A DNA stretch of 36,006 nucleotides from Flavobacteriales bacterium (GTDB lineage Bacteria > Bacteroidota > Bacteroidia > Flavobacteriales > Flavobacteriaceae), in contig JAHEDS010000005.1 in assembly GCA_024641135.1 (NCBI GenBank), positions 1 through 36,006 on the forward strand, in the 5' to 3' direction. A model generated the notes under the pieces. The model did not search any database, was not told where the DNA came from, and worked only from the letters and a program-made list of their open reading frames with translations. Positions 1 to 36,006 of the stretch are shown piece by piece. The first letter of the stretch is position 1; each line of letters opens with the position of its first letter. The translations under genes were made by a program, and so were the position numbers.

Positions 1-47
1 TTTAAATTTACGAAAAATTTTACAAAAATCATATTAAATCGATCATA

Positions 48-91
48 TTGATATTTATCATAACAACTTATAAAACATTAATTTAAATTTA
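48..91 (+). promoter_or_regulatory. FNR/CRP-like operator plus -7 box, TerB-like operon
   Basis: TTGAT-ATTT-ATCAT at 48-61 is followed, after exactly 22 bases, by TAAATTTA at 84-91, a match to the Bacteroidota -7 box TAnnTTTG with A in the last position. The start codon at 113 lies 21 bases further on. The same layout recurs before most operons of the window. Binding by a Crp/Fnr-family activator is inferred from the similarity to the FNR consensus TTGAT-N4-ATCAA. Confidence 0.8.
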
Positions 92-112
92 TAAATCTAT
101 AGGGCTGTAGTT

Positions 113-523
113 ATGAAAAATCAAAAAAAGATGACACTTAAATTTTACCAAAATCTTGGTAAACTTTTTTATGCCATTGCCGCAGCAGATCACCATGTAA
201 AAAATGTTGAATTTACTAAGTTGAAAGAGTTAGTGAAAAAAAATTGGATAAATGTAGATATGCTAGAAGATGTTTATCACACTGATGCAGCTTATCAAAT
301 AGAAATTGTTTTTGATTGGTTAAATAGTCAGGAAAACTTAAATGTTCAAGGCTGTTTTGATGATTTTGTGAAATATAAAAATGAACAAAAACACTTATTT
401 ACAAAACATATAAAAGAATTAATATTAAAAACCACTGGTGCTATTGCAGCGTCTTTTTCTGGCATAAATAAATCAGAATTAATTTTTCTTGCTAATTTAG
501 ATAGAGAATTAAAAACTATATAA
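113..523 (+). CDS. TerB-like all-helical protein
   Basis: A 136-residue soluble protein without signal peptide or membrane segment. Residues 14-45 (YAIAAADHHVKNVEF...LKELV) resemble the start of TerB/DjlA-type helical domains, in which an acidic A-A-A-D segment precedes an E-containing helix; this assignment rests on pattern only. No enzymatic motif is visible. It is first gene of a three-gene operon with DUF302 and thioredoxin (2-base gap to the next gene), driven by the FNR-like promoter at 48-91. Function unknown; TerB-like proteins are often linked to stress or metal responses, but nothing here shows a substrate. Confidence 0.7.
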   Translation: MKNQKKMTLKFYQNLGKLFYAIAAADHHVKNVEFTKLKELVKKNWINVDMLEDVYHTDAAYQIEIVFDWLNSQENLNVQGCFDDFVKYKNEQKHLFTKHIKELILKTTGAIAASFSGINKSELIFLANLDRELKTI

Positions 524-525
524 TT

Positions 526-924
526 ATGGCTTATTATTTTAACACTACTGTTTCTGGAAACTTTGATTCAATTATAGAAAAAGTTACTCAACTTTTAAAA
601 AATGAAGGGTTTGGTATACTTACACAAATTGATATCCAACAAACTTTAAAAAACAAATTAGACGTAGATTTTAAAAAATATAAAATTCTGGGTGCATGCA
701 ATCCACCATTTGCATATGAAGCTTTACAAAAAGAAGATAAAATAGGCACCATGCTTCCTTGTAACATAATTGTTCAAGAATTATCACCCAATAAAATAGA
801 AGTTGCTGCAATCAATCCTATGGTATCCATGCAAGCTGTAAAAAATGTAGAATTAGAAAATATTGCAGAACAAGTAAGTAGTAAATTAAAAAAGGTAATT
901 GATAATTTAGAAAATGAAAAGTAG
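526..924 (+). CDS. DUF302 domain protein
   Basis: A 132-residue protein that is essentially one DUF302 domain. The family hallmarks are visible: an N-terminal segment on remodelling of a short-chain 'GFGILTQID' strand (residues about 29-37), 'LGACNPPFAYEAL' (about 56-68), and 'LPCNIIVQE' (about 78-86). DUF302 proteins are small cytoplasmic proteins of unknown biochemical role, often found beside thioredoxins, redox proteins or heavy-metal genes. The 3' end overlaps the thioredoxin start by 11 bases, so the two are probably translationally coupled. Expression should follow the FNR-like promoter at 48-91. Family assignment is confident, function is not. Confidence 0.92.
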   Translation: MAYYFNTTVSGNFDSIIEKVTQLLKNEGFGILTQIDIQQTLKNKLDVDFKKYKILGACNPPFAYEALQKEDKIGTMLPCNIIVQELSPNKIEVAAINPMVSMQAVKNVELENIAEQVSSKLKKVIDNLENEK

Positions 925-1213
925 TTTTAATGACATAATAAGCTCTAGTGAGCTTGTATTAGTTGATTTTCATGCAGACTGGTGCGGACCATGTAAAATG
1001 CTAGCTCCCATTTTAAAAGAAGTAAAACACGAGCTAAAAGAGTCTATAAAAATTGTAAAAATTGATGTTGACAAAAATCAGATTGTAGCAAGCAATTATC
1101 AAGTAAGAGGTGTACCTACAATGATTCTTTTTAAAAATGGCAATCAGTTATGGCGACAATCTGGTGTGGTACAAAAAAATGATATTGTGGCAACAATAAA
1201 ACAGTACCTTTAA
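914..1213 (+). CDS. Thioredoxin
   Basis: A 99-residue single-domain thioredoxin. The redox-active motif WCGPC is at residues 23-27 and the cis-proline loop (RGVPT) at about 65-69, with the usual central DVDKN strand. Length and lack of signal peptide fit a cytoplasmic protein disulfide reductase. The start overlaps the DUF302 gene by 11 bases. Because the operon also carries DUF302 and a TerB-like gene and sits under the FNR-like promoter, this is probably a condition-specific thioredoxin rather than the housekeeping one; that last point is inference. Confidence 0.95.
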   Translation: MKSSFNDIISSSELVLVDFHADWCGPCKMLAPILKEVKHELKESIKIVKIDVDKNQIVASNYQVRGVPTMILFKNGNQLWRQSGVVQKNDIVATIKQYL

Positions 1214-1225
1214 AATGATTCCGTA

Positions 1226-1269
1226 ATGATGAATATCATTTTAAAATAGCAGATTACCTTATACTTTTA
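1226..1269 (+). promoter_or_regulatory. FNR/CRP-like operator plus -7 box, WG/S2P/ABC operon
   Basis: ATGAT-GAAT-ATCAT at 1226-1239, 22 bases, then TACTTTTA at 1262-1269; the gene starts at 1296. The first half-site carries A instead of the leading T, which makes the site a perfect dyad (ATGAT/ATCAT). Confidence 0.75.
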
Positions 1270-1295
1270 AAGAGCTAATTAAAACGTATAAAGTC

Positions 1296-1928
1296 ATGAA
1301 AAAAGTGGTAATTCTATTTACAGCTATATTTTTAATCCCTGTTTTTTTAGGCGCACAATCTATCGAAAACCTGGATTTTATCTCTCCTTTTAACGATGGT
1401 CTTTCTGCTATTAAAAAAAACAATCAATGGGCTTTTATAAATAAAGAAGGTTCTATTGTTTTAAACTTTAGAAATGATTTAGTAGTTTCTGAGTTTAATG
1501 ATGGAAGTTATCCTGTCTTTAAAAATAATAGATGTCTCATTATGAAAGAAAACAATGGTATTTCATATTTTGGATATATAGATCCTTCTGGAAAAACTAT
1601 TATTGAACCATTGTTCTTAAACGCTCAAAATTTTGAAAATAATGAAGCTATAGTATTAAAATTAACTGAAGAAATTATTGGTAAAAATGATGTGTTAGGA
1701 AAAAATATTGTTCAGTACAAATATTATGAAGTAACTATTAATCCTAATGGAAACATAAACCAATACTTAACACCCAAAGGTTTTAATATAATATTAGACG
1801 AAAAATATTTGAAAATTCCGCCTAAAATTACATCTAAAAAAATATCAGATAACCTTTATGCCGTTTTAAACGATGATAATTCCTGGAGTCTTATAAAGAC
1901 TATTAATACAGAAGCCAGTTTTAAATGA
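1296..1928 (+). CDS. Secreted WG-repeat-like protein
   Basis: A 210-residue exported protein. A cleavable signal peptide ends near residue 20 (LGAQS). Two WG-type repeats are recognisable: 'GLSAIKKNNQWAFINKEG' (about 36-53) and 'YFGYIDPSGKTIIEP' (about 90-104). WG repeats form small beta units in secreted or lipoprotein-type proteins of Bacteroidota; no enzymatic role is implied. The stop overlaps the next gene's start as ATGA (1925-1928), indicating translational coupling with the site-2 protease. It is the first gene of a five-gene operon driven from 1226-1269. Confidence 0.75.
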   Translation: MKKVVILFTAIFLIPVFLGAQSIENLDFISPFNDGLSAIKKNNQWAFINKEGSIVLNFRNDLVVSEFNDGSYPVFKNNRCLIMKENNGISYFGYIDPSGKTIIEPLFLNAQNFENNEAIVLKLTEEIIGKNDVLGKNIVQYKYYEVTINPNGNINQYLTPKGFNIILDEKYLKIPPKITSKKISDNLYAVLNDDNSWSLIKTINTEASFK

Positions 1929-3013
1929 AAGCAAATTTGAGTTTAGGAAGTGTTTTTGGAATAAAAATAAAAGTCCACTGGACTTTTATTTTTTTAATTA
2001 TATGGATTATTTTCAGTGAATTAAAACATGGTGGCAATAAAGATAGCATCTTATTTAATATTGCTTTAGTCTTAGCTGTTTTTGTATGCGTTATTTTGCA
2101 TGAATTAGGACATGCTTTAACTGCTAAACATTTTGAAATTGAAACAAAAAAAATAACCTTGTTACCCATTGGAGGGATGGCAAGTCTCGAAAGAATTCCA
2201 GAATCGCCCAAACAAGAGCTTTTAGTAACCTTAGCTGGGCCATTAGTTAATATACTTATTGCACTACTTCTCTATTTTATAATTCCTGTTAAAGAATTAA
2301 TGCACTTAAATTTTACTGAAACCTTTGAATCCTTAAGCAGTTTTACTTTACAAAATTTTTTATTCTATCTTTATATAGTAAATATAGCACTTGTGGTTTT
2401 TAATCTAATACCAGCGTTTCCAATGGATGGTGGACGAATTTTAAGAGCATTATTAGCTATTAAAATGAACCGAGTTAAAGCAACTCAAATTGCCTCAAAC
2501 ATTGGTCAATTTATAGCAGTATTATTTTTATTAATTGGTCTTTTATATAACCCAATTTTAATTTTTATTGCGTTGGTTATTTTTTTAGGAGCTTATGGCG
2601 AAAATAAAATAGTTCAGCATATGGCGATTCTAAAAGGACATACTGCAAAAGAAGCCTTAATGACAAATTTTACAACATTTCAACCAAACGATACAGTTAA
2701 GGATGCCATTAAAATTATAATTTCTGGAACGGAAAATAATTTTGTGGTAATTGAAAAGGATGCTATAAAAGGTTTATTATATTATCAAGACATTATAGAA
2801 AATGCGAAAAACGAAAATGTCCTTATTAAGGATATTATGAATTCTTCTTTTAAAACTATAAAAAGCACTGATGACCTTAAAACTGTTTATCAGTTAATTC
2901 ATAACCAAAAAAACTCATTTTTTCCGGTTTTAGAAAATGGTAATCTAATTGGTGTGATCGATTCTGCAAATCTAAATGAGTTCATTTTATTTCAACCTAA
3001 ATTTGTTTATTAA
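1925..3013 (+). CDS. Site-2 protease (M50) with C-terminal CBS pair
   Basis: A 362-residue polytopic intramembrane metalloprotease. The zinc motif HELGH lies at residues 59-63 inside a membrane segment, and the third ligand motif (AFPMDGG) at about 164-170 with D168. About six hydrophobic segments cover residues 18-230. Residues about 240-360 contain two CBS motifs, which in this subfamily probably sense adenosine nucleotides. Family members cleave transmembrane regulators or other membrane substrates; none can be named here. The gene overlaps the WG-protein gene (ATGA) and is followed 10 bases later by the efflux adaptor. A 14-bp terminator-like hairpin lies inside its first 25 codons (see separate entry). 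Confidence 0.93.
   Translation: MKANLSLGSVFGIKIKVHWTFIFLIIWIIFSELKHGGNKDSILFNIALVLAVFVCVILHELGHALTAKHFEIETKKITLLPIGGMASLERIPESPKQELLVTLAGPLVNILIALLLYFIIPVKELMHLNFTETFESLSSFTLQNFLFYLYIVNIALVVFNLIPAFPMDGGRILRALLAIKMNRVKATQIASNIGQFIAVLFLLIGLLYNPILIFIALVIFLGAYGENKIVQHMAILKGHTAKEALMTNFTTFQPNDTVKDAIKIIISGTENNFVVIEKDAIKGLLYYQDIIENAKNENVLIKDIMNSSFKTIKSTDDLKTVYQLIHNQKNSFFPVLENGNLIGVIDSANLNEFILFQPKFVY
1963..1995 (+). promoter_or_regulatory. Intragenic hairpin with U-tract in site-2 protease 5' end
   Basis: Bases 1963-1976 pair perfectly with 1980-1993 (14 bp) around the three-base loop ACT, and the 3' arm ends in a run of seven T. The shape is that of an intrinsic terminator, yet it lies within codons 13-24 of the protease. 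It could attenuate read-through from the WG gene or affect translation. The encoded residues (KIKVHWTFIF) also match the usual protein sequence of the family, so chance is possible. Confidence 0.45.
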
Positions 3014-3023
3014 AATCTATTAA

Positions 3024-4109
3024 ATGCGACAATTAATTATTCTGTTTTTATTTTTAATTACAGTATCATGCTCCAAAAAACAGGATAAGATACTTCCCGA
3101 AGAAAAGGATTTAATAGAATCGATATATTCTTCAGTTACTATACAACCAGACAGTTTGTATCAGGTTTACGCGATTGTTTCTGGTATCTTAGACCAAAAT
3201 TTGGTCGAAGAGGGTCATCTCGTTTCAAAAGAACAACCATTAATTCAAATCATCAATTCTACACCCAAACTAAATGCTGAGAACGCAAAATTAGCTTTAG
3301 ATTTAGCCCATGATAACTATACTGGTAGTTCCGCCATTCTAGATGTTCTAAAAGATGAAATTAAAGCGGCTACTCTAAAATATAAAAATGATTCCATTAA
3401 CTATTTTAGACAGCAAAACCTATGGAACCAACAAATAGGTTCAAAAGCAGAATACGATTCTAAAATGCTTAATTATCAACTAGCTTTCAACAATTTAAGT
3501 TTGTTACAAAACAAATATAATAACACTAAAAATGAATTACAGACTAATTTAAAACAAGCGGAAAATAATTACCAATCCTCGTTAATTAATACTAAAGATT
3601 TCACTGTTAAAAGTAAAATTAATGGTAAAGTCTATGCCCTCTATAAAGAACCAGGAGAAATTGTCACCAATTTAGAGCCTTTGGCTAGCATAGGCAGTGC
3701 TAAAAATTTTATTATGGAATTATTGGTTGATGAAGTAGATATTGTAAAAATATCAATAAACCAAGAGGTTATTATAAATCTGGATGCCTATAGTGGCTTG
3801 GTTTTTAAAGGAAAAATTTCAAAAATATATCCAAAAAAAGATGAACGAAATCAAACCTTTAAAGTGGAAGCTGTTTTTATTGAGGCTCCGAAAGTATTGT
3901 ATCCAGGACTTTCGGGAGAAGCCAATATCATCATTGCAAAAAAGGAAAATGTATTAACTATTCCTAAAGAATACTTAATTGAAAATAATAAAGTTAAAAC
4001 TGATGATGGTTATATACATGTGGCAACGGGGTTGCAAAACATGGAATTTATAGAAATTCTATCAGGAATTACAAAAAATACCTATATCTATAAACCAAGT
4101 AATGACTAA
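3024..4109 (+). CDS. Periplasmic adaptor (membrane fusion) lipoprotein of ABC exporter
   Basis: A 361-residue HlyD/MacA-type adaptor. The N terminus is a lipoprotein signal with lipobox ITVSC (Cys about residue 16). Next come a first lipoyl half-motif (about 45-75, 'VSGILDQNLVEEGHLVSKEQPL'-like region), a long helical hairpin (about 85-185), the second lipoyl half ('INGKVYALYKEPGEIV', about 199-214) and a beta-barrel domain (about 225-310). It should link the inner-membrane permease encoded next to an outer-membrane partner, which is not in the window. The 3' end overlaps the permease gene by 8 bases. Confidence 0.88.
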   Translation: MRQLIILFLFLITVSCSKKQDKILPEEKDLIESIYSSVTIQPDSLYQVYAIVSGILDQNLVEEGHLVSKEQPLIQIINSTPKLNAENAKLALDLAHDNYTGSSAILDVLKDEIKAATLKYKNDSINYFRQQNLWNQQIGSKAEYDSKMLNYQLAFNNLSLLQNKYNNTKNELQTNLKQAENNYQSSLINTKDFTVKSKINGKVYALYKEPGEIVTNLEPLASIGSAKNFIMELLVDEVDIVKISINQEVIINLDAYSGLVFKGKISKIYPKKDERNQTFKVEAVFIEAPKVLYPGLSGEANIIIAKKENVLTIPKEYLIENNKVKTDDGYIHVATGLQNMEFIEILSGITKNTYIYKPSND

Positions 4110-5361
4110 CTGGAAAGTTATTTTAAGTATTGCTAAAACACATTTGCTTACCAAAATAAAGCAAACTACCATTGCGTCTTTAGGTGTAACTTTTGGCATT
4201 GGTTCCTACATTACATTAGTCTGTTTTATGACAGGTTTAAATACCATGCTTGATGATTTAATTCTAAATCAAACACCACATATTCATATTTATAATGAAA
4301 TAGAACCCTCAAAAAAGCAACCGGCTTCATTTTTGGATTTAGAAAACACGTTTAATGTCGTACATTCTATTAAACCTAAACTCAGTCAGAAAAAAATTCA
4401 TAATGCGTTACCAATTATAAATTATTTAAATAATGATATTAATGTTAAAGGTGCTATACCAGAAATAAAAACTCAAATATTTTATATTGCTGGCTCCATT
4501 GAAATTGGAGGTAATTTAACAGGAGTTAATATTTTAGATGAAGCCAAATTATTTAATCTTCAAAATTATATTATTGAAGGTTCTCCTGAAGACTTGAATA
4601 ATAATGATAACGGTATTTTATTAGGAGCAGGTATTGCAAGGAAAATGTCTTTATCGGTTGGGGAACGCATTCAAATTAGTACAATAAAAGGTGATGTTTT
4701 TCCACTTAAAATTGTGGGTCTTTATCAAAGTGGAATAGCTGATATTGATGCTGTTCAAAGTTTTGCAAATTTGAAAACGGTACAACGTATTTTGGGTGAA
4801 GCAGAAAATTATGTTACCGACATTAATGTGAAGTTATACGACCTCGAATTAGCTCCTGCTTTATCAAAAAAAATAGAACAACAGTTTAACCTAAAAGCCA
4901 TAGATATTAAAACTGCCAATGCCCAATTTGAAACCGGAACTACTATAAGAAACCTAATAACTTATGCCGTTTCTATAACCTTACTTATAGTAGCGGGATT
5001 TGGTATTTACAATATTTTAAATATGCTTATTTATGAAAAAATGAATGACATTGCCATATTAAAAGCCACTGGTTTTTCAGGTAAAGATGTTCAATTAATT
5101 TTTATGAGTCAGGCCATGATTATAGGTTTTGTTGGAGGTGTTTTGGGCTTACTACTTGGTTTTGGTCTGGCTAGCTTAATTGAAACCATTCCTTTCAAAA
5201 CAGAATCATTACCAACCATAGAAACTTATCCAGTTAATATCAATCCAATGTTTTTTGTCATTGGGTTTTCATTTGCTATGATTTCAACATTTATGGCTGG
5301 TTACTTTCCATCAAAAAAGGCTAAAAAAATAGATCCAGTAGACATTATAAGAGGTCAATAA
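4102..5361 (+). CDS. MacB/LolC-type ABC transporter permease
   Basis: A 419-residue FtsX-superfamily permease with the MacB/LolC layout: an N-terminal transmembrane helix (about 22-45), a large periplasmic MacB-PCD-like domain (about 50-275), and three C-terminal helices (about 285-310, 335-360, 380-405) ending in a basic segment ('PSKKAKKIDPVDIIRG'). This last motif is typical for MacB/FtsX permeases. It overlaps the adaptor gene by 8 bases and is one base from the ATPase gene, so the three make one tripartite exporter acting by the mechanotransmission mechanism known for this superfamily. Substrate unknown. Confidence 0.9.
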   Translation: MTNWKVILSIAKTHLLTKIKQTTIASLGVTFGIGSYITLVCFMTGLNTMLDDLILNQTPHIHIYNEIEPSKKQPASFLDLENTFNVVHSIKPKLSQKKIHNALPIINYLNNDINVKGAIPEIKTQIFYIAGSIEIGGNLTGVNILDEAKLFNLQNYIIEGSPEDLNNNDNGILLGAGIARKMSLSVGERIQISTIKGDVFPLKIVGLYQSGIADIDAVQSFANLKTVQRILGEAENYVTDINVKLYDLELAPALSKKIEQQFNLKAIDIKTANAQFETGTTIRNLITYAVSITLLIVAGFGIYNILNMLIYEKMNDIAILKATGFSGKDVQLIFMSQAMIIGFVGGVLGLLLGFGLASLIETIPFKTESLPTIETYPVNINPMFFVIGFSFAMISTFMAGYFPSKKAKKIDPVDIIRGQ

Positions 5362-5362
5362 C

Positions 5363-6040
5363 ATGAGTATTGTATTAGAAGCAAAACATATTAACAAATA
5401 CTTTAAAAAACCCGTGTTATATCACGTATTGAAGGATATTAACTTTAAAATTAAAAAAGGTGAATTTGCTTCTATTATGGGAAAATCCGGTTGTGGAAAA
5501 TCTACACTCCTTTACATCCTGTCTACAATGGATACGGATTACGACGGTAAACTTTTATTAAATAACGAATTAATATCCGGAAAAGACAGTAGTCACTTGT
5601 CATATTTAAGAAACAAGCATATTGGTTTTGTCTTTCAATTTCATTATTTACTTTCTGAATTTACTGTGTTAGAGAACGTGATGCTTCCCGCTAAAAAATT
5701 AGCGGAAAAAACAACTCAAGAAATAGAGCACGATGCTTACGAAAAATTAAAGATGCTGAATATTGAAAAATTAGCTCTTAAACGAGCTTCCAGAGTTTCT
5801 GGAGGTGAAAAACAAAGAATAGCAATTGCCCGCGCACTAATAAATAATCCTTCTATTATAATGGGAGATGAACCTACTGGTAATTTAGATAGTTATAATT
5901 CTGAAAATGTTTTTAATATTTTCAAGCAATTAAGTGAAGAACAAGGATTATCTCTATTAGTAGTAACGCATGATGAAGATTTTGCTATAAGAACCAATAG
6001 GATTATAACCATGGAAGACGGACACATAATTACAACATAA
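5363..6040 (+). CDS. LolD/MacB-type ABC transporter ATPase
   Basis: A 225-residue free-standing ATPase. Walker A GKSGCGKS lies at residues 40-47, the Q-loop around 'VFQFHYLL', signature 'VSGGEKQRIAIARAL' at about 145-159, Walker B 'IIMGDEPTGNLD' after it, and the H-loop 'VVTHD' near residue 197. The TGNLD and RNKHIGFVFQ motifs place it in the LolD/MacB/FtsE class. It powers the permease encoded one base upstream. The signature starts with V rather than L, a conservative change. Last gene of the operon; no clear hairpin terminator follows. Confidence 0.93.
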   Translation: MSIVLEAKHINKYFKKPVLYHVLKDINFKIKKGEFASIMGKSGCGKSTLLYILSTMDTDYDGKLLLNNELISGKDSSHLSYLRNKHIGFVFQFHYLLSEFTVLENVMLPAKKLAEKTTQEIEHDAYEKLKMLNIEKLALKRASRVSGGEKQRIAIARALINNPSIIMGDEPTGNLDSYNSENVFNIFKQLSEEQGLSLLVVTHDEDFAIRTNRIITMEDGHIITT

Positions 6041-6099
6041 TTATATAAAAAAACCTTAGTCTTTGTCTTTATTTATTCAATTTAAACTTAATGACCGCG

Positions 6100-6143
6100 T
6101 TGACAATTGTCATTTAAAATGAATAATTTTAAAGGTATATTTA
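6100..6143 (+). promoter_or_regulatory. FNR/CRP-like operator plus -7 box, cbpA-cbpM
   Basis: TTGAC-AATT-GTCAT at 6100-6113, 22 bases, then TATATTTA at 6136-6143; cbpA starts at 6172. Positions 5 and 10 of the dyad change together (C/G instead of T/A), keeping the symmetry. Confidence 0.8.
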
Positions 6144-6171
6144 ATTTTTAAACCCATAAAAAACAAGTCGT

Positions 6172-7059
6172 ATGGCGTTTATAGATTATTATAAAATATT
6201 GGGTGTTGAAAAATCTGCAACTGATGCCGATATAAAAAAAGCATACAGGAAATTAGCACGTAAATACCATCCTGATTTAAATCCAAACGATAAAACTGCC
6301 GAAAAAAAATTCAAGGAAATTAATGATGCTAATGAAGTTTTAAGTAATGCTGAAAACAGAAAAAAATATGATCAGTATGGCGAGCACTGGCAGCATTCTG
6401 AAGAATATGAAAAAGCAAAACAGCAACAATCATATCAAAAAAGTAGTCAAAGTGGGCCTGGAGGGTATTCGCAGGAAGATTTTAATGATTTTTTTGAAAA
6501 CATGTTTGGGGGAAGAGCTTCAAGTAGTCAAGGCAGACAAGTTAGATATAGAGGTCAAGATTTTAACAGTGAACTGCAGTTAGAACTTCAAGATGTATAT
6601 ACAACTCATAAACGAACTCTAACAGTAAACAATAAAAATATAAGGATAACCATTCCTGCAGGAATTGAAAACGGGCAAATAATAAAAATAACTGGTCACG
6701 GTGGTCCTGGCATTAATGGTGGCCCTAATGGAGACTTATATATTCAGTTTTCAATTGTAAATCATTCCAAATTTAAAAGAGATAAAAATAATCTCTATGC
6801 AACTGTAGCTTTAGATTTATATAAAGCCCTTTTAGGTGGTGAGGTCATGATTGATACCTTTAATGGAAAAGTAAAACTTAATGTTAAACCAGAAACTCAA
6901 AATGGCACCAAGGTTAAACTAAAAGGAAAAGGGTTTCCTATTTATAAAAAGGAAAATCAATATGGTGATTTGTACATAACTTATCAAATAAAATTACCTA
7001 AGAATTTGACTACCCAGGAAAAAGTACTCATTGAAGAATTACAAAAACTGAGAGAATAA
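6172..7059 (+). CDS. cbpA: DnaJ-type co-chaperone CbpA
   Basis: A 295-residue class B J-protein. The J domain occupies residues 1-70 with HPD at 33-35; a short G/F-rich linker with Q/S stretch (about 80-130) follows; residues about 130-290 are the two client-binding beta domains and dimer tail. The Cys-rich zinc domain of true DnaJ is absent, as in CbpA. It should stimulate Hsp70 ATPase and may bind curved DNA. The stop codon overlaps the following cbpM start (TAATG), the classical cbpAM arrangement. Driven by the FNR-like promoter at 6100-6143, fitting the stationary/stress use of CbpA elsewhere. Confidence 0.93.
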
Positions 7060-7355
7060 TGGAAACAAAAAACTTAATATCAGTTCAATTACTTTGTAAT
7101 CATTATAATATCCCAGTTTCATTTATAAGCAGATTACAAGAATTTCAACTTGTTGAGGTTATTTTTGAAAATGACGATTTATTCATACAAAACACACAAT
7201 TAAAAGAAGTTGAAAAAATGATCCGAATACATTATGATTTAGACATAAATTTTGAAGGTTTAGATGCTATATCAAATTTACTACAACAAGTAGAATCATT
7301 AAAAGAAGAAATTATAACTCTACATAACAGATTAAGGCTTTATGAAGATTTATAA
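7059..7355 (+). CDS. cbpM: CbpM-like chaperone modulator
   Basis: A 98-residue helical protein: an N-terminal MerR-like helical part ('LISVQLLCNHYNIPVSFISRLQEFQLVEV', described here by position 5-35), then 'LKEVEKMIRIHYDLDINFEGLDAI' and a C-terminal coiled coil (about 73-97). This layout and the cbpA overlap identify it as CbpM, which binds the J domain of CbpA and inhibits its activity. No other function is needed to explain it. Confidence 0.85.
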   Translation: METKNLISVQLLCNHYNIPVSFISRLQEFQLVEVIFENDDLFIQNTQLKEVEKMIRIHYDLDINFEGLDAISNLLQQVESLKEEIITLHNRLRLYEDL

Positions 7356-7388
7356 ATAATTAAGGCCCTAACATTTATATCTTTATTT

Positions 7389-7790
7389 TTAATTGGTACG
7401 CCGTCTTTTTGAAGTCTCTTCATCCTTTGAAGTTCGTCTATCATTAGCTTTCATATAATTATTGTGATAAACCTTAATATCATCATCAAAATAATTATTT
7501 ACTCTTATATGTTTTTCATGTTTAAAGTTGACACTATTAAACCTTGGAGGTAAAACTTTAACAGTAATCCAAACCCCATTATTTAAATAGATATAATTAT
7601 CAAGAGTTATATCATAATAAACTAAATAATCTGGGAAATATACATATCTTAAATTAATTACTCTATTGGGATAAAACCACGGCGGAGTTGGATGATTGTA
7701 TCTAGAAGATACTATAACCGGACCACAGCTATCCAAACTGATTAAAACAGTTAATAACATCATAATGATAATGGGCTTAATTGTTTTCAT
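7389..7790 (-). CDS. Small Tyr/Asn-rich lipoprotein
   Basis: A 133-residue exported lipoprotein: hydrophobic signal (residues 5-18) and lipobox LDSC with the acylated Cys at about 22. The mature part is rich in Tyr, Asn and Pro ('WFYPNRVINLRYVYFPDY', 'VYYDITLDNYIYLNNGVWI'), resembling short envelope proteins of Bacteroidota that carry a 'YYPDY-x-VYYD-x-YIYL-NG-W' pattern. The C-terminal 30 residues are strongly charged (KANDRRTSKDEETSKRRR). Function unknown. It is a single-gene unit, convergent with cbpM and divergent from the DUF6799 gene, with a weaker copy of the FNR-like promoter upstream. Confidence 0.7.
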   Translation of the reverse strand: MKTIKPIIIMMLLTVLISLDSCGPVIVSSRYNHPTPPWFYPNRVINLRYVYFPDYLVYYDITLDNYIYLNNGVWITVKVLPPRFNSVNFKHEKHIRVNNYFDDDIKVYHNNYMKANDRRTSKDEETSKRRRTN

Positions 7791-7808
7791 AACCTACATA
7801 TTATATAG

Positions 7809-7852
7809 TAAATGACTTTAATTAAAGCCATTTTTAAAATGATTTTGGTCAA
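7809..7852 (-). promoter_or_regulatory. FNR/CRP-like operator, weak -7 box, lipoprotein gene
   Basis: Read on the minus strand, TTGAC-CAAA-ATCAT (7852-7839) is followed after 22 bases by GTCATTTA (7816-7809), which matches only the TTTA half of the -7 box. This is the weakest member of the set; the start codon is at 7790. Confidence 0.5.
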
Positions 7853-7983
7853 TTACATAAATACCTTAATTGTTTTCTTAAACAGTTTACTTAGATTAAA
7901 AAAACACATCGTCATCTAGCTTGTTTTATCAAATTAACACTTACAAATCATAGATAAGAACTTCTGCAAAAAAGACTCGCTCA

Positions 7984-8027
7984 TTGATTAATATCATTTA
8001 GAACGCTATAGTATAAGATTACTTTTA
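7984..8027 (+). promoter_or_regulatory. FNR/CRP-like operator plus -7 box, DUF6799 gene
   Basis: TTGAT-TAAT-ATCAT at 7984-7997, 22 bases, then TACTTTTA at 8020-8027; start codon at 8057. The 130 bases between this site and the divergent site at 7839-7852 show no other structure. Confidence 0.82.
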
Positions 8028-8056
8028 AACTATATTAATTTTAAATTATAAGTACC

Positions 8057-8725
8057 ATGAAAAAAATAATTTTATTAGGAGCAATGGCGATTTTTGGAAC
8101 TTTTGCCCTATGTGCACAAGACCAAATAAAAGATAAAGATCAAGATAAAGATCAAGATCGAGTCATGATGGTTGATGGCGACCTTTTACATATTAGAGAT
8201 CGTGACCAAATTAGATTAAATGATAAAATTGTTTTAGAGGATGGAACGATTGTGAATCCAGATGGAACATATATGACCAAAACTCAAGAAAGATTACGTT
8301 TAAAAGATGGTGAGTGTTTAGATAATGATGGCAATAAATATAGTAATGAATATCAATACCGTTCGAAAATACAAAAAGAAAATAAAGGATTAAACGACAA
8401 TCAAATTCAGGCACGTAACGAAAACCGATACCAAATAATGGCTATGGATGGTGAAGTGTTTCAAATTAGAAATCAATCACAAGATCAGGTTCGTCAACAA
8501 ATAAAGCTTAATAACGGAACCGTTGTTAATCCAGATGGCACTTATCAAACTCAAGACCGTGCTCAATTACGACTTAAAGATGGAGAATGCTTAAATATGG
8601 AAGGCGAAATGTTTAAAAACATGACACAGCAAAGAAAAATGATTAATGAAAAAGCATTGAAAAAAAATAAGATGCAAAATAAAGCGCCAGTAAAAAAACA
8701 AAAATCGAAAAAGGGAATTTCTTAA
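8057..8725 (+). CDS. Secreted protein with two DUF6799 repeats
   Basis: A 222-residue exported protein with signal peptide ending near residue 20 (LCAQD). The mature part starts with a DQ/DK-rich stretch and then has two copies of about 60 residues: 'MVDGDLLHIRDRDQIRLNDKIVLEDGTIVNPDGTYM...LRLKDGECLDNDG' pattern at about 36-95 and the equivalent at about 131-190, each with G-T-x-V-N-P-D-G-T-Y and L-R-L-K-D-G-E-C-L. This is the DUF6799 repeat, of unknown function, common in secreted Bacteroidota proteins. The last 30 residues are Lys/Asn/Gln-rich. A strong terminator follows. Confidence 0.85.
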   Translation: MKKIILLGAMAIFGTFALCAQDQIKDKDQDKDQDRVMMVDGDLLHIRDRDQIRLNDKIVLEDGTIVNPDGTYMTKTQERLRLKDGECLDNDGNKYSNEYQYRSKIQKENKGLNDNQIQARNENRYQIMAMDGEVFQIRNQSQDQVRQQIKLNNGTVVNPDGTYQTQDRAQLRLKDGECLNMEGEMFKNMTQQRKMINEKALKKNKMQNKAPVKKQKSKKGIS

Positions 8726-8737
8726 TTAAATTAACGG

Positions 8738-8763
8738 AAAAGGGGGTTAATACCCCCTTTTTT
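8738..8763 (+). terminator. Intrinsic terminator after DUF6799 gene
   Basis: AAAAGGGGG (8738-8746) pairs with CCCCCTTTT (8753-8761) around loop TTAATA, followed by more T. The G/C-rich core stands out in this AT-rich sequence. Confidence 0.9.
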
Positions 8764-8785
8764 AAAATCTAAAACACCCTTTATT

Positions 8786-9691
8786 ATGAGAACACATATA
8801 TTGAAATTCAGTTTGTTTCTTTTATTTATTTTTCTTTACAATTCTATAGAGGCACAAAATAAATCAGAAATTAACAGATCAACTAAAGAAAGAGATTCTT
8901 CATACTTTTCCTTAAGCCTGGGATTTATTAGTGACGCGGTTTATTTAGGAAGAAAAGATTCCATTACTGCTCCATACTTATATCCTTCCATTACGTATTA
9001 TAATAAATCTGGTTTTTATGCCATAGGGTCATTCTCATATCTTACAAAACCTGATGATAGCAGAATAGATTTGTTTTTAGGTAGTGTAGGTTACGATTTT
9101 ACTTCAAACGATTTAAGTGGCGACTTTTCAATAACAAAATATTTCTTTAATACTGATAGTTATAATGTTATTTCAGAAGTTGAAGCCGATATTACTGCCA
9201 GCTTGAAATATGATTTTGATATTTTTAATTTATCTGTATCATCTACATTTTTTATTAATAAAAATAGTGATTCAGACTTTTTTATATCCACAGAAATTGG
9301 TCATGATTTTGTGAGTTCAAACAACGATTTTCAAATATCTCCGGGAATTGGAGTATTTTTTGGATCACAAAATTTTTATGAGGAATATTATATCAATAAT
9401 CGTTTTGGTAGCAATAGAACTGGATCAGGGTCAGGTTCCGGACAAGGAACTGGCGGCAATGAGCCAACAACTACAACTACTGTGGTAATGCAGGAAAGTG
9501 AAAAATTCGATCTTATGGCTATTGAATTGAGTCTACCTATATGGTATATTAACAAACCATTTATAATATCCTTTTTACCTATTTTAGTAATGCCTCAAAA
9601 CCCCGCAACTTTAACAGTAGATTCAACCGTTTATGAAGAAGACTTAGAAACTACCTTTTATTGGATGGCAGGAATTAGCTATAGATTTTAA
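8786..9691 (+). CDS. Outer-membrane beta-barrel protein
   Basis: A 301-residue protein with a signal peptide (cleavage near residue 24, IEAQN) and alternating aromatic/polar strands throughout, ending in 'YWMAGISYRF', the C-terminal aromatic signature of an outer-membrane barrel. A Gly/Ser/Thr-rich insertion at about 210-235 would be a surface loop. The family is not certain; MipA/OmpV-like barrels are one possibility. It starts 23 bases after the DUF6799 terminator. No copy of the FNR-like promoter lies directly upstream, so it depends on read-through or an unrecognised promoter. Confidence 0.72.
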   Translation: MRTHILKFSLFLLFIFLYNSIEAQNKSEINRSTKERDSSYFSLSLGFISDAVYLGRKDSITAPYLYPSITYYNKSGFYAIGSFSYLTKPDDSRIDLFLGSVGYDFTSNDLSGDFSITKYFFNTDSYNVISEVEADITASLKYDFDIFNLSVSSTFFINKNSDSDFFISTEIGHDFVSSNNDFQISPGIGVFFGSQNFYEEYYINNRFGSNRTGSGSGSGQGTGGNEPTTTTTVVMQESEKFDLMAIELSLPIWYINKPFIISFLPILVMPQNPATLTVDSTVYEEDLETTFYWMAGISYRF

Positions 9692-9785
9692 AAAAATAAA
9701 CATATCTGAAACGTTCATTTTTTAAACCTATTTATTATTTTTAGATTAGATACATTTCTAATTTTATATTCTTATAAAAAAGGGC

Positions 9786-10379
9786 ATGCTAACATTTAAA
9801 AACTATAACATTGCTGATTGGTTTTCATTTTACAGAATAATTTCTGCCCCATTTTTATTAATCTTAATTTGGTTTGATGTTAAGCTAATTTTTACTTGGT
9901 TTTTATTAATAAGCTACCTCACAGATGCTATAGATGGCTATTTAGCCAGAAAACTTAAAATTACCAGTCCGAGAGGATCACAGCTCGATTCATTTGGCGA
10001 TCAAATAACATTGCTTGTTGGATTAATTGGGTTGCTTTATTTTGAAACAGAATTTATCAAAACCAATTTACTTTTAATACTTATTGCGCTAATTCCTTAT
10101 CTGCTACAAATGATAATCGCATATTTAAAGTATGGAAAGGCCACGGCATTTCACACCTACTTAGCTAAATTATCTGCTGTTTTACAAAGTATTTTTATTT
10201 TATGGTCTTTATTCTTTTCACCTCAAGATGCATTATTTTATATAATGATTATAATTGGCCTACTAGAAACATTTGAGGAAATCGCACTTATTTTTATGTA
10301 TGATCGTTGGGCATCAGATGTAAAAGGTATATACTGGGCATTACGAGATAAACGGCGACTTAAAAATCGAGCTCTTTAA
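9786..10379 (+). CDS. CDP-alcohol phosphatidyltransferase
   Basis: A 197-residue polytopic enzyme with the complete family signature D-x2-D-G-x2-A-R-x8-G-x3-D-x3-D at residues 47-72 (D47, D50, G51, A54, R55, G64, D68, D72). These residues bind two divalent metals and CDP. About six hydrophobic segments agree with the fold. The enzyme transfers a phosphatidyl group from CDP-diacylglycerol to an alcohol such as glycerol-phosphate or serine; the acceptor cannot be told from sequence. The metallophosphoesterase gene follows after 15 bases, so the pair may act together in membrane lipid metabolism (inference). Confidence 0.92.
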   Translation: MLTFKNYNIADWFSFYRIISAPFLLILIWFDVKLIFTWFLLISYLTDAIDGYLARKLKITSPRGSQLDSFGDQITLLVGLIGLLYFETEFIKTNLLLILIALIPYLLQMIIAYLKYGKATAFHTYLAKLSAVLQSIFILWSLFFSPQDALFYIMIIIGLLETFEEIALIFMYDRWASDVKGIYWALRDKRRLKNRAL

Positions 10380-10394
10380 TGTAATAAAAAAATT

Positions 10395-11615
10395 ATGAGA
10401 AGCTATTCTATATTCACAATATTGCTGTTATGTGTGGCTATATTAATAGTGGATATAGTGTCATTTTATTGGCTTCAAACCCTAACTCAACACCTGTCTT
10501 CAAGCCTGTTAAAAATAATTATTAATAGCTTATTTTGGGTGTTTACAATTGGACTAATTGTTTCAATAATAATTTTAAAAATAACCTTAGATGATATAAA
10601 CCCAAGAAGAAAACATTTACTTATTTCTTCTTTATATGGTCTAACAATTTCTTCTTTTATACCGAAAATACTATTTATAATAGCCATTTCAATCTCATTT
10701 ATAACAAATAGCATACTATCTGAAAAAGTATCGCTTATTATAGTTCCCATCGCAGGACTACTTTCTGGATTTCTTCCATTTTTTGCAATTGTCTATGCCA
10801 TTTTTAAAGCAGTTTATAATTTCAAAGTTCATCATATTAAATTAAATTTTAATCATCTACCCTATTCATTTAATGGATTAAAAATTGTACAAATCTCAGA
10901 TTTACATATTGGAAGTTTTAATTATCGTTATAACATTCTTGAAAAAGCTGTTTCGCTAATAAATGAATTGAACGCTGATTTTATATTTTTTACGGGTGAT
11001 TTGGTTAATAATTATTCATGGGAACTGAGAGGTTGGGAAGCTGTTTTAGATAAACTTAAAGCTAAAAAAGGCAAATACGCCGTTTTAGGAAATCATGATT
11101 ATGGTGATTATAGTAAATGGGACTCTATTGAAGAAAAGGAAGAAAATTTTAAATCTATAAAGGCATTTTACAAAAAAATTCATTTTAAATTATTACTCAA
11201 TCAATCAGATATCATAAACATTGGCCATGATAAAATGGCTATTATAGGTGTTGAAAACTGGGGTATTCCACCATTTAAGCAGTATGGAAATTTAAAATTA
11301 TCAATGAACAATATTAAAAACATTCCTTTTAAACTCTTACTCTCACACGATCCTACTCACTGGAAAGAAGAAGTACTAGAAAAGACCGATATTGCACTAA
11401 CACTTTCCGGGCATACACATGGCATGCAATTAGGTTTTAATTATAAAGAATTAAAATGGAGCCCTATAAAATATAAATACCAGCAATGGGCCGGATTATA
11501 TCAACATAATAACCAGTATCTATACGTTAATCGTGGTTTAGGATGGTTAGGTTTTCCAGGCCGTTTAGGTATGCGTCCAGAAATTTCCAGTTTTGAAATT
11601 ACTTGTAAAAAGTAA
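10395..11615 (+). CDS. Membrane-anchored calcineurin-like metallophosphoesterase
   Basis: A 406-residue protein with four predicted N-terminal membrane helices (about 5-30, 38-62, 78-105, 112-142) and a C-terminal phosphoesterase domain (about 160-400). Metal-binding motifs are complete: SDLH (D169, H171), GDL (D202), GNHD (N233, H234), 'LSHDPTH' and 'GHTHG' near the end. The arrangement resembles YkuE-type enzymes, some of which act on membrane lipids. It lies 15 bases after the CDP-alcohol phosphatidyltransferase gene. Substrate unknown; lipid phosphates are a reasonable guess from context. Confidence 0.9.
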   Translation: MRSYSIFTILLLCVAILIVDIVSFYWLQTLTQHLSSSLLKIIINSLFWVFTIGLIVSIIILKITLDDINPRRKHLLISSLYGLTISSFIPKILFIIAISISFITNSILSEKVSLIIVPIAGLLSGFLPFFAIVYAIFKAVYNFKVHHIKLNFNHLPYSFNGLKIVQISDLHIGSFNYRYNILEKAVSLINELNADFIFFTGDLVNNYSWELRGWEAVLDKLKAKKGKYAVLGNHDYGDYSKWDSIEEKEENFKSIKAFYKKIHFKLLLNQSDIINIGHDKMAIIGVENWGIPPFKQYGNLKLSMNNIKNIPFKLLLSHDPTHWKEEVLEKTDIALTLSGHTHGMQLGFNYKELKWSPIKYKYQQWAGLYQHNNQYLYVNRGLGWLGFPGRLGMRPEISSFEITCKK

Positions 11616-11795
11616 GTATATAAAAACGAACTGATAAATATCAATTTAATAGAAGGTATTAATTAATTTGATGTTCATAATTTTAAAATAACTATTCAAA
11701 CTACAGCTTAAGAATTCACATACAACTTTTACATTTTATGGCATTAAGTCTCTATTCTTAAAAAGTTAATTACCCTTGAATTTTAAATATTTGAA
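11616..11795. other. Gene-free spacer
   Basis: Apart from the promoter entry that follows it, the 309-base interval before the T9SS gene shows no ORF, hairpin or repeat that I can support. Confidence 0.6.
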
Positions 11796-11839
11796 TTGAT
11801 TGTAGTCATTTAGGTTTTCAGCTAAGATTTTTATTTTCG
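11796..11839 (+). promoter_or_regulatory. FNR/CRP-like operator plus -7 box, T9SS cargo gene
   Basis: TTGAT-TGTA-GTCAT at 11796-11809, 22 bases, then TATTTTCG at 11832-11839. The leader to the start codon at 11925 would be about 80 bases, the longest in the set. Confidence 0.72.
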
Positions 11840-11924
11840 ATAAGTTTTAAAAAATAGGTTGTCAAGCAAATTGTTCTTGAAATTTAAAAATTAAAACATA
11901 TTGTTTAATAAAAATCATGGAAAA

Positions 11925-14756
11925 ATGAAAACACTAATTACATTTTTAAAAATAATGGTTTTTTTACCATTTATATTTATTTGTTCTAGTCTCACCATGA
12001 ATGCCCAAGGTGGAAACGGCGGCGGCGGAAACGGCGGCGGCGGCGGCGGAAACGGTGGCGGCGGAAATGGTGGCGGTGGAGGTGGCCATTCAGATGATGG
12101 TGAAACAGCAGGAAATAATTTGTCTTTTCCTGTTATTTTTGCAGACGGAGGTACTAAAGTATTGCCTGGTACGATGGAGGCCTATACTCTTGAAGGTGTT
12201 TGGTGGTATGTTTGGGGGGAAGATCCTATTGACCCACAAGCACCACTTTACAGTTGTAAACCTTCGAATGAAGGAAATGGAAAATGTGAAGATGGGTCTA
12301 CTCCTGGTGATGGCGTCTCCACAGTTTATAAAGCTTATATACAAAAAGATATACACAATACTTGGCAAGCCTACAATGCACCAGTACCAGCTGGAGAAAC
12401 TCTTAATGTTGATTGGATCGACTGGGGGGATAATCTTGAATCCATAGCTTGGAAAATCAATTCGAAAGTAAGAACAGAAGTGGTCTTAATTCAAGATATT
12501 GATTCGGTGACACAATTTAGTATGCGTCATGTAGATAGTTGGGGAATTGATGAAGTTCATGGTTTACAAACTACACTAGAAGACGAACCTGTATATGCTG
12601 CAGGGACTCAAGCTACAGTTTTTACTCCAAAAGCCAGATTTACAATACAAAAGTTAAATTATTCCAAATCAAGTATTGAGCCTTCGAGGCTTATCTGGGT
12701 ACCAGCTACTGGATGGACTGAAACTGAGTCTGGAAATTTTGATATTATTAATGAACCTATATTTAATCAGGCAGTTTCTGAAGCGGGAGATGGCCCTGCA
12801 TTCTATAATGCAGAAATTAATGTAAAAGGTAAAATAATGTTCGGATATACATGGGATGTGAATAGCTTGAATGAAGGTGAAGGTTACTACAGATTGACTT
12901 TTAGTTTTGATGAAGGTGATGCCGCAATAGGTACTGCTAAATTTGATGAATTTACTCAAATTGTAGCACCTTCTGAAGAAGAAGAATCTACCGAAGAAGC
13001 AAAAGTTACCGAAACTGCCGAGGGAGGTCCTGGTGGAGGTGGTGTTGCCGTATTAGATCCTTCTAATAATCTCTCTTATATGGATGTACTTATTGGAGAA
13101 GATGGAAGTATCGATCTTCCATTATCAATAACAGGATTAAAACTTATTGATGCAGTTAATGATGTATCTCTTGGTTCTCTTACAAATGGGATGACTATAA
13201 ATATTTATGAGCTTCCCGTTTCAAATCTTAGCGTTGAAGCCTCAGTAACAAGTGATGTTGGAAGTGTGAAGTTCGAATTAAGTGGAGAGAATTCTACTTC
13301 AAGAATTGAAAACACTCCTCCTTATGCTCTTTATGGTCACACTAATGGCAACTATTCAGGAAATAACTTTGCAACAGGAAATTATACCTTAACAGTGACT
13401 CCATACGCAGAAGATGACTTAACAGGTGCAGTTGGCACACCATTAACAGTATCATTTGAAATGGTAGTAGCTCCACCTGATGATGGCGAAACAGCTGGTA
13501 ATAACCTCTCTTATCCTGTAATTTGGGCCGATGGTGGTACAAAAGCTTTACCTGGTACTATGGGTTCTTATAATCTCGCTGGAGAATGGTGGTATGTTTG
13601 GGGTGATGACCCTATTGATCCACAAGCTCCTCTTTATAGTTGTAAACCTATGAATGATGGTAGTGGTAAATGCGAAGATGGCTCAGAACCTGGTTATGTT
13701 GGTGAAACGCTTACAGCTATATATAAAGCTTATATACAAAAAGATCCGAATAATACATGGCAAGCCTATAATGCAGCTGTAACAGCTGGAGAAACCTGGG
13801 ATATCGACTGGGTTGACTGGGGAGATAATCTTGAATCTTTAGCATGGAAAATCAATTCTAAGGTAAGAACAGAAATGGTTTTATTAAAAGATATTGATTC
13901 CGTTACTCAATTTAGTATGCGACATGTAGATAGTTGGGGTACAGATGAAGTTCATGGATTACAAACTACATTGGATGATGAACCTGTATATGCTTTAGGA
14001 ACACAAGCAACTGTTTTTACACCAAAAGCAAGATTTACAATTCAAAAAATGAATTATCAAAGTGGAACATTTAATCCTTCCAGACTTCAATGGGAAGGTC
14101 CACAAAATGGATGGTCTGAATCAAATATTGAAGATGTTGATATTATAAATGGACCTATTTTTAATATGGTTGTAGAAGAAGCTGGAGATGGTCCAGGATA
14201 TTATAGTGCCGAGATAAATGTAAAAGGTAAAATTATTTATGGTTATACCTGGGACGTGAGTAGTATAAATGAAGGAGAAGGGCACTACAGATTGACATTT
14301 AGTTTTGATGAAGGGAATGAAGCAATGGGTTCTGTTAAATTTGGTGAATCCACACAGCTTATTTTACCAGTTGAAGAAGAAACAACCGAAACAAATAAAA
14401 CAACTGAAGGTGGTCCTGGTGGTGGTGGTGTAGCGATAATGGATATAGCTAATAATCTTACTTATATGGATGTACTTATTGGAGAGCCTGGAGAAGCATT
14501 GAGCACTCAAAACTCAAAATATGTTACATTTAATATGTATCCTAATCCAACATCAACTAAGAGCGTTAACATTCAAAATACTACCGGAAATCAAGTCCAT
14601 ATTTTTAATACACTTGGTCAAGAAGTATTCAAAACAAAACTTAATAGTTCTTATGAAATTCAAACGCTTAATCTAAGTGGTTTACAATCTGGTTTGTATT
14701 TTGTAAAAATTAGTGATGGGAATAATTCTACTGTGAAAAAGTTAATTATACAATAA
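11925..14756 (+). CDS. Large T9SS-secreted protein with duplicated domain
   Basis: A 943-residue secreted protein. The ATG at 11925 is preferred over an upstream in-frame TTG because it opens a proper signal peptide (cleavage near NAQ, residue about 28). Order: a 29-residue Gly/Asn tract; a first domain of about 335 residues beginning DDGETAGNNLSFPV; an Ig-like domain containing 'SVKFELSGENSTSRIENTPPYALYG' features common in Bacteroidota exoproteins; a second copy of the first domain; and a C-terminal T9SS type A sorting domain (about 860-943, starting FNMYPNPTS and ending VKKLIIQ). Both copies contain 'WWYVWG-x-DPIDPQAPLYSCKP' and 'DSVTQFSMRHVDSWG'. No catalytic motif recognised. Surface or secreted adhesin/matrix role is only a guess. 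Confidence 0.88.
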   Translation: MKTLITFLKIMVFLPFIFICSSLTMNAQGGNGGGGNGGGGGGNGGGGNGGGGGGHSDDGETAGNNLSFPVIFADGGTKVLPGTMEAYTLEGVWWYVWGEDPIDPQAPLYSCKPSNEGNGKCEDGSTPGDGVSTVYKAYIQKDIHNTWQAYNAPVPAGETLNVDWIDWGDNLESIAWKINSKVRTEVVLIQDIDSVTQFSMRHVDSWGIDEVHGLQTTLEDEPVYAAGTQATVFTPKARFTIQKLNYSKSSIEPSRLIWVPATGWTETESGNFDIINEPIFNQAVSEAGDGPAFYNAEINVKGKIMFGYTWDVNSLNEGEGYYRLTFSFDEGDAAIGTAKFDEFTQIVAPSEEEESTEEAKVTETAEGGPGGGGVAVLDPSNNLSYMDVLIGEDGSIDLPLSITGLKLIDAVNDVSLGSLTNGMTINIYELPVSNLSVEASVTSDVGSVKFELSGENSTSRIENTPPYALYGHTNGNYSGNNFATGNYTLTVTPYAEDDLTGAVGTPLTVSFEMVVAPPDDGETAGNNLSYPVIWADGGTKALPGTMGSYNLAGEWWYVWGDDPIDPQAPLYSCKPMNDGSGKCEDGSEPGYVGETLTAIYKAYIQKDPNNTWQAYNAAVTAGETWDIDWVDWGDNLESLAWKINSKVRTEMVLLKDIDSVTQFSMRHVDSWGTDEVHGLQTTLDDEPVYALGTQATVFTPKARFTIQKMNYQSGTFNPSRLQWEGPQNGWSESNIEDVDIINGPIFNMVVEEAGDGPGYYSAEINVKGKIIYGYTWDVSSINEGEGHYRLTFSFDEGNEAMGSVKFGESTQLILPVEEETTETNKTTEGGPGGGGVAIMDIANNLTYMDVLIGEPGEALSTQNSKYVTFNMYPNPTSTKSVNIQNTTGNQVHIFNTLGQEVFKTKLNSSYEIQTLNLSGLQSGLYFVKISDGNNSTVKKLIIQ
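12009..12090 (+). repeat. GGC-rich glycine/asparagine tract
   Basis: About 80 bases of GGC/GGA/GGT/AAC codons encode a run of Gly with single Asn spacers directly after the signal peptide. It is an abrupt G-rich island in an AT-rich region and could vary in copy number by slippage, in multiples of three without frameshift. Confidence 0.85.
12093..13100 (+). repeat. Internal duplication, copy 1
   Basis: Encodes residues from DDGETAGNN to YMDVLIGE. It is repeated at 13479-14486 with the same length (1008 bases) and highly similar protein sequence, but many silent differences, so the duplication is not recent. Confidence 0.9.
13479..14486 (+). repeat. Internal duplication, copy 2
   Basis: Second copy of the 1008-base module, separated from the first by an Ig-like domain and followed directly by the T9SS sorting domain. 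Confidence 0.9.
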
Positions 14757-14806
14757 TGTAAAATGTAAACATTTCCTAAAATGATTAATGGTTAGTTTTA
14801 AAAAGG

Positions 14807-14839
14807 AACCCTGTCAGAGTTAAATCTGTCAGGGTTTTT
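14807..14839 (+). terminator. Intrinsic terminator after T9SS gene
   Basis: AACCCTG (14807-14813) pairs with CAGGGTT (14830-14836); inside, CAGA (14815-14818) pairs with TCTG (14825-14828). A T-run ends at 14839. Confidence 0.9.
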
Positions 14840-14948
14840 AAATAACTTTTCGTTCTTATATAGCCTTTAAAAATTTAACTATAAACTAATTACACTAAAA
14901 ATCAATATAGAAGTGTTGTGCATAACCCTTCATTAAATTTAAAACGTA

Positions 14949-14992
14949 TTGACTTAAATCATTTCAATTAAATGGACGGGAATGTATCTTAG
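14949..14992 (+). promoter_or_regulatory. FNR/CRP-like operator plus -7 box, BON gene
   Basis: TTGAC-TTAA-ATCAT at 14949-14962, 22 bases, then TATCTTAG at 14985-14992; start codon at 15022. Confidence 0.75.
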
Positions 14993-15021
14993 GATTCATT
15001 AATCATTAATAGTATATTATT

Positions 15022-15690
15022 ATGAAAACAGATTTAAAAATTAAAGAAGATGTACTAGCGGAATTAGAATGGCTACCTGATATTGATGAAACAGAAATCG
15101 GTGTGATTGTAAAGGATGGTGTAGTTACTCTTAAAGGAACAGTAGATACTTATGCGAAAAAAATAGCGGCTGAAAAAGCTATAGGCAATGTTTATGGGGT
15201 TAAAGCAGTGGCTGAAGATATTCAAGTTAAGTATAGCTCAAATAAAGGAAAAACTGATACTGATATTGCAAAAGCGGCAGTGGAATCTCTTAAATGGAAT
15301 GCGTCTATACCTAGTGACGCAGTTAAAATAAAAGTAGAAGATGCTTGGGTATATTTAACAGGAGAATTATCCTGGGAGTATCAAAAAAGAGCAACAGAAA
15401 GCGCCATAGAAAAGTTAAATGGTGTTAAAGGAGTTATTAATAATATAACCCTGAAAAAAACAGCTCAACCCTATGAAGTTCAAAACAGAATAACAAAAGC
15501 GTTACAAAGATCTGCAGCACTTGAAGCAAAAAACATTACTGTTGAAGTACATGGGCATACTGTTAAACTAACGGGTACTGTTCATTCAGTTACTGAAAAA
15601 GAAGAAGCTAGAAAAGCTGCGTTTTTTGCTCCTGGTATTACTAAAGTAGAAAACCACCTAGTAGTTGATTATTATCCTGAGTATGCATAA
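15022..15690 (+). CDS. Triple BON-domain protein
   Basis: A 222-residue protein of three BON domains (about 3-70, 79-145, 150-217). Each has the family pattern of a helix, then 'V-x-V-x-x-G-x-V-x-L-x-G-x-V' ('VIVKDGVVTLKGTV', 'IKVEDAWVYLTGEL', 'VEVHGHTVKLTGTV') and a C-terminal 'GVKAV'/'GVKGV'/'GITKV' strand. There is no signal peptide, so unlike OsmY it is probably cytoplasmic. BON domains bind membranes or ligands and are commonly induced by stress. It is a single-gene unit between an FNR-like promoter and a strong terminator. Confidence 0.92.
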   Translation: MKTDLKIKEDVLAELEWLPDIDETEIGVIVKDGVVTLKGTVDTYAKKIAAEKAIGNVYGVKAVAEDIQVKYSSNKGKTDTDIAKAAVESLKWNASIPSDAVKIKVEDAWVYLTGELSWEYQKRATESAIEKLNGVKGVINNITLKKTAQPYEVQNRITKALQRSAALEAKNITVEVHGHTVKLTGTVHSVTEKEEARKAAFFAPGITKVENHLVVDYYPEYA

Positions 15691-15712
15691 TAACTAAATT
15701 TTTAATCTTTAG

Positions 15713-15744
15713 AAGCCCTGATAATCTATTTTTTCAGGGCTTTT
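15713..15744 (+). terminator. Intrinsic terminator after BON gene
   Basis: AAGCCCTG (15713-15720) pairs with CAGGGCTT (15735-15742), followed by TT and A-rich sequence. Confidence 0.88.
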
Positions 15745-15764
15745 AAAAACCTAAATTAAATGAT

Positions 15765-15851
15765 ATGACTATTGTTTTAACTATATCAGTACTTTTGCTA
15801 ATTAACTTAGCTCTTTTATTTTTCAGTGTAAATAAAGAATCAAAACATTAA
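15765..15851 (+). CDS. Possible 28-residue single-helix membrane peptide
   Basis: An ATG-initiated frame of 28 codons encodes a hydrophobic stretch (VLTISVLLLINLALLFF) followed by a basic tail SVNKESKH: the shape of a small single-pass membrane protein. It lies right after the BON terminator and has no recognisable promoter, so expression is doubtful. Short hydrophobic ORFs also arise by chance in AT-rich DNA. Confidence 0.25.
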   Translation: MTIVLTISVLLLINLALLFFSVNKESKH

Positions 15852-15898
15852 ATCAACCCTTTTAATGTTATTATTTTTTAGAATTTCTACATTTTAAC

Positions 15899-16387
15899 TT
15901 AATACCCAAGTTTTCTTTTTTGTGACGGTAATTCCCAGTTTATTATTTCTTTCAAAAATTCATCTACCATTTCAACGATTAGTTTCTCTGTAATTTCAAA
16001 AGGGCTATAAATCCCTAATTCTTTAGTGCTATCTTCTATTGAACTATGATCAACAAGTGGAAATAAAATGGTTATTTGTACATTACCGTTATATGATTCG
16101 GAAAAAACAAGAGCACCTCCCTGAATAAACTGATAATTTGGAATTTGATTAATTTTTTCTATCAATTCGGAAGGAAATGAATCAAAAGTAATATTGACCG
16201 CATCGCTAGCCCCTATCCAGTTAAGCTCTTGAACCCGCCATCCAATGTCATGATTTTTAACTAGTCCATTTAAGGTTTTGGTCAAAAAAACCTTGGCTTT
16301 TGTTTTCCAATGAATTTTCTTTTCAATAACAGATTCAATTGAAGCTTTATAATCATTAATTCGCTCCTCTAAATATTCAATTTTCAT
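15899..16387 (-). CDS. Unknown protein encoded with MCE transporter
   Basis: A 162-residue soluble protein, no signal peptide. I do not recognise the family. It begins with a helical charged segment (about 1-40) and continues with alternating strands ('FIQGGALVFSESYNGNVQITILFPLV', by position about 87-112) and an acidic helical C-terminal part. It starts 6 bases after the MlaD-like gene and is the last gene of the mlaE-mlaF-mlaD operon, which suggests an accessory role in lipid transport or regulation of it; that is inference from position only. Confidence 0.65.
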   Translation of the reverse strand: MKIEYLEERINDYKASIESVIEKKIHWKTKAKVFLTKTLNGLVKNHDIGWRVQELNWIGASDAVNITFDSFPSELIEKINQIPNYQFIQGGALVFSESYNGNVQITILFPLVDHSSIEDSTKELGIYSPFEITEKLIVEMVDEFLKEIINWELPSQKRKLGY

Positions 16388-16393
16388 AATCCC

Positions 16394-17380
16394 TTATTTT
16401 AATTTTCTTTGTGCCTTTTTCTCTTCACGCTCCAACTTATTAAAATAACTACGAGTGAAAAAATTATGCTTAAAAGCCTCCATATTCTCATTAAACTTTT
16501 CTGTTCCTTCGTTTATATTTTTAATAATTTGTTCAAGATTCCTCACAAATTCCTCATCATTCGAAAGATAGTTTAAGGCGCCATCACCATCTTTTACGTT
16601 TAATAAAATATCATTTAAATTGGTTATTACTTTTTTAATATCGTTACTGGAATCATCAAGATTGGTAATAATACCTCTAACTCTATCAGCTTCAATAGAA
16701 TCATTTAAAATTAATCCAGCAACGCTTTTATTGAAATTAATAGAATCAACAATGGCATTTATGCTTTTCATTGTTTTGTTTGCTTCAATACTTGTAAGTT
16801 TTAAGTTATTAATTGTTTGTTTAATATTATTGGCAGCAAGTGTATCGTTAATAAGCATTCCTAAGGTTCCCTTACCATCGGTTATATTATTAGCAATATC
16901 TAATAATTTAGCAGTTAATAAAGCGGCATTTTCATTAGTTACATTTAAGGTGCTTAACATTTCATTGGTACTTATTTTTGTAAATGAAGTAATAACATCT
17001 CCAGCGACTACAATATCGCTGTTTCCTTTACCAGGGATTATATTAACAATCATATTACCAACTAAACCATCTGTACCAATGGTGGCAATAGCATCCTTTT
17101 TTATGTGTTTAGCCATTTCTTCATCAATTGCCATACTCACACTAATTGTTGAGTCATTAGTTATGGTAATTGTTTTTACAGTGCCAACATTAATACCGGA
17201 GTAACGCACATTATTTCCTAATTGGAGACCATTAACATTATTAAAATTGGAATTAATGAGAAATGTTTTTGCAAACATATTTTGACGATTACCAATAAAA
17301 TAAATAGCCACCACAAGAATAATAAGCCCTACAATGGCAAAAACGCCTAATTTCAATTTTTCTCCAATTGTTTTTTCCAT
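16394..17380 (-). CDS. MlaD-like MCE-domain protein
   Basis: A 328-residue protein starting at the ATG at 17380; a longer in-frame start would overlap the ATPase gene by 68 bases and add a non-hydrophobic extension, so it is rejected. One N-terminal transmembrane helix (about 11-29) is followed by an MCE domain (about 37-115; 'VNGLQLGNNVRYSGINVGTV' region) and a long helical C-terminal part with repeated 'I-x-N-L' heptad patterns (about 150-310). It forms the periplasmic lipid-binding ring of an ABC lipid transporter with the two genes upstream. Sixteen bases separate it from the ATPase gene. Confidence 0.9.
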   Translation of the reverse strand: MEKTIGEKLKLGVFAIVGLIILVVAIYFIGNRQNMFAKTFLINSNFNNVNGLQLGNNVRYSGINVGTVKTITITNDSTISVSMAIDEEMAKHIKKDAIATIGTDGLVGNMIVNIIPGKGNSDIVVAGDVITSFTKISTNEMLSTLNVTNENAALLTAKLLDIANNITDGKGTLGMLINDTLAANNIKQTINNLKLTSIEANKTMKSINAIVDSINFNKSVAGLILNDSIEADRVRGIITNLDDSSNDIKKVITNLNDILLNVKDGDGALNYLSNDEEFVRNLEQIIKNINEGTEKFNENMEAFKHNFFTRSYFNKLEREEKKAQRKLK

Positions 17381-17396
17381 GACAACTAATTTTATA

Positions 17397-18176
17397 TTAC
17401 TTGAAAAAGGCTCTAACTTTTTCGTCTTTAGATTGTAACAACTGATTAAACGAACCTTCAGCATAATTAATGCCGTCTACTAATAAAATCATGCGTTCTG
17501 CCACTACTCTAGCACAATCCACATCATGTGTTATAATAAGCGCAGACGTTTTATATTCTTTCTGAATATTCCTCATAAGTTCAATAATTTCTTTAGAAGT
17601 TATAGGGTCTAATCCACTTGTAGGTTCATCATATAAAATTATTTTTGGTTTTAAAATAAGTGTTCTTGCCAGTGCCACACGCCGTTTCATACCTCCAGAT
17701 AATTCCGAAGGCATTAAATCGATGGCATGCACCAATCCGACACTTTTAAGAGCATCTGTAACAATTTTAGTAGTATCTGAAATATCACCAAATTTATGTT
17801 TATGCCTTCTTAAAGGAAATTCGAGATTCTCTCTTACCGTCATAGAATCGTATAATGCACTTCCTTGGAACAAAAACCCAATTTCTGTACGTAATTCATC
17901 CAAGGCCAATTGCCTAAGTTTTGTGATATCTTCACCCATAACAAATACACTCCCAGAATCAGGTTGCATTAAACCTACGAGGCATTTAATCATGACCGAT
18001 TTCCCTGATCCAGACTTCCCCATAATAACCAGATTTTCACCTTCATAAAGACGCAGATTAAAACCATTTAACACATGGTTATCGCCAAAACTTTTACGTA
18101 AATCTTTAATTTCAAGCATAAGATTTTTATTGCTTAAATCTCTTGATTCTGTTACTATGTTTTGTTCCAGTTTCAT
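17397..18176 (-). CDS. MlaF-like ABC transporter ATPase
   Basis: A 259-residue ATPase of the MCE transporter. Walker A GKSGSGKS at residues 53-60, signature 'LSGGMKRRVALARTL' in the middle, Walker B 'IILYDEPTSGLDP', and H-loop 'ITHD'. The GGMKRR variant of the signature is typical for MlaF/TtgA-like ATPases. A second start at residue 20 (MLEIKDLRKSFG) is possible, but the first ATG is only 2 bases from the stop of the permease gene and fits coupling. It energises phospholipid transport between inner and outer membranes. Confidence 0.92.
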   Translation of the reverse strand: MKLEQNIVTESRDLSNKNLMLEIKDLRKSFGDNHVLNGFNLRLYEGENLVIMGKSGSGKSVMIKCLVGLMQPDSGSVFVMGEDITKLRQLALDELRTEIGFLFQGSALYDSMTVRENLEFPLRRHKHKFGDISDTTKIVTDALKSVGLVHAIDLMPSELSGGMKRRVALARTLILKPKIILYDEPTSGLDPITSKEIIELMRNIQKEYKTSALIITHDVDCARVVAERMILLVDGINYAEGSFNQLLQSKDEKVRAFFK

Positions 18177-18178
18177 CT

Positions 18179-18949
18179 TTAAATTTCAAAAAATATGTCA
18201 GTTATAAAAACTGCAATAAAGTCAATAATAAACAATAACATAGAAGAAAAAACTACTGCCGAATTTGCTGCCAAACCTACACCAACAGTGCCCTTCTGAC
18301 AAAAATAGCCTTTAAAGCAGCCAACAATACCTATTGCAAATCCAAAGAAATAGGTTTTAATAATTGCCGGAATGATATCGCCAAATTGCAAGGCATCAAA
18401 TACTTTATTAAAATACAGTAAGAAAGAAACATCCCCTTTTATGTTTTCAATAATATAAGACCCGTAAAGAGCGATAGCATCACCTATTAGGACTAATATA
18501 GGAAGCATTAATGTAGACGCTAAAACTCTTGTAACAACCAAATACTTAAAAGGATTGGTTCCGGAAACTTCCATCGCATCAATTTGTTCTGTAACACGCA
18601 TAGAACCTAATTCGGCCCCAATACCAGAAGCTATTCTTCCGGCGAATGTTAAAGCAATAATTACGGGTCCAATCTCCCTGATTATAGAGATACTAACCAT
18701 GGAAGGCATCCAAGATTCAGCTCCAAACTCTTCCAATGTGGGTCGGGTTTGAAGAGTCATTACTAACCCAATTATAAACCCCGTAATACCAACTAAAAAC
18801 AACGATTTATTTCCAATATAATAACATTGCCTTAAAAGTTCTTTAAACTCAAATGGCCTGCTGAAAACTTCTTTTAAAAATCGATGAGCAAAAAAAGTAA
18901 GTTCACCAATTTCAATAAAAAAGGATTTTATTTTAAGTGAATTAAACAT
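18179..18949 (-). CDS. MlaE-like MCE transporter permease
   Basis: A 256-residue integral membrane permease with five to six hydrophobic segments and the MlaE-family core 'ISIIREIGPVIIALTFAGRIASGIGAELGSMRVTEQIDAM' (described by position, about 90-130). The ATG at 18949 is preferred to the GTG at 18958, because the predicted -7 box (18966-18973) would leave almost no leader before the GTG. First gene of the four-gene operon; drives lipid exchange with the outer membrane together with the MlaF- and MlaD-like proteins. The divergent neighbour is a patatin-like lipase. Confidence 0.92.
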   Translation of the reverse strand: MFNSLKIKSFFIEIGELTFFAHRFLKEVFSRPFEFKELLRQCYYIGNKSLFLVGITGFIIGLVMTLQTRPTLEEFGAESWMPSMVSISIIREIGPVIIALTFAGRIASGIGAELGSMRVTEQIDAMEVSGTNPFKYLVVTRVLASTLMLPILVLIGDAIALYGSYIIENIKGDVSFLLYFNKVFDALQFGDIIPAIIKTYFFGFAIGIVGCFKGYFCQKGTVGVGLAANSAVVFSSMLLFIIDFIAVFITDIFFEI

Positions 18950-18965
18950 AACCTGCACATTAATT

Positions 18966-19009
18966 AAATATACAGTAACAATACATTTTTAGAAATGATA
19001 TTAATCATC
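18966..19009 (-). promoter_or_regulatory. FNR/CRP-like operator plus -7 box, mlaEFD operon
   Basis: On the minus strand ATGAT-TAAT-ATCAT (19009-18996, a perfect dyad), 22 bases, then TATATTTA (18973-18966). The predicted leader is very short and decides the ATG at 18949 as start. Confidence 0.8.
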
Positions 19010-19133
19010 CTGAATATTAGCTAAATAGAACTTTTCCTTAATCTTTATTAATATGGCTTATTAATTAAAATAACGAAGAGATTTCATTTTTTCAAGACGA
19101 TATTAAAATTTGGAAATTTTTATGTGTAAATTG

Positions 19134-19177
19134 TTAACTAATGTCATATTATAAGCTAATAAATACAACTAATTTTA
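19134..19177 (+). promoter_or_regulatory. FNR/CRP-like operator plus -7 box, patatin gene
   Basis: TTAAC-TAAT-GTCAT at 19134-19147, 22 bases, then TAATTTTA at 19170-19177. The left half-site deviates at position 3 (A for G); the right half and spacing are intact. Confidence 0.65.
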
Positions 19178-19199
19178 CACTACAATTAAGTATTAAAAA

Positions 19200-19958
19200 A
19201 TGACTATTGGATTAGTATTATCTGGAGGCGGCATGCGTGGTGCAGCACATATCGGAGCCATTAAAGCTCTTGAAGAAAATAATATATTCCCAACGCATAT
19301 TGCTGGAACTAGCGCCGGAGCTATTGTAGGTTCTTTTTATGCATATGGATACCATTGGGAAGATATTTTAAAATTTTTCAAAGAAATTAATATTCTAGAT
19401 ATCACAAAATACGCTTTAAATAAGCCTGGTTTTATTGATACAGAAAAGTTCTATTCAGATTTTAAAAAGTACTTAAAAAATGACGACTTTTCATTTTTAA
19501 AAAAAAGCCTGAGTATTACCTCAACAAATATTTTAAATGGTCATCTAGAAGTTTTTAATAAAGGTGAACTTATTCGATCCATACTGGCCTCTGCTGCTAT
19601 TCCTGGCATATTTACTCCTGTAAAAATTAATAATAATTACTATATTGATGGTGGCTCACTTAACAATTTTCCTGTCGAATTATTAAAAACTAATTGTGAT
19701 AAAATTATAGGCGTTTATGTTAATAATCTTGATCCAATAGAATTTAAAGATTTAAAATATTCTCATAATGTCATTGAAAGGGCTTTTTACATAAAATCTG
19801 TACGAGAAGATCAAAGAAAATTTAATGAATGTGATTTAATTGTATCCCCAGAGGGATTAAGTAAATTTGGAGTCTTCGACAAAAAACATATTAATGATAT
19901 TTTTTTAATGGGCTATGAAGCTACCATAAAGGCCCTAGAAACATCCAAAAACTTTTAG
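19200..19958 (+). CDS. Patatin-like phospholipase
   Basis: A 252-residue lipid hydrolase of the RssA/patatin type. The oxyanion loop GGGMRG lies at residues 9-14, the nucleophile elbow GTSAG at 36-40 (S38), and the catalytic Asp in DGG at 150-152. Length and lack of signal peptide fit a cytoplasmic enzyme acting on inner-membrane lipids. It hydrolyses acyl esters of phospholipids; the preferred lipid is unknown. It is divergent from the mlaEFD-like operon with separate FNR-like sites, so lipid transport and lipid hydrolysis appear to be co-regulated (inference). Confidence 0.93.
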   Translation: MTIGLVLSGGGMRGAAHIGAIKALEENNIFPTHIAGTSAGAIVGSFYAYGYHWEDILKFFKEINILDITKYALNKPGFIDTEKFYSDFKKYLKNDDFSFLKKSLSITSTNILNGHLEVFNKGELIRSILASAAIPGIFTPVKINNNYYIDGGSLNNFPVELLKTNCDKIIGVYVNNLDPIEFKDLKYSHNVIERAFYIKSVREDQRKFNECDLIVSPEGLSKFGVFDKKHINDIFLMGYEATIKALETSKNF

Positions 19959-19974
19959 TTAAACCCTTTACCAG

Positions 19975-20018
19975 TTGATTTTTATCATTTAGTATTTTAT
20001 GATTTGTTTATAAATTTA
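19975..20018 (+). promoter_or_regulatory. FNR/CRP-like operator plus -7 box, coiled-coil gene
   Basis: TTGAT-TTTT-ATCAT at 19975-19988, 22 bases, then TAAATTTA at 20011-20018; start codon at 20042. Confidence 0.82.
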
Positions 20019-20041
20019 ATAACATCATAAAACTAATAGTC

Positions 20042-20644
20042 ATGAAAAATAGCAAGGATATGGAATTTGTAGATAAAGTTATTGGTGCCTTAAGAAAAAC
20101 CGCTGTGGAGTTAGAAGAATTTCAAGTTAAAGCGGCCTTAGGCAAAGCAGAGGCACAAGAAAAATACGAAGAAGTTAAAAAGAATTTTAACAAGTTTATT
20201 CACGAAAGCGAATTTAAAGTAGAAGGAATTAAAGAAAAAATTGAAGAGCTTAATACTAAGTTTGATGAGCTTCGCGTACAACTAGCGCTGGGCAAAGCAG
20301 AAACTAAAGAAATCTTTAAAAAACAAAAAAAACAATTACTTATTACCTTACAGGATATTGAAACAAAAATTAAAACAAATGAAACTTTAAATAGAATGTA
20401 TGCCTTTACATTAATTGAAATAGAACAATTTAAAATTCAATTAGAAATTTTAGAACAAAAATTTAGTAAAGATAAAAGTAAAGCAAAAGACACTTATGAA
20501 AAAGGAAAACAAGATTTTGAATCTTTTATTGATAAGTTAAAAGGTAAATATGGAAAGAAAAAAGAAGAATCAAAATTTGAACATTTTCAAAATGAAATTT
20601 CTGAAGCCTTTGATCATTTTAAAAAGGCCTTTTCAAAAGCCTAA
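20042..20644 (+). CDS. Coiled-coil protein of unknown function
   Basis: A 200-residue, almost entirely helical, Lys/Glu-rich protein with no signal peptide or membrane segment. It shows an internal repeat of about 55 residues: 'EFQVKAALGKAEAQEKYEEVKKNFNKF' is echoed by 'ELRVQLALGKAETKEIFKKQKKQL' (around 23-49 and 78-101) and a weaker third copy near 130-160 ('LEQKFSKDKSKAKDTYEKGKQDFESF'). Each repeat has the L-G-K-A-E core. Family not recognised; apolipoprotein- or phasin-like scaffolds have this look. Single-gene unit with its own FNR-like promoter and a strong terminator. Confidence 0.75.
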   Translation: MKNSKDMEFVDKVIGALRKTAVELEEFQVKAALGKAEAQEKYEEVKKNFNKFIHESEFKVEGIKEKIEELNTKFDELRVQLALGKAETKEIFKKQKKQLLITLQDIETKIKTNETLNRMYAFTLIEIEQFKIQLEILEQKFSKDKSKAKDTYEKGKQDFESFIDKLKGKYGKKKEESKFEHFQNEISEAFDHFKKAFSKA

Positions 20645-20657
20645 AAAAATTCTAATT

Positions 20658-20691
20658 AAAAAAAGTACAATGTAAATTGTACTTTTTTTTT
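20658..20691. terminator. Bidirectional terminator between convergent genes
   Basis: AGTACAAT (20664-20671) pairs with ATTGTACT (20676-20683) around GTAA, flanked by six or more A on the left and nine T on the right, so it works on both strands, for the coiled-coil gene and for the ABC1-kinase operon. Confidence 0.92.
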
Positions 20692-20700
20692 GCAGTATTT

Positions 20701-22404
20701 CTAATAATCATAATCGCCTTTATTTATATTTGAGACCATACCAAACCCTAAAAAAACAGCTAATGTAAAACTTGCCATACCTAAGATTGAAATATCATTC
20801 CAAAGTGGACGTATTTCAAATATGATAAATAATGCCGCCGAAAGGATAAGTGAAACCATTATAAAAGCAGTTATTAACTGTTTAGTGATTCTTTGAAGTA
20901 TATGTACCATAGGATCGATTCCTTTATGTGTTAAGTCTACACTTATTTTACCAGAATTTATTTTTCTTATGGCATTCTTTAAATCAGTAGGAAATTCTTC
21001 CATATAATTGGTTAGTTCTACGATTGAATTTAGAACTTTATTACCCATAATTATTGGGTTAAATTTTTTAGCAGCACTTTTTCTAAGGTAAGGTTTAACA
21101 ATTTCAAATTGCTCCAATTTAGGATCTAATTTTTCTATAACACCCTCAATAGTAACTAATGAGCGTGCAAAAAGGAAAAAATAAGTAGGTACTTTTAGTC
21201 CATGAGCTAATATAATATCCTTAAGTTCTAATAGGATCGTACTCATTTCATTGTCATGAATATCTCTAACATAATATTTTTCCAAAAACTCATTTATATC
21301 GAACTCCAAATTTCTCATATTCGATATAGGCGCATTATTGGAAAGTTGCTGTAAAGCTTTAATTATTTTTTTGACATCTTTATTAGTAATGGAAATAAAT
21401 AAATTACCAAAAATAGCTATATCTCTTGGAAGCATACTGCCCATCATTCCAAAATCTAAATAACAAATATGGCTATTAGGAAGTATCAATAAATTTCCTG
21501 GGTGTGGATCTGCATGAAAAAATCCGTATTCAAATATTTGCTTAAAATAACTAATAGCAAGTCTTCTTGCTAAAACTTTGGTGTCAAATTCTTTTGCTTT
21601 TAATTCGCTAATTCTATCAATTTTTATTCCTGAGATAAACTCTAAAGCCAAAACTTTAGAAGTGGTAAACTCTGGGTACACTTTAGGCGCTTCAGCAAAC
21701 TGTTCCAAGGAATCATCTTTAACTAGATTATTATAAAATCGCTGAACATTAATAGATTCATGAATAAAATCGAGTTCTTTTAATATTGAGGCCTCAAAAT
21801 TTTTAACAAGGCCTATGGGATCAAAACTTTTTATCGAAGGCATTCGTCGCTCTAAAATATATGCTATTTTGTACATTACTTTAATGTCTTCAACAATAAC
21901 ATCATTAATTCCAGAACGCTGCACTTTTAAAGCCACTCGTTTTCCAGAATGTAAGGTAACCTTATGCACTTGTGCCATAGAAGCAGAAGCAAAAGGGGTT
22001 GGCTCGAACCATGCGAACAAGTTTTCTACTTTATCGTTTAACTCTGTTTCTACAACTTGCTTTGCCATCTTTTCAGACATTGGAGGCACATTATCTTGTA
22101 GTTTTTCAAGTTCAAAAGTTAATTCTAAAGGAACTAAATCGGGTCTATTACTTAATATTTGACCAAACTTTACAAATGTTGGCCCTAACTCTTCGCAAAC
22201 CAATCTCATTTTAGCCCATTTACTAAATGCTCTTGCCTGTTTAACAGAATTAGTAGGTATAAATTTTTGTATAAAAGTATATTGCTTGTTTTCGTCAATA
22301 TAACTAACCCAATCTTCAAGGCCATATTTTAACAGGACCCTAAGTATTTGATTATATCTAGATATAGATTTAATCCTTTTTCCAATACCGGCTATAACTT
22401 CCAT
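20701..22404 (-). CDS. ABC1/UbiB-family atypical kinase
   Basis: A 567-residue UbiB/AarF-type protein. The family motif KFGQ is at residues 79-82; Ala-rich nucleotide loop 'ASASMAQVH' about 139-147; invariant Lys K160; catalytic 'HADPHPGN' at 298-304 (D299, N304); metal-binding DFG with D317. Two hydrophobic helices near 505-530 and 538-560 form a C-terminal membrane hairpin. UbiB-family proteins support quinone or lipid metabolism in membranes by an ATP-dependent mechanism; the exact role here is open. A coiled-coil partner gene precedes it by 4 bases. Expressed from the divergent FNR-like site at 22836-22849. Confidence 0.93.
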   Translation of the reverse strand: MEVIAGIGKRIKSISRYNQILRVLLKYGLEDWVSYIDENKQYTFIQKFIPTNSVKQARAFSKWAKMRLVCEELGPTFVKFGQILSNRPDLVPLELTFELEKLQDNVPPMSEKMAKQVVETELNDKVENLFAWFEPTPFASASMAQVHKVTLHSGKRVALKVQRSGINDVIVEDIKVMYKIAYILERRMPSIKSFDPIGLVKNFEASILKELDFIHESINVQRFYNNLVKDDSLEQFAEAPKVYPEFTTSKVLALEFISGIKIDRISELKAKEFDTKVLARRLAISYFKQIFEYGFFHADPHPGNLLILPNSHICYLDFGMMGSMLPRDIAIFGNLFISITNKDVKKIIKALQQLSNNAPISNMRNLEFDINEFLEKYYVRDIHDNEMSTILLELKDIILAHGLKVPTYFFLFARSLVTIEGVIEKLDPKLEQFEIVKPYLRKSAAKKFNPIIMGNKVLNSIVELTNYMEEFPTDLKNAIRKINSGKISVDLTHKGIDPMVHILQRITKQLITAFIMVSLILSAALFIIFEIRPLWNDISILGMASFTLAVFLGFGMVSNINKGDYDY

Positions 22405-22408
22405 TATA

Positions 22409-22777
22409 TTAAGCTTCCAAATGGTTTATTCTCGCTTCTAATAAGGCAACTGTGGAGTTAAGCTTTTCTAATCTCTCATTTAGCGCTTTTATTTCATCTA
22501 AATGTGCTACATTAATTTTTTTGTAAAACTTAACAACTAATTCTTCAATTTTTTCTTCCAACTCTTCCTTTAATTCATTCGTTTTTAAAATAATCTTGTC
22601 AACAAACTCCAATTCATTTCCATTGTCATCCAATTGTTTTTCAGACATTATTTTGTTAAGATTATCTTTGCCTTGTTCTGAATACTTGTATAATTTATCT
22701 AATAATTCAGTGTCTTTTGCTATGAAATACAGACTTGAACTTAAAGTGAGTAACTCTAATAAGGTTTTAGTTTTCAT
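22409..22777 (-). CDS. Small coiled-coil protein upstream of ABC1 kinase
   Basis: A 122-residue acidic helical protein. Residues 6-22 are moderately hydrophobic; residues about 60-85 and 95-122 are predicted coiled coils ('ELKEELEEKIEELVVKF', 'LNERLEKLNSTVALLEARINHLEA' by position), the second looking like a parallel zipper. Family not recognised; phasin-like or membrane-apposed scaffold proteins are alternatives. It precedes the ABC1 kinase by 4 bases and is probably translated with it, so a function in assembling or regulating that kinase is possible. Confidence 0.72.
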   Translation of the reverse strand: MKTKTLLELLTLSSSLYFIAKDTELLDKLYKYSEQGKDNLNKIMSEKQLDDNGNELEFVDKIILKTNELKEELEEKIEELVVKFYKKINVAHLDEIKALNERLEKLNSTVALLEARINHLEA

Positions 22778-22805
22778 AAGTTATACATTTAGCTTAAACT
22801 AGTAT

Positions 22806-22849
22806 TAAATATATCACTAAACAAGGACGTTTCCATTGATTTTAATCAT
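22806..22849 (-). promoter_or_regulatory. Minus-strand promoter from shared FNR/CRP-like operator
   Basis: The operator at 22836-22849, read on the minus strand as ATGAT-TAAA-ATCAA, is followed after 22 bases by TATATTTA (22813-22806). It would drive the coiled-coil/ABC1-kinase operon. Confidence 0.8.
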
Positions 22850-22879
22850 TTAGCATAAAGTATTTATGTGTTAAATTTA
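22836..22879 (+). promoter_or_regulatory. Plus-strand promoter from shared FNR/CRP-like operator
   Basis: The same operator, TTGAT-TTTA-ATCAT, is followed on the plus strand after 22 bases by TAAATTTA (22872-22879), for the CBS gene at 22909. One operator thus has correctly spaced -7 boxes on both sides. Confidence 0.82.
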
Positions 22880-22908
22880 GATTGGTATTTAGTTTAAAAT
22901 CAATAGCC

Positions 22909-23316
22909 ATGAAAAAGACTTCAATAATCGACGTAATGACGAAAAATGTAGTGTGTGTTTCACCAGAACAACACCTTTTAGATGTTAAACATATTTATGA
23001 AAAAGACAAATTTCATCATCATATTCCTGTAACTCAAAACGAAAAATTGGTAGGCATGGTAAGTTTAATAGATTTCATGTATAATATCGCTGGAGCAGGG
23101 ATGAACGATAATAATGAAATTTATCAAAAACTTAAAGTTAAAGATATTATGACCCAAAAACCATTTTATCTTAAAACGGATGCTACCATTGAAGAAGTGG
23201 CTAATGTTTTGGTTGAAGGTAATTATCACGCTATTCCTGTTATCGAAAATGATAAAATAGTTGGTATCGTTTCAACTGCCGATTTAATTAAACATTTTTT
23301 AGTTGAAGCTCTGTAA
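22909..23316 (+). CDS. Tandem CBS-domain protein
   Basis: A 135-residue stand-alone CBS pair. The ATG at 22909 is preferred; a TTG 27 bases upstream adds no conserved residues. CBS1 covers about 5-65 ('VMTKNVVCVSPEQHLLDV', ending in 'LVGMVSLIDF'), CBS2 about 75-133 ('IMTQKPFYLKTDATIEEV', ending in 'IVGIVSTADLIKHF'). Such small proteins bind adenosine nucleotides and act as energy or redox sensors for partner proteins. It shares a divergent operator with the ABC1-kinase operon. Its partner is unknown. Confidence 0.93.
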   Translation: MKKTSIIDVMTKNVVCVSPEQHLLDVKHIYEKDKFHHHIPVTQNEKLVGMVSLIDFMYNIAGAGMNDNNEIYQKLKVKDIMTQKPFYLKTDATIEEVANVLVEGNYHAIPVIENDKIVGIVSTADLIKHFLVEAL

Positions 23317-23351
23317 TTTTCTTTTTACATATCGATTTATTGTGGTTTGGA

Positions 23352-23388
23352 TACAATAAAACCAAGGGTGTTTTTTATTGTAATTTTT
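23352..23388 (+). terminator. Probable terminator after CBS gene
   Basis: TACAATAAAA (23352-23361) pairs with TTTTATTGTA (23373-23382), followed by a five-T run. The stem is long but AT-rich. Confidence 0.65.
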
Positions 23389-23452
23389 AAATATTTATAC
23401 CTGTTTTATATCAATTAAAATTATTTTCTGTTCATTCAAATAGGTCTTCCTC

Positions 23453-23496
23453 TTGATAATTATCATTTCAATATTTTATCGTCATTAATAATTTTA
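23453..23496 (+). promoter_or_regulatory. FNR/CRP-like operator plus -7 box, lipoprotein gene
   Basis: TTGAT-AATT-ATCAT at 23453-23466 (a perfect inner dyad), 22 bases, then TAATTTTA at 23489-23496; start codon at 23521. Confidence 0.83.
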
Positions 23497-23520
23497 ACTA
23501 ATTATTTTAAAAAAAAAGTT

Positions 23521-24306
23521 ATGAAAAAATTAATGTTATTTATCAGTATTCTAATTGTTGCAATTAGTCTGAAGTCATGCAGCTCCAATGATAATGATGA
23601 GCTCCAAAGTGTGGAAAAAGTAATAGGAAAATGGCGATTAAGTCAAATAATAATAAATAATGAGAATCAACAAATTTCTGAATGTGAAAAAAAGACAACT
23701 CTCGAAGTTTTTGAAAATGGCACTTATACAGAAAAAGACTATTTATATAATGATTCAGATACCGAATGTCTGCTTTTTGATGTAGTAAATGGCACTTGGG
23801 AAAGTTTAGGTAATTCTACTTATAAAATGTCTGGTTTATATACTGTTTCGTTAAAAGTAACTTTTAACGATGACCAAATGATTGCTGAGTATTCTGAAAT
23901 AATTGACGAAACAACTTTATTAATTAAAGCAATTTTTATTTCTGATAAAACCTACATCCCTGATCAAATAATTGGAAAATGGAAACAAGATCAAGCCTTT
24001 TTAGGACCTATGGAAATAATCCTTACAGAATGTGAAAAAATGGGTTGGGTTGAGTTTTTTGAAGATGGTTTTTTTGATGAAAAAGCCTATTTCGAAAATA
24101 GTGAACAAACTGAATGCACTGAACTTCCATTAAAAACAGGTCTTTGGAAAAATATTGGGGGTTCACTTTATAATATCTATGGTATTGGTGTAGAAGGAGA
24201 CATAAAAATAACATTTGACAATGACAAAATGTATGTTGAATTTTCTGAAGAAATAGAAGGAATTCCTATTAATGCCAAAATTGTTTTTATTAAAATTATC
24301 TCTTAA
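23521..24306 (+). CDS. Lipoprotein with two lipocalin-like domains
   Basis: A 261-residue lipoprotein: signal with lipobox LKSC (Cys about residue 20) followed by the SSNDNDE stretch typical of surface-exposed Bacteroidota lipoproteins. Two homologous halves follow (about 35-140 and 145-260), each starting with 'IGKW' and containing 'EC-E-K', 'FE-x-G-x-[YF]-x-E-K-x-Y' and a 'TEC' Cys: the pattern of lipocalin-like domain families (DUF4923/5004 group). Each half has two Cys that could form a disulfide. Ligand unknown. Single-gene unit under an FNR-like promoter. Confidence 0.78.
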   Translation: MKKLMLFISILIVAISLKSCSSNDNDELQSVEKVIGKWRLSQIIINNENQQISECEKKTTLEVFENGTYTEKDYLYNDSDTECLLFDVVNGTWESLGNSTYKMSGLYTVSLKVTFNDDQMIAEYSEIIDETTLLIKAIFISDKTYIPDQIIGKWKQDQAFLGPMEIILTECEKMGWVEFFEDGFFDEKAYFENSEQTECTELPLKTGLWKNIGGSLYNIYGIGVEGDIKITFDNDKMYVEFSEEIEGIPINAKIVFIKIIS

Positions 24307-24331
24307 AACAGTTAAATAAAAACCCATTGAA

Positions 24332-24375
24332 TTGATACTAATCATTTCAATTGGTTGAGTCAAAATTTATCTTTA
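24332..24375 (+). promoter_or_regulatory. FNR/CRP-like operator plus -7 box, HMA/peroxiredoxin/transpeptidase operon
   Basis: TTGAT-ACTA-ATCAT at 24332-24345, 22 bases, then TATCTTTA at 24368-24375; first gene starts at 24395. Confidence 0.83.
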
Positions 24376-24394
24376 AAACGATAATTTAAAAAAA

Positions 24395-24664
24395 ATGAAA
24401 ATGAAAACCACATTATATGTACAAAACTTAAAATGTGAGTATTGTGAAAAAATCATTCTTAAAGTACTCTCAAAACTTAAGCACATATCAAATGTCAATG
24501 TTAAACTTCAATACGCAACCGTAGGTTTTGAGTATCAAACACCTATGGATGTATTACAAGTAAAAAGAACGCTTTCAAAAATTGGCTACCCTCCTTTTGG
24601 CGAAAAAAATAATATTTTAAAAAAAGCAAAATCATTCATTGATTGTGCCGTAGTTCATAATTAA
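24395..24664 (+). CDS. HMA-like metal-binding protein
   Basis: An 89-residue protein with a ferredoxin-like HMA pattern: 'TLYVQNLKCEYCEKII' (residues about 5-20) has the metal motif C-x2-C at C14/C17, followed by 'VLSKLKHISNVNVKLQYATVGFEY' and the final 'LSKIGYPPFGE'. HMA domains bind Cu(I) or similar soft metals for delivery or sensing. It lies 11 bases before the peroxiredoxin gene, so copper and peroxide defence may be linked, although a redox role of the Cys pair is equally possible. A second ATG two codons on is an alternative start. Confidence 0.75.
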   Translation: MKMKTTLYVQNLKCEYCEKIILKVLSKLKHISNVNVKLQYATVGFEYQTPMDVLQVKRTLSKIGYPPFGEKNNILKKAKSFIDCAVVHN

Positions 24665-24675
24665 ATTTAATAAAA

Positions 24676-25395
24676 ATGGAAACACTACAAGAACAAGAAA
24701 AAGTAATATCAATTCCTAGAATTGGAGACAAAGCTCCAGAATTTCTAGCTGTAACAACACAAGGGCCTGTTAATTTTCCGGCAGATTATAATGGGAAATG
24801 GGTGATTTTATTTAGCCATCCAGCAGATTTTACGCCCGTTTGTACTTCAGAATTTATAACCTTTGCTAGTTTAGAAAACAAATTTGCTAAAGCTAATTGT
24901 CAATTAATTGGCTTGTCTATTGATGGTATTTACAGCCACATTGCTTGGCTTAGAACTATTAAGGATAAAATAAAATTTAAAGGAATGAAAAACATAGAAG
25001 TAAAATTCCCTTTAATTGAAGATATTTCTATGGAAATAGCCAAAAAATATGGCATGATTCAACCTGGTGAAAGTAAAACACAAGCGGTTAGAGCCGTATT
25101 TTTTATTGATCCAAAAGGAATTGTAAGAGCACTTATATATTATCCGTTAAGTTTAGGTAGAAATTTTGATGAATTGTACCGGGCCTTAATTGCTATGCAA
25201 ACGTCTGATAAGTTTGGTGTTGCTACACCAGCAGACTGGAATCCAGGAGACGATGTTATTATTTCGCCTGCGGGTTCTTGTGGAGTTGCCGAAGAACGTA
25301 TGACATCTAAAAACGGGATTACCTGCGAAGACTGGTTCTTCTGTACTAAAAAACTCGAGAAAGATGCAATTTTAAAAGAAATTATACAAAATTAA
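24676..25395 (+). CDS. Prx6-type peroxiredoxin
   Basis: A 239-residue AhpC/TSA-fold peroxidase. The peroxidatic site 'HPADFTPVCTSEF' has C56. The extended C-terminal arm and the 'AGSCGVAEERM' and 'ITCEDWFFC' segments give extra Cys residues near 207-225, comparable with archaeal-type Prx6 enzymes in which such cysteines resolve the sulfenic acid. It reduces hydrogen peroxide and organic hydroperoxides, using thioredoxin or a similar donor; the window encodes a thioredoxin in another operon of the same putative regulon. Located between the HMA-like and transpeptidase genes. Confidence 0.93.
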   Translation: METLQEQEKVISIPRIGDKAPEFLAVTTQGPVNFPADYNGKWVILFSHPADFTPVCTSEFITFASLENKFAKANCQLIGLSIDGIYSHIAWLRTIKDKIKFKGMKNIEVKFPLIEDISMEIAKKYGMIQPGESKTQAVRAVFFIDPKGIVRALIYYPLSLGRNFDELYRALIAMQTSDKFGVATPADWNPGDDVIISPAGSCGVAEERMTSKNGITCEDWFFCTKKLEKDAILKEIIQN

Positions 25396-25403
25396 TAAAT
25401 AAT

Positions 25404-25468
25404 AAAACTAACAAGATGTTCTCAAAATTAAGTCCCTCATTAATTTGGGTAATAATCTTGTTAGTTTT
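25404..25468 (+). promoter_or_regulatory. Hairpin spanning the transpeptidase start codon
   Basis: AAAACTAACAAGAT (25404-25417) is a perfect 14-bp inverted repeat of ATCTTGTTAGTTTT (25455-25468). The ATG at 25416 overlaps the end of the left arm. Inside, AAATTAA (25425-25431) pairs with TTAATTT (25440-25446). The right arm ends in five T. The structure could block translation of the transpeptidase or end transcription after the peroxiredoxin. Confidence 0.6.
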
Positions 25469-26360
25469 TATAAAATTTAACCTACTCAAGAATTTTAATT
25501 ATCCGAATGAATTCAACAATTCTGGTAATAATAGCTCTTTATTAGAAACTTCCATATTGGAACCCATTGTAATTGATAGATCAATTACAGTAGAAACCTA
25601 CTTTGAATATTTAGATTCCATCATTTTAAAGTATGATTCTTTAACGTCTTATGAATTAACTGAACATCTATTAGTAAGAGCTAATCCATGGATAATATCT
25701 AATTTAAAAAACACCGATTATTACCATTTAAAGACACTCGATTCATTTGTATATAATCAAAAACAAATGAAAGTGCTTCAAAAAGGGGATATTATAATAA
25801 TACCTGATTCAATCTCGGCAGCTAAAATCCTGGAGTCTTTTAAAAACACCTATATCGACGTAAATATACCAGAGTTTAAACTTCGAATCATTGAAGATTC
25901 CTTATTAAGATTCGTCTTCCCAATTAGAGTTGGACAACCAGAAATGAAATTTTTAAAAATGGCTAATAGAATAACCGATTTGAGAACTAAAATAGGTTCT
26001 GGCGTTATAATTAATCATGTTAGGAATCCCAATTATTATAACCCCGTTGACGGTAAACAATATTTTGTTACGAGAAGGGATGACAATAAAATAACCAAAT
26101 TACCGCAAATTCCATTTATTGAAACTCAAATTAACGGGATTAGAAACGGTCAATTAATTCATGCAACTACCAACCCCAAAACATTAGAGAAAGCCTATTC
26201 TAACGGTTGTATAGGCACAAAAGAAGCTGATGCATGGGTGATTTATTATTATACACCCATAGGTACAAAAATCAATATAAGATATGATTTAAATATTTTG
26301 GATACACTGGGAAGTAAATTAGTTCTAAAAGATATTTATAATAAAAACTCAAAACTTTAA
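25416..26360 (+). CDS. L,D-transpeptidase (YkuD family)
   Basis: A 314-residue protein with an N-terminal membrane anchor (about 8-24), an alpha/beta region that may bind peptidoglycan, and a YkuD catalytic domain (about 148-290). The catalytic His H249 ('LIHATTNP') and nucleophile C265 in 'SNGCIG' are present at the family's spacing. The usual S-H-G-C-[IV]-R/N pattern is changed at two positions (N263, G267). It would form 3-3 peptidoglycan cross-links or attach proteins to the wall. Third gene of the HMA-peroxiredoxin operon; its start codon lies in a strong hairpin. Confidence 0.88.
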   Translation: MFSKLSPSLIWVIILLVFIKFNLLKNFNYPNEFNNSGNNSSLLETSILEPIVIDRSITVETYFEYLDSIILKYDSLTSYELTEHLLVRANPWIISNLKNTDYYHLKTLDSFVYNQKQMKVLQKGDIIIIPDSISAAKILESFKNTYIDVNIPEFKLRIIEDSLLRFVFPIRVGQPEMKFLKMANRITDLRTKIGSGVIINHVRNPNYYNPVDGKQYFVTRRDDNKITKLPQIPFIETQINGIRNGQLIHATTNPKTLEKAYSNGCIGTKEADAWVIYYYTPIGTKINIRYDLNILDTLGSKLVLKDIYNKNSKL

Positions 26361-26385
26361 AACTATTGAAATGTATTACACCAAT

Positions 26386-26430
26386 TTGAGGAATATCATT
26401 GCATTGTATACTTGTCAATAGTTACATTAA
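26386..26430 (+). promoter_or_regulatory. FNR/CRP-like operator plus weak -7 box, YtfI/YtfJ-like pair
   Basis: TTGAG-GAAT-ATCAT at 26386-26399. The -7 candidate TACATTAA (26423-26430) is 23 bases away, one more than in the other copies. Start codon at 26445. Confidence 0.6.
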
Positions 26431-26444
26431 ATCAAAATTTAATC

Positions 26445-26945
26445 ATGGTTCTTTATATCATACTAGCACTAAGTTTGTTGTTTTTAATTTACCTATTATT
26501 TGCATCAATTATTGTATGTATAGACACAATTTCTAACCAATATTATTTTGAGCTCAAAGGGATATTTAAGGCTAATTTAGAGAAAGATGATATAGAATTA
26601 TTCAGAATTAAATTAAAGGTATTGCTTTTAAAATTTTATATCTATCCATTAAAAAAAAGGAAGAAACGCATGGATAATAAAATTAAAACAAAAGCCCATA
26701 CAAACTCTAAAAAAAACATAACATTGACTCGTATAATTAAAATATTAAACACTTTTAAAGTGACCCGATTTGCATTAGATATTGATACAGACAACTGTAT
26801 TTTAAATGCAAAATTATATCCTCTCTTTTCTTTATTTAATTTTTATGGAGGAAATTTTCATGTCAATTTTCAAGGACGAAACCAGTTGGTCTTATATGTA
26901 AAAAACAGACCAATTGATATTATAAGATCAATTATTAACTTTTAA
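26445..26945 (+). CDS. DUF2953-like membrane protein (YtfI-like)
   Basis: A 166-residue protein; the ATG at 26445 is preferred over an upstream TTG, which would start inside the promoter. One N-terminal membrane helix (about 3-24) is followed by a basic, strand-rich domain containing 'YYFELKGIFKANLE' and 'LKFYIYPLKKRKKR'. Layout and position directly before a GerW/YtfJ gene match the DUF2953 protein YtfI of Bacillus, whose gene precedes ytfJ in the same way. The sequence match itself is weak, so the assignment relies partly on synteny. Function unknown. Confidence 0.65.
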   Translation: MVLYIILALSLLFLIYLLFASIIVCIDTISNQYYFELKGIFKANLEKDDIELFRIKLKVLLLKFYIYPLKKRKKRMDNKIKTKAHTNSKKNITLTRIIKILNTFKVTRFALDIDTDNCILNAKLYPLFSLFNFYGGNFHVNFQGRNQLVLYVKNRPIDIIRSIINF

Positions 26946-26956
26946 ATATTTAAATT

Positions 26957-27331
26957 ATGGATTTACATTTTGATGAATTATTAGGAAAAATTACAGACTT
27001 TCTTAAAACAGAAGCAAAGACAGAAACCGTTGTTGGCGAGCCATTTGAATTAGGACAATTTAAATGCGTACCTGTAATTAAAGTAGGTATTGGGTTTGGA
27101 TCTGGTGGTGGCGAAAGTATAGAAAATAAAGCCAAAGCTATGAAAGGTCAGGGTGCTGGTGCTGGTGCAGGTATAGGCATAGAACCCATTGGGTTCTTGG
27201 TAACTAAAGGAGAAGAAATTTCTTTTATTGCCACAGGAAAAATACATGGTTTAGCAGCTGCTTTTGAAAAAGTACCCGACATTATTGAAAAAATAATTGA
27301 AAAAAAAGCTAAAGATGAAATGACTGCTTAA
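26957..27331 (+). CDS. GerW/YtfJ-family protein
   Basis: A 124-residue cytoplasmic protein with the full GerW pattern: 'TVVGEPFELGQFKCVPVIKVGIGFGSGGG' (by position about 24-52), a Gly/Ala-rich linker 'GQGAGAGAGIGIEPIGFLV' and a C-terminal helix. In Bacillus GerW is needed for spore germination; homologues are widespread in non-sporulating bacteria, with no defined role. It is 11 bases behind the YtfI-like gene. Family assignment is firm, a spore role is excluded by the organism type (inference). Confidence 0.9.
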   Translation: MDLHFDELLGKITDFLKTEAKTETVVGEPFELGQFKCVPVIKVGIGFGSGGGESIENKAKAMKGQGAGAGAGIGIEPIGFLVTKGEEISFIATGKIHGLAAAFEKVPDIIEKIIEKKAKDEMTA

Positions 27332-27366
27332 AACTGTTGTTTTGTGTTATTAGTGAAATGCCAAAA

Positions 27367-27406
27367 AGACCGAATGATTTAATTGAAAATTTAAATTATT
27401 CGGTCT
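27367..27406. terminator. Bidirectional terminator at convergent gene ends
   Basis: Bases 27367-27382 pair with 27391-27406 over 16 bp, with one G-T pair, around an 8-base loop. The right arm is the last codons and stop of the dehydrogenase gene. On the minus strand the stem runs into TTTTT, so it best serves the dehydrogenase operon. Confidence 0.85.
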
Positions 27407-28419
27407 GCATATTTTTGGGTTTTTATTTTAAAACGAATCTCGTTTTCAGTTTCCTTATTTTCACTCCAACAATCTAAATTGTAAATGGTGGTTTCGGCAA
27501 TATTAGTAAGGGCCTCTTCAGTTAAAAAGGCTTGATGAGCAGTGATAAGTACATTGGGTAAAGCATTCAATTTTATAAGTAAATCATCATTCGGAATTTT
27601 TTGAGAATAATCATTAAAGAAAATGTCTTTTTCATGCTCATAAACATCAATACCTAATCCAGAAATTCGTTCCTGTACTAAAGCGTCTATCACATCAATA
27701 GTGTTTATTACGGCGCCTCTTGCGGTGTTGATTATAATCACATTGGGTTTCATCACCTCCAATAATTTTTTATCTATTAAATGATGGGTTTCGGTATTTA
27801 ATGGCAAATGAATTGAGATAATATCAGAAGCTTTACATAAATCTTCAAGAGAAACATACTCTAAATTATAATCAATCTTTAGTTGTTTATTTTCTTTAAC
27901 ATCAGTACCTAATAATTTACAACCAAAACCATGCATAATTTTAGCCATTACAGAGCCTATTTTACCAGTACCTAAAATACCTACCGTTTTATTATTTAAA
28001 TCAAAACCAATTAAATCATTTATATCAAAATTAAATTGTTTTACACGTTGATTTGAAAGAATAAGTCTTCTGTTTAATGCCATTAATAATGCAACAGCAT
28101 GCTCTGCAATTGCATTAGGCGAAAATGCTGGAACATTAGCAACCGTAAGGTCTAAACTTTGAGCCGTAAAAAGATTTACATTGTCATGTCCTACCGACCT
28201 CAATGTAATATATTTAACGCCAAACCCCTTAAGTTTTTCTAATACATTATTAGACAGTAAATCACTGGAAAAAACAGATATTGCAGGGTAGCCAACAGCT
28301 TTCATAGCCGTATCAGTAGATAATACATCTTTTATAAATGTTAGCTTATGCTTACCTCTATTAGCTTCTTCCAGATATGCAATTTCAAAATTTTTCGAAC
28401 TGTATACTAGTACTTTCAT
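27391..28419 (-). CDS. D-2-hydroxyacid dehydrogenase (D-lactate dehydrogenase-like)
   Basis: A 342-residue NAD-dependent enzyme. The Rossmann motif G-T-G-K-I-G is at residues 150-155 with the acidic NAD-specificity residue in 'LGTDV' (D173). Catalytic residues are visible: R234 in 'TARGAVI', Glu in 'DVYEHE' (about 258-263) and H295 in 'AHQAF'. Substrate-loop 'LRSVGHDNV' (about 73-81) is typical of fermentative D-lactate dehydrogenase (LdhA). It reduces pyruvate to D-lactate and regenerates NAD+. Three bases separate it from the upstream lipoprotein gene. A fermentative enzyme under an FNR-like promoter is what a low-oxygen regulon would predict. Confidence 0.92.
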   Translation of the reverse strand: MKVLVYSSKNFEIAYLEEANRGKHKLTFIKDVLSTDTAMKAVGYPAISVFSSDLLSNNVLEKLKGFGVKYITLRSVGHDNVNLFTAQSLDLTVANVPAFSPNAIAEHAVALLMALNRRLILSNQRVKQFNFDINDLIGFDLNNKTVGILGTGKIGSVMAKIMHGFGCKLLGTDVKENKQLKIDYNLEYVSLEDLCKASDIISIHLPLNTETHHLIDKKLLEVMKPNVIIINTARGAVINTIDVIDALVQERISGLGIDVYEHEKDIFFNDYSQKIPNDDLLIKLNALPNVLITAHQAFLTEEALTNIAETTIYNLDCWSENKETENEIRFKIKTQKYADRII

Positions 28420-28421
28420 GA

Positions 28422-29066
28422 CTATCGTTTTATAATTGAAGAAATAACCCCTTCCTTTTCTAAAGATTTAATAATGGCTTTTACATAATCATTAACGGTC
28501 GCATTAATTGATTTTGGGTCTATAATATTAAAAGAGGCCACCCAAACTAAAGATTTGTCTTCATCTTTTTTTAAATTAAATAAAGTGGCTTCAATATTAT
28601 AAATATTATATTTTTCGTAATATCCTGGATCAAAATAGACATCTTGATAGTAATAATAATAGCGCCCAAATCGTCTCCAATAATAATCTGTTCTATACAT
28701 GTCGGCCGAGTAAACAGTTTTTTGATTTACACCTTTTACTGCTGAAATTAAAATAGCATCAAACCCGTTTTCTGAAAGTCTCTCTACTTCTTTCTCAATA
28801 CTCTCTTCAGTTTGTTTAATACTAGTAAAATGTGATTCAAATACATCTGAACTTTCAATAGCATCAACTCCCCTATTTTTAAGTTCGCTTGCCAAATTGT
28901 TTTCAAATATTTTTCGGGCTGTTAAATTATCGGTAATACCCACTACCACTACCTTATTAGGCGTGTAATTTGAATAATCTTTATCAAACCAACTATCTAC
29001 TAATTTTGTGGAAGAACAATTAAACAATAACAATATTGTCAATATGCTCAATATCCTTTTCATCAT
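28422..29066 (-). CDS. Lipoprotein of unknown function
   Basis: A 214-residue lipoprotein with lipobox LFNC (Cys about residue 17) followed by 'SSTKLVDSWFD'. The segment 'VVVVGITDNLTARKIFENNLASELKNRG' (by position about 38-65) resembles periplasmic alpha/beta lipoproteins of the DUF4136/CsgG-like group in which 'R-x-x-x-E' helices follow a hydrophobic strand. A Tyr-rich stretch lies around 128-150. The second Met is an equally good start. First gene of the operon with the D-lactate dehydrogenase-like gene; promoter at 29084-29127. Confidence 0.75.
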   Translation of the reverse strand: MMKRILSILTILLLFNCSSTKLVDSWFDKDYSNYTPNKVVVVGITDNLTARKIFENNLASELKNRGVDAIESSDVFESHFTSIKQTEESIEKEVERLSENGFDAILISAVKGVNQKTVYSADMYRTDYYWRRFGRYYYYYQDVYFDPGYYEKYNIYNIEATLFNLKKDEDKSLVWVASFNIIDPKSINATVNDYVKAIIKSLEKEGVISSIIKR

Positions 29067-29083
29067 TTATAGGTTTTATTTAA

Positions 29084-29127
29084 TAAAAATATCTGATAAT
29101 TACAGGATTAGCAATGATATAAATCAA
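29084..29127 (-). promoter_or_regulatory. FNR/CRP-like operator plus -7 box, lipoprotein/dehydrogenase operon
   Basis: On the minus strand TTGAT-TTAT-ATCAT (29127-29114), 22 bases, then TATTTTTA (29091-29084); start codon at 29066. This is the last copy in the window. Confidence 0.82.
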
Positions 29128-29160
29128 TCGAAATTTAACTTCAAACAATAAGGGAATAAT

Positions 29161-29191
29161 AAAACCCAATACGTATTAGGTATTGGGTTTT
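29161..29191. terminator. Terminator-like hairpin at left edge of repeat array
   Basis: AAAACCCAATAC (29161-29172) pairs perfectly with GTATTGGGTTTT (29180-29191) around a 7-base loop. No protein gene ends here: the operon to its left starts at 29066 and reads away. It would therefore serve minus-strand transcription coming out of the array, where the stem is followed by GGGTTTTATTATT. Confidence 0.75.
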
Positions 29192-29285
29192 GGCTATTAA
29201 CTAAAGGTACATTTTGAATCCTTTATCTTATTAATGCATTCCTGTGATTAATTCAACAAGGTGTTCAAAAAACGTTTAAACTAAA
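29188..29285. repeat. Degenerate sixth copy of the array unit
   Basis: GGCTATTAACTAAAGG at 29192 resembles the unit core TTGCTATTAACCTAAGG, and AACGTTTAAACTAAA near 29271 resembles AACGTTTAAATTAAA of unit 4; the distance between the two (about 80 bases) equals that in unit 4. The closing stem and the TCTCTC tract are missing. It is probably a decayed copy. Confidence 0.45.
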
Positions 29286-29416
29286 AATTCCACACAAAAC
29301 CCGAATTGCTATTAATGAATGAAGTTTAAAATAATAAATCTTAATATTCATTTTAAGTCTCTCTCTCAAAAAGACAATGAACGAAGGTATTTATTAAAGG
29401 GTTTATGTGTGGAATT
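29286..29416. ncRNA. Array unit 1
   Basis: 131 bases. Closing stem is 17 bp with one bulged A: AATTCCACACA and AAACCC pair with GGGTTT and TGTGTGGAATT. The C-G pair at stem position 11 of the other units is A-T here. AATGAAT (about 29315) pairs with ATTCATT (about 29346), closing an internal hairpin around the AAAATAATAAA stretch. Most divergent unit. Confidence 0.6.
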
Positions 29417-29482
29417 AGGGGTTTTTAAATATTTTTCATTTTATTTTAAATACAGTAATTATCGCTTTAATATTTTAAAAAA

Positions 29483-29612
29483 AATTCCACACCAACCCAA
29501 AATTGCTATTAACCTATAAACTATTTTTAAAAATATAATCGCTCCTTTAATTGTCTCTCTCTCTCTAAAACACAATGTAAGCGTTTACATAAAACGGTTA
29601 TGGTGTGGAATT
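29483..29612. ncRNA. Array unit 2
   Basis: 130 bases. Closing stem AATTCCACACC/GGTGTGGAATT extended by AACC/GGTT after a two-base bulge. Longest central tract, TCTCTCTCTCTCT. A second hairpin ATGTAA-GCGT-TTACAT lies before the 3' strand of the closing stem. Confidence 0.6.
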
Positions 29613-29654
29613 ATATTTTTATTCTTATATCTTATTTACTTTTTAATTTTTAAA

Positions 29655-29786
29655 AATTCCACACCAATCCAAAATTGCTATTAACCTAAGGAATATTTGT
29701 AAAATAATAAACGCTACTGTAATTGAATCTCTCTCTAAAAAAAACAACATGTAAACGTTTACATAAAACGGTTTAGGTGTGGAATT
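29655..29786. ncRNA. Array unit 3
   Basis: 132 bases. Closing stem extended by AATCC/GGTTT with one T-T mismatch. The second hairpin is the perfect palindrome ATGTAAACGTTTACAT. Almost identical to unit 4 outside this hairpin. Confidence 0.6.
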
Positions 29787-29829
29787 ATACTTCTATTCTT
29801 ATATGTTATTTACTTTTTTAATTTTTAAA

Positions 29830-29961
29830 AATTCCACACCAATCCAAAATTGCTATTAACCTAAGGAATATTTGTAAAATAATAAACGTTACTGTAATTG
29901 AATCTCTCTCTAAAAAAAACAACTTATAAACGTTTAAATTAAACGGTTTAGGTGTGGAATT
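29830..29961. ncRNA. Array unit 4
   Basis: 132 bases, the closest relative of unit 3. Most differences fall in the second hairpin (TTATAAACGTTTAAAT), where only the inner TAAAC/GTTTA pairing remains. Confidence 0.6.
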
Positions 29962-30006
29962 ATACTTCTATTCTTATATGTTTTTTACTTTTTTATTTTC
30001 TTAAAA

Positions 30007-30140
30007 AATTCCACACCAAACCAAAATTGCTATTAACTTCATGAATATGTGTAAAATAATAAAACTTGATTTTCATAATATCTCTCTCTCTCAAAAATAT
30101 CATGATCGAATGTTTTATTATACAGGTTATGGTGTGGAAC
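30007..30140. ncRNA. Array unit 5
   Basis: 134 bases. Closing stem extended by AAACC/GGTT with a bulged A; the last T of the unit end is C. The first internal hairpin is ATGAATAT/ATTTTCAT with one mismatch, different in sequence from that of unit 1 but at the same place. Lies 52 bases beyond the response regulator stop. Confidence 0.6.
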
Positions 30141-30192
30141 TAAGGGTTTATAATTAATATTTGATTATCGTTTTTATTTATGTTATGTTTAT

Positions 30193-30663
30193 TTATTCAT
30201 TAAAAAAATGTGGCGGACTAATATTTTCCTCTAGAAAATCATAAGTGTATAAAAAGGGTTTAAAATTAAATACAATGTTTTCAAGATTAAAAGATGTTAA
30301 TGGTTTAATAATATATCCATGACAAGCACTTTTCTTTTTTGCATTCTGTATATCTATCAAATTCGTGGACGAGGATAGCATATAAATTTTTGTTGAAAAC
30401 CTTTTATCTTCATTCAATACCATAAAACTCTTTAAAAACTCAAATCCATTCATAGTTGGCATGTTGATATCTAATAAAATAATATCTGGAACAAACACGT
30501 CGTCTAATTCTGTGACATTTTTTATTTTATCTAAATAATCAATCGCATGACTAGCACTAAAAAAAGTTCTCACGTCTGTTTCAACCGCTAATTTTTCTAT
30601 TTGCTTTTGATTGATAAACACATCAACTTTACTATCATCAATCAACATAAAATTAATTTTCAT
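30193..30663 (-). CDS. Single-domain response regulator
   Basis: A 156-residue CheY-like receiver with no output domain. Acidic pocket D9/D10 ('LIDDS'), phosphoacceptor D65 ('ILLDINMP'), switch Ser S97 ('MLSSS') and K120 ('IIKPL') are all in place. It is the last gene of the four-gene signalling operon, 2 bases after the histidine kinase. It would relay the phosphate or act by protein contacts. No terminator lies between its stop and the repeat array. Confidence 0.93.
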   Translation of the reverse strand: MKINFMLIDDSKVDVFINQKQIEKLAVETDVRTFFSASHAIDYLDKIKNVTELDDVFVPDIILLDINMPTMNGFEFLKSFMVLNEDKRFSTKIYMLSSSTNLIDIQNAKKKSACHGYIIKPLTSFNLENIVFNFKPFLYTYDFLEENISPPHFFNE

Positions 30664-30665
30664 TT

Positions 30666-32153
30666 TTATCTTAATTTCAAATTATTGGGTAAATTAATTT
30701 TAAAACATGCTCCATTATTTTTTTCACTACTAACAGAAATTCTTCCGTTTAAACTCTCAATAATATTTTTAACGATATAGAGACCTAATCCTGCACTTAC
30801 ATTACCATTCTCATTGTCAGTTCTATAATACAAATCAAATATTTTATCAATCTCTTTATCGCCTATTCCTTTTCCATTATCACAAATTAAAATGACTATT
30901 TCCTCATTTAACGACCTTACTTTTATATCAATTTTAGGCACATGATTTTCAGAAAAAGGCAACGAATATTTTATTGAGTTTTTTATTAAATTTTGAAAAA
31001 TCGAGAAAATAAGGTCCGGATTTGACAAAAAATCGCCAGAATCCTTTATATCAATATTAAATTTTATGTTTTTTGAATTCTTATATCCATTAAGAATGTT
31101 TAATACCTGTCCAACAATTTCATTAAAATTAACAATCTTCAATTCATGTAGATTTGTTGAAATAAGTGAGGCACTTGCAAGATCTTCAGATAGTATTTTG
31201 GCATTATTTAATGTTTCCTCAAGTAATTCTGCTAAAACGTGTACTTTATCAATAGACTCCTCTTCCTTTAATAAACTAATTAATCCTTTTGCTGATGAAA
31301 ATGGACCTTTTATTTCATGAGCTGCCCGATATAGAAACAATTCTAATTCTTTGGTTTTTAGTTTTAACCTTTTTTGAAATGCCAGACGCTTTGTGATATC
31401 AAGCATCTTAATTATATAAGATTCTTTTTCGTTAATATACCAGTTCTTAATAATAAATTCTACTGGGAATTCTTCTCCATTTTTTTTAACACAATTTAAT
31501 TCTACTATCTCGGTGTTTTGAGCCTTTTTAAACCTATTAATTAATTTTAAAAACTCGCTAAGGTTTCTTTTTTTATACCTATTAGCCATTAAACCCTTTA
31601 ACGAGGTCCCAATCATTTCCAACTCGGTAAAGCCAAAAGCAATGTTAGCTCCCTTATTCCATTTTGTAATTATTCCATTATCGTCTGTAGTAATAATTAT
31701 TTCAACATCACTCGAATTATATATAGAACGATAAAAAGCTTCATCTTCCTCAATTTTATCACTTTTGGATTTAATTTTAGTTATGTCATTATATATGCAT
31801 AAATATTTTAAATTATTTTCGTCCTTATTCTTTATTGGAATAATGGTAGTATCTAACCAAAAAGAAGTGCCTTTTTTAGTTTTATCTTTTAAAACACCTT
31901 GCCAAACCATTCCTTTTTGAATGGTATTCCATAAGTTTTTATATTTAAAAGAAGCATGTAATTCAGACTTTAAAAGTTTATGATTTTCGCCAATTAATTC
32001 ATGAATATTACACTCTAATATGTCACAAAATTTATTATTTACATATTCTATTCTACCAAACGAATCACTTATTGAATAAATACTATTTTCGTTAATTAAG
32101 TTTTGTATTAACTCTTCAGAGTTGTTATTCCAGTAGTATTTAAGTGCCTCCAT
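30666..32153 (-). CDS. Soluble PAS-PAS histidine kinase
   Basis: A 495-residue kinase without membrane helices. Two PAS domains (about 18-128 and 140-257, each ending in a PAC-like 'DITK' motif), a dimerisation helix with the phosphorylated His H279 in 'AAHEIKGP', and an HATPase domain with N-box N392, G1 'DNGKGIG' (425-431) and G2 'GLGLYIVK' (455-462). The HEIKGP box is a variant of the HD/ELRNP class. Signals are therefore cytoplasmic, such as redox or a small ligand in PAS. Presumably phosphorylates the neighbouring response regulator. Gap of 3 bases to the gene upstream. Confidence 0.93.
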   Translation of the reverse strand: MEALKYYWNNNSEELIQNLINENSIYSISDSFGRIEYVNNKFCDILECNIHELIGENHKLLKSELHASFKYKNLWNTIQKGMVWQGVLKDKTKKGTSFWLDTTIIPIKNKDENNLKYLCIYNDITKIKSKSDKIEEDEAFYRSIYNSSDVEIIITTDDNGIITKWNKGANIAFGFTELEMIGTSLKGLMANRYKKRNLSEFLKLINRFKKAQNTEIVELNCVKKNGEEFPVEFIIKNWYINEKESYIIKMLDITKRLAFQKRLKLKTKELELFLYRAAHEIKGPFSSAKGLISLLKEEESIDKVHVLAELLEETLNNAKILSEDLASASLISTNLHELKIVNFNEIVGQVLNILNGYKNSKNIKFNIDIKDSGDFLSNPDLIFSIFQNLIKNSIKYSLPFSENHVPKIDIKVRSLNEEIVILICDNGKGIGDKEIDKIFDLYYRTDNENGNVSAGLGLYIVKNIIESLNGRISVSSEKNNGACFKINLPNNLKLR

Positions 32154-32156
32154 AAA

Positions 32157-32558
32157 TTAATTGTTTTTAGATTCTAAGCAATAAGCTAAAGCCGAAGCAT
32201 CATTATTAAATATTTCAAAAGGAATAGTTGTATTGTATAAACGCTTATAAGAATGAATTAATAAATTCATTGAAAGTGTATTTACTATATAAGCCTCAGA
32301 AATTACTAAAGAAACTTTACTTAATGCATTAGACAAGACTTGAGCTCCAGCTATAGAAAAAGTACCCTTTGTATCCCTTAAATCAATAACAAAAGGTCTT
32401 GGAATACCGTTTGATAACTTAACTATGGCATCAATGTATTTATTTGCTATTTTGAAATCTAATTTGTTTTGAGCATCTAAACTAGTAAGCTTACAAAATA
32501 AGATTCCAGCATTATCAATCCAGAAAGTTGCATGCTCATAAATTATTAATTCGTCCAT
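32157..32558 (-). CDS. STAS-like (SpoIIAA fold) small protein, copy 2
   Basis: A 133-residue protein starting at the ATG at 32558; a start at 32582 would overlap the preceding gene by 14 bases and add eight residues absent from the paralogue. The pattern of a strand pair, 'RPFVIDLRDTKGTFSIAGAQVL' (by position about 60-81) and a C-terminal 'IPFEIFNNDASALAYCLE' matches small Bacteroidota STAS/SpoIIAA-like proteins (DUF7793 type). It is paralogous to the gene upstream. Such proteins often regulate kinases or sigma-factor switches by binding; the kinase encoded next is a plausible partner. Confidence 0.7.
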   Translation of the reverse strand: MDELIIYEHATFWIDNAGILFCKLTSLDAQNKLDFKIANKYIDAIVKLSNGIPRPFVIDLRDTKGTFSIAGAQVLSNALSKVSLVISEAYIVNTLSMNLLIHSYKRLYNTTIPFEIFNNDASALAYCLESKNN

Positions 32559-32568
32559 ATTTCTTGTT

Positions 32569-32985
32569 TTAATTTGCCACATTAAATACTAAATACATTT
32601 TGTTACAATTTTCAATAGCTCCATTAAAATTTTTAAAAATTCTATTGGGAACCACATTTCCACAAAAAACACTAGATAGTTGTAACACAATTTTTAAAAA
32701 TGATGACCTAACTACAAATGTTTTAGATAAAACAGAAATATTCACTTGAAGGCTTTGTGAAAAAAACATAAAAAGTTTAATGGCCTCTAAATTATTTACT
32801 TCTGTTAAATTGATAAGTAATGGAAGATATTTACCCTTAGATAGAAAAGTAAGACTACTATCATTAAATATTTCAGTGACACCAACTTTTAATGACTGAT
32901 AATCAAAACCGTTATCTATATCACAATATATGATGTGGTCTCTTACCGAAAGTTTAACACTATCCAATTGTATTATGTTTTCCAT
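32569..32985 (-). CDS. STAS-like (SpoIIAA fold) small protein, copy 1
   Basis: A 138-residue paralogue of the following gene, with the same order of elements: an N-terminal strand pair ('LSVRDHIIYCDID'), a central 'YLPLLINLTEVNNLEAIKLFMFF' (by position about 53-75) and a C-terminal 'VVPNRIFKNFNGAIENC'. The conserved 'IDLRDTKG' of the paralogue is 'INLTEVNN' here, so any phosphorylation-like site differs. First gene of the signalling operon; the predicted sigma-54 promoter lies 25 bases upstream. Confidence 0.68.
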   Translation of the reverse strand: MENIIQLDSVKLSVRDHIIYCDIDNGFDYQSLKVGVTEIFNDSSLTFLSKGKYLPLLINLTEVNNLEAIKLFMFFSQSLQVNISVLSKTFVVRSSFLKIVLQLSSVFCGNVVPNRIFKNFNGAIENCNKMYLVFNVAN

Positions 32986-33009
32986 ACATCTTCATTTGAA
33001 AAACAAATA

Positions 33010-33026
33010 CCAATTGATGTGCCAAA
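33010..33026 (-). promoter_or_regulatory. Sigma-54 promoter-like sequence
   Basis: On the minus strand TTTGGCAC-ATCAA-TTGG: the -24 GG and the -12 GG are separated by 10 bases, as in sigma-54 promoters (consensus TGGCAC-N5-TTGC). The -12 element has GG where GC is usual. The start codon of the first gene is at 32985. Confidence 0.65.
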
Positions 33027-33114
33027 ACCAAAATAGTCGACACAATAAAATACAACTAATTGTTTATTAGGTATTTATAAATTAAGGTAATCGGTTACAA
33101 TAAAAAGAAAACTC

Positions 33115-33126
33115 ACGGTATTCCGT
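33115..33126. promoter_or_regulatory. Upstream activator palindrome, proximal
   Basis: ACGG-TATT-CCGT, about 120 bp upstream of the expected sigma-54 start site. Same core as the distal copy. Confidence 0.65.
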
Positions 33127-33152
33127 TTTTATATATTACCTATTTTGATAAT

Positions 33153-33168
33153 ACACGGTATTCCGTGT
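33153..33168. promoter_or_regulatory. Upstream activator palindrome, distal
   Basis: ACACGG-TATT-CCGTGT, a longer version of the proximal site, 40 bp from it. Both lie within the distance usual for enhancer-binding activators. They follow directly the stop of the sigma-54 activator gene. Confidence 0.7.
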
Positions 33169-33174
33169 GTTTAA

Positions 33175-36006
33175 TTATGGTTTTTTAATGTCCAGTTTAG
33201 ACATTTTATCGCGAAGTGTGCTAGGCTTTAAACCTAATTTAGCTGAAGCACCATCTGTACCTGAAATTTTCCAATTACATTGTTGTAAAACATTAACAAT
33301 ATGATTACGTTGTGCGGTATCAAATGATAAGTCTTTATCTTTAATTAAAATATTGGTTTTACTTTTTTGCTCTTCAGATTCAAAACCTGGAATAATTAAA
33401 GTTTTTGAAGTAGATAATATGGAAGCGCGTTCAATTAAATTTTCTAGTTCTCTTATATTACCAGGCCATTCATAAGCCGATAACTGTTTCATGGCCGAAT
33501 CTGATATAAATTGTATGTTTTTTCCATACGCCTTATTAAATTTATCAACAAAATGCTCGACCAATAATGGGATATCGTCTTTTCTTTTTCTTAAAGGTGG
33601 GATAACTATAGGAAACACATTTAAACGGAAATACAAATCTTCTCTAAACTGCTTTTTCTCTATTTCTTCCTTAAGGTTACGGTTAGTTGCTGCAATAACT
33701 CTAACATCTAGTTTTTTTAATCCAGTACCACCAACTACTTCAATTTCTCCTTCTTGTAAAAACCTTAATATTTTTGGTTGCATATCTAAAGGCAGCTCAC
33801 CTATTTCATCTAAAAACAGCGTCCCGCCATCTGCTAATTCAAATTTTCCAATTTTATCGCTAAAAGCCCCAGTAAAGGAGCCCTTTTTATGGCCAAATAG
33901 CTCGCTTTCTATAAGCTCTCTTGGGATAGCCGAACAATTCACTTTAATTAACGGTTTATTATGGCGCAAGCTTATTTTATGAACGGCTCTCGCTATTAAT
34001 TCTTTTCCTGTTCCCGATTCTCCTAATAATAGTACTGTAGCATTTGTTGGAGCCACTTTTTCAACTTCAGATAGAACATGGCTAAATTCCACACTGCCAT
34101 AAACCATCTCTTCAAAGTTAAAAACCAACTCTAATTCATTTCTTAAATAAACATTCTCCTGTTCTAATTGATTCCTTAAAATATTTAGCTCTTTATTGGC
34201 TTCTAATAATTTTTCATTTGCTTCAAACATACTGCTCTCAGCTAATTTACGTTCGTAACTTTCAATCATTAAAGACACGATACTCGCTATAGAGGTTGCA
34301 AAACTTTCTTCCTCGTTATTAAAAACTCGATTTGGCACAGAACTTTCAAAACTTATAATCCCAAAAGGGCTAAAACGCCCATAAATAAGTACGTCAATTC
34401 TAGAAAAAATATTATTTGGGACAAAATATTCTTTAGCGAACTCTTTAGTAATTGGATTGTTTACAACATCAGAAATATTTAAACTATTTTTACCCATAAA
34501 AGCATTGAAATAGCTCGGATAATCTACTTTTTTAACAACTAATCCTTTTTCAATAAATTTATTGGCTTTGCTATTGTAAAATAACTTACTTATTAATTCT
34601 GAATCATCATTTTCGTATTCCCAAATAGTTACCAATTCAACATTAAGCGCTTTTGCTGTTGTCGTTGCAATTTTTCTTAACGAGGTTCTTAAATCTTCTC
34701 CAATAAGATTCGCTAATTCAATAATTATATTTTTTCTTTGATTTGATATTTCAATATTTTCTTTTAAAATATTTTCCGCTTTTACCCGCATAGAAATATC
34801 TGTGATGGTTGTAAAGTAAGCGATTATTTTACCCTCTTTATTTTTAATAACAGCATCTGATAAAGAAACCGGAAATCGCTCTCCAGTTTTTTTCATTAAA
34901 ACAGCTTCCTTATTAATACTTAAATTTTTAAGTGGATTATTAAATGCCTTAAATATAGAGTCATATTCTTCTGGTGGCCAGTATGGAAAAGGTGCTTTTA
35001 TACCAACAAGTTCCTCTTCACTAAAACCGGTCATTTGGCATAAAGCGTCATTTACTTTTATATGAGTACCTTCTAAATCTACAACAGACAATCCTTCATT
35101 TAAAGATGTAATGAGTGTTTCAGAAAACTCTTTTTCTGTTTTTAATTCACCCTCAGCAACTAACCGCTCCTTACTTTCTACCATTACAGACACAATACTT
35201 GCTAAAGACGTTGCAAATTCTTGGTCTTCTGCTAACCATTCTCTATTTGTTAGACCAACATGTTCAAAACAAATAATACCATAATAACCATTTGTACTAT
35301 TAATAAACACATCCATTAAGGACCGTATTTGATTTGGTTTTAAATAGTTATTTGTAAATTTTTTAGTAATCTTATCTTTTTGAGCATCTTTTACAATAAT
35401 AGTCCGGTTTTTATATAAAGCCTTAAAATAATCCGGATTATCTTCAAATTTTAGACGGTGCCCTTCTTCAAAAGAATCCTTTCCTGAAATATATAATTTT
35501 CTACAAAATATTTCAGTTCCATCTTCATTAAATCGCCAAACGCTTACTCTTTCTGCATTTAGAGTTTTAGCTGCAAGCTTAGTTATTTTATTTAAGCTTG
35601 TATTAAAATCTTTACCTACATATGTTGTCAATTCCAAAATAACATCTTTCTTAAGGGCTGATTTTTTAGCAGCTTCTTCCAATGCTCTTTTAGCCTTTTC
35701 TTCTTTAGAAATATCTTTCATGGTTCCAAACAAAGCAATCACTTCATTTTTATCGTTTGTAATGGTTCCAGTTAAAAAGGTTGCTAAAAAATGCTCTCCG
35801 TTTTTTCTAATAAATTCAAATTGAAATTCAGGGTTTTTACCTTCAGCAACTTTTTGGTTAGTACGACCTATTTCTTCAAAATCTTCTGGTTTTGCAAACG
35901 GATAAGGTAAATCCATTCCAACAAGTTCTTCTTTAGAATATCCCAGCATATTGCAGGTAGATTGATTAACCAAAATAATTTTTCCACCCGGATTAACAAT
36001 TATTAA
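33175..36006 (-). CDS. FhlA-like sigma-54-dependent activator (5' end outside window)
   Basis: At least 943 residues; the frame stays open to the window edge and reads as an ongoing PAS domain ([13 protein letters not shown]...), so the true start is outside and the TTG at 35973 is not used. Counting from 35973: PAS about 1-95, GAF about 110-270, PAS about 285-395, GAF about 415-575, coiled coil 575-615, AAA+ domain 625-860 with Walker A GESGTGKE (651-658), sigma-54 contact loop GSFTGA (698-703; usual GAFTGA) and Walker B LFLDEIGE, then a Fis-type helix-turn-helix (about 886-930, '[20 protein letters not shown]'). It activates RNA polymerase with sigma-54. Two palindromes beyond its stop and a sigma-54 promoter for the next operon suggest its target. 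Confidence 0.93.

Follow-up and report, generated by a model that had tools for sequence, protein, structure and literature searches.

A previously uncatalogued tandem array of structured RNA elements in a Flavobacteriales genome: candidate sibling small RNAs with predicted target leaders

The 36,006-nt stretch of DNA analysed here (the window) contains five tandem units of about 130 bp at positions 29286–30141, and on balance these probably encode five sibling trans-acting base-pairing sRNAs that are read from the minus strand, trail a histidine-kinase/response-regulator operon and have predicted mRNA targets. The array comprises several homologous noncoding structured units, as sibling trans-acting sRNAs do, and database and genome searches indicate that it is previously uncatalogued. 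The initial annotation had proposed tandem paralogous small RNAs. This reading is the best supported, owing to the synteny of a single unit in a congeneric genome (G153; the present genome is G000), the conservation of unit u1, the covariation of the predicted structure, and the absence of both a conserved open reading frame and an Rfam match; a strand, a seed, targets and an ancestral copy were missing from the proposal. Computation provides the units and their conservation, the single syntenic copy in the relative, a covarying structure and a strand bias, together with leader complementarity for one orthologous gene pair and two further genes.

Organization of the array

The units, all assigned to the minus strand, occupy 29286–29416 (u1), 29483–29612 (u2), 29655–29786 (u3), 29830–29961 (u4) and 30007–30141 (u5). 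The five ~130-bp units with inverted-repeat ends of the initial annotation were confirmed, and its period of about 175 bp compares with start-to-start distances of 197, 172, 175 and 177 from u1 to u5. The inverted ends are AATTCCACACC and GGTGTGGAATT, with an A/T innermost position in u1, and u5 terminates in GGAACT. The reported invariant block, ATTGCTATTAA, and central tract, TCTCTCTC, are each present in all five units, and little or no variation is seen in the end stem, AATTGCTATTAA or TCTCTCTC. Any two array units are 67–96% identical, the top pair being u3 and u4 at 96%. Three of the four spacers (u2–u3, u3–u4 and u4–u5) are mutually alike at 42–45 bp, as had been claimed for all of them, whereas the 66-bp u1–u2 spacer is unlike the others. 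On neither strand does a reading frame continue across all units, a single sense frame being open in u3 and u4 alone; the annotated lack of a conserved ORF is thus borne out and peptide coding was rejected.

The upstream neighbours, on the same strand, are a single-domain response regulator (PF00072; 30193–30663, minus), which stands in the same order in G153, and a PAS-PAS histidine kinase (30666–32153, minus), a homologue of which lies upstream in G153. Ahead of these, also on the same strand, the region 32157–35973 encodes a PAS-GAF sigma-54 activator and two small proteins, of which one is a DUF7793 protein and the other has no Pfam match. Downstream of the array, adjoining u1, is a lipoprotein-like gene (28422–29066, minus; lipoprotein by eye) with 76% amino acid identity in G153 and no match in Pfam or NCBIfam. 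The first unit starts 28 nt after the regulator stop codon in G153 and 51 nt after it in the window, where that unit is u5. No consensus promoter was found directly ahead of any unit, and no TAnnTTTG promoter in the gap from the regulator to u5; for a sigma-54 promoter within the units, the assessment was by eye. Because both flanking genes, too, lie on the minus strand and the promoter box is absent between regulator and u5, co-transcription of the array with the kinase/regulator operon would be the simplest reading.

A possible terminator of the array transcript lies at 29161–29191 (minus), where an inverted repeat with 15-nt arms, 93% complementary, is followed by a T-rich stretch; a simple terminator scan did not call it. 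A copy of GCTATTAAC beside u1, at 29161–29214 with this inverted repeat, resembles parts of a unit, and the region may be the remnant of a sixth unit or else the terminator of the array. Closer to the lipoprotein and 2-hydroxyacid-dehydrogenase genes, GATTGATTTATATCATTGC at 29111–29129 (minus) is identical in G153; it resembles a CRP/FNR-type box.

Distribution of the unit

A single-unit BLAST query matches all five array units with E-values from 4.3e-64 to 1.6e-11. G153 has one unit at the corresponding position, flanked by the same response-regulator and lipoprotein genes, which argues that the array is not a scattered insertion. The end-block pattern, with up to three mismatches, matched the five array units and nothing else in G000. 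A covariance model (R1) was built from the five array units and the G153 unit, the u5 row in the alignment and model being 30007–30139, 2 nt shorter than the unit. In G000, with 150 of 3606 candidates scored, it returned the same five units, u1 scoring 121.7 bits as a training sequence, and one further match at chance level (24 bits, E 0.63). Among seven genomes of the genus, E-values below 1e-20 were obtained in two, G000 (five units) and G153 (one); three of the remaining five had R1 matches only at E 0.8 or worse and two had none. G133 and G150 keep the lipoprotein and dehydrogenase genes with a different gene upstream, and no convincing unit was found in these genomes with R1 or in the part of the G150 intergenic region that was read.

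Across 397 family genomes, a draw of which G153 was not part, R1 reached E≤0.01 in G000 alone (stricter filters; 8 candidates scored per genome). Single-unit BLAST against 149 family genomes (5 candidates scored per genome) gave 23 weak outside matches, chance-like and spanning just 19–36 nt of the query. Significant covariance-model matches in the genus and family genomes are thus those of G000 and G153, and scattered insertions, the outcome that the initial annotation had held to count against its proposal, were searched for in G000 and the family genomes and not found. Searches of phage and plasmid collections for the unit brought no gain. Exact end-block patterns had no match in viral contigs and matched, among genome contigs, that of G153 and one Dehalococcoidales sequence, taken as chance; at four loci with three mismatches to the end block, a second arm was not seen by eye. 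Scanned with the 3′ half-motif, the collected loci showed units in G000 and G153 alone, apart from L044 and a loose hit at L078. At L044 (1501–1528; G319), the sequence TTAATAGCTGGTTTGGTTTTGTGTGGAA is similar to a unit's 3′ half, with no upstream 5′ arm seen by eye. Inspection by eye of the 700 nt downstream of the nine best regulator homologues from other genera also yielded no gain.

Rfam 15 gave no match in the window at gathering score. At E≤10 the sole match touching a unit within 29100–30250 was rox2, whose 17.5 bits (E 8.3) fall below the cut-off of 55, and the G153 unit had no match at E≤5, in keeping with the earlier view that the units fall outside known Rfam families. Several other classes were rejected. 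ARAGORN found no tRNA or tmRNA gene in 29000–30300. A CRISPR array is at odds with repeats of ~130 bp that are 67–96% alike and with spacers alike in three of four cases, and a MITE or IS-derived repeat with the lack of scattered copies at unrelated places in G000 or the family genomes. As a structured RNA of flavobacteria that is closed by a long stem, 6S-Flavo (RF01685) resembles an array unit; the 6S-Flavo of G000 was located elsewhere, at C91:64003–64109 (115.7 bits), on the same contig and 34 kb off (L059).

Conservation and history

At the DNA level u1 is 82% identical to the G153 unit and 67–71% identical to u2–u5, which suggests that u1 is the orthologue and the others are duplicates; by this comparison u1 is likely to be the ancestral copy. 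The 96% identity of u3 and u4 points to a recent duplication. Flanking DNA of the two genomes is 69% identical in the regulator, 78% in the lipoprotein gene and 65% in the compared part of the kinase. The intergenic remainder, which differs in length, has alignment identities of 28% and 35% when gaps are counted, and a 19-nt stretch ahead of the lipoprotein gene is identical in both. As u1 is more conserved than the flanking genes and the intergenic remainder, we infer that the unit is under selection. The duplications may predate the separation of the two species, the extra units then having been lost from G153, or postdate it, with fast divergence.

Fold and strand

Both strands of the five array units fold better than dinucleotide shuffles (z −2.0 to −6.0), and the minus strand does so more strongly than the plus strand in every unit. 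The minus-strand consensus has 36 pairs and an energy of −21.2, with changes on both sides in 8 pairs, against 13 pairs, −12.7 and one doubly changed pair for the plus strand. The 8 of 36 doubly changed pairs and the 92.5% of cells paired were each matched in none of 500 shuffles, and the further pair types were attained in 18 of 500. Slid partners were 37–52% paired, in a comparison that favours the structure because it was derived from the same alignment of six sequences from two species. A run of 5–8 T starts at the last two bases of the 3′ arm on the minus strand of all six units, and a T-run after the stem occurs in none of the six on the plus strand. For the G153 unit, mononucleotide shuffles place the antisense strand slightly better (z −4.45, sense z −4.18), whereas the sense strand has the lower energy (−35.5, antisense −31.4). 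Taken with the models of the fold, an RNA read from the minus strand is most likely.

Two elements are invariant in all six units. One is AGAGAG, which is placed in an apical hairpin. The other is the block UUAAUAGCAAUU, a possible second contact found on the minus strand at 29304–29315 in u1, 29501–29512 in u2, 29673–29684 in u3, 29848–29859 in u4 and 30025–30036 in u5, with a mean unpaired probability of 0.51–0.81.

Predicted seed and candidate target leaders

The invariance of AGAGAG, the apical hairpin and duplex energies make U4-5(A/G)GAGAGAG the likely seed. The predicted seeds, on the minus strand, are UUUUUGAGAGAGAGA in u1 (29358–29372), UUUUAGAGAGAGAGAGA in u2 (29554–29570), UUUUAGAGAGAGA in u3 (29728–29740) and u4 (29903–29915), and UUUUUGAGAGAGAGAGA in u5 (30081–30097). 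There are two seed types in the array, UUUUGAGAG in u1 and u5 and UUUUAGAGAG in u2–u4. The predicted fold partly sequesters the seed by self-pairing in three of the six units, u1, u3 and u4 (mean unpaired 0.41–0.48).

Given the GAGAGAG loop, CUCUCUC partners were sought. Exact TCTCTCTC has 28 matches in G000, 10 of them in the array and 18 elsewhere at 17 sites. Thirteen of these sites, among them that on C168, fall inside ORFs of 100 aa or longer, three in sense and ten in antisense orientation; the other four are outside. Three of the four end shortly before an ATG on the same strand, by 5 nt in C161, 4 nt in C70 and 1 nt in C132; the fourth, in C76, lies ahead of a terminator-like hairpin after a methylmalonyl-CoA-mutase-like gene (by eye). 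None of the four precedes the start of a gene on the opposite strand. Three of the 17 sites at an ATG corresponds to a binomial P of about 1.7e-4, calculated post hoc and assuming a 0.65% share of such positions, itself a rough figure from about 2,500 genes × 15 nt. The candidate target in C70 encodes at least 877 aa, with a signal peptide (by eye) and LamG, and ends at the contig end; that in C132 encodes 1206 aa with GEVED, LamG and a T9SS tail and was counted as exported; that in C161 encodes 628 aa with a signal peptide (by eye).

The gene in C80 of G153 is the orthologue of the adhesin gene in C70 (46% identity), and each adjoins an OmpR-type regulator, the two regulators being 82% identical. 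Its leader also contains CTCTCTC, in a tract ending 32 nt ahead of the ATG, and ACUCUCUCAAA in this leader is perfectly complementary to UUUGAGAGAGU of the G153 unit, an 11-nt match to the variant seed. The leaders differ along with the seeds: AAUUGUUAUUAACUCUCUCUCUAAAAUG in C70 fits the UUUUAGAGAGAGA seed of u2–u4, and UUGCUACUCUCUCAAA in C80 fits the UUUGAGAGAGU seed of the G153 unit. Exact TAnnTTTG boxes, a promoter motif described in PMC9723704, lie just upstream of C70, C132 and C80, which would place the tract inside a short 5′ leader; C161 has one-mismatch boxes only. The pattern CTCTCTCN{0,12}ATG yielded 20 rows from G000 and 12 from G153, compared with 9 and 10 for a reversed control. 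When the sites outside the array were read singly (12 in G000; 10 in G153, one being the unit itself), real genes had such a site in their leader in the same three cases in G000 and in one case, C80, in G153.

Seed duplexes of C70, C132 and C161 with the G000 units have energies of −14.6 to −21.2, and the best of 86 background leaders, taken upstream of mechanical ORFs of at least 150 aa in G000 loci, reaches −12.4; since the targets were sought by the seed complement, this excess is partly circular. The position at the ATG, the class of gene and the orthologue are facts independent of the seed energy. For whole-unit duplexes, 0–6 of the 86 background leaders equal own-species pairs, and up to 28 do so for cross-species pairs. 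The second contact is strong for C70 with u2–u5 (0/86 background leaders; 7/86 with u1) and for C80 with its own unit (1/86), and weak for C132 (5–23/86) and C161 (3–63/86). A two-part rule, TTGYTAN{0,14}CTCTCT, was not enriched over its reversed control in G000 (11 vs 7) or G153 (8 vs 9). Among distinct classified sites, leader sites numbered 2/9 in G000, 1/8 in G153 and 2/11 in the array-free G149, a third G149 row (50 nt off, antisense in an ORF) being left out of the leader count; there were none in G133 (0/6), G150 (0/6), G151 (0/4) or G152 (0/3).

Both G149 leader sites are 32 nt before an ATG, and one, with CTCTCTCT, has a tract as good as that of C80. At L209 of this genome (C46:104900–106900), a thioredoxin-like lipoprotein gene (by eye) has TTGTTAAACTCTCTCTAT 32 nt ahead of its ATG, a sequence that may reflect chance or be the pairing partner of something else. 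The C76 site (L106, about 1460–1545; L217, about 4135–4220), in the 3′ region of the mutase-like gene, has a (CT)6 tract followed by the terminator-like hairpin, with ATTGCTAT upstream. Its duplex with u2 (−50.6) is within background (mean −32.3, best −51.6 in 250 windows), as are those with u1 and u5. The C76 transcript is a possible sponge for the array RNAs.

Proposed mechanism and alternative explanations

We propose that the array is transcribed on the minus strand together with the upstream histidine-kinase/response-regulator operon, and so would come under two-component control, and that, at each end stem, processing, termination or both would release separate ~130-nt RNAs. Each RNA would fold with AAUUCCACACC/GGUGUGGAAUU as its closed stem and, above this, an inner stem and the apical hairpin presenting the seed, which would pair with CUCUCUC tracts directly before the start codon or further up the leader, the UUAAUAGCAAUU block adding a possible second contact. 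Such pairing would block translation initiation of mRNAs for large exported surface proteins. Units u2–u5 would have arisen from u1 by tandem duplication. A more far-reaching version, in which the array is a compact signalling-to-surface switch new to Bacteroidota, with an expanding set of sRNAs at the 3′ end of the sensor kinase/regulator operon whose seed variants, made by tandem duplication, co-evolve with the leaders of giant T9SS-type surface proteins, and with C76 as a possible (CU)6 sponge, is put forward only tentatively.

The position of the unit, 28 nt (G153) or 51 nt (window) past the regulator stop with no consensus promoter between, and the T-runs after the end stem would also suit a cis-only 3′-UTR element on the kinase/regulator mRNA, that is, a long-loop terminator and stability element multiplied by neutral tandem duplication. 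We regard this as rather doubtful, as a terminator needs neither the invariant apical AGAGAG nor the invariant UUAAUAGCAAUU, and complementary tracts stand at the start codons of a few exported-protein genes, in one case also in the leader of the orthologue. The near-identical loop motif repeated over five tandem hairpins could instead mark a decoy RNA whose GAGAGAG loops titrate an RNA-binding protein by an Rsm/Csr-like logic. The protein partner is hypothetical, however, and the loop-adjacent bases vary between species along with the C70/C80 leader, which protein binding does not predict, although this is one gene pair; a decoy is unlikely.

That the functional RNA is the plus strand, with UCUCUCUC as a CU-rich seed, is very unlikely. 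That strand also folds better than shuffles (z −4.45 for the G153 unit), and UCCC is described in PMC4132741 as a motif characteristic of sRNAs in low-GC bacteria, but its consensus of 13 pairs with one double change, the missing T-run after the stem and the absence of GAGAGAGA before a start codon at any of the four non-ORF sites weigh against it. The inverted repeats at the unit ends would fit a cruciform or protein-binding array acting at the DNA level, a reading we consider highly improbable: G-U pairs and covariation in the inner stem favour an RNA read from one strand, and the lone unit in G153 makes an array function unlikely. Terminal inverted repeats are also what a MITE-like mobile element would have, yet no further copy was found in G000, none appeared at E≤0.01 in the 396 other family genomes under strict filters, and the G153 unit is at the same place, so that such an origin hardly deserves credence.

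Relation to known systems

By analogy, the nearest functional parallels to the proposed sibling sRNAs are LhrC1-5, CcsR1-4 and GibS. LhrC1-5 of Listeria monocytogenes are five copies whose short seed recurs redundantly in loops and in a single-stranded region; their expression depends on the two-component system LisRK, and they impede translation of the adhesin mRNA lapB (PMC4132741). The array shares with them five copies and, as predicted here, a short repeated seed, a two-component link and an adhesin target. LhrC1-5 differ in belonging to another phylum, in having a UCCC seed instead of GAGAGAG and in their own LisR-dependent promoters; the sequences were compared through Rfam only. Membership of the LhrC family was rejected, UCCC being absent from the predicted loops and Rfam giving no match. 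The homologous sRNAs CcsR1-4 of Rhodobacter sphaeroides share a transcript with an upstream protein gene and are processed out of its 3′ UTR (PMC8307010); unlike the array they are four copies, follow a gene for an RNA-binding protein, ccaF1, instead of a kinase/regulator pair, and have other targets.

GibS of Bacteroides thetaiotaomicron is a trans-encoded sRNA that pairs with translation initiation regions, and was called in 2020 the first Bacteroidota trans-acting sRNA with known targets (PMC7366714). In contrast to an array unit it is intergenic and largely unstructured, with its seed in the 5′ part, and the available part of that source mentions no tandem array. Rfp18 and other sRNAs of Flavobacterium psychrophilum are mapped Flavobacteriaceae sRNAs with TAnnTTTG promoters (PMC9723704); they are set apart from the array by description only, the available text mentioning no tandem sRNA array. 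A review of sibling sRNAs (PMC4211561) tabulates other cases, and its available text has no word beginning 'Bacteroid'. Among the matches listed for tandem, sibling and Bacteroides sRNAs, from which subscription journals were mostly absent, no title or abstract opening describes the array.

Few Bacteroidota trans-acting sRNAs with known targets exist to our knowledge. The array offers a case with a conserved structure, an explicit seed, a single-copy relative and named candidate target leaders, one seed–leader pair differing together between species, and this combination makes it directly testable. If the proposal is true, expansion of sRNA copy number would be a route to new pairing specificities.
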